From assembly GCA_020350825.1 (NCBI GenBank), contig CP070724.1:1179972-1243971 (forward strand): a stretch of 64,000 bases of DNA. The letters run 5' to 3'. Below are positions 1 through 64,000 of this stretch, piece by piece (positions within the stretch are counted from its first letter, which is position 1; each line of letters begins with the position of its first letter). Both the position numbers and the translations under genes were made by a program. This stretch comes from Thermoplasmatales archaeon. Lineage in GTDB: Archaea > Thermoplasmatota > E2 > DHVEG-1. Below the pieces are notes generated by a model. The model was not told where the DNA came from. It made no database searches and was given only the letters and a program-made list of their open reading frames with translations.

Positions 1-279
1 TTATCATAATTTTGATTCTTTCTTTCTTATTGATAGTTTTTCTACTATGGATAACTTCATAATTAATATTAAAAAATAATCCGTGCTATTGCTTGACCGT
101 TAAAAAATGGGCTTTTAATATTATATTAATAATTAAATGAAAGTAAGGTTCTCCTTAAAGCTAAAAATAGCTTTATTAAAAAATTATCATGTTTTCGGCT
201 GTAAACAAGTTTGTTATGTAGTTAATAAATTTTTACATACAATCGTTCTTGATATCTTTGACAAATCAACAGTAATTAT

Positions 280-1713
280 CTACGGATATCCTCCTATTTT
301 CAGACTTGGATCACCAAGAAGAACCCATTGTTGTACTGTTTTTGCATCTATTGCATAATCCCATGCCGCAGGTGTCTGCCAGTCGATAGGATATTCGTTT
401 AGATAATCTGATATTGCTTTGCCCCAAGCCTCACCAAGAATGTGGGTACCATTTGTTCCATATTCATAAAAGAAAGTAGGTTCGAGAAAATCACCTGCAC
501 CACTAAATGAATCTTTATCTTCTTTTGTCATACCAAGTCCTGTGCACCCAATTGTTGCAATGGAACCACCCAAAATTTTCCTTGTCAGTTTCCATCCCCA
601 GCATTCCGGAATCCAAGTAAAGTAAAAAAAATTATCCTCAAGTAGTTTTCCAAGGTGTACATCAAACTGTAGATTATGGCATCCACCAACAACACATATA
701 GGCAACATATAAAGATTTCTTAGACGAGACATGCTTAATACCGAAAGCCCTTCAATCCATGTTTCTTTATCATTTGGAGGGTGTGTACTCCATCGAAATG
801 GATTTGCATGACCATCAAAATAGAGAAAACCACATCCTTTATTTATAGCGGAAAGTACATCTCTCGTACCGGTAAAAGATCCATCTGATGTCCATAGCTT
901 CACTGGTTCAAAACCAGTCATATTTTCCAATACTCTAAGCGTGTTTTCTTCGCCCTCATTTCCAGTCCAATTTGGATTTATCGATTCTGGATAGGTGTCA
1001 CCTGCTACTAGAACGATTTTGTTGAACCACTTTTTACCATACGTGTTTTTTTCATAGGTTAATATTTTATTAACCATGATTTTTACTTCAACCTTGTTTC
1101 TACATGCAAGTCTACCAACATAAACGTCAGGGTAGAGGTCAATATCACTATCCTCTGATACATTACCAAACCATTCTCCATAAATCTCGTTGTTATTAGT
1201 ATCCCAACTGGAAAAGTTACCTTCAGCTTCATAGATGTCTGCATAATAAAGTTCAGAAATAAAACAAGGTTCATAAAATCCTGAATTGACATCTGCATTG
1301 TAACAGTATCTCACAGGCATCAATCTAAAATCCCCAACCAAAAGAACGTATTTTATACTCCAATCTTCAATAGCTTTTTTTATAAAATATTTGATTTTCT
1401 CTGCTTCATCTCTGCCTTGCTCATCCATCTGATCATAAAGATCAGTTAATGTGACGAGTTTCGTTGAAATGCCAACATTGTTTTTATGTGTTATGAGGGG
1501 CTGCAAAGGATTTACAAATTTTTCAGGAGCAATAATAAGAAGTGTATAAACCGAATGATCATTTTTTAGAATATAGGTATTTGGCGATATTGCGTCCAAA
1601 CGAACATCTGCAATTGGATTTCTCATCTGCGCACTGATTGTTGGCCCAAAAACAAACGCACTAAACACTAATATAACTACCATGGATTTTCTATTGAATA
1701 TTTTTTTAAACAT
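280..1713 (-). CDS. Secreted gingipain-like C25 cysteine peptidase
   Basis: A 477-residue protein that begins with a hydrophobic signal peptide (about residues 9-28, ending near TISAQ), so it is exported. The body matches the gingipain/peptidase C25 fold: a caspase-like sub-domain with the catalytic His in FDGHANPF (H302) and the catalytic Cys in VGGCHN (C345). No C-terminal adhesin or sorting domain follows, so it is a minimal catalytic form, probably acting outside the cell on proteins. It is transcribed alone, and the upstream gene is divergent. Family assignment is firm from the His/Cys motifs and their spacing; Arg or Lys specificity cannot be read from the sequence. Confidence 0.85.
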   Translation of the reverse strand: MFKKIFNRKSMVVILVFSAFVFGPTISAQMRNPIADVRLDAISPNTYILKNDHSVYTLLIIAPEKFVNPLQPLITHKNNVGISTKLVTLTDLYDQMDEQGRDEAEKIKYFIKKAIEDWSIKYVLLVGDFRLMPVRYCYNADVNSGFYEPCFISELYYADIYEAEGNFSSWDTNNNEIYGEWFGNVSEDSDIDLYPDVYVGRLACRNKVEVKIMVNKILTYEKNTYGKKWFNKIVLVAGDTYPESINPNWTGNEGEENTLRVLENMTGFEPVKLWTSDGSFTGTRDVLSAINKGCGFLYFDGHANPFRWSTHPPNDKETWIEGLSVLSMSRLRNLYMLPICVVGGCHNLQFDVHLGKLLEDNFFYFTWIPECWGWKLTRKILGGSIATIGCTGLGMTKEDKDSFSGAGDFLEPTFFYEYGTNGTHILGEAWGKAISDYLNEYPIDWQTPAAWDYAIDAKTVQQWVLLGDPSLKIGGYP

Positions 1714-1865
1714 ATTCTTCCCCTAAATATATAGTATACACATCACTTTATAAATTTATTGTAATGTACAGTCATGGGTGCCTGATTATTATTTTGAACA
1801 ATATGTTTCCTACTATAATTACAAAAAAACTGTTTTAAGCTATTAATATAATAAAACGCTGTGGT

Positions 1866-1876
1866 TTTTTAAATAA
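1866..1876 (+). promoter_or_regulatory. TATA box of the HAD phosphatase gene
   Basis: The A/T-rich element TTTTTAAATAA is centred about 27 bases before the ATG at 1899, and there is no Shine-Dalgarno site in between. That distance equals the usual archaeal TATA-to-start-of-transcription spacing, so the mRNA is probably leaderless. Confidence 0.5.
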
Positions 1877-1898
1877 CCCATAAAGTTTAATATAATAG

Positions 1899-2642
1899 AT
1901 GTTCTATGAACCGGTTCCAATGACCTCAACATGTAGATTCTATTGCTATAGAAAATATAGAGATGAAATTAATCATAACATTGATAAAGCAAATAAGATA
2001 GCTCTGGTCTTTTTTGATATGGATGGAGTTCTGACAGATACAATAAGTTCCTGGAAACTCATTCATGATTATTTTGGAACATCAAATGAAAGGTCGGTAG
2101 ATGAATATTTGAAAGGAAACATCGATGATTTAGAATTTATAAAAAGAGATGTCTCTCTCTGGAAAAAAAATGGTAAATTTGCAAGCAAGGACATCATTCA
2201 GAATATCTTATATGGTGTTCCAATTATGAAAGGAGCAAGAGAATGTATCTATTTTCTAAATAAACATAACATTAAAACAGCTATTATAAGCGCTGGTTTA
2301 GATATTTTAGCGGAAAGAGTTACCAAGGAACTATGTATTAACTATATGTCTGCTAATGGAATTAAAAGTGATAAAAATGGTAGGTTAACCGGTGAAGGAA
2401 TACTGAATGTTCAACTTAAATACAAAGATAAATATGTTAAAAAACTTGCCAAAGAGCTGGATATACCTTTAGAAAAATGTGCAGCTGTTGGCAACTCTTG
2501 TTTTGACATCCCTATGTTTGAAACTTGTGGTCTTGGGATAGCATTTAACCCAGATGACGATTGTGTAAAAAAATCAGCTGATATCATAATAGAAGGAAAA
2601 GATTTAAGCAGGATAATCCCTACTATAAAACCATTTGTATGA
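1899..2642 (+). CDS. HAD-superfamily phosphatase, phosphoserine-phosphatase-like
   Basis: A 247-residue HAD hydrolase. Motif I is FFDMDGVLTD with nucleophile D40 and acid/base D42; motif II lies in AIISAG; motif IV is in GNSCFDIPMF. The helical cap between motifs I and II is of the C1 type found in SerB-like phosphatases (HAD-IB). The substrate is likely a small phosphomonoester; phosphoserine is possible but not shown. The first 33 residues before the core are unusual (several aromatic and Cys residues) and could be non-core sequence, but the ATG is kept because a TATA box sits at the right distance for a leaderless message. It stands alone, divergent from the C25 peptidase. Confidence 0.7.
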   Translation: MFYEPVPMTSTCRFYCYRKYRDEINHNIDKANKIALVFFDMDGVLTDTISSWKLIHDYFGTSNERSVDEYLKGNIDDLEFIKRDVSLWKKNGKFASKDIIQNILYGVPIMKGARECIYFLNKHNIKTAIISAGLDILAERVTKELCINYMSANGIKSDKNGRLTGEGILNVQLKYKDKYVKKLAKELDIPLEKCAAVGNSCFDIPMFETCGLGIAFNPDDDCVKKSADIIIEGKDLSRIIPTIKPFV

Positions 2643-2826
2643 TTTTTTTATCTGGATAAGAACAATTAAAAGCTACCACTCTCATCTTTTACACTACCAT
2701 ATAATTTGTGATAATTGATCAATTATTATTCTCAGCTAAAAAATTGTATTAGATAATCATATATCATCTATACAAAATTAATATTTGAGGAGATATCATA
2801 AGCATAATAATATATTGAAGAAGAAG

Positions 2827-4512
2827 TTAGTGTGGATGCCGTGATGAAATCCAATCGAAGTTTAACCACGGAAATCCTCTTAGACCAATATGACCCTTAA
2901 TAGGTTTTGGAATAAACCTCACCCAGTCGCTCCAATAATTTTTATGCCACAGGGTTAAATATGAGTTAGAAAAATGGGCTTGATCTTGGTTATCAATGAA
3001 ATTATTCTTGGCGATAATGTTTTTATTCGAATTATCTAAATTAATACCTATAGCATTTTGTTCAATAGTATTTTTTTCTCTAATAACATTATCATTTGAT
3101 GCTGCCCTTAGATATATCCCACACTCACCATTACCATTGATAATGTTACCAGATATTGTAGAAACTTGAGAGCATTCCATCTCAATACCGTCATCAGAAT
3201 TATTTTGTATGATATTTTCCGTGATGAAATTGTTATTTGCCCAGTGTGAATAAATACCATCACGATTATTTTGGATTATGTTTCCCTTAACAATATTCCA
3301 AGATTCTGGATAAGCATAATTCAAGAAAACACCGATATCATTTTCTTGAATAATATTATTACAAATTGTAACGTTCGAGTCCAATGTAAGTGTCTTTATA
3401 CCTGCATTAAATAGTTTGTTACCACTATGCTGTATACTAAATCCTGAGACTCTTACGTTTGATGCTGAAATTACAATTACATGTTCACTACCGCTACCAT
3501 CAATGATAGTATTGGTTTTATTCTCACCATCTAAATTAATGGTTTTGTTAATCAAAACATTTTCATAATAGGTTCCATTACGTACAAAAACAGTATATCC
3601 CTCATAGGCATTATCAATACCGTTCTGAATATATTGATAGGGATACTCAATTGTTCCATCCCACGGTCCTATGATATTGTCATCATCCACATATATAATT
3701 GGGAAATTTCCGTACACTCCAGTCAAATAGAATGATTTTTTTTCAATGCTACATTCTCCATATTTGATTTTAAACCATCCATTATCTTGATATTCTGTAC
3801 CCCAACTATTTTTAACAATCCAATAACCAGGTTCATCATTATATCCTACGATGGTCACATAATGCGGACCTATTAGTTTTCCCCATTTATGTTTATAAAT
3901 TCCTCTCTTATGAGTAATGAAATCCATATATACTGTAAAATATGTTGGAACGGGTCCATTAGTAACCAGGGCATTTTTGATTGCTACAGGATCTTCAGGT
4001 AAATAACTCCAATTCATTATTCTTACTGTCCTGTTTTGCCAATCAGGGGAAGTTGTATTCAAAGGATATTGAAATAATTGACGTGGATATGGCCAACATG
4101 CCTCATCTGGAATACCGTATTCTTGAAGAAAACGTGTATTATTTTCAGGATATGAACCCCAATCTAGGTTTCCTCCACTATAGAAGAACAGATGAGCCTC
4201 AGAAAGATCACATCCAAAAGGGTAACCAACTTCATACTGCACCATCGTTTCAACAGCACCGACAAGCGCAAACGTCTCACAACTGTGAAACGGTGCTTGA
4301 TTTCGTATCGGTGTAGTAAAGTCAATACCGTTAATATCACGCCAGCTAAAAGAAGATGGTAAATTAAAAGTATTGCCATTAACGCCTTTTGTTTCAATAA
4401 ATGGCTCTTTTATCGTTTTTGTATGAATTTTCAGGCTTGATCCTAGAGGTGCTACAAAACTTATCAGTAAAATTATTAATAACATCCAAGAGATCATCAT
4501 TTTCTTGTTCAT
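2827..4512 (-). CDS. Secreted papain-like (C1A) peptidase fused to a parallel beta-helix
   Basis: A 561-residue exported protein. Residues 1-26 are a signal peptide. Residues 50-255 form a papain-family catalytic domain: oxyanion Gln Q72 and nucleophile C78 in RNQAPFHSC, H217 in GPHYVTIVGYND and N235 in VKNSWGT. Residues about 260-530 are a right-handed parallel beta-helix of NosD/PbH1 repeats (many GNII.NN and GI.L turns). The end carries the NYWSDW...GLRGFPWLNFDW pattern that closes many archaeal secreted beta-helix proteins. The helix probably binds polysaccharide or cell-surface material and presents the peptidase. No obvious prodomain is present between signal and catalytic domain (only about 25 residues). 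Confidence 0.88.
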   Translation of the reverse strand: MNKKMMISWMLLIILLISFVAPLGSSLKIHTKTIKEPFIETKGVNGNTFNLPSSFSWRDINGIDFTTPIRNQAPFHSCETFALVGAVETMVQYEVGYPFGCDLSEAHLFFYSGGNLDWGSYPENNTRFLQEYGIPDEACWPYPRQLFQYPLNTTSPDWQNRTVRIMNWSYLPEDPVAIKNALVTNGPVPTYFTVYMDFITHKRGIYKHKWGKLIGPHYVTIVGYNDEPGYWIVKNSWGTEYQDNGWFKIKYGECSIEKKSFYLTGVYGNFPIIYVDDDNIIGPWDGTIEYPYQYIQNGIDNAYEGYTVFVRNGTYYENVLINKTINLDGENKTNTIIDGSGSEHVIVISASNVRVSGFSIQHSGNKLFNAGIKTLTLDSNVTICNNIIQENDIGVFLNYAYPESWNIVKGNIIQNNRDGIYSHWANNNFITENIIQNNSDDGIEMECSQVSTISGNIINGNGECGIYLRAASNDNVIREKNTIEQNAIGINLDNSNKNIIAKNNFIDNQDQAHFSNSYLTLWHKNYWSDWVRFIPKPIKGHIGLRGFPWLNFDWISSRHPH

Positions 4513-4615
4513 TTTTACCCTTAATAACTATAGTTATAAATAAGATTTAAATGTTTCTATAAAAATACTTATCTTTACGTTCATAAGATAAATTAACACT
4601 ATTCTATTTTGTCCA

Positions 4616-4690
4616 TAGTTGTCATCTATTTTCATTATATATGAGTTACTTTTTTTCATTTTGACATTTTAACAGAGTGGGTTTATATAC
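4616..4690 (+). promoter_or_regulatory. Promoter region, copy 1 of a duplicated upstream element
   Basis: This stretch shares two blocks with 5923-5995. Block 1 (4616-4633) matches 16 of 18 bases and block 2 (4652-4670) matches 18 of 19. In both copies the TATA-like GTTTA(T/A)AT begins 11 bases after block 2. Identical spacing to the TATA element points to a transcription-factor site rather than chance similarity. The copy precedes the small ORF at 4738. Confidence 0.55.
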
Positions 4691-4737
4691 TATCATTGAC
4701 AGAGGTTTATCATAACAAAAAGACGAGGTAGGAATTT

Positions 4738-4839
4738 ATGAAATTTCTGCAAGAATTTATCAAAATATTCACCTTCGATAATGATGAGGATTATTCAGAT
4801 ATTAATTCATGGGACACAGAGTTTTGGTATTGGTATTGA
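4738..4839 (+). CDS. Possible small protein (33 aa)
   Basis: ATG-initiated 33-residue ORF that ends in an aromatic-rich acidic tail (WDTEFWYWY). It has a Shine-Dalgarno-like GAGGTAGG just upstream and a TATA-like TTTATATAC about 55 bases ahead, preceded by the duplicated promoter element. The protein is not recognised. The promoter and ribosome-binding site are the main reasons to list it; the reading frame is too short to judge from composition. Confidence 0.35.
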   Translation: MKFLQEFIKIFTFDNDEDYSDINSWDTEFWYWY

Positions 4840-4970
4840 AACTGTTTAAACGCCCTATAAAATATATGCTTTTACAAAGTAAATTCCTAAATTCAGAGGT
4901 AAAAATAGGGGAGTAAGGATTTTTATATTGAGAAAATGTTACTAAATCGTAGTTTTGGAGGAGGAAAAAT

Positions 4971-5039
4971 ATGGAACGTAATATGGGTTTTACTAAAACT
5001 AAAAAAAGTCATGGAAAACAAAAATGGAGCGAGATATAA
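4971..5039 (+). CDS. Possible very small basic peptide (22 aa)
   Basis: A 22-codon Lys-rich ORF behind one of the strongest Shine-Dalgarno sites in the region (TTTGGAGGAGG, spacing 5-6). The same kind of site precedes the response regulator at 5428. It may be a genuine leader peptide or mini-protein, or the site may belong to a decayed gene that once continued downstream. Function unknown. Confidence 0.3.
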   Translation: MERNMGFTKTKKSHGKQKWSEI

Positions 5040-5041
5040 TA

Positions 5042-5149
5042 TTGACTAAAGATATAAAAGAAGCATGCCTGCAAGGTGGAAAGGTAATTGGAGAAATCGT
5101 TAAACCAAAAGAAAAACGAAAAAATTATAATAATGACAAATTATCTTGA
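5042..5149 (+). CDS. Possible small ORF (35 aa, TTG start)
   Basis: Starts with TTG two bases after the preceding mini-ORF and encodes a 35-residue basic peptide (IKEACLQGGKVIGEIVKPKE at its core). No domain is recognised. The tight spacing from 4971 to 5428 suggests one transcription unit of tiny genes leading to the response regulator, or the fragments of an older gene. Confidence 0.25.
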   Translation: MTKDIKEACLQGGKVIGEIVKPKEKRKNYNNDKLS

Positions 5150-5195
5150 TAGTTTAAAAAGTGGTTAGGTAATTGTAGATTCAAATGGTGAAAAA

Positions 5196-5384
5196 TTGCA
5201 AGAAAATGATGAGCCATTAAATGAGTTAAAAGATACAAGAAAGGATTTAATAAGAAAGATTTTAGTATGGTTTATCGTTTTTTTTATAGTAATGATGATG
5301 ATTTTGGTTATAATATTTAATCCAAAATTCTATAACTTTGTTGATTTAATAACACAAAATAGATTTTTTAGTTCATACATCTGA
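5196..5384 (+). CDS. Small single-pass membrane protein (62 aa)
   Basis: A TTG-initiated ORF of 62 residues: a charged N-terminal half (acidic then KDTRKDLIRK) followed by a strongly hydrophobic segment at residues about 22-42 (VWFIVFFIVMMMILVIIF). It is a tail-type or single-span membrane protein of unknown role. It ends 43 bases before the response regulator, so the two may be co-transcribed. An in-frame stop at 5166-5168 rules out a longer form unless the start lies at a non-standard codon. Confidence 0.45.
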   Translation: MQENDEPLNELKDTRKDLIRKILVWFIVFFIVMMMILVIIFNPKFYNFVDLITQNRFFSSYI

Positions 5385-5427
5385 ACTAAAATTATTATTA
5401 AATTGAAGATTTGGAGGAGAAAAGATA

Positions 5428-5892
5428 ATGAAAAAAAAGATAATGGTTGTGGATGATGATCCAGACTTGCTTCTTTCCGTTAAACAAGCTTTAGAATATA
5501 TGGATGACAATTATAACGTCACCTGTGTTTCTAGTGGGATTCAATGCATCAAATTATTAGAAAATAAAGAAATTCCTGATCTTATATTGCTAGATATTAT
5601 AATGCCAGAGAGGACCGGCTGGGAAACTCTTAAAAATATACAAGAAAATCCATCATGGAAAAATATCCCAGTGGTTTTTCTTACATCAAGAACAGATACT
5701 ATCGCTAAGAAAACTGGAAGTTTTTTAGCAGCAGATTATATTATAAAACCTTTTGATATAGATGATTTAAAGAGAAGAATTGACAAGGTTTTGAAGAATA
5801 GTAATCATTTAAAAAAAGAAGATTTAAAGAAAAGAATTGATAAAATTTTGAAGAAGAGTAATCATTCACATAATAGTTCTCTAGAATACTGA
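5428..5892 (+). CDS. Stand-alone response regulator receiver protein
   Basis: A CheY-like receiver of 154 residues: acidic pocket DDD at 9-11, phospho-acceptor D56 in LLLDIIMP, switch T86 in FLTSRT and K107 in IKPFD. No output domain follows. Instead the last helix is duplicated in tandem (residues 113-131 and 132-150). Without a DNA-binding domain it must act by protein contact. No histidine kinase is nearby. The start is fixed by TTGGAGGAG seven to ten bases upstream. Confidence 0.85.
   Translation: MKKKIMVVDDDPDLLLSVKQALEYMDDNYNVTCVSSGIQCIKLLENKEIPDLILLDIIMPERTGWETLKNIQENPSWKNIPVVFLTSRTDTIAKKTGSFLAADYIIKPFDIDDLKRRIDKVLKNSNHLKKEDLKKRIDKILKKSNHSHNSSLEY
5764..5877 (+). repeat. 57-bp in-frame tandem duplication in the receiver gene
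   Basis: Two consecutive 57-bp units (5764-5820 and 5821-5877) encode near-identical 19-residue helices beginning DLK(R/K)RIDK. Nucleotide identity is still high, so the duplication is fairly recent and kept the reading frame. Confidence 0.8.
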
Positions 5893-5922
5893 TGTAGCAT
5901 CATTAATACTTAGATAATTGAT

Positions 5923-5995
5923 TAGTTGTCAACCATTTTCCCGATATGTTGGTTAATTTTTCATTTTGATATTTTGTCAAAAAGAGTTTAAATAT
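5923..5995 (+). promoter_or_regulatory. Promoter region, copy 2 of a duplicated upstream element
   Basis: Counterpart of 4616-4690: block 1 at 5923-5940, block 2 at 5957-5975, TATA-like GTTTAAATAT from 5986. It sits between the response regulator and a 31-codon ORF at 6035. The two copies bracket the small-ORF/receiver group. Confidence 0.55.
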
Positions 5996-6034
5996 TAGGA
6001 ACTACAAAAACTAATTTAGAAGTAGGTGGTGAAA

Positions 6035-6130
6035 TTGAAAGTTAGGAATTTAATGATCCGCTTTCTGTTATCTCTTTGGCTATTCACAATCTTAATAAAA
6101 AATTTACAGATTGTAACTTTTTCAACCTGA
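6035..6130 (+). CDS. Possible small hydrophobic peptide (31 aa, TTG start)
   Basis: A 31-residue ORF with basic start and hydrophobic middle (LMIRFLLSLWLFTILI), preceded by AGGTGGTGA and by promoter copy 2. It looks like a signal peptide or small membrane peptide whose gene is very short or truncated. Not recognised; listed because the promoter duplication gives it an independent reason to be transcribed. Confidence 0.3.
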   Translation: MKVRNLMIRFLLSLWLFTILIKNLQIVTFST

Positions 6131-6187
6131 TTTCAGATTATAATAGATTCTAAGAGTAATCGTTTTTAAGGTATAACAGTTTCAGAA

Positions 6188-7552
6188 TTATTTGGATGCG
6201 TACATTTCTCCTCGAATGTGGAGTAAGGTGAAATTAAACTCCCCAGCTAATGTTACTGCTGCTGCAGCTGCTGCATATTCTTTTGAATTTTCAATACCTA
6301 TAAACCTAAGAATCTCTCTGGCAGTGGGGCAAATCGGTCCTTCTCTTGATGAAGCCACACCAACCTCTAAATTGAGCAACTCTACCCCAAAAATCACGTC
6401 TTCTCCTTTAATTTCAACATACATATTCTCGGTACATGAGACGTTGCATGGTCGAGGATTGACCTTGGTTGCTCGGTAGAGAGCAGGAATTATTTCACCA
6501 CCCATTCCTGAATAAACGAACGCACCCTGCTCTTGCAGAACACCCAATCGCTCAACCTCTATATAAGAGAAAAGAGAATCTATGCTAGTTTTGCTCATCT
6601 CCTCATAAGCAACTACAGGTAGTCTTACTTGAGCGGAGACATAACGTCCACGTCGATTGCGTGGGGCAGGCTTTAAATCCCCATCAAACCCCATAGCAAC
6701 GAGGCTTTGGATATAATTTACCTTTCTTTCATTTAAGGTTTTATCAATCATACCCCTAGCAAAACCTACAGCCCATGAAGTATCGCCATGCCCACGAACA
6801 TGTTCAAATCGGGTATAAAAACAAATGTAAAGGTAAAACTGGCCATGATGTTGTCTTCTGACAAACTCAACTTCATGAATCTCTCCATTGAACTCAGTCA
6901 GATACTTTTTCTCCATCTCCTTTCTCAAAGCAGGCAGGATTTCCTTCACTACTTCAACCGCCTTTTCTCGTTCTTCTTCGCTTTTAAAAACATAACTCAA
7001 ATTACGAGCAGCTCCAGCCCATTTAGCTACTTTTATTTCTGCTCCACCAAATTTATTTATCCTAAAACACCCTGCACTAATTCCAAGAGGACCAACACCA
7101 GCACCATATGCTAATAGGTTGGTGAAAGTCTTATTAACATCTCCAAAGACCTTTATCTGACCAGCATAAGAGTAGTATTCTTCTCTACCACCAACATAAT
7201 TAACTGCCAAGGGCAGAAATCTCTCTGCACCAATCCCATGAGGCTTTAAAACAGATCCGCAGTAGGAGCAGACGGTATTCATATCTCTGGCTTCTAAATG
7301 CCATATAGAATCATCCTTTGGGCAACGCCATTTCATAAAGTAAGGTTTGTCCGGCATCTCTAGATAATTGAACTGATAACCGGTCAAATTTTCTATAAGT
7401 TTCCTTCTGCTTAAAACTGCTAAACGAAAATGATCTGGAGAAATAATCCCGTATTCTTTCAATAGAAGTTCTTCGGCTTTCCAAGGTTGAACGTCGCCAG
7501 CAGCAATTCTGCTCGCGACCTCATCCACCATTATTTCTTTGTTAGGACTCAT
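6188..7552 (-). CDS. HMG-CoA-reductase-like protein with N-terminal zinc ribbon and altered active site
   Basis: 454 residues. From about residue 105 on, the order of motifs follows HMG-CoA reductase: a GIGAE region (ENVIG in the family), YLYICFYTR (NLYIRFQSR), DGDLKPAPRNRRGRYVSA (DKKPAAINWIEGRGK), a Gly-rich GMGGE segment and TLAGEFN (VMAGELS). Aligning by eye, the catalytic Lys is kept (K294) and E110 could be the catalytic Glu, but the catalytic Asp is N365 and the His is E449. An N-terminal zinc ribbon (C77, C95, C98, perhaps H85) is absent from typical reductases. It could be a highly divergent mevalonate-pathway enzyme or a relative with another reaction; the alignment was done without software. 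Confidence 0.6.
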   Translation of the reverse strand: MSPNKEIMVDEVASRIAAGDVQPWKAEELLLKEYGIISPDHFRLAVLSRRKLIENLTGYQFNYLEMPDKPYFMKWRCPKDDSIWHLEARDMNTVCSYCGSVLKPHGIGAERFLPLAVNYVGGREEYYSYAGQIKVFGDVNKTFTNLLAYGAGVGPLGISAGCFRINKFGGAEIKVAKWAGAARNLSYVFKSEEEREKAVEVVKEILPALRKEMEKKYLTEFNGEIHEVEFVRRQHHGQFYLYICFYTRFEHVRGHGDTSWAVGFARGMIDKTLNERKVNYIQSLVAMGFDGDLKPAPRNRRGRYVSAQVRLPVVAYEEMSKTSIDSLFSYIEVERLGVLQEQGAFVYSGMGGEIIPALYRATKVNPRPCNVSCTENMYVEIKGEDVIFGVELLNLEVGVASSREGPICPTAREILRFIGIENSKEYAAAAAAVTLAGEFNFTLLHIRGEMYASK

Positions 7553-7720
7553 GAGTACACCATTTTTGTAATATATTATCTCCTCTACACATCCAACTCA
7601 TCAACTACTTGGAGATATCCACCACATCGTCATTTTTTCATGATTTCTTATCCCCTTATAAACATTCGTGGATTAAGGCCATACTTTAAAAACAATAGTT
7701 ATTATTAAACGGTGAGCAAT

Positions 7721-8257
7721 ATGTTTTATTATATCCACGGTTACAAATCAAGTCCAGAAAGCAACAAAGGTTTGATTTTTAAGAAGAAGCTTGGTGCTGT
7801 TGCCATTAAATATCGTGATTGTGAACCTGAAAACATTGTTATATCTGATTGTCTGAAACGTATTTCTGATATTATAAAAAATGACAAAAATGTTGTTTTA
7901 ATTGGATCTTCTCTCGGTGGTTATCTGGCAGTTGAAACTGCTCTTATTCACCCCAATGTTAAAAAACTCATACTTCTCAATCCAGCCATAGTACCTCCAT
8001 CTACCAATCTAGATAACCATAAGGACATGCCAAGAAGGATACTTGAAGAGATTAGAGACAAGAGACTCTTTAAAAATAGAATGAATACTAAAATAATCAT
8101 ATTTAGAGGTACAGAAGACGATCTTATTCCAGATGATTGGATTACCAAGTTCGCAAAAGTTCATGAAGCAACAGTTATATTTCTACATGACGATCACAGA
8201 TTTTCTCGTAATCTAACAAAACTTCCAATTATTATTTCTAACTTATCGAAAAAATAG
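7721..8257 (+). CDS. YqiA-like small esterase (alpha/beta hydrolase)
   Basis: 178 residues starting at ATG 7721; the earlier in-frame GTG at 7712 is part of the Shine-Dalgarno site GGTGAG, so the ATG is preferred. The N-terminal FYYIHGYKSSPESNKG, nucleophile elbow GSSLGG (S64), acid in FRGTEDDLIP and late His in DDHRF match the UPF0227/YqiA family of short acyl esterases. Cytosolic, substrate unknown. Divergent from the HMG-CoA-reductase-like gene. Confidence 0.75.
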   Translation: MFYYIHGYKSSPESNKGLIFKKKLGAVAIKYRDCEPENIVISDCLKRISDIIKNDKNVVLIGSSLGGYLAVETALIHPNVKKLILLNPAIVPPSTNLDNHKDMPRRILEEIRDKRLFKNRMNTKIIIFRGTEDDLIPDDWITKFAKVHEATVIFLHDDHRFSRNLTKLPIIISNLSKK

Positions 8258-8267
8258 AGATCAAAAA

Positions 8268-8765
8268 CTACGTGATTTGGCTAGAAAGATTCCAAAGTTT
8301 ATCACCAACATAGTGAATATTTTTTATAGCTTTTCCTGTGGATTTACTTTTCATTTCTTCACCAGTTATTAACGCCATTCCAACTGCTAATGGTTTATGA
8401 TGTTTTTCATCACAAATCCATACATAATCGCTTTTTTGAATGTTTATATCAGCGTCTATTATACCTGGTACCATTACGTCTGCGCCTTTTGAAACAAAAC
8501 CCACTGCACCCATATCCACTACTACAAAATGCTCTTTTGGATTATACTTGTATAATCCATGTAATGTAAAAACTACTTTATCTTCAATTATCATAAAAAC
8601 TATTTCTTCATTCACAAGAATTACCTTAAACTGATCAAGATTTCCTATTTCAACAGACGAATCAACATCAAAAAAATCTGAATCAAATTTGGTTTTAAGT
8701 TCATTCAGGATATTCCTTATTTCTTTATTCTTAAGTCGATGCCTATTTCTCAGTTTTACAGACAT
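8268..8765 (-). CDS. PUA-domain RNA-binding protein (MCT-1/Tma20-like)
   Basis: 165 residues: an N-terminal pre-PUA domain (about 1-75) and a C-terminal PUA domain (about 76-160, with GVGF-like GAVGFVSKGADVMVPG and VGMALITGEEM). This two-domain layout is that of archaeal homologues of eukaryotic MCT-1/Tma20, which bind the ribosome and help start-codon handling or recycling. Convergent with the esterase and divergent from the LSm gene, which places it among translation genes. Confidence 0.8.
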   Translation of the reverse strand: MSVKLRNRHRLKNKEIRNILNELKTKFDSDFFDVDSSVEIGNLDQFKVILVNEEIVFMIIEDKVVFTLHGLYKYNPKEHFVVVDMGAVGFVSKGADVMVPGIIDADINIQKSDYVWICDEKHHKPLAVGMALITGEEMKSKSTGKAIKNIHYVGDKLWNLSSQIT

Positions 8766-8868
8766 GGGTTGGTTATTATCTGAGTTATTTTTAATCTTTA
8801 CCTATCTCGGTTATGAAGCCCAAACTATTATAAAGATTATCCCTATTTCGTGTCCCCTAGGTAATACT

Positions 8869-9087
8869 ATGGAAAAACCATTGAAGTTACTACATTCAAG
8901 TCTAAACAACCGAGTTATGGTTGAATTAAGAAACGGAGTAGAATACCATGGTACATTAGACGGTTACGATGTCCCTCATATGAATCTTGTACTTAAAAAA
9001 ACTGATGAAATAGTGAATACTGAACAAAAGGCTAAACACGAAACAGTTATTGTAAGGGGAGACAATATAATCTATATATCACCTTAA
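8869..9087 (+). CDS. Sm-like RNA-binding protein (LSm/SmAP)
   Basis: 72 residues with both Sm motifs: Sm1 in LLHSSLNNRVMVELRNGVEYHGTLDGYDVPHMNLVL and Sm2 in VIVRGDNIIYISP. The length is normal for archaeal SmAP1, which forms heptameric rings that bind U-rich RNA. The ATG at 8869 is chosen over longer in-frame extensions because the family starts here and a TATA-like TATTATAAAG lies about 35 bases upstream. The gene for eL37 follows after 17 bases, the classic archaeal lsm-rpl37e pair. Confidence 0.93.
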   Translation: MEKPLKLLHSSLNNRVMVELRNGVEYHGTLDGYDVPHMNLVLKKTDEIVNTEQKAKHETVIVRGDNIIYISP

Positions 9088-9104
9088 AATAAGAGGCAGT
9101 TGGA

Positions 9105-9269
9105 ATGACAAAAGGAACAACATCCCGCTCTGGGGGTAAAAAAACTCACATCACATGCAGAAGATGTGGAAAACATGCTTTCCACGTACAGAAGAGAAAA
9201 TGTGCTGCATGTGGATTCGGAGAAACAAGTAAAATTAGACATTACAACTGGGCTAAAAATAAATCATAA
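9105..9269 (+). CDS. rpl37e: Large-subunit ribosomal protein eL37
   Basis: 54 residues, basic, with a zinc-binding set CxxC (C18, C21) and CxxC (C33, C36) and the start [15 protein letters not shown] typical of eL37. It sits on 23S rRNA in the large subunit. Co-transcribed with the LSm gene 17 bases upstream. The protein is below the length at which simple ORF calling reports genes. Confidence 0.95.
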
Positions 9270-9492
9270 CCTATATTTTTAAATAAGTTAAGACATTAAA
9301 TAAATAACTTTAGCATGTTGTTTTTTAGTATAGCATTAAAAAGAGAAACGATTTTTATTCTATCATACATTCCACACTATTGAACGGTGGTGTATATCTT
9401 ATAAGCGTTGACTTTGATTAAAAATGTATATATTAAAATTTTATGTAGTAAAAGGAAATTCTTAAGAACGAAGTAATCATCTCTTTACACGT

Positions 9493-10404
9493 ATGGATCC
9501 TGGAGTTTTAATAACCCAGTGGTTATTAACCTCTCTTGTGAGAGGGAGCCTATATGCACTTATTGCTGTTGGTCTCACATTAGTTTTTAGAATACTAAAA
9601 CTCGCGAATTTTTCCCATGGAGAGCTATTTGTTTTTGGGGCATATATAGGGATAGTATTTTTCAATTCATTTTGGATAGATAATTTAATTCTTAATGCAC
9701 TTTTTTCATATATTCTCGCTTTTGTGGCCACAGCTGCTTTGGCTGTCTTTTTTGATTTTGCAGCATACAAGCCCTTGCGGAATAGAGGTGCAACTCCTTT
9801 AATGTTAATGATTGCATCTCTTGGTATCAGCATTATCATAAGAGGAGTTGTTCAATTCATCTGGGGTCCAAGAGTACAGAAATACGCAAAACCACCTCAA
9901 GATATAGTAGATATAGGTGGGGCATTGATATATTCAAGTGAGATTGTAGTAGTTGTTGCAGTTATTGCTATTTTCATTGGTCTTTATTTTTTACTTACAA
10001 AAACAAAAATTGGTACTGCTCTTCGAGCAATTTCAGATAGCAAGGATCTTGCAGAGATCTCTGGAATAAATACAGAACAATCGATTATTTTTCTATGGAT
10101 TCTTGCAGGGGGATTTGCCGGTCTAAGCGGTGCAGTATTTGCAACTATCTCACCCGCCGGAATAATTCCTGAAAGTGGATTTCAGTTATTGCTATTTTTA
10201 TTCGCTGCGGTAATATTGGGTACTATAGGAAATATATATGGGGCAATTATCGGAGCCTACATCATTATCCTTGTTGATACGGTAGGTTCTGGGGTTTTTA
10301 GTCTGCTAAATATGAGCGCTGAATATAGCAAAATAATTGTATTTATAGTTCTTATACTGGTCCTATTATTTAAGCCGAAAGGGATTTTTGGAGGTAAGTC
10401 GTGA
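9493..10404 (+). CDS. livH: Branched-chain amino acid ABC transporter, permease LivH
   Basis: 303-residue integral membrane protein with about eight hydrophobic segments and the LivH-family N-terminus (SLYALIAVGLTLVFRI followed by NFSHGELFVFGAY). It forms the transmembrane channel with LivM for high-affinity uptake of Leu/Ile/Val or related amino acids. It is first of a four-gene operon livH-M-G-F. A TATA-like element lies near 9425-9437. The start ATG lacks a clear Shine-Dalgarno site. Confidence 0.92.
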   Translation: MDPGVLITQWLLTSLVRGSLYALIAVGLTLVFRILKLANFSHGELFVFGAYIGIVFFNSFWIDNLILNALFSYILAFVATAALAVFFDFAAYKPLRNRGATPLMLMIASLGISIIIRGVVQFIWGPRVQKYAKPPQDIVDIGGALIYSSEIVVVVAVIAIFIGLYFLLTKTKIGTALRAISDSKDLAEISGINTEQSIIFLWILAGGFAGLSGAVFATISPAGIIPESGFQLLLFLFAAVILGTIGNIYGAIIGAYIIILVDTVGSGVFSLLNMSAEYSKIIVFIVLILVLLFKPKGIFGGKS

Positions 10405-10405
10405 T

Positions 10406-11392
10406 ATGGTTCTTCATCCACTAGTATTTTTGTTGCTCGGAATTGGAACGTTCATCTTGATCTATGCAATTCTGGCACTTAGTCTTAATCTACAGCAGGG
10501 TTACACGGGTTTACCGAATTTCGGTCTCATAGGTTTTTATGGAATTGGTGCATATGCAACTGCATCAATGATCGTACAAGGTATTAATCCAATAATTGGA
10601 ATAATACTTGGAATGATTATTGCAACTGTCTTTGGGATAGCAATTACACTTCCAGCAATTCGAATAAGAGAAATCTATTTTGCAATAATTACTATCGCTG
10701 CTGTAGAGATAATAAGAATAATAATTCGTAACGAAAAGGCAATAGGAGGTGAATATCCACAATTAGGAATTTTCAATATTCCACTGCTTTTCGGACTCGA
10801 TTACGAGATGCATAAGATTGTTTCATTTTTACTGTTGATGCTGGTTGTTATATGTATTTATTTGATTTTACAGTTCATTATTTATTCCATGCCATTTGGG
10901 AGAGTGTTAAAAGCTATTAGAGAGGATGAAGATGCGGTTAAGGCACTAGGAAAGGATCCTGTTCGATACAAACTTATTGCTTTCTCGATAGGAGCCATAA
11001 TTGCATCATTTGCAGGTTCGATGTGGATTCTAACTCAAAGAGCAATTACCCCAGATGGAATTATGCCTTTATGGACTTTTATGATCTGGATTATGGTCTT
11101 ATTAGGTGGTATGGGGAATAATAAAGGTGTAATTATGGGAGCTATAGTGATTACCGGTATTCAACAAATTGTACATGAATTGAAGTTTTATATTCCAACA
11201 GAGCTGCTTGATAACAATCAGATAATATCCTTAACTTGGACTAGTATTGGCATTTTAATTGTGGTAGTACTAATCTTTCTACCCCAAGGCGTGATTAAAG
11301 AACCGAAAATATGTGGAAATGATGTTGAAAAAACTATAAAAAATGTAAATAGAGGTATTAAAGGATGGATACGCTTATTACTAAGAGGTTAA
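10406..11392 (+). CDS. livM: Branched-chain amino acid ABC transporter, permease LivM
   Basis: 328 residues from ATG 10406, which has GGAGGT ten bases upstream inside the end of livH; the earlier in-frame TTG is less likely. Membrane protein with the LivM hallmark NLQQGYTGLPNFGLIGFYGIGAY and the EAA-like loop ...LGKDPVRYKLIAFSIGAIIASFAG. Partner of LivH in the translocation pore. The stop of livH and this start are one base apart, consistent with coupled translation. The C-terminus overlaps livG by 28 bases. Confidence 0.92.
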   Translation: MVLHPLVFLLLGIGTFILIYAILALSLNLQQGYTGLPNFGLIGFYGIGAYATASMIVQGINPIIGIILGMIIATVFGIAITLPAIRIREIYFAIITIAAVEIIRIIIRNEKAIGGEYPQLGIFNIPLLFGLDYEMHKIVSFLLLMLVVICIYLILQFIIYSMPFGRVLKAIREDEDAVKALGKDPVRYKLIAFSIGAIIASFAGSMWILTQRAITPDGIMPLWTFMIWIMVLLGGMGNNKGVIMGAIVITGIQQIVHELKFYIPTELLDNNQIISLTWTSIGILIVVVLIFLPQGVIKEPKICGNDVEKTIKNVNRGIKGWIRLLLRG

Positions 11393-12126
11393 GTAAAAAT
11401 TTCGGTGGAATTAAAGCCGTAGATGAAGTATCAATCACGGTTAAGAAAAAAACCATAACTGCGCTGATAGGGCCAAATGGCTCAGGGAAAACAACCTTAT
11501 TCAATCTAATTTCCGGTTTCTATGAACCTGATAATGGTAAAGTATTATTTTTAAATAAGGATATTACTAATTTAAATTCCCATCAAATTGCTAATCAGGG
11601 TCTTGTTCGTACCTTTCAAATCGTAAAAATATTCAGAAATCTCTCTGTTCTTGAGAATATGCTAGTTGCTCCAAAGAGAGATTATGGAGATTCGTTTATA
11701 AAAACTATTACAAATTTTAAAAAAAGCATAAAGGAGGAAAAAGAGGCATATGACTATACTAATGATCTTCTAAATCTTCTTGAATTATCTCATTTAAAAG
11801 ATGAATACGCAGGTAATCTATCAGGGGGACAGCTAAAATTGCTATCATTAGGCTTGGCACTTATGCGGGATCCAGAAATTCTACTATTGGATGAACCTGT
11901 TGCAGGGGTTAATCCAACCTTAGCCAATAAAATATTTGATATCCTTATTAATTGCCGTGATAATTTCAATAAAACGTTCTTTATTATTGAGCATAACATG
12001 GATGTTGTTCTTGATTTTTCAGATTTGATTTATGTGATGAATAGGGGAAAGATAATAGCAGAAGGACCTCCAAAGGAGATATTTAGTAATCGTGGAGTAA
12101 TTGACGCGTATCTGGGGGTAGATTAA
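11365..12126 (+). CDS. livG: Branched-chain amino acid ABC transporter, ATPase LivG
   Basis: 253-residue ABC ATPase: Walker A GPNGSGKTT, signature LSGGQLK, Walker B ILLLDEPVAGVNP and the H-loop in IIEHNMDVV. The LivG-type C-terminus (NRGKIIAEGPPKEIF) distinguishes it from LivF. It hydrolyses ATP on the cytoplasmic side of LivHM. It starts inside the end of livM and overlaps livF by one base. Confidence 0.93.
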   Translation: MDTLITKRLSKNFGGIKAVDEVSITVKKKTITALIGPNGSGKTTLFNLISGFYEPDNGKVLFLNKDITNLNSHQIANQGLVRTFQIVKIFRNLSVLENMLVAPKRDYGDSFIKTITNFKKSIKEEKEAYDYTNDLLNLLELSHLKDEYAGNLSGGQLKLLSLGLALMRDPEILLLDEPVAGVNPTLANKIFDILINCRDNFNKTFFIIEHNMDVVLDFSDLIYVMNRGKIIAEGPPKEIFSNRGVIDAYLGVD

Positions 12127-12944
12127 TGGAATATAATCCAGTTGATTTCGGAAAATTATCCAAAAAAAAGAATGGACCTAAAAAAAGTAAACCTATTACC
12201 CCATCTACAAAATCGACTAAAAAAAAGATAAAGAAATCCATTCTCGAGGTCAACGATTTAGTTGCTGGATATGGTAAATCTATTATTTTGCATGGAATAC
12301 ATTTTAATCTTTATAAAAGAGAGCTTGTAGCGGTAATAGGTCCAAATGGTGCGGGTAAAAGCACTTTGTTAAAATCGATTTTTGGCCTTGCTAGAATATT
12401 TGATGGTGAAATCAAATATAATTCAAAGATAATTACTGGACAAAGATCTCATAATTTAGTTAAGGCAGGACTTACTTACGTACCCCAGTTAGAAAACATA
12501 TTTCCTTCACTTACAATAGAAGAAAATTTGAAAATGGGAGCCTTTATAAGAGACGATGATAAGATAAAAAAAGATATGGATAACGTTTATATGATGTTTC
12601 CAGATCTTTTAGAACGAGTAAAAGATAAAGCAAGGAACTTAAGCGGAGGCCAAAGACAGTTTTTAGCAATTGGAAGAGCACTTATGACAAATCCCACTGT
12701 ATTACTATTAGATGAACCCTCCGCGGGGTTGTCACCAAAAGCACGAGATGAAGTTTTAAAAAAGATAAGTTCATTAAAAAATAAAGGATATTCTGTAATT
12801 CTAGTTGAGCAAAATGCCAAGAAATCTCTAGAAATTGCCGATAGGGGTTATATATTAGCAATGGGTAGAAATGTTTTTGAGGGAACTTCTAAAGATATAT
12901 TAGAAAACGAAGAAATTGGTAGAATGTTTCTAGGGAGACGATAG
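12126..12944 (+). CDS. livF: Branched-chain amino acid ABC transporter, ATPase LivF
   Basis: 272 residues: Walker A GPNGAGKST, signature LSGGQRQ, Walker B VLLLDEPSAGLSP, H-loop replaced by Gln in LVEQNAKK as is usual for LivF. Odd feature: residues 1-38 form a Lys/Ser/Pro-rich extension in front of the normal start (SILEVNDLVAGYG), not found in ordinary LivF proteins. Last gene of the operon; a short T-run follows. Confidence 0.93.
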   Translation: MEYNPVDFGKLSKKKNGPKKSKPITPSTKSTKKKIKKSILEVNDLVAGYGKSIILHGIHFNLYKRELVAVIGPNGAGKSTLLKSIFGLARIFDGEIKYNSKIITGQRSHNLVKAGLTYVPQLENIFPSLTIEENLKMGAFIRDDDKIKKDMDNVYMMFPDLLERVKDKARNLSGGQRQFLAIGRALMTNPTVLLLDEPSAGLSPKARDEVLKKISSLKNKGYSVILVEQNAKKSLEIADRGYILAMGRNVFEGTSKDILENEEIGRMFLGRR

Positions 12945-13106
12945 ACATTCTATTATAGATGTCATGCAATAATTTTTTAGGTCCAACCTAAGGACAGTTC
13001 GGCTATTATCCTCAAAATATAATGTAATTTCCTGAAAGAGAAAATAAAAAATAAGGGTCTTTAGGTGAACTAACGACCCAAAGAGAGTTGTTACTGAAGT
13101 TTTAAA

Positions 13107-14336
13107 TTATGGGATAAAACCTTCTACTCCGTTTATGGGATTTTGCCAAAAGCCATGTCCTCGGTTAAAGGAGGTTCCATTAAATTTCCAGATATCATAG
13201 TATTGTGTTTGAATGTCTCCGTTTGAATCAAAACTCTTATCTCCAGAAACACCCTTGTAGGGATTATTTGCATCATAGTTAAACAGTGCAGTCCTAATCT
13301 TAGCACCATCGTTAGCACCGGCATCCTCGATAGCTGCAGCAGCTAAACGAACAGCATCATAAGTGTAATCACCGTAGGATATTGGATCAGAACCGTATTT
13401 AGCGTTGTACGCTGCTTTAAATTCTTCTTCTGCAGGTGAATCTGGAACTGCAGGAGCTGTACCATATGTTCCATTTGCTGCTTCTGCATTAGTTGGGTAT
13501 CCTTCAGGTAGAAGCTCAGCTGCATCAACTATACCCTCATTCCCAATCCACTGGTAACCATTCATAGCAATCATTCCAAGCTTATGTGCACTTGAAAAAA
13601 TTAAATCTGCTTGTTGTCCATATGCTGTAACTAATATTCCAGTGGTATTTTGTCCTGAATCTTCAACTGCTGTTTTAATAGTTGCAAGATTAGATTCATA
13701 AGAATCTGCAATTTCAGCATAAAGGCTTTCATGAACAACCGTCATTCCTGACGTGTTTGCTTCATCAAGCATTACTGCATGTATTCCTGCTCCATATGCA
13801 TTGTTTATTGAAAACACCACAATATGTGTTATATTTAGTGATTCTGTTAAATCCACTTGTGCTTTGCCTTGAAGGTTATCATCGCCAACAACTCTGAATA
13901 TCCAGTCATTTTCTGATAGTGCTGGAGATGTAGAAGCTGGTGATATGAGGGCGACTTCGCTAGGCTCTGTTTCTGTAGCTACAGCAAGTGTGTTGGAACT
14001 GCCTGCAGCACCAACAATAACTTGTATTTCTTTTGCAATCAATCTCTGTGCAGCTAACTTTGCTGGATCTGGAGCAGTTTGAGAATCTTCTATTACTACT
14101 TCTACTGTCTTTCCTCCTAAAATCCCACCTTCCTCGTTTATATGCTCCGCTGCGAGTTGTGCTGCTTTAACCATATCCCCGCCAATTGAGGAAAGTCCAC
14201 CGGTTTGTGGTAAAATCACTCCTATTAGTATCTTTTCTATTTCTTCTTCCTCTACACATCCTGATAATGCAATAGTCGAAATCGGTAAAGCAACTATTAC
14301 CAAGAGTGAGATTATTTTCATTTTTTCATTCTTCAT
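13107..14336 (-). CDS. Branched-chain amino acid ABC transporter, substrate-binding lipoprotein
   Basis: 409 residues from ATG 14336, chosen because AAGGAGAG lies seven bases upstream; the longer in-frame start runs through that site. The signal peptide ends in a lipobox (IALSGC, Cys 27), so the protein is lipid-anchored outside the cell. The rest is a periplasmic-binding type 1 (Leu/Ile/Val-binding) fold: ILIGVILPQTGGLSSIGG at the start and the GYGDYTYDAV-type hinge region late. It delivers substrate to LivHMGF encoded convergently next door. An acidic linker (VEEEEIE) follows the lipid Cys. Confidence 0.9.
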   Translation of the reverse strand: MKNEKMKIISLLVIVALPISTIALSGCVEEEEIEKILIGVILPQTGGLSSIGGDMVKAAQLAAEHINEEGGILGGKTVEVVIEDSQTAPDPAKLAAQRLIAKEIQVIVGAAGSSNTLAVATETEPSEVALISPASTSPALSENDWIFRVVGDDNLQGKAQVDLTESLNITHIVVFSINNAYGAGIHAVMLDEANTSGMTVVHESLYAEIADSYESNLATIKTAVEDSGQNTTGILVTAYGQQADLIFSSAHKLGMIAMNGYQWIGNEGIVDAAELLPEGYPTNAEAANGTYGTAPAVPDSPAEEEFKAAYNAKYGSDPISYGDYTYDAVRLAAAAIEDAGANDGAKIRTALFNYDANNPYKGVSGDKSFDSNGDIQTQYYDIWKFNGTSFNRGHGFWQNPINGVEGFIP

Positions 14337-14526
14337 AAAATATCTCTCCTTTTCCAATAAATGAAACTCCCAATAACAAACGTCTATTTAAATGTTAATA
14401 AAAAATTAAGAATATTAGAGAAAATCAAATATTATTTTAAAAAGACCAAATCACTATTGAATAATAAGTATATGTTCTCTTGACAATATATGGAATACTT
14501 ATTTTTTTATAATCTAAAAATCCGAA

Positions 14527-14536
14527 ACTTATAAAT
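14527..14536 (+). promoter_or_regulatory. TATA box of the lipoprotein gene
   Basis: ACTTATAAAT lies about 55 bases before the downstream ATG and about 75 before the Shine-Dalgarno-supported TTG, leaving room for a short 5' leader. It lies in the divergent region shared with the substrate-binding lipoprotein gene. Confidence 0.4.
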
Positions 14537-14586
14537 AGCGTTTTAAATATTAAAACTCTTAAACAATATAAAATAAAAACAGAGAA

Positions 14587-15492
14587 ATGAAGAAGGAGAG
14601 AGATAATTTGAAAAGAAAAATAATCGTACCCATTCTATGTGTAGTCCTGATGATGGGTATGTTAAGCGGATGTGTAGAAGAAGAACCAACTGAAGAACAA
14701 AAAGCTACCCTGACATTGGCTATTCTAGGTCTTATGGATTTAGGACCAGAGGCTCTATATGAGGGATGGATTCTTGTGGATGGAGGAGTAAGCTCAACTG
14801 GCACTTTTTCTGTTGATGATAGTGGGATATTATCTGATACAACATTTGAAATAAATAAAGGTGATTTAACCAATGCAACTGCATTTATACTCACTATTGA
14901 ACCAGTCCTAGATCCTAGTGCTGACCCAAGTGATACACATATACTTGCTGGTGATTTTTCTGATGACATAGCAACATTGAGTATTATGCATACAGCTGCA
15001 ATAGGTGATGATTTTTCCACATCAACTGGTGTCTATAAATTAGCAACTCCTACAACAGAAAATACAACAGATGAAAAAAGTGGTATTTGGTACATAAATG
15101 AAACTGGCGAAAAGGGACTTGATTTACCTACTTTACCAACAGGATGGATTTATGAAGGATGGATAGTAATAGATGGTACAGCCATATCAACCGGTCGGTT
15201 TTCTGATTCAAATATGTCTGATGATAGTGATATTTATAGTGGAAATTTAACTGGGCCGGAATTTCCAGGTGAAGATCTAATAATCAATGGTACTTTAGAA
15301 ATTCTATTCCCAACAACTCTGGATGGAAACACCGCTGTTATTTCGGTTGAACCAGATCCTGATAATGATGCCGATCCATTTCTATTAAAACCTTTGATAG
15401 CAACTATCCCTGACCCTGCAGTTGAACACACAGTTTATAATATGACAAATCAAGCTGCAAGTATTCTTCCAACTGGGACAGCAAGTCGCTGA
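14587..15492 (+). CDS. Lipoprotein with two tandem RskA-like (anti-sigma-K C-terminal-like) domains
   Basis: 301 residues. A lipobox MLSGC (Cys 29 from the ATG) and an acidic linker are very like those of the neighbouring binding protein. Two repeats follow, each with the pattern YEGWI-x-DG-x-STG-x-F (about residues 58-145 and 189-290), resembling the extracytoplasmic domain of anti-sigma factor RskA, here without any sigma-binding part. Function unknown; an extracellular binding or sensing role beside the transporter is an inference. A TTG at 14608 has a better ribosome-binding site (GGAGAGA) than the ATG and may be the true start. Confidence 0.6.
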   Translation: MKKERDNLKRKIIVPILCVVLMMGMLSGCVEEEPTEEQKATLTLAILGLMDLGPEALYEGWILVDGGVSSTGTFSVDDSGILSDTTFEINKGDLTNATAFILTIEPVLDPSADPSDTHILAGDFSDDIATLSIMHTAAIGDDFSTSTGVYKLATPTTENTTDEKSGIWYINETGEKGLDLPTLPTGWIYEGWIVIDGTAISTGRFSDSNMSDDSDIYSGNLTGPEFPGEDLIINGTLEILFPTTLDGNTAVISVEPDPDNDADPFLLKPLIATIPDPAVEHTVYNMTNQAASILPTGTASR

Positions 15493-15799
15493 TTCATTGA
15501 AACTGAGACCGACTCGTTAATACCTGCACTACTTTTTTTTCTTTTTTTAATTCTACGTTGTAATTGGTAATGAAATCAATATAGAATAGAATTAGAAACG
15601 ATAAAAGGCCTAATTTGTCTGACATTTCTGGTACTTGTTGCCGCATTTTATTTAAATACTTTACTATGCTGATATTAAGATAACATCTTAGCTAGAACTT
15701 TATGTGATATATTTTACCTTTGAATACTTTCAATCATCCCTTTATTAGTTTTATTAGAGCAAATATCCTTCTCAATGACCTACATTATTTTATGGGGGA
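15493..15799. other. Intergenic stretch before the repair cassette
   Basis: No gene seen. It holds a double T-run near its left end and an A/T-rich TATA-like TTTATTTAAATAC near 15647-15659, which may drive the downstream cassette with a long leader. Confidence 0.5.
15533..15548 (+). terminator. Oligo-T terminator after the lipoprotein gene
   Basis: Eight T, one C and seven T, 40 bases after the stop codon. Oligo-T tracts on the coding strand are the common intrinsic terminator in archaea. Confidence 0.5.
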
Positions 15800-15802
15800 A
15801 TG

Positions 15803-16528
15803 ATGTTGAAATCTGATGCTATTAAAAGGTCCTCTCTTGAGCCAAAATCTTTAGCGAAACTTGATATAATTGTTCAATCCGGGATTATCGAATTAGACGC
15901 TTTGCTTGGCGGATTCAAAGCAGGCGAGATTACATATATCAGTGGTGACAGTAGTCTAATATCTGAGATTCCTAATCAACTTTGTGTCAATACCTATAGA
16001 ACATTCAACAGTTCAACAATTTATATCGACGGCGGGATTTGTGCAGATCCTTACAAAATTGCAAAATATGCCCGCATTATGGAAATCGACCAAGATGATG
16101 TACTTAACAATGTTCATATCAGTAGAGCGTTCACCGTTTATCAACTATCAACATTTATTAATCACTCACTTGAAAAAGAAATCGAAAAGCATGATCCGCG
16201 AACTCTTATCATAGGGAAGTTTCCCTCCCTCTTTCTTGACCGTGATGTTCCTCCCCAGGAATCTCAGATTATTTTAAAGAACATTATCATAAAACTTCAT
16301 GAGCTCACTACAGAATATAATCTCATCACTGTTCTCACAAATCTTGATAGTAGACTGTATTCAAATCGAATCAGAAGTATTATTCAATCACATGTTCATG
16401 AAACGGTCAAAATGAAATATATTGAACCTTGCACCTATGTTGACCTCACCAGGAGACAGGAGAGCACTACGATTCTTCACATGGCCGAGGGGCAACTACG
16501 ATTAGAGCATTTTGGGATGGTGACCTAA
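15803..16528 (+). CDS. RecA/RadA-superfamily pseudo-ATPase of a PolB cassette
   Basis: About 241 residues. The overall layout follows a RadA/RadB core (GIIELDALLGGFKAGEITYISG at the entry), but the Walker A loop reads GDSSLISE with no GK(S/T), and the Walker B region reads TLIIGKFPSLF with Gly where Asp is expected. ATP hydrolysis is therefore unlikely; a scaffold or DNA-recruitment role is more probable. Starts at 15803 or TTG 15806 behind GGGGG (the ATG at 15800 is too close to it). Its stop abuts the next ATG, and three more genes follow without gaps. The arrangement recalls ImuA beside error-prone polymerases in bacteria (analogy only). Confidence 0.7.
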   Translation: MLKSDAIKRSSLEPKSLAKLDIIVQSGIIELDALLGGFKAGEITYISGDSSLISEIPNQLCVNTYRTFNSSTIYIDGGICADPYKIAKYARIMEIDQDDVLNNVHISRAFTVYQLSTFINHSLEKEIEKHDPRTLIIGKFPSLFLDRDVPPQESQIILKNIIIKLHELTTEYNLITVLTNLDSRLYSNRIRSIIQSHVHETVKMKYIEPCTYVDLTRRQESTTILHMAEGQLRLEHFGMVT

Positions 16529-16783
16529 ATGGGTCGTACAGTGCCTTCTTTTAGAATGGTCATCGAGAGTTTCGGTGTTGAATGGAGTGAGTTCAAACGG
16601 GCTCTCCGAGACATCGACAAAGAATCCTTTGAATGTCTTATGAATTACGCTCGCCGTCATGCCGAGGCAGGGACAAACATGCCTAACCCCAATCCGTTTG
16701 AACCAATTATTATGTCAATCCTTATTGAACATGAAAAGGAATTAAGGAAGATTCGAGAGAATGCTAAGGGGACACATTCTTGA
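16529..16783 (+). CDS. Small helical protein of the PolB cassette
   Basis: 84 residues, predicted mainly helical, beginning MGRTVPSFRM. I recognise this opening from short archaeal proteins that accompany B2-type polymerases, but I know of no biochemical function. The start touches the stop of the pseudo-RecA gene, and the last 23 bases overlap the polymerase gene, which implies translational coupling and stoichiometric production. It may be a small subunit or adaptor of the polymerase. Confidence 0.65.
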   Translation: MGRTVPSFRMVIESFGVEWSEFKRALRDIDKESFECLMNYARRHAEAGTNMPNPNPFEPIIMSILIEHEKELRKIRENAKGTHS

Positions 16784-19025
16784 CACCTATGTTGACCACA
16801 AGAAAAATGTGCTGATAACATGGCTTATTAATAACGGAAAGACGAGCAGAATCGAGGACAAGTTTGAACCATCATTTTATGTTTATTCCTCTCAAAACAG
16901 TCTCTTCAAACTGGTATCAGATTTACAGGATATACCTCAAGTGAAATACCTTAATTTCACTCAGCACAATATCATGTTGGGTTCTGAGAAGAAATATCTT
17001 GTTCTTGAAGTCATTCCAAAAACTCTCGCCTCGTTTAACAGGCTGGCATCAATGATTGATAAATGGGGAAAATATCGAACATATAGATTGTATAATGTAG
17101 ACATTCGTATTCCAACAAGGTATCTGCAACATAAGAGAGTATTCTGTAATGCTAGAGTAAAATGGGACGGGAAACAGTATATTTTAGAGGATGACCAATG
17201 GGCAATAGATTATCTATTTCCTGAGTTCAAAGAACTTTATTTCAACGTTGAAAAAAAGACAGGATTTCAATCATTAAGTGACCCACTCACAGCAATATAT
17301 GTTGATGGAAATATTATTGAAGAAGATAACGAGACAGATATTTTACTCACTGCGGTAAAACAAATCAGAGAGAAAGACCCAGATATTATCTATACAATTG
17401 AGGGAGACAGCTTCTTACTCCCTTACCTGTATCACCGAGCTAAAGAATGCAATATCAGTAGAGAGATCAACCTTGGAAGAGATAAAACTCAGAGAAAACG
17501 ACCTGTAAAACAAGCTAAATCATATTTCAGTTATGGGCAGATTGTTTATCGACCAGCGTTTTTTACACTCATGGGAAGAGCACATATTGATCGGAATAGT
17601 TCGTTTTTATATGGTGAGAGCGGTCTAAGAGGATTGGTTGATATTTCTAGGTGTGCCAACATCCCATTGCAGCTTCAATCTCGTTTAGGTCCTGGCACTG
17701 CTATTAGTCAGATCCAAGTCAATAGAGCAATGGATAAAGGGTATCTCATCCCTTGGAAGAAAAACATGCCTGAAAAATGTAAAACAGCTCGGCAGTTGTT
17801 AATATCGGATAGAGGCGGTCTTATTCTCAGTCCTTCTGTGGGACTCCATGACAACGTTGTTGAACTAGATTTTGCATCTCTTTATCCTAATGTTATGTTT
17901 CGTTTCAATATCAGCCCTGAGACCATGCTATGTAATTGCTGCCTTGATTCACATATTCGTGTTCCTCAACTTGATTATCACATCTGTTATCGTAAAACAG
18001 GATTGCTTCCAGAAGTACTTAGACCAATTATACACAGAAGATTCTGTTTTAAAGCACGAGCAAAGAACAAGAAATATGATCCTATAATATGTAAGGAAAT
18101 CCAACAAGCATGGAAATGGATTCTCATTGTCTGCTTTGGATATACAGGATATAGAAACGCTCGGTTCGGACGTATTGAATGTCATGAGTCAATTACCGCA
18201 TTTGCGCGTGACATCCTCCTAAAAGCAATTGAGGTGGCAGAGCAAGCGGGATATCGAGTTCTGCATGGAATCATCGACTCTCTCTGGATAACAACAATTA
18301 AGGACGATGTCGATCCCTATAAATTATCGAGAATGATTAGCAAACGTACTGGGATTCGGATGGATGTTGAAGGACGATATAAGTGGATTGTGTTTCTTCC
18401 AAGTAAACAATTTGATGTTGGTGCCTTAAACAGATACTATGGATTATTTGACAACGGGGAATTAAAAGTACGAGGTATTGAGCTCCGTCAACGAAATACT
18501 CCTGAATTTTTACGGGATGTTCAACAAAATATGTTAAATGTACTGCAAAAAGCAAATAACGCAAAAGAATTTTATGATCTAATTCCTCAAGCTGTTGAGG
18601 CGCTACTTGATATTGGAAAACAACTTATTGACGGTAAAATAGAATCAAATAAACTTGTTTTTAAAAACCGAATTTCAAGGTATGTTACAGAATACAAAGT
18701 GAATAACCTTGTGAAATCAGCATTGCTTCAACTACGAGACCTTGATATTCGTGTGGAACCAGGGCAATATGTTCAATATGTTGTTACAGATGAACATTCC
18801 AGAAACTATAAGGATCGGGTTTGTGTCATTGAATCTCTTAATGGAAATGAACAGATTGATATTGATTACTATCTACGACAAATTGCTAAATGTGGGGAGA
18901 GCGTCCTTGTCCCTTTTGGTTATACCTTGGAGAATCTTGAATTTATGCTCCAGCAAAAAAAACGTGGAGAGAATATGTATGGATCCATTTTACAGAGAGT
19001 TCGAACTAACCAAACCTGTTTCTAA
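16761..19025 (+). CDS. B-family DNA polymerase of the aPolB2 (altered-motif) type
   Basis: 754 residues with the fold order of family B polymerases but degraded motifs. Motif A is intact (ELDFASLYP, D370). Motif B keeps K452 but the usual N-S is I456-V457 and Tyr is F459. Motif C reads HGIIDSLW, so the first Asp of DTD is I504 while D506 remains. Exonuclease motifs are lost (NVEK for DIE; EGDSFLLPYL for the ExoII segment). A Cys/His cluster (CNCC...H...C, about 394-412) may bind zinc. These are the traits of the archaeal clade described as inactivated PolB2, some members of which have since been reported active in mutagenic synthesis. Embedded in a tight cassette with a pseudo-RecA and a nuclease. 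Confidence 0.85.
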   Translation: MLRGHILDTYVDHKKNVLITWLINNGKTSRIEDKFEPSFYVYSSQNSLFKLVSDLQDIPQVKYLNFTQHNIMLGSEKKYLVLEVIPKTLASFNRLASMIDKWGKYRTYRLYNVDIRIPTRYLQHKRVFCNARVKWDGKQYILEDDQWAIDYLFPEFKELYFNVEKKTGFQSLSDPLTAIYVDGNIIEEDNETDILLTAVKQIREKDPDIIYTIEGDSFLLPYLYHRAKECNISREINLGRDKTQRKRPVKQAKSYFSYGQIVYRPAFFTLMGRAHIDRNSSFLYGESGLRGLVDISRCANIPLQLQSRLGPGTAISQIQVNRAMDKGYLIPWKKNMPEKCKTARQLLISDRGGLILSPSVGLHDNVVELDFASLYPNVMFRFNISPETMLCNCCLDSHIRVPQLDYHICYRKTGLLPEVLRPIIHRRFCFKARAKNKKYDPIICKEIQQAWKWILIVCFGYTGYRNARFGRIECHESITAFARDILLKAIEVAEQAGYRVLHGIIDSLWITTIKDDVDPYKLSRMISKRTGIRMDVEGRYKWIVFLPSKQFDVGALNRYYGLFDNGELKVRGIELRQRNTPEFLRDVQQNMLNVLQKANNAKEFYDLIPQAVEALLDIGKQLIDGKIESNKLVFKNRISRYVTEYKVNNLVKSALLQLRDLDIRVEPGQYVQYVVTDEHSRNYKDRVCVIESLNGNEQIDIDYYLRQIAKCGESVLVPFGYTLENLEFMLQQKKRGENMYGSILQRVRTNQTCF

Positions 19026-19416
19026 TTACTTCATTAATCAAGGCTACAAGGTCATAAAAGAGATAAGAATTGGATATTGCAGAGCAGATCTTGTAGCATT
19101 TAATGAGGATAGGGTAATTGCAATTGAAATCAAATTGAGCGATAGAAAAAAAGCTATTATCCAAGCTAAAAACTATCAACTTGGTGCTGATTACGTATAC
19201 CTTGTTTTTCCTCTTATGAAATCCTATTCCCTTTTAAGAAAATCTGAATATACTCTTCAAAAAGAGGGAATTGGGTTGTTGATTGTTAACGAAATAACCT
19301 GTAAAGTAAGTAAGATTATTGATGCAAAACCATCTAAAAGAAAATTTGCTTCGATCACTCTAAAGGAAATAAGACGGTCACGAGAAAATATAGCAAATAA
19401 GTTCAAGTTTTATTAA
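18979..19416 (+). CDS. PD-(D/E)xK nuclease-like protein of the PolB cassette
   Basis: 145 residues from ATG 18979, which lies within the end of the polymerase gene behind GTGGAGAG. The core holds the restriction-endonuclease-like set: D in CRADLVAF, E-x-K in AIEIKLS and the following Gln/Lys helix (AIIQAKNYQLGADYVYLVF). No other domain is present. It probably cuts or trims DNA, or recognises a damage structure. The 47-base overlap with the polymerase gene argues for a shared complex. Confidence 0.75.
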   Translation: MDPFYREFELTKPVSNYFINQGYKVIKEIRIGYCRADLVAFNEDRVIAIEIKLSDRKKAIIQAKNYQLGADYVYLVFPLMKSYSLLRKSEYTLQKEGIGLLIVNEITCKVSKIIDAKPSKRKFASITLKEIRRSRENIANKFKFY

Positions 19417-19442
19417 GGAGAACATGCTTTAGGTATTATCAT

Positions 19443-20183
19443 ATGTGTTATAGATATTCGATACATAGCAATGCAATGGTCATCGAATCAAGATTTGATG
19501 CTCTATTTCAAAATAATTATGAAAAGAAATATCATGTTGGTGCATTTGATCAAACTCAATTACCTGTTGTTACTAATGAAAATCCAAAACAAATACAATT
19601 TTACAAATGGGGGCTTATCCCCTTTTGGGTAAAAACTTTGAAGCAAGCAGATGAAATAAAAGAGAGAACAGTCAATGCACGGGCAGAAAACATTTATGAA
19701 AAACCCGCGTTCCGTCAATCAGCTGAGAATAAACACTGTCTTGTAATTGCAGATGGTTTTTTTGAATGGAGATACTTCCAAGGAAGAAACTATCCATACT
19801 ACATTCGATTAAAATCTCATGAGCCATTTGCAATAGCAGGACTTTGGGATTGTTGGGTTAATAAAGAAATAGAGAGAAAAATGTATACATATACGATAAT
19901 TACCTGCCCTGCGAATTCTCTATTGGAAAAAATCCATAACAAAAAGAAAAGAATGCCAGTAATTCTTCCAAAAGAACTAGAAAAATTCTGGATTGACAAT
20001 ACCTTTACAAAGGAGCAAGCACAAAAAGTTTTAGTACCATTTGAACAAGATAAAATGGAGGCATATACCATTTCTCGTCTAATTACATCAAAAACTCAAA
20101 ATCCAAATGTCCCAGAAGTTATGAATCCATATAAATATCCAGAACTAGAAGAATCAAATTTAGCTCAGTCAAGTCTATTCTAA
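19443..20183 (+). CDS. SRAP-domain protein (HMCES/YedK family)
   Basis: 246 residues with the complete SRAP active site: C2 directly after Met (MCYRYS), N78 in VNARAEN, E108 in DGFFEW, and H165 in IHNKKKRMPVIL. Family members crosslink through Cys2 to abasic sites in single-stranded DNA and shield them from cleavage and error-prone bypass. The KKK insertion before RMPVIL is a form I associate with Bacteroidota proteins, so transfer from bacteria is possible. It follows the nuclease gene by 26 bases on the same strand, linking abasic-site protection to the polymerase cassette. Confidence 0.92.
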   Translation: MCYRYSIHSNAMVIESRFDALFQNNYEKKYHVGAFDQTQLPVVTNENPKQIQFYKWGLIPFWVKTLKQADEIKERTVNARAENIYEKPAFRQSAENKHCLVIADGFFEWRYFQGRNYPYYIRLKSHEPFAIAGLWDCWVNKEIERKMYTYTIITCPANSLLEKIHNKKKRMPVILPKELEKFWIDNTFTKEQAQKVLVPFEQDKMEAYTISRLITSKTQNPNVPEVMNPYKYPELEESNLAQSSLF

Positions 20184-21233
20184 TATTTCTACAACTGTTT
20201 TTTCCCCTAGATATTCAGAAGCAGTCATTACTTTCTTATCCATCTCAACTGCTGTATCCCAGATTTTCTTGGTATGATCCCTGAATTTACTCTCTCTGGT
20301 TAGGTGGTGATCATAAATAATAATATCTGCATCGATTTCTCTGATTATCCTCGCTGTGTTTTCAATTGTTCTCTCAAGATTAATTCTATTAAGTATGTAT
20401 CCAAACAAATATGTTGTAGGTCCATCAAGAAAAAGAATCGAAGGATTTTCCTTGATTATTAAATCAGCATAATCCTCAATCATAGGGCCACTAAGATCTG
20501 ATGAATGGAATAATTTCTTATTTCCATATTCAATAATTGTTGCTAAAACCCAACCAACTCCAGCATATTCGATACCATGGAAAAGAGGTTTTGTGAATTT
20601 CAATTTGGTATCTCCAAATTTAAAGGTTTTCCCTTCTGGAAATATGACCTGTATGTTATCAGATTTTATTTCTGGCAATTGTTCATAAGATAGCCATTTC
20701 TTAGCGTGTTTCTTAAACCGTTTCCTTCCCTTACTTAGAACTTCTTTCCTTCTTTCATTATATGATTTAAAATCTTTTGAAGCAGCATGAGGGATGTCAT
20801 TAAGAGGATCGTGATATTCTGTTTTTTTTTGTTTTTTCAAAAGTTTCTCTTTTTCATCGATTTCAAATTCCTTGAAAATATCATTTAAAAATTTTTCTCC
20901 TCTCTCTCGTTGGTTATTATTAATGTATTCGTTAGGGTTTTTTGCAAATACAGTTTTCCCCCGATAGACATTGAAATCATCTGGGAAATAATGATCATAA
21001 TGATAATGAGAGATTGTAATAATGTCTGCTTTTTGACACGCTTCTTTAATCTTGTTTTCAGCAATTGCAAGCCATTCTGCTTTTTGTTCAGGTAAAGCTG
21101 GGAAAGATGGTTGCATTATTGCTACTCCTGGATCAATAACTATGGTTATATCTGGAGTATTCACAAGAGTAGATGTAGATTTTGCCCCCATTGAATCGAA
21201 CCAGAGAGGTTGAAATTCAAGATGCTTCTTCAT
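20175..21233 (-). CDS. Metallo-beta-lactamase-fold protein, UPF0282 family
   Basis: 352 residues with the metal site HYHYDHY in the first third, an upstream strand ITIVIDPG, a later His (FHGIEYAG), and Asp in FHSSDLSGP. The layout and length fit the archaeal UPF0282 family of uncharacterised metallo-hydrolases. It contains a long charged helical insert (about 95-185). Convergent with the SRAP gene, with nine bases of overlap at the 3' ends. Function unknown. Confidence 0.8.
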   Translation of the reverse strand: MKKHLEFQPLWFDSMGAKSTSTLVNTPDITIVIDPGVAIMQPSFPALPEQKAEWLAIAENKIKEACQKADIITISHYHYDHYFPDDFNVYRGKTVFAKNPNEYINNNQRERGEKFLNDIFKEFEIDEKEKLLKKQKKTEYHDPLNDIPHAASKDFKSYNERRKEVLSKGRKRFKKHAKKWLSYEQLPEIKSDNIQVIFPEGKTFKFGDTKLKFTKPLFHGIEYAGVGWVLATIIEYGNKKLFHSSDLSGPMIEDYADLIIKENPSILFLDGPTTYLFGYILNRINLERTIENTARIIREIDADIIIYDHHLTRESKFRDHTKKIWDTAVEMDKKVMTASEYLGEKTVVEILE

Positions 21234-21373
21234 TCCATATTAGCCCCTATTTTTTCCTTATGTATATTATTACACATCTTTTTCTTTTTTTTCTTGCCAA
21301 ATGCAAATCAAAAAATACCAAAAAAAGATTAAAATAGAAAATACATTTCATTATACGCCTAAAAGGAATGATA

Positions 21374-21538
21374 ATGCTTGACACAACTCAATGGTTAATT
21401 TTAAATTCGAAAATAAAACGTAATACTTTGTACCATGATTTTGGTGTAAAAATGGAGAAAGATATTGTTCGTTTTCAACATTTAGTTAAAGAGAATAATA
21501 ACCTTGAGATACAAAGGAAAGAATTTTGGAGTAAATAA
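21374..21538 (+). CDS. Possible small protein (54 aa)
   Basis: A 54-residue ORF (MLDTTQWLILNSKIK...) whose stop lies one base before the ATG of the coiled-coil gene; a weak AAGGAATG precedes it. Charged, soluble, no recognised domain. The tight junction suggests a two-gene unit. Confidence 0.4.
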   Translation: MLDTTQWLILNSKIKRNTLYHDFGVKMEKDIVRFQHLVKENNNLEIQRKEFWSK

Positions 21539-21539
21539 C

Positions 21540-21821
21540 ATGGGCTTCATTGAAAGATTAGAAAGAAATATTGCAAGGCTGGAGAAAAGAATAGAGAAAG
21601 AACAGATAAAAATTGAACATCTACATGAAAAATGTGAGAGTAAAAAGATTACAAAAGCAGATTTTAATATTAAAAAGAAGCAAATCGAGGCAAAAATACA
21701 TGCGATGGATTCTAGAATAAGGGTTCTACAGGGTGGTATGACAAAAGAGAAAAAACATCAGGATGAAAAGGCACAAGAAAAACAAAAGAAAAAGGAAGAA
21801 AAAGAGAAAAAGAAGAATTAG
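21540..21821 (+). CDS. Small coiled-coil protein
   Basis: 93 residues from ATG 21540 (GGAG at 21526-21529 supports this start over an ATG 36 bases earlier). Almost entirely heptad-forming and charged (RLERNIARLEKRIEKEQIK), ending in a Lys/Glu tail. Similar short coiled-coil proteins are common in archaea without known function. Probably cytosolic and oligomeric. Confidence 0.55.
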   Translation: MGFIERLERNIARLEKRIEKEQIKIEHLHEKCESKKITKADFNIKKKQIEAKIHAMDSRIRVLQGGMTKEKKHQDEKAQEKQKKKEEKEKKKN

Positions 21822-21865
21822 TTTTTTATGTCTATTGTTATAAGAGACTGAACTGCATAGGATTT

Positions 21866-22402
21866 TTAGTAAATGTCCCAAGAATCCAAAACTTTTTCAT
21901 GTATTTTTAGTGATTTTGAATCATAAAGAACGAATCGTACCAAATTAATTTCTGGGATTTTCTTCAATTCATTTGCTACAGTCTCTATGGCAATTTTCGC
22001 AGCTTCCTCTAATGGATAGCCAAAATATCCTGTACTCAACGCTGGGAAAGAAATGCTTTTGATCTTGTTTTCTTTGGCAAGTCTCAGGCTTTTAATATAA
22101 CATGAGGCAAGTTTTTCTGAATCTTTAGGCGAGTTAGAGTATATTGGACCAACTGTATGTATAATATAAGGGGCAGAAAGATTGTATCCCTTGGTTATCT
22201 TTGCTTCCCCTGTTTTACATCCTTTTAGTTTCTTGCATTCTTCCCATAGCGCTGGTCCTGCAGCTCTGTGTATTGCTCCTGCTACTCCGCCTCCTGGGGC
22301 CATTCTCTTGTTTGCCGCATTTACTATGGCACCTGTTTTCTGCTTGGTTATATCTCCTATGATTAGTTCTAAAAATGATTCCCCAATTTTTATCTTTTCC
22401 AT
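21866..22402 (-). CDS. Macrodomain ADP-ribose hydrolase
   Basis: 178 residues forming a single MacroD-type macrodomain: GDITKQKTGAIVNAANKRMAPGGGVAGAIHRAAG at the start, the GEAKITKGYNL segment, and ISFPALSTGYFGYP for the phosphate loop. Such proteins remove ADP-ribose from proteins or nucleic acids or deacetylate O-acetyl-ADP-ribose. Monocistronic. Confidence 0.9.
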   Translation of the reverse strand: MEKIKIGESFLELIIGDITKQKTGAIVNAANKRMAPGGGVAGAIHRAAGPALWEECKKLKGCKTGEAKITKGYNLSAPYIIHTVGPIYSNSPKDSEKLASCYIKSLRLAKENKIKSISFPALSTGYFGYPLEEAAKIAIETVANELKKIPEINLVRFVLYDSKSLKIHEKVLDSWDIY

Positions 22403-22434
22403 TTTCCCCCCTTTAAATATATAATGTCGTTTCG

Positions 22435-22959
22435 TTAAAAGAACTCTCGTATTTTCTTAATTTCAGGATTTACTATTCCACCTTCTTTTAATGGAAAAAC
22501 ATATTCCATAATTTCAACTTCACTTATCATTTGTGGGTATTCTGCAATTAGTATATCACCTAATCTTTTTGCGTTTTTGATATCTTTTGCCGTGAAAATG
22601 ACCACCCAATCATATCTACCATGAAGATAACTACCAGATATGATATCAACTCCAATTTTTTCACCTCTCTTTTGAACGGTTAGATCAATTATCTTATTGA
22701 TTGCATCGCCTACTGGTTGAGTAGATTTTTTAAAAAGCATTATATATCGTTTTACATCAAGTTTTTCATCATCTACTACTGCATGGTATCCCCAGATTGT
22801 TTTGTCTTTTTCCAGTCTTTTTTTGATTCTCGATACTTTCTGTCTAGAAAGACCACATTTTTTTGCGATATTTTTAATGTTATCTCCAGAATTTGTTCGA
22901 AGTACTTTTAGGAGCTTCTTATTATCTTCATCGATTTGTTCTTTGCTACTTTTAGGCAT
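22435..22959 (-). CDS. Lrp/AsnC-family transcriptional regulator
   Basis: 174 residues from ATG 22959, preceded by GGGAGAG. N-terminal winged helix-turn-helix (NIKNIAKKCGLSRQKVSRIKKRL, about 25-50) and a C-terminal ligand-binding/oligomerisation domain of RAM type (about 65-155). Archaeal Lrp-like proteins sense amino acids; the target cannot be inferred from this position. A longer in-frame start exists but lies upstream of the Shine-Dalgarno site. Confidence 0.8.
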   Translation of the reverse strand: MPKSSKEQIDEDNKKLLKVLRTNSGDNIKNIAKKCGLSRQKVSRIKKRLEKDKTIWGYHAVVDDEKLDVKRYIMLFKKSTQPVGDAINKIIDLTVQKRGEKIGVDIISGSYLHGRYDWVVIFTAKDIKNAKRLGDILIAEYPQMISEVEIMEYVFPLKEGGIVNPEIKKIREFF

Positions 22960-23126
22960 AATATGTCTCTCCCAAAATTTCAAATTATGCAACATTTCCT
23001 TAGTTAATAATCTTTACTCCTCTGTTTAGTTTCGTTTCCAAAATATAATGATCAAAAAAATAAAAAAAAATTATTGCAATAATGAATCAAAAACATGATT
23101 CCTTTCAATGTTTAACACAAAAAAGG

Positions 23127-23318
23127 TTATATTTTCTTTACCATAATTGCTGCTGGCCCTTTATCAGTTTTTTCGACTTTAAAAGTAACTTTATCTCCTT
23201 CATTTATGGTTGTCAAAGGTTCTAAAGCATTTTGATGAACGAACACATCTTTACCGTCTTCGCCTTCTATAAAGCCATAGGATTTAAATCCGTTAAACCA
23301 TTTTACGGTTCCATTCAT
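23127..23318 (-). CDS. Cold-shock protein, CspA family
   Basis: 63 residues from ATG 23318; the preceding GTG of the longer frame is inside the Shine-Dalgarno GGAGGTG. One cold-shock domain with MNGTVKWFN, RNP1 KSYGFIE and RNP2 DVFVHQNAL. It binds single-stranded RNA/DNA and melts mRNA structure. Csp genes are typical of bacteria and of mesophilic or psychrophilic archaea, so its presence hints at moderate or low growth temperature. Confidence 0.92.
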   Translation of the reverse strand: MNGTVKWFNGFKSYGFIEGEDGKDVFVHQNALEPLTTINEGDKVTFKVEKTDKGPAAIMVKKI

Positions 23319-23514
23319 ATATTTTTTCACCTCCTTCAGATATTTCTGAATTTGTTTAATAAAGATTCAAAAAATTAGAAAGTTTCAAAAACTTATTTTT
23401 GAGTAATCAAAAAGACGTTTAACTTCCAAATTCTTATCTCTTTAAGGAAGGGTACCATACGTCCATCCTTTAAATAACTTCCTATTGTAGTGTAGCACAT
23501 TATCATTATAATAC

Positions 23515-23790
23515 TTAATAAATGATGTTGAATCCTTCAAAATCTTCAGTAGGTTGTTCATAGTCGACCTTCACACCAGTAACATTCGCTAGTTTTGGTC
23601 CATCATGACACCATGCAAGCATTTCTTTCACAACGACTTTTTCTCCTTCAAATACTGCTTCTACATTTCCATCATATGTATTTTTTACCCATCCCTTTAT
23701 ACCAAGTTGTTCTGCTTTATCTCTAGTACTTGCCCTAAACCATACTCCTTGAACAAGGCCAGATATCAATATATGAACTCTTGTTTTCAT
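23515..23790 (-). CDS. acyP: Acylphosphatase
   Basis: 91 residues from ATG 23790 (GTGAGG upstream). The active-site strand-loop HILISGLVQGVWFRAST supplies the catalytic Arg of the GxVQGVxFR motif, and the Asn is in GWVKNTYDGNVEAVFEG. Hydrolyses acyl phosphates such as acetyl phosphate or carbamoyl phosphate. The start of the gene overlaps the region of the AsnRS stop, so both form one unit on the minus strand. Confidence 0.93.
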   Translation of the reverse strand: MKTRVHILISGLVQGVWFRASTRDKAEQLGIKGWVKNTYDGNVEAVFEGEKVVVKEMLAWCHDGPKLANVTGVKVDYEQPTEDFEGFNIIY

Positions 23791-23798
23791 AAAAAGCC

Positions 23799-25109
23799 TC
23801 ACGGTCTGAAACGCAATAACGTTCTTGGAAATGGGATTGTATCTTTAATGTTGTCAATGCCACAAATCCATGCTACAGTACGTTCAATACCGAGTCCATA
23901 GCCTGCATGTGGAACTGAACCAAATTTTCTAAGGTCAAAGTACCATTCATAGTTTTCAACTTTTTCTCCAATCGCTTCAAGCCGTTCAGTCATATCCTTT
24001 ATATCAAGACTTCTTTGAGACCCTCCAATTATTTCACCATAGCCCTCAGGTGCAATCATATCAAAACAAAGAGCTGTTTTTGGATCTTTTTTGTCTCTAG
24101 GCTTGTAAAATGCCATTATCTCAACTGGATAATGGGTTACAACTACAGGAGTTTTAAAATGATCTGCAAGTTTGTTTTCCTCTAATGTTCTCAGGTCTTT
24201 GCCCCACTTAATATTCATATTTTCTTTTTCGTTTAATATTTTAAGAGCTTTTGTATAGGTTATGGTTGGAAACTCTGATTCTGAGATCTGTTTTAATTTT
24301 TTGTAATCCTGATTTAAGAGTTCTAATTCATCCTTATTATCCTTTAAAACTTGCTTTAAAATAAACCGTATTTCATCTTTACCAATTTCTATGATGTCAT
24401 AAAGATCCATCCAAGCTGCTTCCATCTCAGCCATCCAAAATTCAGATAAATGTCTAGAGGTTTTTGATTTTTCAGCGCGAAAGGTTGGCCCCATATTATA
24501 GATTTTCTCTAGAGAAAATATACCTGCTTCAGCATAAAGCTGCCATGATTGTGAAAGGTATGTTTTATCATTATAATACTTAACTTCAAAGAGTGTAGAG
24601 CCACCTTCGCATTGACTTGGTTGTAGAATAGGAGCGTCAAATTCATAAAAACCTTTACCCCTAAAAAATTGATGAATTGCACCTATGACAGTAGATCTGA
24701 TTTTCAAAATAGACGCAAGTTTTCTTGATCTTATCCAAAGATGTCTTTGGTCTAATAAAAACTCAGGACTTTGATCTTTTACAATAGGAAAAGGTTCTGC
24801 AAAATTGACTACATGTATGTTTATTACTTGAAGCTCGTATCCGCCAGGTGCACGTTTATCTTCTTTTATAGTGCCTTTTAATTCTATCGATGATTCAATT
24901 AATGCTTTTTTTGCATCTTCAAATTGGTTATCTGGCAGGTTGCCTTTCTTAACAGTAGCTTGTAACACACCCGTGGTATCCCTGATCGTCATGAATACGA
25001 TATTTCCACTGCTTCTTGTTCTGTATATCCATCCTCGAATGTTAATTGTTTTATCTAATTTTTTTCCAGATAGTGCTTCTATCGTTTTAATCCAAGTAGT
25101 CTTTGACAT
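23799..25109 (-). CDS. asnS: Asparaginyl-tRNA synthetase
   Basis: 436 residues from ATG 25109. N-terminal OB-fold anticodon-binding domain (IRGWIYRTRSSGNIVFMTIRD) and class II catalytic core with GFYEFDAPILQPSQCEGGSTLF, FRAEKSKTSRHLSEF (motif 2) and GLGIERTVAWICG (motif 3). The CEGGST segment and absence of an Asp-type HxxxxE region favour AsnRS over AspRS. Presence implies direct charging of tRNA-Asn. Confidence 0.9.
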   Translation of the reverse strand: MSKTTWIKTIEALSGKKLDKTINIRGWIYRTRSSGNIVFMTIRDTTGVLQATVKKGNLPDNQFEDAKKALIESSIELKGTIKEDKRAPGGYELQVINIHVVNFAEPFPIVKDQSPEFLLDQRHLWIRSRKLASILKIRSTVIGAIHQFFRGKGFYEFDAPILQPSQCEGGSTLFEVKYYNDKTYLSQSWQLYAEAGIFSLEKIYNMGPTFRAEKSKTSRHLSEFWMAEMEAAWMDLYDIIEIGKDEIRFILKQVLKDNKDELELLNQDYKKLKQISESEFPTITYTKALKILNEKENMNIKWGKDLRTLEENKLADHFKTPVVVTHYPVEIMAFYKPRDKKDPKTALCFDMIAPEGYGEIIGGSQRSLDIKDMTERLEAIGEKVENYEWYFDLRKFGSVPHAGYGLGIERTVAWICGIDNIKDTIPFPRTLLRFRP

Positions 25110-25329
25110 ATTAAGACCGTTCAATAAGGGATATAATTATTGCATATATGAATTACGGTGACATAAATAATGTTTAATTATTTTATGTTAATCCAAAACA
25201 AAATGAAATATGTGCTAGTCACATCTCCCTAAACGCTTAAATATAGCTTCTATTATTATTGGCAGTACCTTCTTATATTATATAGGATAATATGCAGATA
25301 AATCTGTACAATTAAATTGAGGTATAAAC

Positions 25330-25959
25330 TTGGCAGATGAAGATAAACAAACAGAAGAAAAAATTGAAAACACAAAACACGAAGAAACAGTTGAACCTTC
25401 GGAAAAAAAAGAGATAGAAACTAAACCTGCAGAACAAGAACAACCTAAAGAAGAACTGGAAAAAATTGAAACTAAAAAAGAATTGAAAAAACCTCTAAAG
25501 AAAAAAGATGATAAAGACACTGATTTTAATTATATTGTTCGAATAGCTAATACTGATATAGATGGGGAGAAGAAAGTTACTTTTGGACTTACTCAGATAA
25601 AAGGATTAGGGAGACGCATGGCTACTCTTGTTGCAGATACAGCTAGAATAGACAGAGAGACCAAATGTGGAAATTTAACTGACTCACAGCTAGAAAAAAT
25701 CAATGAAGTTTTAGGGAATTTAGGCAAAAAAGCCCCAGCATGGATGCTTAATCATCGTAAGGATTTTGATACTGGAGAAGACATCCATCTGATAAGTACC
25801 GAAGTTGAATTGCGATTAAGAGATGAGATTAATCTATTGAAAATGATAAGATCTTATAGAGGCATTAGACACGAATCAGGCTTGTCTGTAAGAGGACAAC
25901 GAACTCGGGCTAACAATCGAAAAGGACTTGCACTTGGTGTATCAAAGAAAAGGCCTTAG
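25330..25959 (+). CDS. rps13: Small-subunit ribosomal protein uS13 with acidic/Lys-rich N-terminal extension
   Basis: 209 residues, TTG start with GAGGT six bases upstream. Residues about 68-209 are a normal archaeal uS13 (IVRIANTDIDGEKKV, GIKGLGRRMA, YRGIRHESGLSVRGQRTRANNR). The first 65 residues are a low-complexity Glu/Lys/Thr/Pro extension with no counterpart in standard uS13. The same composition appears at the C-terminus of uS4 encoded next. First gene of uS13-uS4-uS11-rpoD; a TATA-like CTTAAATATA lies near 25231-25240. Confidence 0.95.
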   Translation: MADEDKQTEEKIENTKHEETVEPSEKKEIETKPAEQEQPKEELEKIETKKELKKPLKKKDDKDTDFNYIVRIANTDIDGEKKVTFGLTQIKGLGRRMATLVADTARIDRETKCGNLTDSQLEKINEVLGNLGKKAPAWMLNHRKDFDTGEDIHLISTEVELRLRDEINLLKMIRSYRGIRHESGLSVRGQRTRANNRKGLALGVSKKRP

Positions 25960-25970
25960 GTGTAATAACT

Positions 25971-26792
25971 ATGGGAAGTCCAAAGTTTCCTAAGAAAAAA
26001 TACAACACTCCTTTACATCCATGGAAGGAAAATCGTATCGAATCTGAGAGAGAATTAATTAAAAAATATGGACTCAAGAATCACAAAGAAGTATGGAAAG
26101 CAAAAACATACCTGGAGAGATATAGACATCAAGCAAGGGAGTTACTTGCAAAGATAGGAGGAAAAGATCCTCAAGTAAAAAAAGAGAGTGAACAGCTACT
26201 TCTCCATCTCACCAGAATGGGTATATTACCAGCTGGTTCATCGCTCGATGATGTTTTAGCATTAGAAACAGAATCGATACTTTCAAGGAGATTACAAACT
26301 CTGGTATTTTTAAAGGGCTTCTCCAGTACTACTAATCAGTCTAGACAACTAATCAACCATGGACATATTGCAATTGTGGATAGAAAGATAACTATTCCAA
26401 GCTATATTGTCTCGAAAGATGAAGAAAACGATATAAATTATACTAATAGATCCCCATTAACTGAATTATCACACCCAGCAAGACCCAAGACAGATGTTAC
26501 TGGCTATAAAACAGAAGAAATTGTCAAACCAAAAGAAGGAGAACCTGAACCTGAAGTAAAAAAGGAGAAAACTGAAAAGAAAGAAGATAAGACCACAGAG
26601 CCGACAAAAGAGAAAAAAGAAAAAACTGAAACTAAAGAAGAGAAACCCAAAGATAACCCAGCGGTTAAAAAAGAAACCATTGAACAAACGAAAAAATCCG
26701 AGGACACGGATAAAGAAAAACCTGAAGAAGAAAAATCTCCTCCAGACAAAAAACAAGCAGAATTAAAAGATGAAAAAAAGGAGGATAAATAG
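25971..26792 (+). CDS. rps4: Small-subunit ribosomal protein uS4 with charged C-terminal tail
   Basis: 273 residues. Residues 1-178 are archaeal uS4 with its S4 RNA-binding motif ([29 protein letters not shown]). Residues about 180-273 are an added Lys/Glu/Pro/Thr-rich disordered tail (repeats of KxEK, EEKP). Typical archaeal uS4 is about 170-185 residues. Start supported by AGGTG. Part of the uS13-uS4-uS11-rpoD operon. Confidence 0.95.
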
Positions 26793-26794
26793 AC

Positions 26795-27178
26795 ATGGGT
26801 AGAACAGGCATCGCACATATTTACGCATCTTTTAATAACATTATAATTACTATAACAGACTTAACAGGTGCCGAAACGATTACAAGGTGTTCCGGTGGAA
26901 TGGTTACAAAATCAGCAAAAGATGAAGGATCGCCATATGTTGCTATGAAAGTTGCACAAACTGCAGCTGAAGCTGCCATGGAGAAAGGATTTGATAGAGT
27001 TAACGTAAAAATTAGAGGAAAAGGGGGAAAGAAAGGTGGTTCTCCTGGCCGGGGTGCTCAGACTGCTATTCGTTCGCTTGTCAGAGCAGGATTAAGGATT
27101 GGAAACATTGAAGATGTTACACCACGCCCACATGATGGTACCAAAGTAAAAGGTGGCAAGCGAGGTAGGCGTATCTAA
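26795..27178 (+). CDS. rps11: Small-subunit ribosomal protein uS11
   Basis: 127 residues, [25 protein letters not shown] at the start and the conserved basic [23 protein letters not shown] plus [15 protein letters not shown] at the end. Normal length. Binds 16S rRNA in the platform. Shine-Dalgarno AAGGAGG lies in the tail of uS4. Confidence 0.97.
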
Positions 27179-27187
27179 GGTGAACAG

Positions 27188-27982
27188 ATGAAAGTTAAAA
27201 ATATAAAACTAAAAGGAAATAAAGGTATTTTAAAAATTGAAGATACTGATGTCTACTTTGTAAATTCTTTAAGGAGAATAATGCTTTCTGAACTACCTAA
27301 ATTAGCCATCCACGATGTTATAATATATGATAACACTAGCCCTCTATTTGATGAAATAATTGCTCATAGACTTGGTATGATTCCTCTTCCTACTGATTTG
27401 CGATTACTAGTGACTAAAGAGGATTGCAAATGCAAGGGTAAGGGATGCCCGAGCTGTACAGTTCGATATACTTTGAGTAAAGAAGGAGAAGGAGTTGTAT
27501 ATTCTGGAGATTTGCAACCTGAAAACGAAAGTTGGGCCATAAAAGAAGACAAAATCCCAATTGTTGAACTTTCAAAAGATCAGCGGATAATACTTGAGGT
27601 TGAAGCAAACCTTGGTAAGGGAACAGATCACGCAAAATGGCAAACAGTGCAAGCCCCAAGCTATAAATTGGATTATACGATTGAGACCGATAAAAAGAGA
27701 ATAGACGAGGTAAAAGAGCTCATAAAGCAACTTCCGAAAGATCTCGTGGAACTGAAAGGTAACAAACTAGAAATGAAGGATGTCACAAAATTACCTATAC
27801 TGGAATCATATATCAATAAAGAAAAGGCAGATTATATTACAGTTAAAAGGGATCCAAGCAAGATAACATTAATTTTTGAAACAGATGGATCGTTGAATGC
27901 AAAAGATGCTCTAAAAGAATCCGTCAATATCCTTGTAAAAAAATATGAAGAATTCGGTAAACTCCTTAAAAAATTAAAATAA
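27188..27982 (+). CDS. rpoD: DNA-directed RNA polymerase subunit D (Rpo3)
   Basis: 264 residues, the archaeal homologue of bacterial alpha and eukaryotic RPB3: dimerisation region VYFVNSLRRIMLSELPKLAIHDV at the front. A Cys-rich domain (C80, C82, C87, C90) resembles the Fe-S/zinc-binding insert known in some Rpo3 proteins. Needed for assembly with Rpo11/Rpo10/Rpo12. Last gene of its operon here; in many archaea the ribosomal genes for eL18-uL13-uS9 follow, but here a tRNA and unrelated sequence do. Confidence 0.96.
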   Translation: MKVKNIKLKGNKGILKIEDTDVYFVNSLRRIMLSELPKLAIHDVIIYDNTSPLFDEIIAHRLGMIPLPTDLRLLVTKEDCKCKGKGCPSCTVRYTLSKEGEGVVYSGDLQPENESWAIKEDKIPIVELSKDQRIILEVEANLGKGTDHAKWQTVQAPSYKLDYTIETDKKRIDEVKELIKQLPKDLVELKGNKLEMKDVTKLPILESYINKEKADYITVKRDPSKITLIFETDGSLNAKDALKESVNILVKKYEEFGKLLKKLK

Positions 27983-27988
27983 ATTTTA

Positions 27989-27995
27989 TTTTTTT
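27989..27995 (+). terminator. Oligo-T tract after rpoD
   Basis: Seven T residues begin six bases after the stop codon, just before the tRNA promoter. Fits an archaeal intrinsic terminator closing the ribosomal operon. Confidence 0.45.
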
Positions 27996-28007
27996 ACCAA
28001 AAATATC

Positions 28008-28016
28008 TTTTATATA
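28008..28016 (+). promoter_or_regulatory. TATA box of tRNA-Pro
   Basis: TTTATATAC is centred about 30 bases before the first base of the mature tRNA, the expected archaeal distance, so the tRNA has its own promoter between rpoD and its gene. Confidence 0.65.
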
Positions 28017-28025
28017 CTTTCTATT

Positions 28026-28311
28026 TTAGCTTTGCAAAAATGGGCCTGTAGGGTAGCTTGGCATCCTTGTGGCTTCGGGAGCCATAGACTTGAGTTCAAA
28101 TCTCAGCAGGCCCACTGAACTTTCTTGCTGGGTGTTTCTTCCACTGCTTTGCCTATGAGACTGAGAATTATAATTGCTAGATTGATTAGATTCTCTCCTT
28201 AGATTCTCTAATTCCTTAATGTATTCAATAATGCCCCTCTCAGCTACTGCACTTATATTAATTCCAAGATCTTTAGCTCTCTTAACAACATCTTCATTTA
28301 GATTTATTCTA
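28026..28311 (-). pseudogene. Broken ribbon-helix-helix (CcdA/CopG-like) gene read antisense through tRNA-Pro
   Basis: On the minus strand an open frame encodes RINLNEDVVKRAKDLGIN then ISAVAERGIIEYIKELE, the pattern of a ribbon-helix-helix antitoxin or integron-type regulator. Upstream of it the frame meets a stop, and no start codon precedes the domain; an ATG with a plausible lead-in is in another frame, so the gene is frameshifted or truncated. Downstream the frame continues through the whole tRNA in antisense and stops at 28026. The junction at a tRNA 3' end suggests the remnant of an element integrated there. Whether anything is expressed is unknown. Confidence 0.5.
28042..28114 (+). tRNA. 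tRNA-Pro (anticodon CGG)
   Basis: 73 bases fold into a cloverleaf: acceptor GGGCCTG/CAGGCCC (seven pairs, discriminator A), D-arm from T8-A9 with GG in the loop, anticodon stem GTGGC/GCCAT enclosing loop TTCGGGA (anticodon CGG), T-stem TTGAG/CTCAG with loop TTCAAAT. CCA is not encoded and no intron is present. It sits directly after the ribosomal/RNA polymerase operon. Confidence 0.9.
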
Positions 28312-28375
28312 CAGGTGGTATGTCATATGGTTCTTGTGTTGTAATCTTATCTTATATCAATATAGTATTATTATT

Positions 28376-28975
28376 TCAAGCCATTATTTCAACTGTTAGT
28401 GGTATCCTTTTGTTTTCAATTTCAATTTTTATTTCTCCAGTTGATGGTGGTGTAAATGCAAATAATGATTTTCCATTGGTATCAGTATATGTGCTCATCT
28501 CTTCAGAGATGCCTGGTATTGAAATATTTACTAAAACATCACTTACACCTTCATCATTTACAGTAACCAGTATCTCAAGTTCGGCTGGTTGGCCAAATTC
28601 CAAAGAACCTGGTGATGCTGTAACTTTAGGAAATTTAACAATACCACAAATAAAATGTTTTAGAAGGATACCTCTAAACTGATTTAATTTCTTATCAAAA
28701 ACTGTTTTAGAATTTATAGACATACCAAATAAAGGAATTTTTGTCCCATTATAATCATGGATAATAAAATATAACACACGCACTGAAGTATATGATGTTA
28801 TATTTCCAGATTGCATATCTTTTATAATACCTAATATTATAGCTTTTGTAGTATGATACTTTTCATTTTGATTTAAAGCTATATTTAACCTTTTAGAATC
28901 ATTATTACCTAAAACAGGTAGAACAGTTATAATTAGCAACATACAAACAATAATTCCTACTAGTATCTTTTTCAT
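28376..28975 (-). CDS. Secreted protein with an Ig-like C-terminal domain
   Basis: 199 residues. Signal peptide about 1-23 (ILVGIIVCMLLIITVLPVLG). Residues about 115-199 form a beta-rich Ig-like or carboxypeptidase-regulatory-like domain (EFGQPAELEILVTVNDEGVSDVLVNI...TDTNGKSLFAFTPPSTGEIKIEI). The middle has no recognised domain. Probably cell-surface or released. Shares its promoter/leader with the gene at 29138 through a duplicated module. Confidence 0.6.
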   Translation of the reverse strand: MKKILVGIIVCMLLIITVLPVLGNNDSKRLNIALNQNEKYHTTKAIILGIIKDMQSGNITSYTSVRVLYFIIHDYNGTKIPLFGMSINSKTVFDKKLNQFRGILLKHFICGIVKFPKVTASPGSLEFGQPAELEILVTVNDEGVSDVLVNISIPGISEEMSTYTDTNGKSLFAFTPPSTGEIKIEIENKRIPLTVEIMA

Positions 28976-29071
28976 TATTTTGCCTCCCTTTATATTCTCA
29001 TAGACGATATATTATATAAATGCTACCTTTTAGCAGGGGAAAACAAATATATCAGAAGTGCATTATTAATA
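28976..29071. repeat. Two-way promoter module, copy A
   Basis: This intergenic module is repeated at 29591-29684. Both copies hold CCTCCCTT (the minus-strand Shine-Dalgarno), a conserved ATATTCTCATAGA leader, a TATA-like ATTATATAAA or AGTATAAATA, and an identical 31-base block at the right end (29041-29071 here). On the plus side the 31-base block leads into a six-codon dead-end ORF, as if the gene once driven to the right has been lost. Confidence 0.7.
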
Positions 29072-29137
29072 CATAGAGGGGGAAAGTAATGGAAAGATGG
29101 AGATATTGATTGGTAAAATCTTTTCATAACTGATTTA

Positions 29138-29590
29138 TTATGGATAATTTACAACAATGAATACGAATGAAGAAGTATCATCATCAGGATTAGCATCATC
29201 TACATCAATTGTTGCTTGCGCTTTCCAAACCTCAAAGAAACCCCTAGAATTAGTGAAATATTGAATGTATCGTCCCATACCTGTATTGGGTAAATTAGGA
29301 CCCCATGTCCATTCTTCTCGATAATCCTCTTTTCCTTTACTCTGACCAAATATTGATGTTATAGTAAATTCAACATTATATGCACTGGATATATTCGGTC
29401 CATCGTTAATAACTCCAACATTAAAGAATATCCAAATATCTTCTGAATAAATCCGAGGTAAAACTCTTCTACCTGGTTTAACTTTAACCTTGATATTAAA
29501 ATCCTCTGTCCCAATCGTTGTTGGAATAGATACCAGCATCAATAAGCAGATAACACCAACTGCCAATCCTTTCCTTAACTTATGTTTCAT
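29138..29590 (-). CDS. Small secreted protein
   Basis: 150 residues with a signal peptide (about 10-27, VGVICLLMLVSIPTTIG). The mature part is beta-rich (FNIKVKVKPGRR..., NVGVINDGPN...), possibly a CARDB/Ig-like single domain of the kind found in archaeal surface proteins. No catalytic residues seen. Transcribed from copy B of the duplicated promoter module. Confidence 0.55.
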   Translation of the reverse strand: MKHKLRKGLAVGVICLLMLVSIPTTIGTEDFNIKVKVKPGRRVLPRIYSEDIWIFFNVGVINDGPNISSAYNVEFTITSIFGQSKGKEDYREEWTWGPNLPNTGMGRYIQYFTNSRGFFEVWKAQATIDVDDANPDDDTSSFVFIVVNYP

Positions 29591-29684
29591 TAATTATACC
29601 TCCCTTCTTCATATTCTCATAGATGACATAGTATAAATAACTTTGTCACAGTTAAACAAATATATCAGAAGTGCATTATTAATA
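29591..29684. repeat. Two-way promoter module, copy B
   Basis: Second copy of the module at 28976-29071; the identical 31-base block is at 29654-29684. Here both sides have a gene: the secreted protein to the left (29590, minus) and the 80-residue secreted protein to the right (29695, plus). Confidence 0.7.
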
Positions 29685-29694
29685 TGGGGAAAGA

Positions 29695-29937
29695 ATGAAT
29701 AACAAGATACTACTCGGTAGTATTGTATCTGTGACAATACTTATCCTTGTATCATTCACATCTGTAATTGGATATAGAAGCATAAGTTTTGATGTGAAGG
29801 TTTCTCCATTGTTCAACATTAGAAGTAGCAAAGCAATAGGAAAAGAAAGCAAGGATATTGCATGTGATTATGTTGGGAAAGGAGAAGACATCGATATAAA
29901 TTTATCTAGTAGAGTAAGGAGAGCAGAAAAGGATTAA
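29695..29937 (+). CDS. Small secreted protein (80 aa)
   Basis: 80 residues: signal peptide about 1-27 (LLGSIVSVTILILVSFTSVIG) and a short basic mature part without recognised domain (EDIDINLSSRVRRAEKD at the end). It may be a truncated form of a larger secreted protein or a genuine small secreted peptide. GGGGAAAGA precedes the ATG. Similar leader to the protein at 49208. Confidence 0.45.
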   Translation: MNNKILLGSIVSVTILILVSFTSVIGYRSISFDVKVSPLFNIRSSKAIGKESKDIACDYVGKGEDIDINLSSRVRRAEKD

Positions 29938-30077
29938 AAACCTGTCTCTACGACAATTAGCGATGGTTTTACCTATTCATTTTTTATATGCTTTATTTCT
30001 TTCCGATTAGGAAATAATAGAAACATTTATTTATCGTCTTTATCATCGGAGCCGATGTTCCTATATGGAGACATGAT

Positions 30078-30860
30078 ATGAAATATGATACAATCGAATT
30101 ATCAAAAGAGAACAGTACAAATACTATTTCTCTAAACAGACCAGAGGTACATAACGCAATGAATGAACAGTTAATGACAGAGCTAACAAATTGCTTTAAA
30201 GAACTATCAAATGATAAAACAGTTAAAACCATTGTTCTTACAGGACGAGGTAAATCCTTCTGTGCGGGAGCAGACCTAAATTGGATGAAAAGCATGGTCA
30301 GTTACTCTAAAGAGGAAAACATAAAAGACAGTAGACTACTCTTAAACCTTTATGATACTATTTATTCATGTCCAAAATCAGTAATTGGACGGATAAACGG
30401 CCATGCTTTTGGAGGGGGACTGGGACTAATTGCAGTATGTGATATCACTATATCAATTCCTGGCTTAAAATTCGCTTTCAGCGAAGCAAATATCGGAATT
30501 ATACCATCGGTTATCTCAACATATATTGCCCCAAGAGTAAACTCTGCAGATATGAGACGATTATTTATTACTGCAGAACGATTTGACACAACATTAGCTC
30601 ATGACATAGGTTTAATTGATTTTGTTGTCACACCTGAGGAGTTTGACTCTAAAGTTGAGTACTATATTGAACAATCGAGATCCTCTGGACCCATTGCTAT
30701 TGCAGAGGTAAAAAACCTAATAAAAAACCTTCGGGAAATGCATATTGATAAATATAAAGAATTCACTGTGGAAAAAATTTCTGAACTTAGAGTCTCAGAA
30801 GAAGGGCAAGAAGGGATAAACGCTTTCCTTGAGAAAAGAAAACCGAAGTGGAGAGAATAA
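30078..30860 (+). CDS. Enoyl-CoA hydratase family, likely methylglutaconyl-CoA hydratase
   Basis: 260-residue crotonase: oxyanion loops FCAGADLNWM and INGHAFGGGLGLIAVCD, catalytic region FSEANIGIIPSV. Family members add water to enoyl-CoA. The operon with a methylcrotonyl-CoA-type carboxylase points to 3-methylglutaconyl-CoA hydratase of leucine breakdown. GGAGA precedes the ATG. The biotin carboxylase GTG follows its stop after one base. Confidence 0.8.
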   Translation: MKYDTIELSKENSTNTISLNRPEVHNAMNEQLMTELTNCFKELSNDKTVKTIVLTGRGKSFCAGADLNWMKSMVSYSKEENIKDSRLLLNLYDTIYSCPKSVIGRINGHAFGGGLGLIAVCDITISIPGLKFAFSEANIGIIPSVISTYIAPRVNSADMRRLFITAERFDTTLAHDIGLIDFVVTPEEFDSKVEYYIEQSRSSGPIAIAEVKNLIKNLREMHIDKYKEFTVEKISELRVSEEGQEGINAFLEKRKPKWRE

Positions 30861-30861
30861 A

Positions 30862-32358
30862 GTGTTCAAAAAAGTACTTATAGCAAATCGGAGTGAGATA
30901 GCCGTTAGGATAATAAAAGCTTGCCAAGAAATTGGTATAAAAACAGTGGCTGTGTATTCAGAAGTAGACAGACGGGCACCACATGTTCAACTTGCTGACG
31001 AATCAATAAATCTTGGTGAACCAACTCCTTCAGAAAGTTATCTCAACATCCCTAAAATCATTGAGAATGCACAATCGGTAGGAGCTGAGGCTATTCATCC
31101 TGGATATGGTTTTCTTGCAGAGAACCCTGATTTTGCTAAAGCCTGTCATGATAAAGGAATAAAATTTATAGGACCAAAACCAGAAATAATTAGATTGATG
31201 GGGGACAAAATTGAAGCAAAAAAAACTATGGAAAATGCAGATGTGCCTGTAATTCCGGGTTATCATGGTGAAAAACAAGATATTGCAACTTTGGTCAAAG
31301 AAGGTAAAAAAGTAGGTTTTCCATTGCTTGTTAAAGCTACCGCTGGCGGCGGTGGTAAAGGAATGAGGATAGTTAATTCCGAAGATGAACTTGAGCAATC
31401 TATTGAAAGTGCAAAAAGGGAATCAAAATCATCTTTTGGTAATGACTCTGTTTTTCTTGAAAAGTATCTTGATAAACCTAGACATATTGAATTTCAAATT
31501 CTTGCCGATGAGCATGAAAATGTTATCCATCTTTTTGAAAGAGAATGCTCAATTCAAAGAAGACATCAAAAAATTATTGAAGAAACCCCATCCCCAGTAA
31601 TGACAAAAAAACTTAGAGAAGAAATGGGTAAAGCCGCTATTGCAGCAGCAGAAGCTGTTGGTTATACAAATGCCGGAACAATAGAATTTATGGTTGATGG
31701 TAATTTAAATTTCTATTTCATGGAGATGAACACTCGTCTTCAAGTTGAGCATCCAATTACTGAAGCAACTACTGGTATAGATCTTGCGAAATGGCAATTA
31801 AAGATAGCAAATGGTATGGAACTTGCTCTTAAACAGAAAAATATAACACAGCGTGGGCATGCTGTTGAATGTAGAGTTTATGCAGAGGATCCATCAAATG
31901 GTTTTTTACCTAGTATTGGAGTATTAAAAAAAGTGGAACCTCCTAGGGGTCCGAATATAAGAAATGATATGGGTATTGAAACTAATATAGAGATAACGCC
32001 CTATTATGATCCAATGCTCGCTAAACTTGTGGTAAGCGCTGAAAACAGAGAAGAAAGCATTAATAAGATGATATGGGCACTTTCAAATTACGTAATATTA
32101 GGTGTAACTACCAATATTTCTTTTCTCAAAAAAGTTCTAGAACATGAGGAGTTTAAAAAAGGAAACATTACTACTCACTTTATTGATAATTACTTTGAAG
32201 ATCGAATTATTATTAACAAAGGATTGCCTTTAGATGCAATTATCGCCTTGGCAGTCTATGATTCCTTACATACAAGAAGGCAGGAAGTTGTGAGATTTAA
32301 AGAAGCAGATCCACATTCCCCATGGAAACGTGTTGGACGATGGAGGATGGGAGTGTAA
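30862..32358 (+). CDS. Biotin carboxylase subunit of an acyl-CoA carboxylase
   Basis: 498 residues from GTG 30862 (the family start FKKVLIANRSEIAVRIIKAC; the longer frame is an artefact of overlap). ATP-grasp domain with KATAGGGGKGMR, catalytic EFQILAD, EMNTRLQVEHPITE. Carboxylates the biotin on the carrier encoded next, using ATP and bicarbonate. In methylcrotonyl- and propionyl-CoA carboxylases of most bacteria this subunit is fused to the carrier; here they are separate genes. Confidence 0.93.
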   Translation: MFKKVLIANRSEIAVRIIKACQEIGIKTVAVYSEVDRRAPHVQLADESINLGEPTPSESYLNIPKIIENAQSVGAEAIHPGYGFLAENPDFAKACHDKGIKFIGPKPEIIRLMGDKIEAKKTMENADVPVIPGYHGEKQDIATLVKEGKKVGFPLLVKATAGGGGKGMRIVNSEDELEQSIESAKRESKSSFGNDSVFLEKYLDKPRHIEFQILADEHENVIHLFERECSIQRRHQKIIEETPSPVMTKKLREEMGKAAIAAAEAVGYTNAGTIEFMVDGNLNFYFMEMNTRLQVEHPITEATTGIDLAKWQLKIANGMELALKQKNITQRGHAVECRVYAEDPSNGFLPSIGVLKKVEPPRGPNIRNDMGIETNIEITPYYDPMLAKLVVSAENREESINKMIWALSNYVILGVTTNISFLKKVLEHEEFKKGNITTHFIDNYFEDRIIINKGLPLDAIIALAVYDSLHTRRQEVVRFKEADPHSPWKRVGRWRMGV

Positions 32359-32359
32359 T

Positions 32360-32851
32360 ATGTTTATTAACTATGAACATGAAAACCATGTTTATAATGT
32401 GACAGTTGAACATAGGGAAAACCAATTTTTTGTAACTTATGATAACAATGAATATACTGTACTTGCAACGGAATCAAAACCAGGTCAACTTAAGATAGAA
32501 TTAGGTGGTAGGGTTATTAAATGTGTAATTTCTGAGGGTGAAGAAAATAAATTTGTTTTTATTGATGGTAACATTTTCAAAGTAAAACGTATAGAGCTTA
32601 CTGGGCAAAAAAGAACTGGTATGAAAGAAATCGGCCTTAACTCTCCGATATCTGGAACTGTTGTTAGTATAAAAATAGAGGAGGGAGACACAGTTAAGAA
32701 AGACGACGTGATAATGGTTATTGAAGCGATGAAGATGGAATATATTATAAGAGCTCCATATAACGGTATAATAAAAAAAGTTAATTTTAAGGAAAAAGAT
32801 CAAATTGAAATTGGTCAAACTACTGCTGAACTTGAGGAAAAGGAGGCTTAA
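32360..32851 (+). CDS. Biotin carboxyl carrier protein
   Basis: 163 residues from ATG 32360. C-terminal biotinyl domain with the attachment motif VIEAMKMEY (K125) and the preceding [19 protein letters not shown]. The N-terminal about 85 residues are a beta-rich region, like the BT/linker domain of carboxylase alpha chains. One base separates it from the biotin carboxylase stop and one from the transferase ATG, a tightly coupled operon. Confidence 0.92.
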
Positions 32852-32852
32852 T

Positions 32853-34460
32853 ATGGATATTATTGAAAGTGGAATAAATACCTCCAATAAGGAATATAAA
32901 GAGAATTTTGCTCATTATGAAAAACTTACTAAAGATTTAAAAGAACACATTGCTGTTGCTGCAAAAGGAGGTGGTGATGAGAAAATCAAGTTACATAAAT
33001 CAAGAAATAAGATGCTAGCGAGAGAAAGAATTGAGATATTACTTGACCCAGATACCCCATTTATGGAATTTAATCCTCTTGCAGCATATAACATGTTCAA
33101 TAATAAAGCGCCTGGAGCGGGTATAGTAACTGGTATAGGCATTATTCATGGAGGAGAAGTAGTAATTGTTGCAAACGATGCGACTGTCTCCGGTGGTACG
33201 TATTATCCAATAACTGTCAAGAAACATTTACGCGCTCAAGAAATTGCAAAGGAGAACAATCTTCCCTGTATTTATCTCGTAGATTCAGGAGGGGCTTTCT
33301 TACCGATGCAAGATGAGGTATTTCCGGATAGAGAACATTTTGGACGAATTTTCTATAATCAGGCAAAGATGTCCTCATTAAAGATACCGCAAATCGCAGT
33401 TGTCATGGGTTCTTGTACAGCTGGTGGAGCATATGTTCCGGCGATGTCTGATGAAACAGTCATTGTTAAGGGAACAGGAACTATATTTTTAGGTGGTCCA
33501 CCACTTGTCAAAGCAGCAACTGGTGAAGAAGTAACAACAGAAGAGCTTGGGGGAGCAGATGTCCATTGCAAAGAGAGTGGGGTATCTGATCATTATGTAC
33601 ATGATGATATAGAAGCAATTAGGATTACTCGAAATATTGTAGAGAATCTGAACAGACCAGAGAAAACCCATCTTGACATCAAAAGACCTGAGGAGCCGGC
33701 ATATGATATCAAAGAAATATATGGAGTAATTCCAAAAGATTCTCGAAAACCATTTGATGTTAGGGAAATAATTGCAAGAACTGTAGATGGATCTCAATTT
33801 CATGAATTTAAAACATTGTACGGAACAACACTTATCTGCGGTTTTGCAAAAATTATGGGATATCCAGTAGGAATTTTAGCTAATAATGGCGTTCTTTTCT
33901 CTGAATCTGCTCTTAAAGGGTCGCATTTCATTGAAATTTGTTGTCAGCGTAAGATTCCTATAGTTTTTTTACAGAACATTACAGGGTTTATGGTTGGGAA
34001 GAAATATGAAGCAGGTGGTATAGCAAAAGATGGGGCAAAAATGGTATCAGCAGTGACATGTGCACAAGTCCCAAAATTCACTGTAATAATAGGTGGATCA
34101 TTTGGAGCAGGTAACTATGGTATGTGCGGTAGGGCATATCAACCTAGGCAGCTATGGATGTGGCCAAACGCAAGAATTTCTGTGATGGGAGGGGAGCAGG
34201 CAGCCAATGTACTTCTTACAGTTAAACGAGATCAGCTCTGGAGAAAAGGCATTGAGATGACCAAAAAGGAAGAAAAAGAGTTAATTGGTCCAATTTTAAA
34301 GAAATACGAAACAGAGGGGAGTCCATACTATAGTACTGCTCGGATATGGGATGATGGTGTTATCGATCCAGTAGATACAAGAATGGTACTTGGACTTGGT
34401 ATTTCTGCTTCCCTAAATGCTCCAATTCCAGATTGGAGACCTGGCGTATTTAGAATGTAA
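32853..34460 (+). CDS. Carboxyltransferase subunit, methylcrotonyl-CoA carboxylase beta type
   Basis: 535 residues from ATG 32853 behind GGAGG. The crotonase-fold transferase has [53 protein letters not shown] and [15 protein letters not shown], diagnostic of MccB rather than PccB or AccAD. Transfers CO2 from carboxybiotin to 3-methylcrotonyl-CoA in leucine degradation (geranyl-CoA is a possible alternative). The operon lacks isovaleryl-CoA dehydrogenase and HMG-CoA lyase, which must be elsewhere. Confidence 0.9.
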
Positions 34461-34473
34461 TAGTGGTTTAACA

Positions 34474-35682
34474 ATGAAATACGATGTTGTTATAGTTGGT
34501 GCAGGACCATCTGGTTCAACATCTGCAAAATGCCTTGCCGAAAAAGGGGTGAAAGCCCTCCTTATCGATAAGAAAAAATTTCCAAGGGACAAACCATGCG
34601 GTGGAGGTCTTCCAACAAAGGTTTTAAACCGATTTCCCTATGTTTTAGATTTAATTGAATCTATTTCATATAGGAGCATTACCTATTCAGCTTCTTTGAA
34701 GTATAGAATGAAGATTCAAAGAGACAAACCAATTATTGCAACAATTCTTAGAAAGAATTTTGATTATGGTTTGGTAAAAATTGCTGTCGCAAAGGGAGTG
34801 GATTTTCTTGATGAAAAAACAGTAACCGACATTAAAATACTAAAAGATAAAGCAATAATAATTTTAGAAGGCGGACAGAAAATTGAATCACAAATAGTAA
34901 TTGGAGCAGATGGAGTTAGAAGTGTTATTGTAGAGAAGTCAAACCTAGTTAAAAATTCAGAGGATATTTGCGTATGTTTGGTTAAGGAACAACCAATGAC
35001 AGAAGAGCAAATTAATAAATACTTCTCTGAGAAAAGAACGGTACACATATTTATAAAAATACTGGGAATAGCCGGGTATGGATGGATATTTCCAAAGAAA
35101 AAACATGTAAATATCGGAATTGGTGAATTCGAATCAGCGATAGATAAATCAAAACATAAGAAAAATCTTAAGGAGATCTATGAAAAATATATAAAAACTC
35201 TTAAAGAGAATAATTTATTGCCCAGAGATTTAAAAATTAATAATCCAAAGGGCAGTACATTACCGATCTTTCCGATTGATAAAACATTTGCTGATCGGTT
35301 ACTTATATGTGGGGATGCAGCTGGATTTATCAATTCAATTACTGGTGAAGGTATATATTATGCAATGACCTCTGGCGAAATAGCTGCAAATGTAATAAAT
35401 GAAGCTTTAAAAGTTAATGACACTAGTGAAGGGTTTTTATCTAAGTACCAGAAACTTTGGGAGGATGAATTTGGTAAAGACCTAAAGCTTTTTGGACGTT
35501 TTAACAAACAATGGGGAAAAGTTTCAGAAAAATTCGTTAGACTTTTAACCAAAGACAAAAAACTTGCTAAACTCACTATGGGAGTCACTGGTGGCCAAAT
35601 AAGCATTTCCAGATATAGATTAGCAATCATATTTAGATATATCTATGTTTCTTTTAAGGATAGGTTTAATAGAGACAAATAA
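34474..35682 (+). CDS. Geranylgeranyl reductase family flavoprotein
   Basis: 402 residues from ATG 34474. FAD-binding GxGxxG in VVIVGAGPSGSTSA, the family CGG motif (PCGGGLP), and the second FAD site LICGDAAGFINSITGEGIYYA. Family members saturate isoprenoid chains of archaeal membrane lipids or prenyl cofactors. It sits 13 bases after the carboxylase operon, perhaps by read-through rather than function. Confidence 0.85.
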   Translation: MKYDVVIVGAGPSGSTSAKCLAEKGVKALLIDKKKFPRDKPCGGGLPTKVLNRFPYVLDLIESISYRSITYSASLKYRMKIQRDKPIIATILRKNFDYGLVKIAVAKGVDFLDEKTVTDIKILKDKAIIILEGGQKIESQIVIGADGVRSVIVEKSNLVKNSEDICVCLVKEQPMTEEQINKYFSEKRTVHIFIKILGIAGYGWIFPKKKHVNIGIGEFESAIDKSKHKKNLKEIYEKYIKTLKENNLLPRDLKINNPKGSTLPIFPIDKTFADRLLICGDAAGFINSITGEGIYYAMTSGEIAANVINEALKVNDTSEGFLSKYQKLWEDEFGKDLKLFGRFNKQWGKVSEKFVRLLTKDKKLAKLTMGVTGGQISISRYRLAIIFRYIYVSFKDRFNRDK

Positions 35683-35704
35683 TTGATTAAAAGGCAGATG
35701 GAAA

Positions 35705-35983
35705 ATGAAACTTAAAATAAAACTCCTCAAACCATTTTCAGATACTGTTGGTAAAGGTGAGCTAGAATTGGATTTCGATGGCATAACTCTTAAGGATCTA
35801 CTCAAAGTATTAGTACACAAATACCCCAGACTGAAGAAAGAACTTTACACAAAGGCAGGCGAGCTAACAGATTATGTGAGCATGTTCGTGAATGATAAAC
35901 CAATTTCTGCCTTAAAAGGGATAAACACTGAACTTGAAAATAATGATGAGCTTTTATTTTTTATCCCTATAAGTGGTGGATGA
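35705..35983 (+). CDS. MoaD/ThiS-like ubiquitin-fold sulfur carrier (SAMP-like)
   Basis: 92 residues with a beta-grasp pattern and the C-terminal ISGG, which is adenylated and thiocarboxylated or used for protein conjugation. Serves molybdopterin/tungstopterin synthesis, tRNA thiolation or SAMP-type protein modification in archaea. A tungsten enzyme at 45664 makes pterin synthesis an attractive role (inference). Immediately downstream of the geranylgeranyl reductase gene. Confidence 0.85.
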   Translation: MKLKIKLLKPFSDTVGKGELELDFDGITLKDLLKVLVHKYPRLKKELYTKAGELTDYVSMFVNDKPISALKGINTELENNDELLFFIPISGG

Positions 35984-36022
35984 ATATTTTTTGTAGTTGT
36001 TCTCATCTTTTTACTCAATACA

Positions 36023-36964
36023 TTAAAGCGAATTTATAATGCCTCTTTCATATAGGATAGTTGCATCCAATATTTCACCCTCGATAACCGAAAGGAAATC
36101 TAAGGTATGATCCAATATTTCCAACATGTCCTGTTTCTCTTGAGGGAGTATCCCGTAAACTCCTTTATAAACCACCGAATTGTTCACCCAGATATTATTG
36201 GTGAAATGATCAGAAGCAAGTTCACAATGATTTACTTCAAGATTCTCTATCAATATTTTGACCTCTTTTAACTTTCCAATAGGAGATGTGGGTTTGTACT
36301 CACCTGAGTTTTTCTTTTCTTCTAGAAGTGAACCATGTTGGACCACCAATGTTCTGAGTCTGATAAAATCCGGATTCACTTCATTACATATCCTCGCGGA
36401 CTCTATTGCATGTTCTTCCAACCTATCCTTTCCTCCTGCACCTATAAGAATATAGAAAGAAAGTTCCAGACCTGCACTCTTGGCCGCTTTGCCCCCAAAT
36501 ATCATCTCTTCGGGCGTGACGCCCTTCTGCAAGAATTCCAGAGTCTTTTTATCCCCTGATTCCAAGCCAACATGTACTCTGGTTAGACCTGCTTCTTTTA
36601 TTTCCTTCAAACGTTCAGAGCCTAATTTCATCAATGTCTTGGCCCTAGCATATGAGGTTATCCGATCACTGTCTGGAAAACGCAGTTTTATATGCTTAAT
36701 TATATCTCCTATATTCTTCATGACTAGGCTGTCAGAATCAGCTATAAATACCGTCTTTGCCCCCTTGTATATCTCTGCTGCCTTATCTATGTCTCTTTTT
36801 ATATCTTCTACTGACCGAAGTTTGAACTTAAGGTTTTTATACATTGTGCAAAACAAGCATTTATTCCATGGACAACCTCTGGAAGCTCGAATAAGAGCAG
36901 AACTCGCTTCATTAGGGGGTCTATAGGGTGGAAAGTCGTAATCAAATGTTCTATTATCAATCAT
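36023..36964 (-). CDS. Radical SAM enzyme with CX4CX2C cluster motif
   Basis: 313 residues. Fe-S motif RGCPWNKCLFC (C31, C36, C39), a CX4CX2C spacing seen in a known subfamily related to the HemN/Elp3-like radical SAM proteins, and GLESGDKKTLEFLQKG for SAM contacts. No additional B12 or auxiliary cluster domain is obvious. Substrate unknown. Convergent with the MoaD-like gene. Base composition is somewhat more GC-rich than the surroundings. Confidence 0.8.
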   Translation of the reverse strand: MIDNRTFDYDFPPYRPPNEASSALIRASRGCPWNKCLFCTMYKNLKFKLRSVEDIKRDIDKAAEIYKGAKTVFIADSDSLVMKNIGDIIKHIKLRFPDSDRITSYARAKTLMKLGSERLKEIKEAGLTRVHVGLESGDKKTLEFLQKGVTPEEMIFGGKAAKSAGLELSFYILIGAGGKDRLEEHAIESARICNEVNPDFIRLRTLVVQHGSLLEEKKNSGEYKPTSPIGKLKEVKILIENLEVNHCELASDHFTNNIWVNNSVVYKGVYGILPQEKQDMLEILDHTLDFLSVIEGEILDATILYERGIINSL

Positions 36965-37046
36965 AGCAATTATATACAGGGGGAATACAATTTTAATCTT
37001 TTGCTAATATTTATACAATTTATCCCAATTTAGACGGTGTCCACCC

Positions 37047-37829
37047 TTATTTTTCTATTTCTCTTGCAAATAACGCTGCCCCAAAAGCACCACTCAACTG
37101 TGGAGCTGGCGGAGTTAAAATTTCTTTTCCAATGGATTTTGCTAGTATTTTCAATATTGCATTATTATATGCTACTACACCACCAGTCATTACTATTGTA
37201 CCTCCTAATGTGTCCATCTCGATGACACGCCTGGCTACAGATTCAAACGCACTTTTAACCATATCTTCTATTTTTTCCCCTTCTTTAATTCGTGTGAGGA
37301 TTTCAGTGGATGCAAAAACTGTGCAAAAGCTACTTAGCGCAGCATCTTTGGATGATTTGGCTGCAAGTGCATTCATTTCACTCATTGGGATATTTAGTTT
37401 GTATGAAATTTCTTCAAGGAACGCACCAGTACCAGCAGCACATTTTCTGTTCATCTTAAAACTCAATATTTTTCCTTGGGAATCAATCTTGATGATTTTT
37501 GTATCCTGACCCCCAATATCAATGATGGTAATCTTTCTAGGAAAATATTGGTAGACGCCTTTTGCATGGCAACTAATTTCAGTTTTAACACTATCAGCAA
37601 AGGATACGTTTCTTCTCCCAAATCCTGTTGCTGTAATATGTTTTATCGCATGTTGAGACACATCCGCAGCATCAACAGCTCCTTTAAATGCAGTAGTAAT
37701 CGACTTCTGAAGGTCTGCACCTGATCTATTAGTAAAAGATCCGGTAATTTTATTTTTCTCATCTATTATTACTGCTTTTATGTATGACGTTCCAACGTCA
37801 ATACCTGTAAAATATCTATCTTTTACCAT
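37047..37829 (-). CDS. 2-hydroxyacyl-CoA dehydratase activator ATPase (HgdC/BcrA family)
   Basis: 260 residues with the ASKHA fold: TGIDVGTSYIKAVI, IDIGGQDTKII, MNRKCAAGTGAFLEE (bridging Fe-S Cys) and a second Fe-S Cys in SSFCTVFASTE. Drives one electron at very low potential into the dehydratase using ATP. Divergent from the dehydratase gene at 38100 across a 270-base promoter region, so likely its dedicated activator. Confidence 0.92.
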   Translation of the reverse strand: MVKDRYFTGIDVGTSYIKAVIIDEKNKITGSFTNRSGADLQKSITTAFKGAVDAADVSQHAIKHITATGFGRRNVSFADSVKTEISCHAKGVYQYFPRKITIIDIGGQDTKIIKIDSQGKILSFKMNRKCAAGTGAFLEEISYKLNIPMSEMNALAAKSSKDAALSSFCTVFASTEILTRIKEGEKIEDMVKSAFESVARRVIEMDTLGGTIVMTGGVVAYNNAILKILAKSIGKEILTPPAPQLSGAFGAALFAREIEK

Positions 37830-38099
37830 CTTTTCACCCTAAGTGCTTTAACGCCTTGTAAAGCAGAGAATTTATTAAATCTTTCTTCCGTATGCAAGGT
37901 AAAATAAATAGACAAATTTGGTTGTTAGTATTGATTTTTATACCAAATATTAAAACAAAAAAAATAATAACTGTTACTTTTATTTCGGTTCGTTATCTAT
38001 TGTGCTCTGCTACAATGATAAATAGACTAGATCATCCTTCACTACTATACAATGGATGAATAAAATAATAGATAACAGAATTACAATACTGGGGGAGAT

Positions 38100-39350
38100 A
38101 TGATGGCTGAAGAGAAGAAACCAACTCGAAAGAAGATCATGGCAACTAAAGAGATGGGAAGGATAATGGCTGATTATTATTATGAATTAGATTCTGCTGT
38201 AAAAAACAAAGATAAAAAAGTGGCCTGGTGCTCTAGTGTAGGCCCAGCTGAGGTTCTACGAAGCATGGGTTTTTACGTTTACTTCCCAGAAAACCATAGT
38301 GCTATGTTAGGCTCCAAGAGATTGGCTACAGATTTGATTCCCTATGCCAATGCAATAGGCTATTCACCTGAAATCTGTTCATATCTAACTGCTGATATCG
38401 GTGCGTATTTGAAGAAATTCACACCACTTTCACAAGCATTTGAAAGGATTGAGAGCGTACCAAAACCTGATGTATTGGTTTTTAACACAAACCAATGTAG
38501 AGACGTTCAGGACTGGTTTGGATGGTTTGCTCATGAGTTTAAAGCTCCACTGATTGGTGTTCATACCCATAGAGGTGTTAAAGACGTTTCAAAGACACAT
38601 GTAAAATCAATAGCAGCCCAGATGCAAGAGATGATTGAGCCTTTAGAAAAGATCTCAGGCAACACATTTGATAAAAATGAGCTTAAAAAAACGTTATCAC
38701 TCTCACGTGAGTGTTCTGACCTCTGGAAGAAAGTGCTAGATACAGCGGCTGCCATACCCTCTCCTTTGACATTCTTTGACGGGACCATACAAATGGGACC
38801 TGCAGTAGTCCTAAGAGGAACGCAACATGCGGTTGATTATTATAAGTTATTGCTTACAGAGTTGATAGAACGAGTCAAAAACCATGAAGGCGCAGTAGAC
38901 GATGAGCGTTTCAGGCTTTATTGGGAGGGTATGCCTATTTGGGGTAGATTAAGAGATCATTCTGAGTTATTTGCCGTTCAGAAGACATGCGTTGTTGCAT
39001 CTACCTACTGCAACAGTTGGATATTCTCAGCTTTTGATGCTACAGATCCATTTATAAGTATGGCTAGAGCATACACTGAACTATTTATCGTAAGATCAGA
39101 TGAGGCAAAAGAGAAATACTTGGAGAAGATGATTGATTTCTTTAAAATTGACGGGATGATCTACCACGATGCTAAGACCTGCCCTAACAATTCTAATAGT
39201 CGTTATGGAATGCCACAACGGCTTGAGGAAGAAACTGGTGTACCAAGCCTAATTATTAATGGAGATTTGAATGATCTACGATGCCTCTCCGACGAACAGA
39301 CCAAAACAAATATCGAGGCTTTTATAGAGCAACTTGAGGAGAAGAAGTGA
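38100..39350 (+). CDS. 2-hydroxyacyl-CoA dehydratase family subunit (HgdB/BcrB-like)
   Basis: 416 residues. Conserved Cys in WCSSVGPAEVLRSMG, NQCRDVQDWF and KTCPNNSNSRYGMP can hold the active-site [4Fe-4S] cluster. Members dehydrate (R)-2-hydroxyacyl-CoA to enoyl-CoA or reduce aryl-CoA after activation. Only one dehydratase-type subunit is encoded here, whereas fermentation enzymes such as HadBC need two, so it may be homo-oligomeric or pair with a remote gene. GGGGGAGAT precedes tandem ATGs (38100, 38103). First gene of a rightward operon. Confidence 0.88.
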   Translation: MMAEEKKPTRKKIMATKEMGRIMADYYYELDSAVKNKDKKVAWCSSVGPAEVLRSMGFYVYFPENHSAMLGSKRLATDLIPYANAIGYSPEICSYLTADIGAYLKKFTPLSQAFERIESVPKPDVLVFNTNQCRDVQDWFGWFAHEFKAPLIGVHTHRGVKDVSKTHVKSIAAQMQEMIEPLEKISGNTFDKNELKKTLSLSRECSDLWKKVLDTAAAIPSPLTFFDGTIQMGPAVVLRGTQHAVDYYKLLLTELIERVKNHEGAVDDERFRLYWEGMPIWGRLRDHSELFAVQKTCVVASTYCNSWIFSAFDATDPFISMARAYTELFIVRSDEAKEKYLEKMIDFFKIDGMIYHDAKTCPNNSNSRYGMPQRLEEETGVPSLIINGDLNDLRCLSDEQTKTNIEAFIEQLEEKK

Positions 39351-39351
39351 T

Positions 39352-41427
39352 ATGTTGGATGCGCTATATAAACCAAAATCAGTGGCAATTATTGGTGCAT
39401 CTACAAAAGAACTTTCGATAGGTAATAGGATAATTAAGAACCTTTTGGATTTTGGATTTAAAGGTTCTGTATATCCAATAAATCCAAAAGCAGATGAGGT
39501 TCGTGGTATTAGGGCCTATAATTCGATTCTGGATGTTTCAAGTGAGATAGATCTTGCTCATGTTATTATTCCAAATAAATTTGTTCCTCAAGCAGTTGAA
39601 GATTGTGGGAAAAAAGGAGTAAAGGTAGCCATTATAAATTCTGCTGGCTTTAAAGAGATTGGTGGGGAAGGGATACTTCTGGAAGAGCAAGTTGTAAAGA
39701 AAGCCAAGGAATATAACGTTCGAGTTTTTGGACCTAACTGCCAAGGAATCATCAACACCAATCCTAACGTCAGAGCTTATTGCAACTTCACGTTTACAAA
39801 ACCAGAAACAGGATGTATATCAATTATTGCTCAAAGTGGTGGTGTGGGGGAAGTTATCAACCAACGTTTCTCTGAACTTGATGTCGGAATACGAATGTAT
39901 GCTTCTAATGGGAATGCTTGTGATATTTCAATTCCAGAGATTATTAGATATTGGAGTGACGACGAACAAACGCGGGTAATTGTAGTTCATGTTGAAAACC
40001 TTTCCAATCCAAAAGAGTTTATGGAGGCTGCAAAGGAGACAGCAGTAAAGAAACCAATTCTTGGCATGAAAACAGGGCGAACGAAAGAAGGTGCAAAAGC
40101 CGTGTCTTCACATACCGGTGGCTTAGCTAAAATAGATATTGCTACAGAACTTATTTTTAAGAAATGTGGAATTGTTACTTTTAGAGACCAGGAGGAGTTA
40201 TGTCAGGCTGCAGTAGCCTTTGCTAGTCAGCCCATTCCAAAGGGTAAAAGGGTAGGTATAATAACAAATACAGGTGGTCCCGCAATCATTGCTACAGATG
40301 AATTAGTGGAAGCAGGACTGGAGATACCACAACTATCTAACAATGCAATAAAAATCCTTAAGGAGAAATTATATTCAGCAGCTTCAGTTAATAACCCTAT
40401 TGATGTACTTGCAACTGGAGGAGGAGAACATTTTAGAGCAGCATTGGATGTGCTCATGAACGAGCCACAGATTGATAGTATATTTATCAACTTTGTAACA
40501 CCATTCTTTGTGGATACCGACATGATATCACAGGAGATTGTCGAAGAAAATAAAGCCCACAAAAAACCGATTATCTGTAATCTTATGACTGATAAAAGAC
40601 AGTGGACCAAAACTATAAACATATTGAAAAATGGTGGTGTACCATGTTATAGTCTACCAGAAACCGCTGCACGTGCGCTTATTGCAATGACGCGCTATAA
40701 TGATTTAAAAGCGCGTGAAATCGGTGAGGTTCAAATATTTAATGACGTTGATAGGGAGAAAGCAAGGAGAATAATTAAAGAATCAAAGAAAGAAGGGGGT
40801 GAGTTCCTCCCTGCAGAGAAAGTGAATAACCTGCTTGCCGCATACAATATACCCATTGCAAAGTGGGGATTAGTAAATAATAGTAAAGAAGTTCTCAAAG
40901 AAGCACGTAAGATAGGATTCCCTGTTGTAGTTAAGGTAGATACCAAGAGTATTGTCCATAAAAGCGATGTTGGTGGTATTGCTCTAAATCTTGAGGAAAA
41001 AGAAGTGGAATCAACTGTTAAAGACATGGAGAGAAAATTCACTGCTGAAAAACCAAGCTTTTTTGTCCAAGAATTTTTATCTGGTGGTAAAGAACTCATT
41101 ATAGGGGCGAAGGCTGAAAAAGATCTTGGACATCTAATATTGTTTGGAATCGGAGGCATCTATGTTGAGATTCTTAAGGATGTAGCATTTGGCATCACAC
41201 CTATCACAGCATTAGAAGCAAAGGAGATGCTTTCTTCTATCAAATCCTATTCGCTTCTATCTGGTTTTCGTGGTGAAAAGGGTGTCGATCAAGAAAAGCT
41301 TGTAGAGATTCTTCAACGTGTTTCCCAATTGGTCACTGAGCTACCTATGGTTCAAGAAATAGATCTGAATCCCATTATCGCATATGAGAATCGAGTTGTT
41401 GTTGTAGATGCCCGGATTAGAATCTAA
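39352..41427 (+). CDS. ADP-forming acyl-CoA synthetase (fused alpha-beta)
   Basis: 691 residues from ATG 39352, one base after the dehydratase stop. CoA-binding Rossmann domain (SVAIIGAST...), catalytic His in SSHTGGLAKID (H254), and C-terminal ATP-grasp domain (GFPVVVKVDTKSIVHKSDVGGIAL). Converts acyl-CoA + ADP + Pi to acid + ATP, conserving energy at the end of amino acid fermentation in archaea. The alpha and beta parts are fused in the order alpha-beta. Confidence 0.92.
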   Translation: MLDALYKPKSVAIIGASTKELSIGNRIIKNLLDFGFKGSVYPINPKADEVRGIRAYNSILDVSSEIDLAHVIIPNKFVPQAVEDCGKKGVKVAIINSAGFKEIGGEGILLEEQVVKKAKEYNVRVFGPNCQGIINTNPNVRAYCNFTFTKPETGCISIIAQSGGVGEVINQRFSELDVGIRMYASNGNACDISIPEIIRYWSDDEQTRVIVVHVENLSNPKEFMEAAKETAVKKPILGMKTGRTKEGAKAVSSHTGGLAKIDIATELIFKKCGIVTFRDQEELCQAAVAFASQPIPKGKRVGIITNTGGPAIIATDELVEAGLEIPQLSNNAIKILKEKLYSAASVNNPIDVLATGGGEHFRAALDVLMNEPQIDSIFINFVTPFFVDTDMISQEIVEENKAHKKPIICNLMTDKRQWTKTINILKNGGVPCYSLPETAARALIAMTRYNDLKAREIGEVQIFNDVDREKARRIIKESKKEGGEFLPAEKVNNLLAAYNIPIAKWGLVNNSKEVLKEARKIGFPVVVKVDTKSIVHKSDVGGIALNLEEKEVESTVKDMERKFTAEKPSFFVQEFLSGGKELIIGAKAEKDLGHLILFGIGGIYVEILKDVAFGITPITALEAKEMLSSIKSYSLLSGFRGEKGVDQEKLVEILQRVSQLVTELPMVQEIDLNPIIAYENRVVVVDARIRI

Positions 41428-41438
41428 GGAGAGTAGAT

Positions 41439-42989
41439 ATGACCTGCTGGTTGAACCTAGGTCAAATACTTAAAGTAAATGCAAAAAAGTTTCCGAACAC
41501 CAAAGCTATTAAAGATAGAAAGAGAAGCTATACTTACCCTGAGTTAAACAGACGAGTTAATAAGCTATCTCACAGCCTTCTTTCTCTTGGACTAAAAAAA
41601 GGGGACAAAGTTGCAGTCCTCCTCGAGAACAGTATTGAGATTGTAGAGGTCTATCTAGCCACCGCAAAGACTGGACTTGTCGTCGTGCCAATAAATTTTC
41701 GTTTCGCAGGCAAGGATATCGAGTATATAACAAATAACTCAGACGCTCAAGCATTCATAGTGCATGACGAGTTTACTCCTACAGTAGACTCAATAAAACT
41801 GAATCTAAAAAATATAGAGCCTGATAAATATATTGTTGTTGGTAAGGAGATAGAAAGATACAAGGAGTATGAGGAATTTATACGAGGGTCTCCAGAGAGT
41901 GAGCCAAGGGCAATTGTAGAGCCAAAGGATATATGGATTCTGCTTTATACATCTGGTACTACTGGGAGACCAAAGGGGGTCGTACGTTCCCATGAATCAT
42001 ATATTTCGTTTTATCTTATTAATGCTGTTGACTTTGGTTTTAACGAACATGATATATGCCTTAACGTCATGCCGTTATGCCATGTAAACTCCACCTTCTT
42101 TACCTTTACCTTTACATATATTGGTGGTTCTATTTATATTCATCCAGCACGACATTTCAGGGCTGATGAGATACTGGAGATCATAGAGAGAGAAAAGATT
42201 ACATTTATATCTTTAATTCCAACACATTACAATCTTATACTAAATGTACCAGATGAGGCAAAAAAACACGATATAAGCTCCATAAGAAAGCTATTATGTT
42301 CCTCGGCTCCGGTGAGGAAGAGTATGAAGAAGGCGATTATGGATTTTTTTCCTGACGTCGACCTCTATGAAGGATATGGTTCTACCGAGGCAGGTATAGT
42401 GACGGTGCTCAAGCCAGAGCATCAGCTTAGTAAACTTGGCTCTATAGGATTTGAATCTTTAGGTACAGATTTTATAAAGATATTGAATGACGATGGAGAA
42501 GAGGTAGGTGTAGGTGAGATTGGTGAACTCTACTCTCGCGGACCAATGATGTTTGAAAAATACCATAAAATGCCTGAGAAGACTGCTAGCTCGTTTAAGG
42601 AGGAATGGTTTAGTGCTGGTGATATGGCAAAGTATGACGAGGATGGATTTTATTATATAGTAGACAGAAAAGACAATATGATCATTACTGGCGGTGAACA
42701 TTTATATCCTAGTGAGGCCGAGGAGGTTATTGGTAGCCACCCTAGTGTCTTTGATGTTGCTGTTATCGGCTTACCAGATGACATGTGGGGCGAAAGGGTG
42801 ACTGCTGTAATTGTACCAAAAGATAAGATCGATGAAAAAACTATCAAAGAGTACTGTACAGACAAGATGGCTAGATTCAAGATCCCAAAACAGGTTATAT
42901 TTATCAAAGATGAAGAGATGCCTCGAACAAGTACTGGAAAAATCCTGCATCGTATACTTCGAGAGCGTTTTACTACCAAGGAGGTTTAA
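41439..42989 (+). CDS. AMP-forming acyl-CoA synthetase
   Basis: 516 residues of the ANL family: P-loop YTSGTTGRPKG, YGSTEAG, SAGDMAKYDEDGFYYIVDRKDNMIITGGEHLYPSEAE and the C-terminal Lys in PRTSTGKI. Likely activates the 2-hydroxy- or fatty acid used by the neighbouring dehydratase. Its substrate pocket cannot be read by eye. Same operon (11 bases after the ADP-forming synthetase). Confidence 0.9.
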   Translation: MTCWLNLGQILKVNAKKFPNTKAIKDRKRSYTYPELNRRVNKLSHSLLSLGLKKGDKVAVLLENSIEIVEVYLATAKTGLVVVPINFRFAGKDIEYITNNSDAQAFIVHDEFTPTVDSIKLNLKNIEPDKYIVVGKEIERYKEYEEFIRGSPESEPRAIVEPKDIWILLYTSGTTGRPKGVVRSHESYISFYLINAVDFGFNEHDICLNVMPLCHVNSTFFTFTFTYIGGSIYIHPARHFRADEILEIIEREKITFISLIPTHYNLILNVPDEAKKHDISSIRKLLCSSAPVRKSMKKAIMDFFPDVDLYEGYGSTEAGIVTVLKPEHQLSKLGSIGFESLGTDFIKILNDDGEEVGVGEIGELYSRGPMMFEKYHKMPEKTASSFKEEWFSAGDMAKYDEDGFYYIVDRKDNMIITGGEHLYPSEAEEVIGSHPSVFDVAVIGLPDDMWGERVTAVIVPKDKIDEKTIKEYCTDKMARFKIPKQVIFIKDEEMPRTSTGKILHRILRERFTTKEV

Positions 42990-42991
42990 GC

Positions 42992-43936
42992 ATGGATGAA
43001 TATAATTTTGGAATTGTTGGTATAGGACCTATTGGAAGTATCATGGCAACACACCTTGTAAAGGCGGGACATAATGTCACGTTGGTAGATATCCTCAAAG
43101 ACCATCTGGATGAAATAAAGAAGAATGGGCTCATCCTTATTGGTTTCAAGGAGATGAAAGTTTCTTTTCCTGGTGAGAGCATCTGCTACTCCATAGATGA
43201 AATGCGTGGGAGAAATATAGATGTTGTCTTTATCTCTGTAAAAGCGTCTATTCTTCCTAAGGTTTTACCCATGTTGAAAAAAGTTACAATGCCAGGTACT
43301 ACCTTTGTTAGCTTACAAAATGGATTAGATGCAGAGGATTTTATTGCAGATTTCTTTGGAAAGGAGAATACCCTGAGGATTGTGGTAAACTATGCTGGAA
43401 GCATAATCGACAATGGAAAGGTGAAAATGTCGTTTTTTAATGCTCCGAACTATATTGGCATGATAGATCCTTCAGCTGAAGAAAAGGCTAAAAAACTGGC
43501 AGAGATCATCACATCAGCAGATCTGGAGACTGCTTTCACTACGGAGATTAAGAAATATGAATGGGAGAAGACTATACTTAACACAGCCCTAAGCCCTGTC
43601 TGTGCTTTGACACGAAGGACAATGAAACAAATGATGGAATTTGAGGAAACCAGAGATCTTGTAGAGGCAATATTGCGCGAGGGAATAGAAGTCGCTGAGG
43701 CAAACGATATCTACTTTGATTCAGGATTCTTGGAACACTGCATAGGTTATTTAAATAAGGCAGGTCATCATAAGACTTCGATGCATGTGGATATAGAAAG
43801 AGGGAGTCCAACAGAGATAGGTTTCATCAATGGTAAGATTGTAAAGTATGGAAAGCTCAAGGGGATTCCAACACCTTATAATTCCACGATTGTCTCTCTT
43901 ATCAGGGGATCTGAGCTTCCTGAATACAAGGCATGA
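42992..43936 (+). CDS. Ketopantoate-reductase-family 2-oxoacid dehydrogenase
   Basis: 314 residues: N-terminal NAD(P)-binding GIVGIGPIGSIMATHL, catalytic Lys in the WEKTILNTALSPVCALT helix, and C-terminal PGHK-like segment (HHKTSMHVDIERGSPTEI). The family includes PanE and (R)-2-hydroxyisocaproate/mandelate dehydrogenases. In this operon it could make (R)-2-hydroxy acids for the dehydratase; pantoate synthesis is the alternative. Two bases after the CoA ligase. Confidence 0.85.
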   Translation: MDEYNFGIVGIGPIGSIMATHLVKAGHNVTLVDILKDHLDEIKKNGLILIGFKEMKVSFPGESICYSIDEMRGRNIDVVFISVKASILPKVLPMLKKVTMPGTTFVSLQNGLDAEDFIADFFGKENTLRIVVNYAGSIIDNGKVKMSFFNAPNYIGMIDPSAEEKAKKLAEIITSADLETAFTTEIKKYEWEKTILNTALSPVCALTRRTMKQMMEFEETRDLVEAILREGIEVAEANDIYFDSGFLEHCIGYLNKAGHHKTSMHVDIERGSPTEIGFINGKIVKYGKLKGIPTPYNSTIVSLIRGSELPEYKA

Positions 43937-43963
43937 AATGAATAGGTTAGGATAGGGATTTTA

Positions 43964-45199
43964 TTGCATTATGTAATAATTGGGAATGGCGGCGCGGGAA
44001 TAAGTGCACTTCAAGCTATTCGTGAGGTTGACAAAACATCTGATGTTACTATTATTTCACGTGAGCAGTATCCTGCTTACTCGCCATGTTCGCTTCCTAA
44101 TTTAATTGCAGAGGAGGTGGACAAGCCTACTATTTTTCGGTTTGATAAACAGTTTTATCATCGTCTTAATGCAAGATTTATGAAGAATACTGAGGCACTT
44201 GAAATAGATCCTAAAAATAAAGAAGTAATATTTGCTAATGGAGATTGTGTCAAGTTTGACAAGTTGCTTGTTGCTGCAGGTGCAAAACCTATCACCCCAA
44301 GGGGAATCAAAGGATTAGAGCTTGATGGTGTACATGTTATGGGTACGCTGGATTCTGCTCTTGGGATTTTAGATCATATAAACCAAGGTACCAGTCGTGT
44401 AGTGGTAGTAGGTGGTGGTTTTATGGGTATTGAAACTGCTACCATGTTGAAGAAGAGGGAGATAGAAGTCAGTATTGTTGAGATGCTTCCCAGGATTTTA
44501 TCTAGGATGCTAGATCCTGACATTTCTGATAAGGTTACAGAGATTCTAAAATACCATGATATTAAGCTTGTGTTGAATGATACTGTGGAGAGTATAAATG
44601 GTAAGAAAACGGTTACAGGTGTTTCTCTAGGTAAAAATAAGTTACGTTGTGATATGGTGGTATTGGCGATAGGTGTAACAGCAAATGTTGATATTGTAAA
44701 GGGTTCTGGTATAGAAGTTAATAAGGGAGTTATTGTTGATCCAAAGATGCAGACAAACAAAAAGAATATTTATGCCGCTGGTGACATTGTAGAGGTGCGA
44801 GAGCAGATTGAAGGTAAACGAGGATCATTTGCTATTTGGCCAAATGCAATAGAACAGGGACGGATCGCTGGTTTAAACATGACTGGCAGGCCTATTAAGT
44901 ATGAAGGTGCAGAGGTTGTGAACGTTCTTGATGTGTTTGATATACCAGTTGTAGCTATGGGTCGTACATCTCTGGAAATTGGCAAGTGTAAGATGATAAC
45001 ACGTTTTACTCCTCATGCTTCTAAGAAGATTCTTTTGAAGAATAACAGGATTTTAGGACTTCAGTTTGTAGGTACTATACGGAATGCTGGTACTTTTTAC
45101 AGTCTAATGAAAAAGGGATTAGATATCAGTAGTGTTGAGGAGAGGCTATTGGATGATAATCTTGTTATTACCCCCGATGTTATTCCCCCCCAAATATAA
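43964..45199 (+). CDS. FAD/NAD(P)-dependent oxidoreductase (NADH oxidase/AorC-like)
   Basis: 411 residues, TTG start (TAGGGAT upstream). Two-dinucleotide-binding fold: FAD site YVIIGNGGAGISAL, NAD(P) site VVVVGGGFMGIETA, second FAD site NIYAAGDIVEV. Homologues act as NADH oxidases, CoA-disulfide reductases or as the flavin subunit that links aldehyde oxidoreductase to NAD. Convergent with the ferredoxin and AOR genes, which suggests an AorABC-like set split onto two strands. Confidence 0.85.
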   Translation: MHYVIIGNGGAGISALQAIREVDKTSDVTIISREQYPAYSPCSLPNLIAEEVDKPTIFRFDKQFYHRLNARFMKNTEALEIDPKNKEVIFANGDCVKFDKLLVAAGAKPITPRGIKGLELDGVHVMGTLDSALGILDHINQGTSRVVVVGGGFMGIETATMLKKREIEVSIVEMLPRILSRMLDPDISDKVTEILKYHDIKLVLNDTVESINGKKTVTGVSLGKNKLRCDMVVLAIGVTANVDIVKGSGIEVNKGVIVDPKMQTNKKNIYAAGDIVEVREQIEGKRGSFAIWPNAIEQGRIAGLNMTGRPIKYEGAEVVNVLDVFDIPVVAMGRTSLEIGKCKMITRFTPHASKKILLKNNRILGLQFVGTIRNAGTFYSLMKKGLDISSVEERLLDDNLVITPDVIPPQI

Positions 45200-45208
45200 C
45201 TAATTGTT

Positions 45209-45667
45209 TTATTTCTTATTAATCTCTAAAAACTTTTCAGCCATTTTCTTACGTCGTTTTTCTAATTCCAATGTCTCCTCAAGGTATTGTATAGCTTCTG
45301 TAGAGCAGTATTTTACACACTTTGGGTCACCATCGCACAGATCGCATTTGATGATCTCGTTATCTATGGTTGTTACGGCGTTGTACGGACAGAGAACTGC
45401 ACAGAGTCTACAACCTACGCATCTATCTTCATCTCTAATAACAATTCCATCTTTGATCTGGTATGCGTTTTGGTGACAGAACTTTAAACATACTGGATCT
45501 TCGCATTGAAAACAAACTATTGGAAACTCGTATCTGTTGAATTCATCCCTAACTATAGTGACGGCTCCTTTCTTTGGATTGCATTCTCCAAATTTGCTGA
45601 GTGAACAAGCAATGGAGCATTCCCTACATCCTGTACACTTCTCTGGGTAGACATAAAGATATTTCAT
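45209..45667 (-). CDS. Polyferredoxin, AorB/HycB-like electron-transfer subunit
   Basis: 152 residues with about four Cys-rich clusters: CTGCRECSIACSL, CFQCEDPVCLKFC, CVGCRLCAVLCP, and CDLCDGDPKCVKYC. Matches the 16-Cys four-cluster ferredoxins that pair with tungsten or molybdenum oxidoreductases. ATG overlaps the AOR stop by four bases (ATGA), so it is translated with AOR. Confidence 0.9.
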   Translation of the reverse strand: MKYLYVYPEKCTGCRECSIACSLSKFGECNPKKGAVTIVRDEFNRYEFPIVCFQCEDPVCLKFCHQNAYQIKDGIVIRDEDRCVGCRLCAVLCPYNAVTTIDNEIIKCDLCDGDPKCVKYCSTEAIQYLEETLELEKRRKKMAEKFLEINKK

Positions 45668-47493
45668 TTCAATGCCTCCAGTTCTTTGACACGCTCCTTT
45701 CTAACCTGTCCATCCTCATCCCATCCACGAAGTTTGTAATATCTAGAAAGAAGATTGTTGAATTCTTTTCTGTCGATGTGATGTCCTTTTGCTACTTTTA
45801 GAGGCATTGGTCGGTCAAAATATCGTTTTGGTAGGGTATCATCTTTCCTTGATATTCCCTCACGATTGTTGAACATTCTCTCGATATCTATGACTCTTTT
45901 TCCAATTTCTTGTATATCTTTTTCTTTAAAATGCCAGTCTGAAGCGCAGTAAATGAGTTTCTTCATCCATGTATAATCTACGAAATGAGGGCTGTTGAAG
46001 CCATGACATATGAACTTACAAATGCCGAGACAATCTATTGTAGCGAAGATGTTGTCTGAGAAGTAAACAGTTTTCTCCTTTGTCTCATAGGATGTTGGGT
46101 CGTTAGGTACACCTTTACCATATATCCGCTCTCTGACTTCTTGTGGTAGGCGGAGAAATATCTCAAGAGTTGGTCTACTTCTAAGGTGATCTGCACCCCG
46201 TGAAGAGGTAGCTATACCAAGTGCGAACGCTTTTATGTATCTACAATCGTGTGGGTCGCTTTGTGGCAGTCCTTTAATAGCGATGAGGTAATCTTCTGAT
46301 TTTTTGCTAAATCGTTCGACATTTTTTGTGCTTTCTGCTAAAATATTTCCGAAATCTTCTCTTCGTGATATTTTATAGAGTAATCTTTTTACTAGCTCGA
46401 AATCTCCAAAACGAAGCTCTTCTCCTACCATCTTTTTATTAATAATGCCCTTCTCATACAATTCAAATGCCCAACCAAGGATAGTTCCGGATGAGGATAT
46501 ATCTAGCCCAAGCTCGTTGCATATATTATTAAGTTCGATGACATGAGCTGGATCTATTATACCAAGGTTTGCACCTAGGAGACCAACAGCTGTATACTCA
46601 GGGCCTTCTCCACCAAGTTTGTTTCTATGGCGACAGTGAATAATACACGATGAGCAACCAATCATTTTATCTACAAAGGTTTCCACAACATCAGCATTTA
46701 AAGATTCTGACCATGCGTTAAGCTGGCTATTCTTTGTTCTAATAGCGCCGAGTGTATTGCTGACCTCATAAAGAAATGGAGTGCCTACCGAACCTAGGAT
46801 GGAAGAAACCTTTGAATTCATAATATATTCTTTAAGCTCCTCAACGATTTCGAGCATTTTCTCAGGATGGGCTATATTGATACCTTGTGTACCTCTTGCA
46901 ACAACTGCCTTTAAATGCTTTGAACCCATAACTGCGCCTAGACCGCATCGTCCAGCAGCATTCTTCACCCCGGTTCTGACACATGCGAATCTGACAAGGT
47001 TCTCACCAGCAACACCACATACCGCAGCCTCTACCTGTCCTAGATCTTTTTTAAGGGTTTGTTGCACCTCTGTTGTATCCATTCCCCAATAGTCTTTCGC
47101 GTCTTTAATCTCGATTATGCCATCTGTTATATATAGGTAGGTTGGCTTCTTTGCTTTACCTAGGATAATAACCCTGTCAAAACCTGCATACCTTAATTCA
47201 GCTGCAAAGTAACCACCACAGTTAGCATCTCCTAGAATACCTGTTTCAGGTGATTTTGCTGAAACATTAAAGCGACTAGAGTTTGGGACAAGAGTGCCAG
47301 TTAGGAATCCGGTTCCAAAGATGAGAACGTTATCTGGTGAAAATGGATCTATGCCTGTTTTTATCATCTTATAGAGGTAATAACTGTTAAGTCCCCTACC
47401 TCCGAGAAACAGTTTCTTTAAAGAATCAGGAGTTTTTTTAATAATAACTTTTTTTTTGGATAAATTGATGATACCAAGTTTTCTATTTAACAT
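45664..47493 (-). CDS. Aldehyde:ferredoxin oxidoreductase (tungsten enzyme)
   Basis: 609 residues from ATG 47493. AOR N-terminal domain (LFLGGRGLNSYYLYKMI), the pterin-binding pieces GAVMGSKHLKAVVARG and DHLRSRP, and the Fe-S Cys set (GCSSCIIHC plus CLGIC near the C-terminus). Oxidises aldehydes from 2-oxoacid decarboxylation to acids, or runs in reverse, passing electrons to ferredoxin. A TATA-like element AACTTATAATAC lies upstream near 47533-47545. Confidence 0.93.
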   Translation of the reverse strand: MLNRKLGIINLSKKKVIIKKTPDSLKKLFLGGRGLNSYYLYKMIKTGIDPFSPDNVLIFGTGFLTGTLVPNSSRFNVSAKSPETGILGDANCGGYFAAELRYAGFDRVIILGKAKKPTYLYITDGIIEIKDAKDYWGMDTTEVQQTLKKDLGQVEAAVCGVAGENLVRFACVRTGVKNAAGRCGLGAVMGSKHLKAVVARGTQGINIAHPEKMLEIVEELKEYIMNSKVSSILGSVGTPFLYEVSNTLGAIRTKNSQLNAWSESLNADVVETFVDKMIGCSSCIIHCRHRNKLGGEGPEYTAVGLLGANLGIIDPAHVIELNNICNELGLDISSSGTILGWAFELYEKGIINKKMVGEELRFGDFELVKRLLYKISRREDFGNILAESTKNVERFSKKSEDYLIAIKGLPQSDPHDCRYIKAFALGIATSSRGADHLRSRPTLEIFLRLPQEVRERIYGKGVPNDPTSYETKEKTVYFSDNIFATIDCLGICKFICHGFNSPHFVDYTWMKKLIYCASDWHFKEKDIQEIGKRVIDIERMFNNREGISRKDDTLPKRYFDRPMPLKVAKGHHIDRKEFNNLLSRYYKLRGWDEDGQVRKERVKELEALK

Positions 47494-47556
47494 CAAATCG
47501 CCAGATATAAATTAACTCAGAATATCTTCCCAGTATTATAAGTTTCTAGTGGATTT

Positions 47557-48843
47557 TTATTTTAATCCCTGTACTTCTTTATAACCGTGGATATCTAGAA
47601 AACCATGTCCGCTGACATTAAATGCAATTACCTTTTTTTCACCTGTTCTCTTACATTTCATAGCCTCATCCATTGCACAGGCTACGCTATATGCTGACTC
47701 TGGGGCAGGAATCCACCCCTCAGTTTGCATGAATGTCATTGCTCTTTCAAAAACGTATTTTTCATCAATAGGGTATGCTATTGTGTCAATGTATCCGTGC
47801 TTTCGGAGAAGGCTGAGTATAGGGGAGCATCCATGGTATCGAAGTCCATCTCCTATTATTGGTTTAAAATCTGTTTGGTGTCCAAGTGTATACATCTTAA
47901 GCTGAGGAGTTATTTCTGCGTGATCAGCATAATCATATTTGTATTTTCCTTGTAAGTTGGGTGCTGATTGAGATTGAGCTGCGATAAAACGTATTTGTTT
48001 ATCTTTGGTTAAAATATCTCCAACAAAGGGAAGAACAAAACCACCGAAATTACTTCCACCACCCAAACAAGAGATCATAATATCTGGATACATGTCTATT
48101 TTCTCAAATTGTTTTTGTGTTTCTAATCCAATGATTGTTTGATGCATAAGCACATGATTAAGTACAGAACCAAGGGTATATGCAGCATCGGAGTGATTCT
48201 GAGAATCTTCCAGGCCTTCTGATATGGCGATGGAGAGAGAACCAGGATGCTTATTGTTTTTATTGTACAATTTTTTTCCTGCCTCAGTTTTATTACTAGG
48301 TGAGGCATAAACCTCTGCTCCTAACATTTGCATGAAAGCTCTTCTATCATGTTTCCAGTCATGTACCGCTCTTACCCAATAAACAGTACATTCTAACTCT
48401 GTTAAAGCACAAGCATATGCGAGAGCAGTACCCCATTGACCTGCCCCTGTTTCAGTTGTAAGCCGTTTGATACCTTGTTTTTTTGCATAATAGGCTTGAG
48501 CTAGTGCTGTGTTTACTTTATGACTCCCAGTGGGACTAAAAAATTCACTTTTATAGAAGAGTTTCGCAGGTGTATTAAGTTTTTTTTCTAGATTAGATGC
48601 TCGAAATAAAGGCCTAGGTCTTCCTGCTTTCATATATATTTCTAAAAGCTCCTTGGGAATATCTATCCAGTTTTGATCTGAGAATTCTTGTTCTAAACAA
48701 GTCCCGATCATTAAATTTGGTAAGTTTTTAGCCTGTTCTCCTTTTGGTGGAGGTAAGGGCTCAAGATTATTTGCAAGATCAGGTTGTATATTATACCACT
48801 TTGTTGGAATTTCATTAGGTAAAAGATTTACTTGTTTTTGCAT
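47557..48843 (-). CDS. trpB2: Tryptophan synthase beta-like protein TrpB2
   Basis: 428 residues from ATG 48843 behind GGGAGG. PLP Lys in SPTGSHKVNTA (K109), TETGAGQWGTA, phosphate-binding GGGSNFGG, and the long extra N-terminal region that marks TrpB2 rather than TrpB1. No trpA or other trp gene is adjacent, which fits a stand-alone role in indole salvage or serine-type PLP chemistry. Confidence 0.92.
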   Translation of the reverse strand: MQKQVNLLPNEIPTKWYNIQPDLANNLEPLPPPKGEQAKNLPNLMIGTCLEQEFSDQNWIDIPKELLEIYMKAGRPRPLFRASNLEKKLNTPAKLFYKSEFFSPTGSHKVNTALAQAYYAKKQGIKRLTTETGAGQWGTALAYACALTELECTVYWVRAVHDWKHDRRAFMQMLGAEVYASPSNKTEAGKKLYNKNNKHPGSLSIAISEGLEDSQNHSDAAYTLGSVLNHVLMHQTIIGLETQKQFEKIDMYPDIMISCLGGGSNFGGFVLPFVGDILTKDKQIRFIAAQSQSAPNLQGKYKYDYADHAEITPQLKMYTLGHQTDFKPIIGDGLRYHGCSPILSLLRKHGYIDTIAYPIDEKYVFERAMTFMQTEGWIPAPESAYSVACAMDEAMKCKRTGEKKVIAFNVSGHGFLDIHGYKEVQGLK

Positions 48844-49207
48844 ATTTTGTCCTCCCAAAAATGAGGGTTTTTCACATTCTACTCTCATTTCAAATCCCCC
48901 ATAACATAAACTCTAATTTAAATATTCTGGAATTGTTAGCGAGAGGTTATAAAAGTATGGTATTAAAATGTTAACTATCATAAGAAATAAAATAGAAATA
49001 CAAAGGAATCTATCAGACTGTATGATTTTATCATCCAGATTTTGAACAAAGATAGTATGTATTTTGAATCTCTGTCTAAGTATTATAGATATATGGAAAT
49101 GAATTCAGTACAATAAAATATTGTTACAAATGTTGCAATAAATATATTTATAGGAAAAAATTTTAATATATCAAAAATATATTATTTATATCAAAGGGAG
49201 GTAAAAT
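48844..49207. other. Non-coding stretch between TrpB2 and a secreted protein gene
   Basis: No gene seen. Very A/T-rich on the right side, where TTTAATATATC near 49161 and AAGGGAGG just before 49208 form the promoter and ribosome-binding site of the next gene. Confidence 0.5.
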
Positions 49208-49999
49208 ATGAAAAAAAAGATATTTATCGGAAGTGTTTTAATTACCGTATTAATTGTTTTAGCATCTTTTACTTCTGCGGTTAGTGCCGTGGACTTAAGT
49301 GATCAAAACAAGGTTACCATAACAACCACTCTATATCAATTCATTGACAAAAAGGAAATTTTAACTGAGGTAACTGAAGAAGAAGCATCAGATATTATGA
49401 TTTATCTTGAAAAATTGCATGTTGCATTAGTTGAAGAAGATGAAAATTCGATTGTAAAATATGAAAACATACTCAGTGAAAAAGGGATATTTGGCGAAAA
49501 TCACGAGATTTTCAGTAAAAAAAGCATTTTTGGTCTCCTTCCTGAGAGGTTTAGATCAATAATACCTAATACTTATATTTCTATTAGTAAAAACTTTGAG
49601 AAACCTTTTAGCACTTTGCATGCGGAAGGACAAGGTAGATTAATGTTTCTCACTGAGGGTATAGGTCAATATTTTATGTTTGCTGGAGCGATAATGCTTC
49701 TTGTTAGTTTAATACTAGTCCCTTTGATACCAATCGCTCTACTTCTTTTGTTCGGAGGTTTATTTATCCATGCCATTGGCTATCTTCTTGGTCATCTTAT
49801 ACCTGTTAGGATTCGTCATCCATGGCTTCACATGGATCTTGTTGATGGAAACCTTACCGTTAATGCTACCGAGTATTCAGTTCCGCTCAACGCCACATTT
49901 ACTCCTTTTGGCGGCATCGCAATTAATTTTCCAACCCTAGGAGGAGGAGACTCCTATTTATTTGTATCAGGTTATACAAATGAAATAAAATTTGAATGA
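49208..49999 (+). CDS. Exported membrane protein of unknown function
   Basis: 263 residues: signal peptide (about 6-27), a charged mature part, and a hydrophobic hairpin at about 155-200 (MFAGAIMLLVSLILVPLIPIALLLL then a second span), followed by an extracytoplasmic beta-rich tail. No recognised domain. The leader peptide resembles those of the proteins at 29695 and 52772, hinting at a lineage-specific family. Confidence 0.5.
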   Translation: MKKKIFIGSVLITVLIVLASFTSAVSAVDLSDQNKVTITTTLYQFIDKKEILTEVTEEEASDIMIYLEKLHVALVEEDENSIVKYENILSEKGIFGENHEIFSKKSIFGLLPERFRSIIPNTYISISKNFEKPFSTLHAEGQGRLMFLTEGIGQYFMFAGAIMLLVSLILVPLIPIALLLLFGGLFIHAIGYLLGHLIPVRIRHPWLHMDLVDGNLTVNATEYSVPLNATFTPFGGIAINFPTLGGGDSYLFVSGYTNEIKFE

Positions 50000-50396
50000 A
50001 GATTTTACTATTCTCACCAACTTACCGTATTTCTTTAACAACCATTTTTAAATATTATTCATTTGTTTAAGATGGATTATAGATTTTAAAATAGCAAAGT
50101 TTTTATAACCATGACAAAGAAATCCCTTTAGAATTTACATTTCATAAGATAAAAGGCTTTTACTAACCTTACAAAAAAAGAGACAAAATCAAGATAGATA
50201 GCCCTGAGATTATTTAAAGAAGATAAATGTATAAATGAAAAACATGATAAATTAGTTAAAAAAGCAACTCAAAATAATAATATCTAAAACTGTGTTTTCG
50301 CTTGTCATAAATTTTCTGATAGAAAATAGGTGGTTTCTATGATAACACGACTATTTAAAGCATTAAAAAAGAAAGGATTAGGAGATAGAAAAATAA
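50000..50396. other. Non-coding stretch, possibly holding decayed coding sequence
   Basis: No intact gene. Around 50190-50287 one plus-strand frame reads like a charged helix (LRLFKEDKCINEKHDKLVKK) but lacks a start and is preceded by a stop, so it may be a gene remnant. A 41-codon ORF at 50339 runs antisense into the DUF5654 gene and is not accepted. Confidence 0.35.
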
Positions 50397-50645
50397 CTAT
50401 TTTTTCTCTACTCCACCCCACTTGGTTATATACAGAATACCGAGCACTGCAACTAGTGTTATAATAATTGCAACGAAGATACCTATACCCAAAGCGTTAT
50501 AATCTGGGAAACCACCCTCTTGCCAGAATCCTGCCAATTTCATTGCACCTATTATTATGTCCTTCCAAATGAGAGCGATAATGAATCCGAAGGCACCTGC
50601 AATTGCTACGGCTATTGTGCTTTTTACCTCTTTTATAGTCACCAA
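50397..50645 (-). CDS. DUF5654-like small membrane protein
   Basis: 82 residues with two membrane spans (about 10-32 and 52-72) separated by a short loop. The start TIKEVKSTIAVAIAGAFGFI and the A/G-rich first span followed by ALIWKDII are the DUF5654 pattern of archaeal proteins with no known function. GGAGGTG precedes the ATG. Confidence 0.6.
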   Translation of the reverse strand: MVTIKEVKSTIAVAIAGAFGFIIALIWKDIIIGAMKLAGFWQEGGFPDYNALGIGIFVAIIITLVAVLGILYITKWGGVEKK

Positions 50646-50928
50646 TTTTTTTTCACCTCCACCACATTTAAACTAGGATATTATAGTTTATTATTCTTAT
50701 AACAATTTCGAAAAATATCAAATTCATAATATTTGCAAAAACTGTAGATAAGCTTTACTTCAAAACAAAAAACCGTGCTAATGATTATCCAAAAAATGGT
50801 CTTATAATATTATAAAATTAGATTTATGAATATTAGATTCCTCTTATAGCACAAAATAACACATGTTAATGAAATATTTAAATATGAGTTACATTGATAG
50901 GGATATAGTCGATAGGGGATATAAAAAT

Positions 50929-52386
50929 ATGAAGATATATACCTATATAAAAAAACTAACATGTATATTTCTAATGACTATTTTGTTTGTTTCTATGGTT
51001 TCTGCTGTTCCATTAGATATTGATGGGGATGATCTGGATCCTTTAGTTGATATTGAAGTTACAGTAGAAATCCAACAGATACGAGCGTTTGATAAGGATG
51101 ATAAACAATTCGGTTTACTCCCTTGTTATCCAATATTTTTTAAAAGAGAGTATATAGATAAAAAAAGTGACCCGGATTTTTATGTAAAAGTTCTAATCAA
51201 CAACGAAGAATCCACCAGTGATACTTGGCATGATACAAAGTATATCTATGACCCGCAATTTTCAGCAACCGTGGATGTTCCTGATGATGAAGAATTTGTA
51301 ACTGTAAAAATACAGTTATGGGACTGGAACAATAATGTAGATGTCCTCTGTGATATTGGAGATGAAAATGATGATGTAGAAATAACTTACAGTATCAAAA
51401 CTGGACACTGGACAGGAGATGATCAGCTTGATGATCCAAGCGGTTATGGTCGGTTAAATGGTTGCGATGACAGAAGTATCTATAGAAGGGATCGGGATTG
51501 TGAACTTTGGTTTAACATTTATCAAAATGATTACGATGGTGATGGAATTCCGTACTGGACAGAAGTTAACGATTATGGAACTGATCCTGAAGTAAATAAC
51601 CTTGGTGATGATTCAGATAACGATGATATTCCAATTGAATGGGAATGGAAATGGGGATATGATCCTTTTGTATGGGACGATCATGCAGAACTTGATCCCG
51701 AAGGAGATAGTATCGATAACTTTGAAGAATATCTAACTTCAGAGTGGTTTTCTGATCCGTTTAGGAAGGATGTTTTTGTTGAATTAGATATTATGGATGA
51801 AGGTCCTAATGGTGAGAAAAGCTATTTCCCGGAGAATTCAGGAGAAATCATTCAGACTGCTTTTGATAGGCAAAACATCGTATTTCATCTAGATTATGGT
51901 AGTATGGGAGGTCATGATATTATCCCATTTGATGAGATGGTTAGACGTGGAGAGTTACATGAAATTTATTATGATTTTTTCCTGCATGGAGATGAGAATA
52001 ATTGGCGTAGGGGTGTTTTTCATTATGGTGTGGTTGTTTACAGGTCGACAAGCGCAGCGGGTTATATATTTCGTGCTAATGCTTTTCAGATATCAAGTTT
52101 CGGTCATGAAAACATAGCATCAGAAAAATTCTGGGCAGATAAAGATACTGTATTTGGTAGTGCTTATATGCATGAGCTAGGTCATACCTTTGATTTTGAT
52201 CCAATACCTGGACATAATCCAAGTCTTGGCTTATTTGAACACTTGATGAACAGACCATATAAAAGTTGTATGAACTACGGATACACGTATTATACAGTAG
52301 ATTATTCTGATGGCACACGTATGTCACCAGATTTAGATGATTGGAGCAGAATGGATCTTACATATTTTGAAAGAGAGTGGGGTTAG
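50929..52386 (+). CDS. Secreted zinc metalloprotease with Asp-rich calcium-binding repeats
   Basis: 485 residues from ATG 50929 (AGGGGAT upstream; longer in-frame starts put charged residues before the signal). Signal peptide about 1-27. A C2-like or jelly-roll domain follows, then Asp-rich repeats (DYDGDGIPYWTEVNDYGTDP, DDSDNDDIP) of thrombospondin-3/EF-hand type, and a C-terminal zincin with HELGHTFDF (H415, E416, H419). H429 is a possible third ligand though the spacing is not the metzincin one. Probably an extracellular protease. Confidence 0.75.
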   Translation: MKIYTYIKKLTCIFLMTILFVSMVSAVPLDIDGDDLDPLVDIEVTVEIQQIRAFDKDDKQFGLLPCYPIFFKREYIDKKSDPDFYVKVLINNEESTSDTWHDTKYIYDPQFSATVDVPDDEEFVTVKIQLWDWNNNVDVLCDIGDENDDVEITYSIKTGHWTGDDQLDDPSGYGRLNGCDDRSIYRRDRDCELWFNIYQNDYDGDGIPYWTEVNDYGTDPEVNNLGDDSDNDDIPIEWEWKWGYDPFVWDDHAELDPEGDSIDNFEEYLTSEWFSDPFRKDVFVELDIMDEGPNGEKSYFPENSGEIIQTAFDRQNIVFHLDYGSMGGHDIIPFDEMVRRGELHEIYYDFFLHGDENNWRRGVFHYGVVVYRSTSAAGYIFRANAFQISSFGHENIASEKFWADKDTVFGSAYMHELGHTFDFDPIPGHNPSLGLFEHLMNRPYKSCMNYGYTYYTVDYSDGTRMSPDLDDWSRMDLTYFEREWG

Positions 52387-52430
52387 AGTTAAAATAAATT
52401 TCATCCTTTCTCTCTTGTTTTTTAACTACA

Positions 52431-52664
52431 TTATTTTTCAGTTCCAAAAGGAATAATAAAAATAGTAATTCCCCAGACAATTATAAATAATCCAATTGCA
52501 CCTAAAACCGATGGCTTAGTTACGATAAAATAACGTAATCCAAATATCATTACAATCAATCCAATTAAATGTACAGAAACTCGAACATAGACATTTTCAC
52601 ATGCGTTCAGTATTTTTTGATAAACAAACGTATAAAATAACGCTATAGCACCGCTTGTGACCAT
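52431..52664 (-). CDS. Small membrane protein (77 aa)
   Basis: Two to three hydrophobic segments (about 1-18, 30-45, 52-72). No recognised domain. Convergent with the metalloprotease gene. The absence of a strong ribosome-binding site leaves its expression uncertain. Confidence 0.45.
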   Translation of the reverse strand: MVTSGAIALFYTFVYQKILNACENVYVRVSVHLIGLIVMIFGLRYFIVTKPSVLGAIGLFIIVWGITIFIIPFGTEK

Positions 52665-52771
52665 CTATGAAAATTATTATTTGTGGCTATATAATTTTTT
52701 TCGTTCAAAATCCATTAGAGGGGAGCATTTGTATATTATATCTTCTATAAGAATATATATAGGGGGAAATC

Positions 52772-53536
52772 ATGGAATGTAACCTCATTAAGAAGGGATT
52801 AGCAGTTGTTGTAATCCTCTTATTCATAGTGGTAGCTTTTGTTCCAAGTATCAATGCTAATAATGGCAGGTCATTAATAGATCGAGGAGAAGCTGAGGTT
52901 ACAGTTTCTCATTATAACGAAGATGGCACAGTGGATAAAACCATTGTTAAACTTTCTAAAAAGAAAGCGTTGAAGCTCGCGAAACAACCCGAGTACATCA
53001 ATGACCCTGAAAAGCGATTTTTGTTGTATAAAGAATACGGACTTATTCCAAAAAATGTCACCAGGGGACAACTGAGACAAAAGATGCTTAGTGTTGCAGA
53101 ACAATTAGGTATAACAGGGGAAAAAATAGGTCCTATCTGTAACAAACCCAAAAATGAAAGAAATGGACCAGATAGATGGTTTGCAGTAAACTTTTTAAAT
53201 GCGATCGATGGTGAATTTATTGCTAACTATAATCTTCCTATGGGTTTATCCATGTTTACTGGCACATCAAACTATGGATTCAATGCTCTAGGTAGAGATT
53301 TGCTACCCTCTGTTGACCTCTTTTACGCCGCTTTTACCCCAATAGGATTCTACGAGTTTTGGGATGGCGAATTACCTGATTTTCATTTTCTTAGTTTGGG
53401 CGCTTTTCTCTTGGTGGGATTTGTAGGATACGTTGTTTCTTCTCCATTATTTGGTCTATTTGGTTATATGGTTGGATATGCAGTCGCTAGTTTTGCATTC
53501 GGTCTTATATTTATGGGCCTTCCGTCTAGGAGATGA
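52772..53536 (+). CDS. Exported membrane-anchored protein of unknown function
   Basis: 254 residues: signal peptide (about 8-29, AVVVILLFIVVAFVPSINA), a charged mature region, and two to three C-terminal membrane spans (about 205-250). Not recognised. A TATA-like AATATATATAG lies just before the GGGGGAAAT ribosome-binding site. Confidence 0.5.
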   Translation: MECNLIKKGLAVVVILLFIVVAFVPSINANNGRSLIDRGEAEVTVSHYNEDGTVDKTIVKLSKKKALKLAKQPEYINDPEKRFLLYKEYGLIPKNVTRGQLRQKMLSVAEQLGITGEKIGPICNKPKNERNGPDRWFAVNFLNAIDGEFIANYNLPMGLSMFTGTSNYGFNALGRDLLPSVDLFYAAFTPIGFYEFWDGELPDFHFLSLGAFLLVGFVGYVVSSPLFGLFGYMVGYAVASFAFGLIFMGLPSRR

Positions 53537-53639
53537 TTCTAAAATCTCATTAATAAAGTAGATCAACATTTATGAAAGCTACAAGTTTTTTTCAGGTTTT
53601 TACAATGACCTTTAGTTTAGAAGTTATCTCATCTATTCA

Positions 53640-54287
53640 TTAAGCCCTAACAAATGGATTGTGTCTCTTCTCTTCTCCTATAGTTGTTATAGGTCCATGG
53701 CCTGTATAGACTATGGTATCTTCTGGTAAGCTGTAGAGACGTGTTTTAATAGATTTTACCAAATCTTCAAATGAACCTTTTCGAAAATCCGACCTTCCAA
53801 TATTGCCTTGGAAAAGCGTATCACCACCAAATACCATATTGTTGTGTAGAAAGCTCACACCTCCAGGTGAATGACCCGGTGTTTGTATTACTTCTAATTT
53901 GTATTCTCCCACTTCTATTTTATCACCATCTTCAATAAATCGATCCGGTCTCGGTGGTTGCTCTATATTTATACCCCATCTCTGGGCAGTATCTTCTCCT
54001 TCTTCTATGAAAAAGAAATCGCCTTTATGAGCGAGGAATTCTGCATTAAGCTCTCTTTTAAGTGGTGTCACAGCTCCAACATGGTCAAAATGACCATGGG
54101 TCGCAAGAATGTAGTTTACCGTAATATCAAGTTCCTTAACTTTTTTCAATATAACGTCCGCATCATCACCAGGATCAATAATGACACCTTGCTTTACTCC
54201 TTCATCCCATACAATATAGCAGTTTGAAAATAAGGGTCCAACAATTAACGGTTCTACTTGGAGCTTAGAAAAGGTCACCGAGATCAT
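53640..54287 (-). CDS. Metallo-beta-lactamase-fold hydrolase (glyoxalase II-like)
   Basis: 215 residues from ATG 54287, which sits behind GGAGGTG within the end of the preceding gene; the longer frame lies in that gene. Metal site THGHFDH, then H in TPGHSPGG, D in GGDTLF and H in TGHGP complete the binuclear set of the hydroxyacylglutathione-hydrolase family. Last gene of the benzoyl-CoA-reductase-type operon (23-base overlap), so it might hydrolyse an acyl-CoA thioester of that pathway; this is inference. Confidence 0.85.
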   Translation of the reverse strand: MISVTFSKLQVEPLIVGPLFSNCYIVWDEGVKQGVIIDPGDDADVILKKVKELDITVNYILATHGHFDHVGAVTPLKRELNAEFLAHKGDFFFIEEGEDTAQRWGINIEQPPRPDRFIEDGDKIEVGEYKLEVIQTPGHSPGGVSFLHNNMVFGGDTLFQGNIGRSDFRKGSFEDLVKSIKTRLYSLPEDTIVYTGHGPITTIGEEKRHNPFVRA

Positions 54288-56778
54288 CACCTCCCCCATC
54301 ACCTTCAGGCATCTTACCAAATTGCTGGAGGAATTGCTGAATAAGTTCACTTTCTCGCTTTGTGTACATTGGGTCAGGCTCAAACCAGAAATATTTTGCT
54401 TTAGTTTCTGAGTTCAGCTTCTCCTGCAAGTCGTTCTGTAAGTTTTGGGAACCTTTTATTACAATAATCACCTTATTTTCATCACGTAGTTGATAGACTC
54501 CCTCCACTGCTGGAACCTCAGCAATGTTATCGGAATTTAGTTCCATCCACTTGTCAGGTGGAAATGTAACAGGCAATATATGCAAGCGCAAGTCACACCT
54601 TAAACATCGCAAAGCTTCCTGTTTAGCCTGGTTTTCATTATAACAATTTTCTACCATTTCAAAATTTTCAATTCTAACTTTAGGATTAATTTTTGGAGTA
54701 TCGACACGATCCAAAGCTGCAAAACCCTCTACCTTACCAATATTATTTTCTAGTTCTAAGGGCACTATAAGCGTTGGATAGATATCTCCATTGCCACCAA
54801 GGTATTTATCAATAGCAGCGGCAGCAGATGCCCCGTCAGCTACAGCTTCAACCACAGAAGCAGGACCTCTAGCAACCTCACCACCAGCAAAAACTCCTTT
54901 TAAATTAGTTTGTAGATCTTTATTAACTGAAATTGTCTCATTTTTTACATCTATATTCTTAATCCAAGAAAGATCTGAGCTTTGACCAATAGCTAGTATC
55001 ACCTTATCTGTATCAATTTTTTTTGTTTCACAAGTATCAAACTTAGGAGCAAACTTACCACTTTTATCAAAAACAGAAGTGCATTTGATTAGTTCAATTC
55101 CTGTAACTTTCCCATCTTTACCTAAAATCTTATTAGGACCCCAAGATGGATGCATTATTACTCCTTCATCCTGTGCATCTTTTATTTCCCAATCATGAGC
55201 AGGCATCTCTTCATCACATTCAAGACAAGCAAGCTGAACTTCATCAGCACCCAATCGGATAGCGGATCTTGCAACATCCATTGCTACATTTCCACCTCCA
55301 ATAACTACAAGCCGACCATCCATTGTTGTCACTTTCTTCTTTTTTACATCCCTCAAAAAATCAAGGCCCCATTCTACACCTTTCAGTTCAGAGCCTTCTA
55401 CAGTTATTTTCTTGCTAAGTCTTGCACCAGTTGCTATGAAGATAGCCTGGAAATCTTTTTGAAGATCAGAAATAGTTATTTCTTTTCCAATAGGAGTATT
55501 TGTTTTGAATTCTACCTTCAATTTATCAAAAATCTCTAAATCACTATCGATAATTTCAGGACTCAGACGATAACCGGGTAACGCGTATCTCAGCATACCG
55601 CCAATTTTATCTTCAGCCTCAAAGACAGTTACACTATGACTAGACAAAGCAAGGTAATAAGCTGCCGAGAGACCTGATGGTCCACTTCCTAGTATTGCAA
55701 CCTTTTTTCCAGTTGATTTTTTAGCTTCCAACTTAATAGAACTATCGCTATTATCAGATGCAAACCATTTCAATGCACATATGGCCATTGGCTGATTTAG
55801 TTCACCTCTACGACATTCATCCTCACAGGGATGAAAACATACTCGTCCAAGTATTCCCGGAAACGGTATTTTTTCTTTTATGACGGCTAATGCTTCGCTA
55901 TACTTTCCCTCATTTATGAGATTAATATATCTTGGTATATCTGCACCTGCCGGACAATTTGAGATACATGGAACTAAAACCTCTTCTTTATCACCACTTG
56001 GTAGGTCCTTGTCTGTAAGAGTGCCAGTAGGGCAGACTTCAACACATGCACCACAGAATCTGCAGTCAGATTCGTTATATTTAGCACCCTCAGTAAGTCC
56101 CACAATAATTTTATCTTTGTTAAAAACAAAACCTAAAGCTTCAACACCTCTTAATTCACAGCAAGCTCTTACACATCTTAAACATGATACACAAAAGTTA
56201 TAATCGCTTTCGAAAAGCGGTTCGCCTTTATGCTTTGGAAGATCCTTAAATATGTATTTGGTTAGATCCTGTCTTATGCCAATATATTGCACAATTTTCT
56301 GCAATTCGCAAAAACCCAGCAAAGGACAGCATCGCTCATCTTCAGGAACATTGGTTGAGCATTGCGTTCTTGAACATCCATCCTGTTGAGCACATTGAAG
56401 ACAGGCATGAGGATGATCTCTAAGATGTTCTGCGAGGTTATCCCTCCGTGCCTCCTTTACTGCATCAGTTTCAGAATCAACTTCCATTCCTTCTTTTATA
56501 ACAGTATCACAGGAGGTTATCAAATCCTTTTGACCTTTTATTTCAACAAGACAAAGTCGGCAACCTGGAAATCCATCTTCAGGTCCAGAGCCATCGTTCT
56601 TATACTCACCGTCTTCCCGATATATTGTATCAACTGGCTTTTGACTATGTGAGCTACCTAAACTGGGATGATAACAGAGTCTGGGAATATAGATATCATT
56701 GAGTTGAGCTGCTTCTAAAATTGTCATCCCTTCTTCAGCCTTAACCTGGTTATCGTTGATCTTTATAGTAACACTCAT
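54265..56778 (-). CDS. NuoG-GltD-type fusion: NAD(P)H:ferredoxin oxidoreductase (BzdV-like)
   Basis: 837 residues. Domain order: [2Fe-2S] domain (C35, C73, C76, C90), NuoG-like Cys/His region (HPHACLQCAQQDGC), two [4Fe-4S] motifs (CVSCLRCVRACC and CRFCGACVEVCP), then a GltD-like FAD/NAD(P) oxidoreductase (FAD site ILGSGPSGLSAA; NAD(P) site VIGGGNVAMDVA). About 26 extra residues sit between C35 and C73 compared with usual spacing. In bzd operons a similar protein reduces the ferredoxin that feeds benzoyl-CoA reductase. It ends in a Gly/Asp-rich tail. Confidence 0.88.
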   Translation of the reverse strand: MSVTIKINDNQVKAEEGMTILEAAQLNDIYIPRLCYHPSLGSSHSQKPVDTIYREDGEYKNDGSGPEDGFPGCRLCLVEIKGQKDLITSCDTVIKEGMEVDSETDAVKEARRDNLAEHLRDHPHACLQCAQQDGCSRTQCSTNVPEDERCCPLLGFCELQKIVQYIGIRQDLTKYIFKDLPKHKGEPLFESDYNFCVSCLRCVRACCELRGVEALGFVFNKDKIIVGLTEGAKYNESDCRFCGACVEVCPTGTLTDKDLPSGDKEEVLVPCISNCPAGADIPRYINLINEGKYSEALAVIKEKIPFPGILGRVCFHPCEDECRRGELNQPMAICALKWFASDNSDSSIKLEAKKSTGKKVAILGSGPSGLSAAYYLALSSHSVTVFEAEDKIGGMLRYALPGYRLSPEIIDSDLEIFDKLKVEFKTNTPIGKEITISDLQKDFQAIFIATGARLSKKITVEGSELKGVEWGLDFLRDVKKKKVTTMDGRLVVIGGGNVAMDVARSAIRLGADEVQLACLECDEEMPAHDWEIKDAQDEGVIMHPSWGPNKILGKDGKVTGIELIKCTSVFDKSGKFAPKFDTCETKKIDTDKVILAIGQSSDLSWIKNIDVKNETISVNKDLQTNLKGVFAGGEVARGPASVVEAVADGASAAAAIDKYLGGNGDIYPTLIVPLELENNIGKVEGFAALDRVDTPKINPKVRIENFEMVENCYNENQAKQEALRCLRCDLRLHILPVTFPPDKWMELNSDNIAEVPAVEGVYQLRDENKVIIVIKGSQNLQNDLQEKLNSETKAKYFWFEPDPMYTKRESELIQQFLQQFGKMPEGDGGGDDLGDLF

Positions 56779-56822
56779 ACTATCCCTTTTTCAATTAAAA
56801 TTGGAGAAATGTCTCAGCAATC

Positions 56823-57110
56823 TCACCAAGAATGGGAGATTGCATCTTGTTTACATGCTGCCATACATGGTAAAGATGGCCTGTTAGTCATTGGTTTACA
56901 GGGAGCACATGTATATTTTATCTTTTTTCGTTCTGCTTCTGTTACAAATGCAACTTCTTCATCAGATAAAGGATCGTTTTCATCAGGTCCTACATCTAAT
57001 ACTCTATAAGGGCAAGCACTTATACAATCCTTACATCCATTGCATTTTTCTGTATCAATTGCAATAAAGTAGTCTCCAGAGCCGTCCTTATATCCGTAAT
57101 TTGCTATCAT
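56823..57110 (-). CDS. Two-cluster ferredoxin (BzdM-like)
   Basis: 95 residues. First cluster CNGCKDCISACP is canonical; the second is drawn from CAPCKPMTN...CMAAC with unusual spacing. The aromatic/acidic middle follows the family. Likely electron carrier between the NuoG-GltD fusion and the reductase subunits; gene order N-O-P-Q-M agrees with this. Confidence 0.85.
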   Translation of the reverse strand: MIANYGYKDGSGDYFIAIDTEKCNGCKDCISACPYRVLDVGPDENDPLSDEEVAFVTEAERKKIKYTCAPCKPMTNRPSLPCMAACKQDAISHSW

Positions 57111-57125
57111 ATAAATAACTCCAAT

Positions 57126-57995
57126 CTATTTTTTACCCTTCTCAAGGAGTGCTTTTGCAAAGAGAGCTGCACCAATGGCACCTGCAAGCTGTGTATCGTA
57201 ATCGGTCTTCATTATTGGTATTCCAACTTCTTTTTCAAGTCGTGTAACAACACCCCTATTCTTTGCAATTCCTCCAGTTATTGCAAAGTCTTCTTCGACT
57301 CCAATTCGCTCGAGAAGCGTCATTATTCTATGTGCCATAGCAGAACAGTAGGCTGCTAATACCTTATTTTTCGGCCAGCCTTCTCTAAGCAGACCAGTTG
57401 CCTCAGTCTTTGCATATACAACACAGGTACTACTAACAGGTTGAGGTTCCTTTTCTACCTTAAGTGAAAGATCTCCAACATCATTAATAGATACGCCCAA
57501 AAGATCAGCAAATACTTCCATACCCCGACCAGTTCCTGCTGCACATTTATCATTCATTAGAAAATTTGTAACTTTTCCACGTTCATCACAGTGAATTGCC
57601 TTACAATCCTGACCACCCATATCTAAAATTGTTCTAACAGACGATCCATACATGAAATTACCACCACGGGCATGACATGCAATTTCAGTAATTGCACGTT
57701 GACTGAAAGGAACATTTACTCTCCCATATCCAGTACCAACAGTATATTTAATGTCCTCAAGTTTGAGACCTGTATCTTCCATTGCCCAGTTTACAGCTTT
57801 CATAGCAGAGTCTGGACTATCTGAACCAGTTCTCATATTTGAGTAAGTATATAGCTCACCATCAGCAAGAATAACTGCCTGCGAACTAACAGAACCTACA
57901 TCTATTCCAGAAGTAATTACCTTACCCTTCCAATCTAATTTAGGATTAGTCCAACGCGATTCAGTCCATCTCCAAAGCTCTTTTTTTTCTGCCAT
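57126..57995 (-). CDS. bzdQ: Benzoyl-CoA-reductase-type ATPase subunit (BzdQ-like)
   Basis: 289 residues, ASKHA fold: SGIDVGSVSSQAVI, VGTGYGRVN, LDMGGQDCKAIH, NDKCAAGTGRGMEVF (Fe-S Cys), SSTCVVYAKTEA (second Cys), ITGGIAKNRGVV. With the P subunit it hydrolyses ATP to push electrons into the N-O pair. AGGAGGT precedes the ATG. It lies one base after the P-subunit gene. Confidence 0.88.
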   Translation of the reverse strand: MAEKKELWRWTESRWTNPKLDWKGKVITSGIDVGSVSSQAVILADGELYTYSNMRTGSDSPDSAMKAVNWAMEDTGLKLEDIKYTVGTGYGRVNVPFSQRAITEIACHARGGNFMYGSSVRTILDMGGQDCKAIHCDERGKVTNFLMNDKCAAGTGRGMEVFADLLGVSINDVGDLSLKVEKEPQPVSSTCVVYAKTEATGLLREGWPKNKVLAAYCSAMAHRIMTLLERIGVEEDFAITGGIAKNRGVVTRLEKEVGIPIMKTDYDTQLAGAIGAALFAKALLEKGKK

Positions 57996-57996
57996 A

Positions 57997-58776
57997 TTAT
58001 TTACCTCCTATCCAGCCAGCTGCTGCAAGAGCTGCACCCAAAGCTCCTACGAACTCAGGTTCCTTTGGTACAACGACTTTTAATCCTAGATCTTTATTAA
58101 GAGAACCAACAAAACCAATGTTATTTGCAACACCGCCCACTAGCACCACATCTTTATTGAATCCAATTTTTCTAACCATTGATGTGATTCTACTGGCCAT
58201 CGCATCGTGAACTGCTTTTGCCATATTTGCCTTTGACACATTGTTATGAACCATTGTTACAACCTCTGATTCTGCAAAAACAGTACACTGTGCATTCATT
58301 GGAATATCCTCAGTTGCTTTCAAAGATAGATCGCCTAAATCTTCAAGTTTTACTTCAAGTGCTCGAGACATCGCTTCAGTGAACGCACCAGCTCCTGCTG
58401 CACATTTTTCATTGACTTCAAAATCAAGAATTTTTCCAGTCTCGTCACATCTCATTCCCCGTCCTTCTTCAGCACCTACATCTATCACACTTCTGGCTGC
58501 AGGGTGAAGATATACAGCCCCAAGTGAGTCACAACCTACAACAGATTTGGTTTCATCATAAAAGGGAGCAAGTTTCTCACCCGCCCCAGTAGATATCACT
58601 TTATCAAGATTATCTTTTGTAATGCCTGCATCTTTAAGAGCATTATCAACAGCTTTTTGAGCGCTTTTATCTACTTCAAATCCAGCAAGAACATTTGATT
58701 TTGCAATGATTTTATTATCTTTCAAAATTACAACTTTAATGAATTTTGCTCCTAAATCAATACCCATAGTTATCAT
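57997..58776 (-). CDS. bzdP: Benzoyl-CoA-reductase-type ATPase subunit (BzdP-like)
   Basis: 259 residues from ATG 58776 (AAGGAGAG upstream; the longer frame starts inside the O-subunit gene). ASKHA fold: MGIDLGAKFIKVVI, ISTGAGEKL, IDVGAEEGRGMRCD, NEKCAAGAGAFTEAM, NAQCTVFAESE, VGGVANNIGFVG. Forms a heterodimer with BzdQ-like subunit that carries one bridging [4Fe-4S] cluster. Confidence 0.88.
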   Translation of the reverse strand: MITMGIDLGAKFIKVVILKDNKIIAKSNVLAGFEVDKSAQKAVDNALKDAGITKDNLDKVISTGAGEKLAPFYDETKSVVGCDSLGAVYLHPAARSVIDVGAEEGRGMRCDETGKILDFEVNEKCAAGAGAFTEAMSRALEVKLEDLGDLSLKATEDIPMNAQCTVFAESEVVTMVHNNVSKANMAKAVHDAMASRITSMVRKIGFNKDVVLVGGVANNIGFVGSLNKDLGLKVVVPKEPEFVGALGAALAAAGWIGGK

Positions 58777-58790
58777 ATTTTTACTCTCCT

Positions 58791-60131
58791 TCATTTCGCT
58801 CCAAGAGTCTCCATAAAAGCATTAATTTTTGCCTTAGTTCTAGCTTCATCAAACTCTCTTTCATCAGCATTATTTCCTTCAAAAGCCATAACCGGAAAAC
58901 CAGCATCAAGAAGAGCAAGTCTATTCTCAGCAATCCCAACAGTCAATCCTTCACAACCTCTGTTGTAATGAAGCATCACACCGCTCAATTTCCACTCTTT
59001 AGCAATTCTTATCATCAAGTCGCTTTTGAAGTGGCATGAGTAGAAATGTTGCCATTCAGGTTTATGTAATTCATATTTTACATACTCGTAGAGCGCCTGA
59101 TCCCTACTTGAAAATTCCATGTTAGGGATAGTCTTTGCACCCCAAGTGCCATCCTTTTTTACCTCCCATTGACCGATAAGACCGAATGTGTATAAGGAAC
59201 CAATGCTTACACATCCAAATTTTTCAAGATAACGGAAGATACTAAGAAAACTCCATGGCGGTTGTGTATCTGACATTACTCTAAAACTTTCATTTGGAAC
59301 TGCTGCAATACCTCGTTTAACTCTATCTTGTACCTCTGGGAGAAGATCTTTTTCATAAAAATCTGCTACTTGTTTTCCAGCTTTTTGAAGTGTTCCAAGT
59401 ACATACAATGAATAAATAGATTTTTCATCTAGTGGTGCAGGTATTGCTTTATTCAATGCACAAGCCTCCGCCCATTTCGATGTTGAAACAAAATGGTTAC
59501 GAATTGCTTTATATAAAAGCTCATCATCGTAATCTCTTTTAGTTGTCTTTTCTAAGAATTTTATACCGTCCTTTAACTGTTCAACGACATACTTGATTTT
59601 GCTGTCGGTAAGCTCATGAGACGGCCCAACAGCATTATCAACTGTATACATTGGAATTCCACCTTCAAGATCTGATACTACCTGGTACCATTTAGCATGT
59701 GAACAGCAGATATGATCCTGCCAGATAAAATCAGGTTTCGGAAATCCTATAGGTTTTGCACCCTGGAATCTTGGGACAAACTCTCCATCCTTATATCCAA
59801 ATGCAAACTTATCAGTAATAATGGAGCCCCAGTAATTTCGCATATAAGAGCAAAGATCCCGTGGATAACCTTTTACCTCTGTTGCTTCCATACATTCTAA
59901 CGAGAGTTTCTTATCAAATGCAATTGTCGCGCTATAAGGTTCACTTGTAATTGGATAAACATCATCACCAAGACCAGCAGGAATCGCATCAAACGTCCAT
60001 GCACCACCAGCCCATCGAAGTCCACCTTTATCATGGGCTTCTACATAGTCCTGATAAAATTTCATTCGGATATCTTTTGCTTTTTGCCAGCATTTCAATT
60101 TCTCTGTTGGATATTTTGCCTCTTGTTCCAT
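58791..60131 (-). CDS. bzdO: Benzoyl-CoA-reductase-type catalytic subunit (BzdO-like)
   Basis: 446 residues. The N-terminal stretch (KLKCWQKAK...[17 protein letters not shown]) and [13 protein letters not shown] closely match my memory of BzdO of class I benzoyl-CoA reductases. Cys in [13 protein letters not shown] and YSCHFKSD can ligate clusters. It is not a simple 2-hydroxyacyl-CoA dehydratase subunit, but related enzymes may reduce other aryl- or enoyl-CoA esters. AGGAGGT precedes the ATG; the next gene starts 15 bases later. Confidence 0.85.
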
Positions 60132-60142
60132 TTTTTTACCTC

Positions 60143-61273
60143 CTAGAATAAATCCTCCTCACCAATCATTTCAAGAAATGCTTCAACACGAATTTTAAAC
60201 TGACCAATCGGAACTGTCACATCAAACTCTAAAAACAGAGTAGGTACTCCAGCATCTTCCAGTGCTTTCTTTATTGATACAAACTCAAGTTCATGTGGAT
60301 CACAGAACTTTTGTTGCATTATGATAGCACCATCTACATTCCAATCTTTACATAGTTTCAAAATATGTGGGATTCTTTTTCTCTCTTCCCAGTCCTTCGT
60401 AGGACAAGGGATTCTATCAATATACCTTGATGCAATAGAAGAAAGCAGATCTTTCCCGTTTTCAACTTCATTCCAGAAGTATCTAGAACCTGTACAATGA
60501 TCATCAATTACAAAAGTTGCTCCACAACTCTCAACCATGTTCATAAAAACAGTATCATCATCCTCAGATCCAAGAATCATCAATCGGCTACCAGTCTCCC
60601 TATCAGGCGTATGATTTTCTAGTTTTTTCAGAAGATCCTTCAACATCTTATTATGTTCAGCTTTATCCGTCATCTGCATAGCCATTACAACTTCCATGAC
60701 CTGCTCACCGGTAATTGGTGGTATATCGCGTTTCCTTAATTCATAGAGCTTTCTCATTAAACGACGGTTCTCATTGTAGACCTCAATAGCGTTTTTTAAA
60801 TCTTTATCAGTGATTTTCTTACCCATCCAATCTTCAACTTCATTTTTGAAAGTCTTGTATTCCTCAGTCAGGAACTCATATGCATGCGGACTCTGAACCT
60901 TATGAGGCATACATAGGAATTTACTAAACTCTACAGGTCTGTGTTTAATCCAACTAGTATAAGCCTGTCTAATATGAAGACAGGACTGGGCTATCATTAG
61001 ACCATCAAGATATTTATATCTGTTTTTTAGTCCCTGGGCAAGACAGTCTCTACAAAATGGACAGAACATAGCAAAAATATGAGGTTCAGTCAAATCCTGT
61101 GGCTCATGACTACCTAAAATACGCACAGGCAGAACGCCAGCAGCGTATAATATTTCTTCAGGTACATAGGTACAAAAATAACCCATTACTTTGCCATTAT
61201 TCTTTTCTTTCCATTCTTTTGCATAATCATGTCTATTTTTTTCCCAATCTTTGAATTGTTCAATTAGTTCTAT
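60143..61273 (-). CDS. bzdN: Benzoyl-CoA-reductase-type catalytic subunit (BzdN-like), probable non-AUG start
   Basis: About 376 residues if started at ATA 61273-61271; the first ATG (61186) gives only 347 and lacks the family N-terminus. The 29 upstream codons ([20 protein letters not shown]...) look like the conserved N-terminal helix, and AAAGGGGG sits eight bases before the ATA with no ATG, GTG or TTG in frame. The body has [36 protein letters not shown] and QKFCDPHE, the BcrC/BzdN Cys pattern. Dimerises with the O subunit and holds active-site clusters. First catalytic gene of the operon. Confidence 0.8.
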
Positions 61274-61288
61274 ATTACAACCCCCTTT

Positions 61289-61738
61289 TCATTTTGATTT
61301 ATATACTAGATTTATGAAACTACTTTTATCAAATCCTACGGACTTGAAAAAAGCTATTAAATCTCCACTATCCCATTCTACAGTTGTATGCACTTCTTTT
61401 ATTCCTTCATCTTTGAAATAGCAAATCAAAGCTTCCCCAAGAGTCTTACCTATTCCTTTCCCCATGAGTTTAGGATCAACCTCTATCATCTCGATCCAAC
61501 CTGACCGTTCTACACCGAATCCCCATTCTTTTATACAACCAACTATAAAACCTGCAACCTTGTTATCCTTTTCCGCTACAATACACGTTTTAGGACTCTT
61601 TTTGATGAAGGACATAAATAGGTCCTCAATTTCATAATCCATACCTTGACCCAGTCCTTCTCTAATAACTTTTCGATGAATGTTGGCTGCCTGACTAATA
61701 TCCTTCTCCTTCATTGGTCTTATGGTGATATCTTTCAT
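61289..61738 (-). CDS. GNAT-family acetyltransferase
   Basis: 149 residues with acetyl-CoA-binding IEVDPKLMGKGIGKTLGEAL and the family N-terminus ITIRPMKEKDISQAANIH. Substrate unknown. It precedes the reductase genes on the same strand; its TGA lies in the same frame as, and 15 bases before, the putative ATA start of the BzdN-like protein. Confidence 0.8.
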   Translation of the reverse strand: MKDITIRPMKEKDISQAANIHRKVIREGLGQGMDYEIEDLFMSFIKKSPKTCIVAEKDNKVAGFIVGCIKEWGFGVERSGWIEMIEVDPKLMGKGIGKTLGEALICYFKDEGIKEVHTTVEWDSGDLIAFFKSVGFDKSSFINLVYKSK

Positions 61739-61753
61739 ATTAACACCTAAACC

Positions 61754-61891
61754 TTAATCAACCCTGATGATTTTGACCTTTTTTTCAATCCAATCTGGAG
61801 GAAGATAAATGCGACCGCTATTGCCGCACTTCTTTACAATCTTCTCGATCATCTCTTGACCATAGACTTCAAACTTTGTTGGATTGTCCAT
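61754..61891 (-). CDS. DUF2080-like small AbrB-type protein (45 aa)
   Basis: 45 residues, KKCGNSGRIYLPPDWIEKKVKII, the SpoVT/AbrB-like beta pattern of DUF2080, often annotated as transposon-encoded. It could be the DNA-binding autoregulator of the operon, since two palindromes lie directly upstream. GAGGTTATT precedes the ATG. It is the first gene before the GNAT and the reductase operon. Too short to prove function. Confidence 0.6.
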   Translation of the reverse strand: MDNPTKFEVYGQEMIEKIVKKCGNSGRIYLPPDWIEKKVKIIRVD

Positions 61892-61900
61892 AATAACCTC

Positions 61901-61932
61901 TAGCTACATTGTAGCTATATTATAGTTATAAT
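61901..61932. promoter_or_regulatory. Double palindrome between divergent operons (candidate operator)
   Basis: Two inverted repeats in a row: TAGCTACA-t-TGTAGCTA (61901-61917, arms 8 bp, perfect) and ATTATA-gt-TATAAT (61919-61932, arms 6 bp). They lie 10 bases upstream of the DUF2080-like start and face the CoA ligase on the other side. The second palindrome resembles overlapping TATA boxes for both directions. A dimeric regulator such as the AbrB-like protein could bind here. Confidence 0.6.
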
Positions 61933-62069
61933 ATTTTAATTTATAAGGTTTTTGCCACAATATGTTGTTACCATGCTGCTTTTTACATTTATACATCATC
62001 CTTCGAAAAACATTTATGCCACCTTATTATACCTCCCTTCAACCCTGTTATATTAATGGAGATATCGGC

Positions 62070-63860
62070 ATGTTAACACTTGGTGAAACTTTAGACAGAT
62101 CTGCGATAGCATTTCCAGATAAAGAAGTAATTTGTTTCCTAAGCAAAGACGATAAGAGGATTACATATGCAGAGCTAAATGAGAGAGTAAACCGTCTAGC
62201 TGGTGGCCTGGTAAAGTTAGGAATTAAAGCAGGTGATAAAGTTGCCCTGTGGATGCCAAATCGTCCAGAATGGATAGTAACATTTTTTGCTGTTGCAAGA
62301 ATAGGCGCTGTACTAGTTCCTATGGATACATGGTATAAATCCTCAGAGGCAGAATACATACTAAACCATTCAGATTCTGTTGCAGTAATCACCCTTAAGA
62401 AGTTTGGCAAGAGTGAGTTTATTAATATGCTAAGCGAGGTAAGACCAAGACTCCCAAAGCTCAAGCATATTATCGTTGTCGATGAAGTTGTTGAAAACAC
62501 TGTTTTATATCAATCAGTAATAGGGATGGGTAACGACTGGAGAGAGAATCAAGAGTATACAGATCGACGTTTTCAGAACGATCTCGATAATGTAGTATTC
62601 ATCGTCTATACCAGTGGTACTACTGGGAAACCAAAAGGAGCCATGCTCAGTCACATGAATATCGTCGCAAATGCAAAGGATGCGGCATCTATTATGCAGG
62701 TAAACCATAAGGACCGATTTCTTGTTCCAGTTCCTTTCTCACACCTTTTTGGTTGCGTTTTAGGCATAGCTTTTACTATTGTTCATGGAGCAAGTATTGT
62801 TGTCATGGAGACCTTTGGACCTGAGGATGTACTGAAAGCAATCGAGAAAGAAAAGTGTACTGTATGTCATGGGGTCCCAACGATGTTTATCCGTGAATTA
62901 GAGGTACTGAGTGTAAGAAAATATGACGTGAGTTCTCTTCGCACAGGGATTATAGCTGGTGCTCCTTGTCCAGTAGATACAATGCATGGAATCATGAATG
63001 TTATGAAATGTAATATCTGCATTGGTTACGGATTAACAGAATGCAGCTTGGTCACATTAACCAGATTTGATGATATTCTTCAGCAGAGAGTAGAGACCGT
63101 GGGACGTGCATTACCAAATGTAGAGGTTAAAATCGTTGATGATGATCATAAACCAGTCCCCAAGGGAGAAACAGGTGAACTAGCATGTAAAGGCTACAAC
63201 GTTATGAAAGGTTATTACAAAATGCCAGAACAAACAGCGGAAGCAATAGATAAGAAAGGATGGCTTTACACAGGAGATTTAGCCACAGTTGATGAAAATA
63301 AATACTATAAGATTGTAGGACGAAAGAAGGATATGGTTATTGTAGGAGGATTTAATGTCTATCCAAGGGAGATAGAAGAGTACTTGATATCTGATCCAAA
63401 GATTCAACAGGTCGCTGTATTAGGCGTTCCAGATCATGACATGGGCGAACTAATCGCTGTTGTTATTGTTCCTGAACTACGTGTCAAAATCACAGGACAA
63501 GAAATTGTTGACCTCTGCTATGGTAAAATGGCTAGTGCCAAAGTACCTAGATATGTATTCCTAGAAAAGGAGCTACCGATCAGCAGTAGAGGTAAAGTAC
63601 AAAAATACAAACTTAGAAAAAAACTAGCTGAAAGGATCGAGAAAGAAAGAATAAAGAAGATTGTTCCTAGCGAAGTGAAGATGAAAAGGAAGAAGGATAC
63701 ATTGGAGACGGTGATAGATAAACTTATGGCAACTGGTAAATTCAATATAGAGCAAAAAGGTGAGATGGAAAAGTTTCTGTTATCACTTAACGAGGAGCAA
63801 GATAAGCTTTTTCAGAAGCTAGTTTTAGATAAAAACAAGGTGTTGAAAATAAAAAAGTGA
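62070..63860 (+). CDS. Acyl- or aryl-CoA ligase (ANL family, AMP-forming) with C-terminal helical tail
   Basis: 596 residues from ATG 62070 (GGAGA upstream, family start TLGETLDRSAIAFPDKE); the longer frame to 61962 is leader. P-loop YTSGTTGKPKG, GYGLTECSLVTL, YTGDLATVDENKYYKIVGRKKDMVIVGGFNVYPREIEE, and C-terminal Lys region ISSRGKVQKYKL. A 65-residue Lys/Glu-rich helical tail follows the ligase core. Divergent from the benzoyl-CoA-reductase-type operon, so it may supply its CoA ester; long-chain fatty acid activation is the alternative. Confidence 0.85.
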   Translation: MLTLGETLDRSAIAFPDKEVICFLSKDDKRITYAELNERVNRLAGGLVKLGIKAGDKVALWMPNRPEWIVTFFAVARIGAVLVPMDTWYKSSEAEYILNHSDSVAVITLKKFGKSEFINMLSEVRPRLPKLKHIIVVDEVVENTVLYQSVIGMGNDWRENQEYTDRRFQNDLDNVVFIVYTSGTTGKPKGAMLSHMNIVANAKDAASIMQVNHKDRFLVPVPFSHLFGCVLGIAFTIVHGASIVVMETFGPEDVLKAIEKEKCTVCHGVPTMFIRELEVLSVRKYDVSSLRTGIIAGAPCPVDTMHGIMNVMKCNICIGYGLTECSLVTLTRFDDILQQRVETVGRALPNVEVKIVDDDHKPVPKGETGELACKGYNVMKGYYKMPEQTAEAIDKKGWLYTGDLATVDENKYYKIVGRKKDMVIVGGFNVYPREIEEYLISDPKIQQVAVLGVPDHDMGELIAVVIVPELRVKITGQEIVDLCYGKMASAKVPRYVFLEKELPISSRGKVQKYKLRKKLAERIEKERIKKIVPSEVKMKRKKDTLETVIDKLMATGKFNIEQKGEMEKFLLSLNEEQDKLFQKLVLDKNKVLKIKK

Positions 63861-64000
63861 GAGTTATTATAGGTTGTTGAGGACTACTGTTTTTTTCTCT
63901 TTAGTCATCCAATTATACATTAAATTACTATCCACCACTGATTCACATACCTTCCTAACTTATTTTTATAAAGAAAGTACTTCTTTTTTCACCAAAAAGT
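63861..64000. other. Right edge, no gene seen
   Basis: A/T-rich sequence with a T-run (TTTTTTTCTCTTT) shortly after the ligase stop that may terminate it. Nothing else is visible. Confidence 0.4.

Follow-up and report, generated by a model that had tools for sequence, protein, structure and literature searches.

The window, i.e. the whole 64,000-nucleotide stretch of DNA analysed, contains a head-to-tail cluster of five predicted genes at positions 15800-20183, all on the + strand. The first gene (iRadA, 15800..16528, +) encodes a RadA/Rad51 homologue with lost ATPase motifs (Pfam Rad51, 9.1e-10) and starts with two consecutive ATG codons, the second at 15803. It is followed by PPB2 (16529..16783, +), an arCOG07300-like small helical partner protein of 84 aa, by PolB2 (16761..19025, +), a B-family DNA polymerase according to alignments and a Pfam DNA_pol_B match (6e-34), by a predicted PD-(D/E)xK nuclease (NUC, 18979..19416, +), and by SRAP (19443..20183, +), a member of the YedK/HMCES family (Pfam, 6.8e-57). 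There is a gap of 0 bp between iRadA and PPB2, the overlaps between PPB2 and PolB2 and between PolB2 and NUC are 23 bp and 47 bp, respectively, and SRAP follows NUC after 26 bp; these coordinates agree with the first-pass annotation, which had described a pseudo-RecA, an 84-aa protein, a polymerase and a nuclease at zero spacing or overlapping, with a SRAP gene 26 bases on. The overlaps suggest translational coupling, and since the cassette recurs in relatives within the same family, it is not a chance arrangement.

The degeneration claimed in that annotation for the pseudo-RecA and the altered-motif polymerase is borne out by the alignments. Aligned with a true RadA, iRadA lacks the Lys/Thr of its Walker A motif and the Asp of Walker B, while motif C of PolB2 reads IIDS rather than DTDS, the motif A Asp is retained, and the exonuclease motifs are degraded in an alignment with P. 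abyssi PolB. The C-terminus of iRadA (GQLRLEHFGMVT, 16490..16525, +) is PCNA-binding-like (QxxLxxF, matched by eye by the terminal GQLRLEHFG), and similar tails are present in most relatives. The 84-aa PPB2 protein did not match any Pfam or NCBIfam family; it begins with MGRTVPSF, and MGRT or a close variant is found in nearly all full-length relatives. A single-query scan of genome contigs yielded one relative only, and PolB2 presence was called by profile scores, which include a few partial or split genes, in comparison genomes that are mostly incomplete MAGs. Where PolB2 matches of relatives contain stops, the alignment has probably continued beyond the end of the gene and entered the one that overlaps it or comes next.

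That PolB2 is associated with arCOG07300 and an inactivated RadA has been known since 2014 (Makarova, PMC4104785), and in 2025 Timinskas et al. named PPB2 and iRadA and modelled a heteropentameric PolB2-iRadA-PPB2 mutasome (PMC11791011); the latter paper also gives MGRT as the PPB2 signature, notes clamp motifs in iRadA, and reports enrichment of SRAP and DUF72 genes in the polB2 neighbourhoods of archaea and bacteria. For Sulfolobus PolB2 (Dpo2), damage induction and mutagenic TLS have been described (PMC7390963, PMC8764526, PMC11791011), and extension of mispaired or lesion-bearing ends has been shown by others. The window cassette shares with this system its gene content, the iRadA-PPB2-PolB2 order with the three genes adjoining on one strand, the MGRT arm, the lost motif C Asp, the dead exonuclease and RadA ATPase, and the neighbouring SRAP gene, and its iRadA tail would, as judged by eye, also be PIP-like. 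The cassette core, including its link with SRAP, is already published: the earlier proposal of a damage-tolerance mutasome fits all findings but is not new, and the SRAP coupling, which had been put forward as not known to be described and which we rejected as a novelty, corresponds to the enrichment reported in PMC11791011. The window cassette departs from the published system in its PD-(D/E)xK nuclease gene, which overlaps polB2, in having SRAP as the last gene of the operon, and in a promoter element of 9 bp that recurs in SRAP, PPB2-NUC and uvrA promoters of relatives. Neither the overlap of NUC with polB2 nor the shared 9-bp element was found in the published text passages searched, and no word beginning with 'nuclease' occurs in the main texts of PMC4104785 and PMC11791011.

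The promoter element of the window cassette, AATACTTTC (15723..15731, +), is located 17 nt 5' of a TATA-like stretch at 15749-15758. An element of the form [A/T]ATACTT[T/C]C was found 17 nt 5' of an AT-rich, TATA-like stretch in 17/17 readable operon promoters of the family (15 with exactly AATACTTTC, two with one mismatch), with a chance of ~3e-29 for 15/17 operons in a simple density model that ignores phylogeny. The element is also present 5' of a split PPB2-NUC operon in one genome (G027), and in SRAP's own promoter in three others (G046, G047 and G048). An element site 5' of uvrA in G038 prompted a survey of uvrA in the family, and the element was detected upstream in 15/28 genomes with a readable upstream region (chance p ~5e-19, simple density model, phylogeny ignored); in genus g23 (G044, G045, G046, G048, G050 and G051) the sequence 17 nt 3' of the element is less TATA-like, and the region upstream of uvrA in the window's own genome does not contain the element. 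Its ACTTTC core conforms to ANTTTC, a hexamer of the Sulfolobus damage response that is bound by Orc1-2 (PMC9738581), and like that element (DDRE) it lies 5' of repair-gene promoters, whereas the conserved core here, AATACTTTC, is longer and the phylum is a different one. Searches for σ70-type promoters and intrinsic terminators gave no more matches than expected from shuffled sequence.

In alignments with PDB 2f20, HMCES and YedK chains, the window SRAP keeps Cys2 and the catalytic Asn78, Glu108 and His165, and it shares the whole domain with these proteins; it differs from them as an operon partner of PolB2 with a C-terminal QSSLF tail (20166..20180, +), which is clamp-binding-like in sequence. 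Many SRAPs of the family have Q-x-x-L-F/L at their extreme C-terminus, following a variable linker, and since this is also true for SRAPs away from polB2, a cassette-specific tail was ruled out. Within the family, SRAP is present in 17/19 genomes with PolB2 versus 1/26 without (Fisher p=3e-9, phylogeny ignored), and of 80 genomes of the class, 24 contain PolB2, 22 contain SRAP and 20 contain both, which corresponds to 20/24 versus 2/56 (p=6e-13, phylogeny ignored). Its position in relatives is 3' of NUC, 3' of PolB2, 5' on the same strand or divergent, and the link between SRAP and PolB2 thus survives rearrangement. About half of the family loci, some of which are at contig ends, either lack SRAP or do not show it next to the cassette (in G043, G047 and G051 the operon runs into the contig end, where adjacency cannot be judged); it does adjoin the cassette in many relatives, so that the refuting observation named in the first-pass annotation, SRAP adjacent in no relative, does not hold. 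As SRAP without PolB2 is frequent across the phylum in other families (e.g. f24), we consider it a partner rather than a dedicated subunit, and this distribution, together with its own promoter in some relatives, does not support the proposal that abasic-site shielding is built into the machine. It could even be that the machine consists of iRadA, PPB2 and PolB2 only, with NUC and SRAP being independent repair proteins which share a regulon and are stored in the same operon, as SRAP is often located elsewhere with its own element-bearing promoter, is common without PolB2 in f24, and uvrA is in the same candidate regulon yet no part of a mutasome.

It is the nuclease that makes this separation rather unlikely in our view. 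The AlphaFold2 model of NUC (pLDDT 92.4) matches the PDB folds of XisH, AF2093, SfsA and Hjc, and D37, E50 and K52 are invariant in 22 relatives, so that by its predicted fold and its D...ExK active site NUC is a PD-(D/E)xK nuclease. No convincing PDB relative was found at the sequence level; there is similarity to the sce7726-like family (E 1e-9), with a score of 39.5 bits that is below the curated cut-off of 70 for membership of NF033832, a family on which the literature is uninformative. The first-pass annotation had listed the nuclease and drawn nothing from it. A profile built from nine NUCs gave strong matches in 11 genomes of the class, all with PolB2, and in 390 genomes of the phylum strong matches were confined to genomes with PolB2 (22/85 versus 0/305 without; p=3e-16, phylogeny ignored), also when counted outside the family (11/66 versus 0/279), while seven of the eight weak matches in the phylum were in PolB2-containing genomes. 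NUC is absent from 8/19 family genomes with PolB2, its homologues outside the family are more diverged and do not adjoin polB2, and none was found on plasmids. In eight loci the nuclease gene is 3' of PolB2, at a single locus (L037) it is placed between PPB2 and PolB2, and G027 has it in the separate operon with PPB2, apart from iRadA-PolB2-SRAP. NUC is the more PolB2-dedicated partner compared with SRAP: strong matches never occur without PolB2, NUC accompanies PPB2 where the cassette is split, and together with the coupling suggested by the gene overlaps this argues against an independent repair protein. The nearest precedent is MmcB of Caulobacter (PMC9578287). This SOS-regulated endonuclease, likewise a small PD-(D/E)xK protein tied to mutagenic TLS, has been proposed to work on crosslinks together with TLS polymerases. 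However, NUC is archaeal and lies in a B-family rather than a DnaE2 cassette, the window protein did not match the MmcB family (PF06319), and only 2/22 NUC relatives did so weakly (best 0.0024); as membership of the MmcB family is unsupported, the parallel is a functional one only.

The patchy distribution of the cassette, the PolB2 homologues on haloarchaeal plasmids, and the integrase-like or toxin-antitoxin-like genes beside some element sites could also be read as signs of a defence or mobile-element module, with polymerase, nuclease and SRAP either directed against DNA that enters the cell or forming part of an integrated element. We think this very improbable, as the genes flanking the cassette in the window (e.g. 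an MBL-fold protein, a coiled-coil protein and a macrodomain protein) recur beside it in several relatives, indicating vertical inheritance, the pairwise distances of PolB2, SRAP, NUC and iRadA correlate with each other (r 0.67-0.90), and the promoter element is common to uvrA. Four haloarchaeal plasmid PolB2 loci have no annotated nuclease, and one of them has a SRAP gene about 5 kb away. In G020, a genome of the same genus, PolB2 and SRAP are both absent, and the promoter element and the 5' part of iRadA remain with the rest gone, a remnant of the loss of the cassette as a unit.

Taken together, the locus is probably a damage-inducible translesion cassette of the PolB2 mutasome type, extended by a nuclease and by SRAP as a protector of abasic sites. 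For its polymerase core the published mode of action most likely applies. PolB2 would associate with iRadA and a trimer of PPB2, the motifs of which are present here; the tail of iRadA and the MGRT arm would bring the polymerase to PCNA where a primer end has stalled, and PolB2 may extend mispaired or lesion-bearing ends as Sulfolobus Dpo2 does. We suggest that DNA damage switches on transcription via an activator bound at AATACTTTC 5' of the TATA box; for a damage response, as for co-transcription of the genes, the shared promoter element gives indirect support. By analogy with its family, SRAP would covalently cap abasic sites in the single-stranded template, possibly tethered by its own QSSLF terminus, and such capping could set the choice between shielding and bypass, whereas NUC, following the MmcB precedent, may cut damaged or branched DNA and thereby open a gap for the mutasome to fill. 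The likeness to bacterial ImuA-ImuB-DnaE2 drawn in the first-pass annotation holds for the way of working, in that a damage-linked polymerase is accompanied by a RecA-like protein and a further, accessory subunit, but the cassette is not a member of that system, as its polymerase is B-family and Pfam and NCBIfam searches revealed neither a C-family polymerase nor an ImuB-type Y-family protein in the cassette.

A wider reading, which we put forward tentatively and with somewhat more doubt than belief, is that in this archaeal lineage NUC is a dedicated nuclease subunit of the mutasome with an MmcB-like function, and that mutasome, SRAP and uvrA form one damage regulon controlled via the DDRE-related [A/T]ATACTTTC, located 17 nt 5' of the TATA box. 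Error-prone synthesis, the capping of abasic sites and excision repair would then be switched on together, and recruitment of a PD-(D/E)xK nuclease would seem to be common to archaeal PolB2 and bacterial DnaE2 systems. As the control of DNA-damage tolerance is little known in archaea outside the Sulfolobales and haloarchaea, this offers a candidate regulon and a candidate new mutasome subunit, both of which are testable. The damage regulon is worded here as a proposal, since AATACTTTC as an element exclusive to repair genes was rejected: it is also found 5' of genes without a known repair role, and these other sites include an operon encoding a small cysteine-rich protein and a kinase-like protein, a DUF1858 gene, toxin-antitoxin-like genes and other genes.

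In a genome of the window's own genus that lacks PolB2 and SRAP (G020), the locus L235 (contig C1, 805000-808450, minus strand) retains the cassette promoter and a segment matching iRadA residues 11-94, followed by unrelated sequence; this remnant is a scar left by loss of the cassette. The polB2 gene is found in two pieces in G041 (equivalent to CP070712.1), with iRadA and PPB2 accompanying the N-terminal half and the PD-(D/E)xK nuclease gene (NUC) and SRAP accompanying the C-terminal half (loci L045 and L046). These halves lie approximately 64 kb apart in opposite orientation, with N-runs at each of both breakpoints, and the split represents either an inversion, a misassembly or masking.

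Within the window, a metallo-beta-lactamase-fold gene (20175-21233, minus strand) is convergent with SRAP, which it overlaps by 9 bp, and near it is a macrodomain gene (21866-22402, minus strand), which was found again close to the cassette in the relative locus L030 (G012), where an exonuclease III-type gene is located 3' of SRAP. In both L031 (G042) and L032 (G040), SRAP is followed by genes for an HhH-GPD glycosylase and Orc1/Cdc6, and then by genes resembling primase small subunit and GINS. Approximately 0.6 kb 3' of PolB2-NUC in G026 is a canonical radA whose Walker A motif is intact (L044, 2598-3548).

In six loci (L230, L239, L243, L245, L249 and L267; alignment A4) the promoter element AATACTTTC is followed by a leader (GGGGGACATGCCAGC...GCTGGCATTTCTGCCA) that is conserved and could fold into a hairpin, and for which Rfam gave no match. 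In four genomes (L231, L234, L240 and L246) the same element lies 5' of a gene for a small cysteine-rich (CxxC) protein, with a kinase-like gene (MFIIKFGGSVITDK...) next. Finally, in two loci of one genus (L055 and L059) a small conserved ORF (MTTFG.RVKNAWK.IYPLQE...KKK) is positioned between the promoter element and SRAP.
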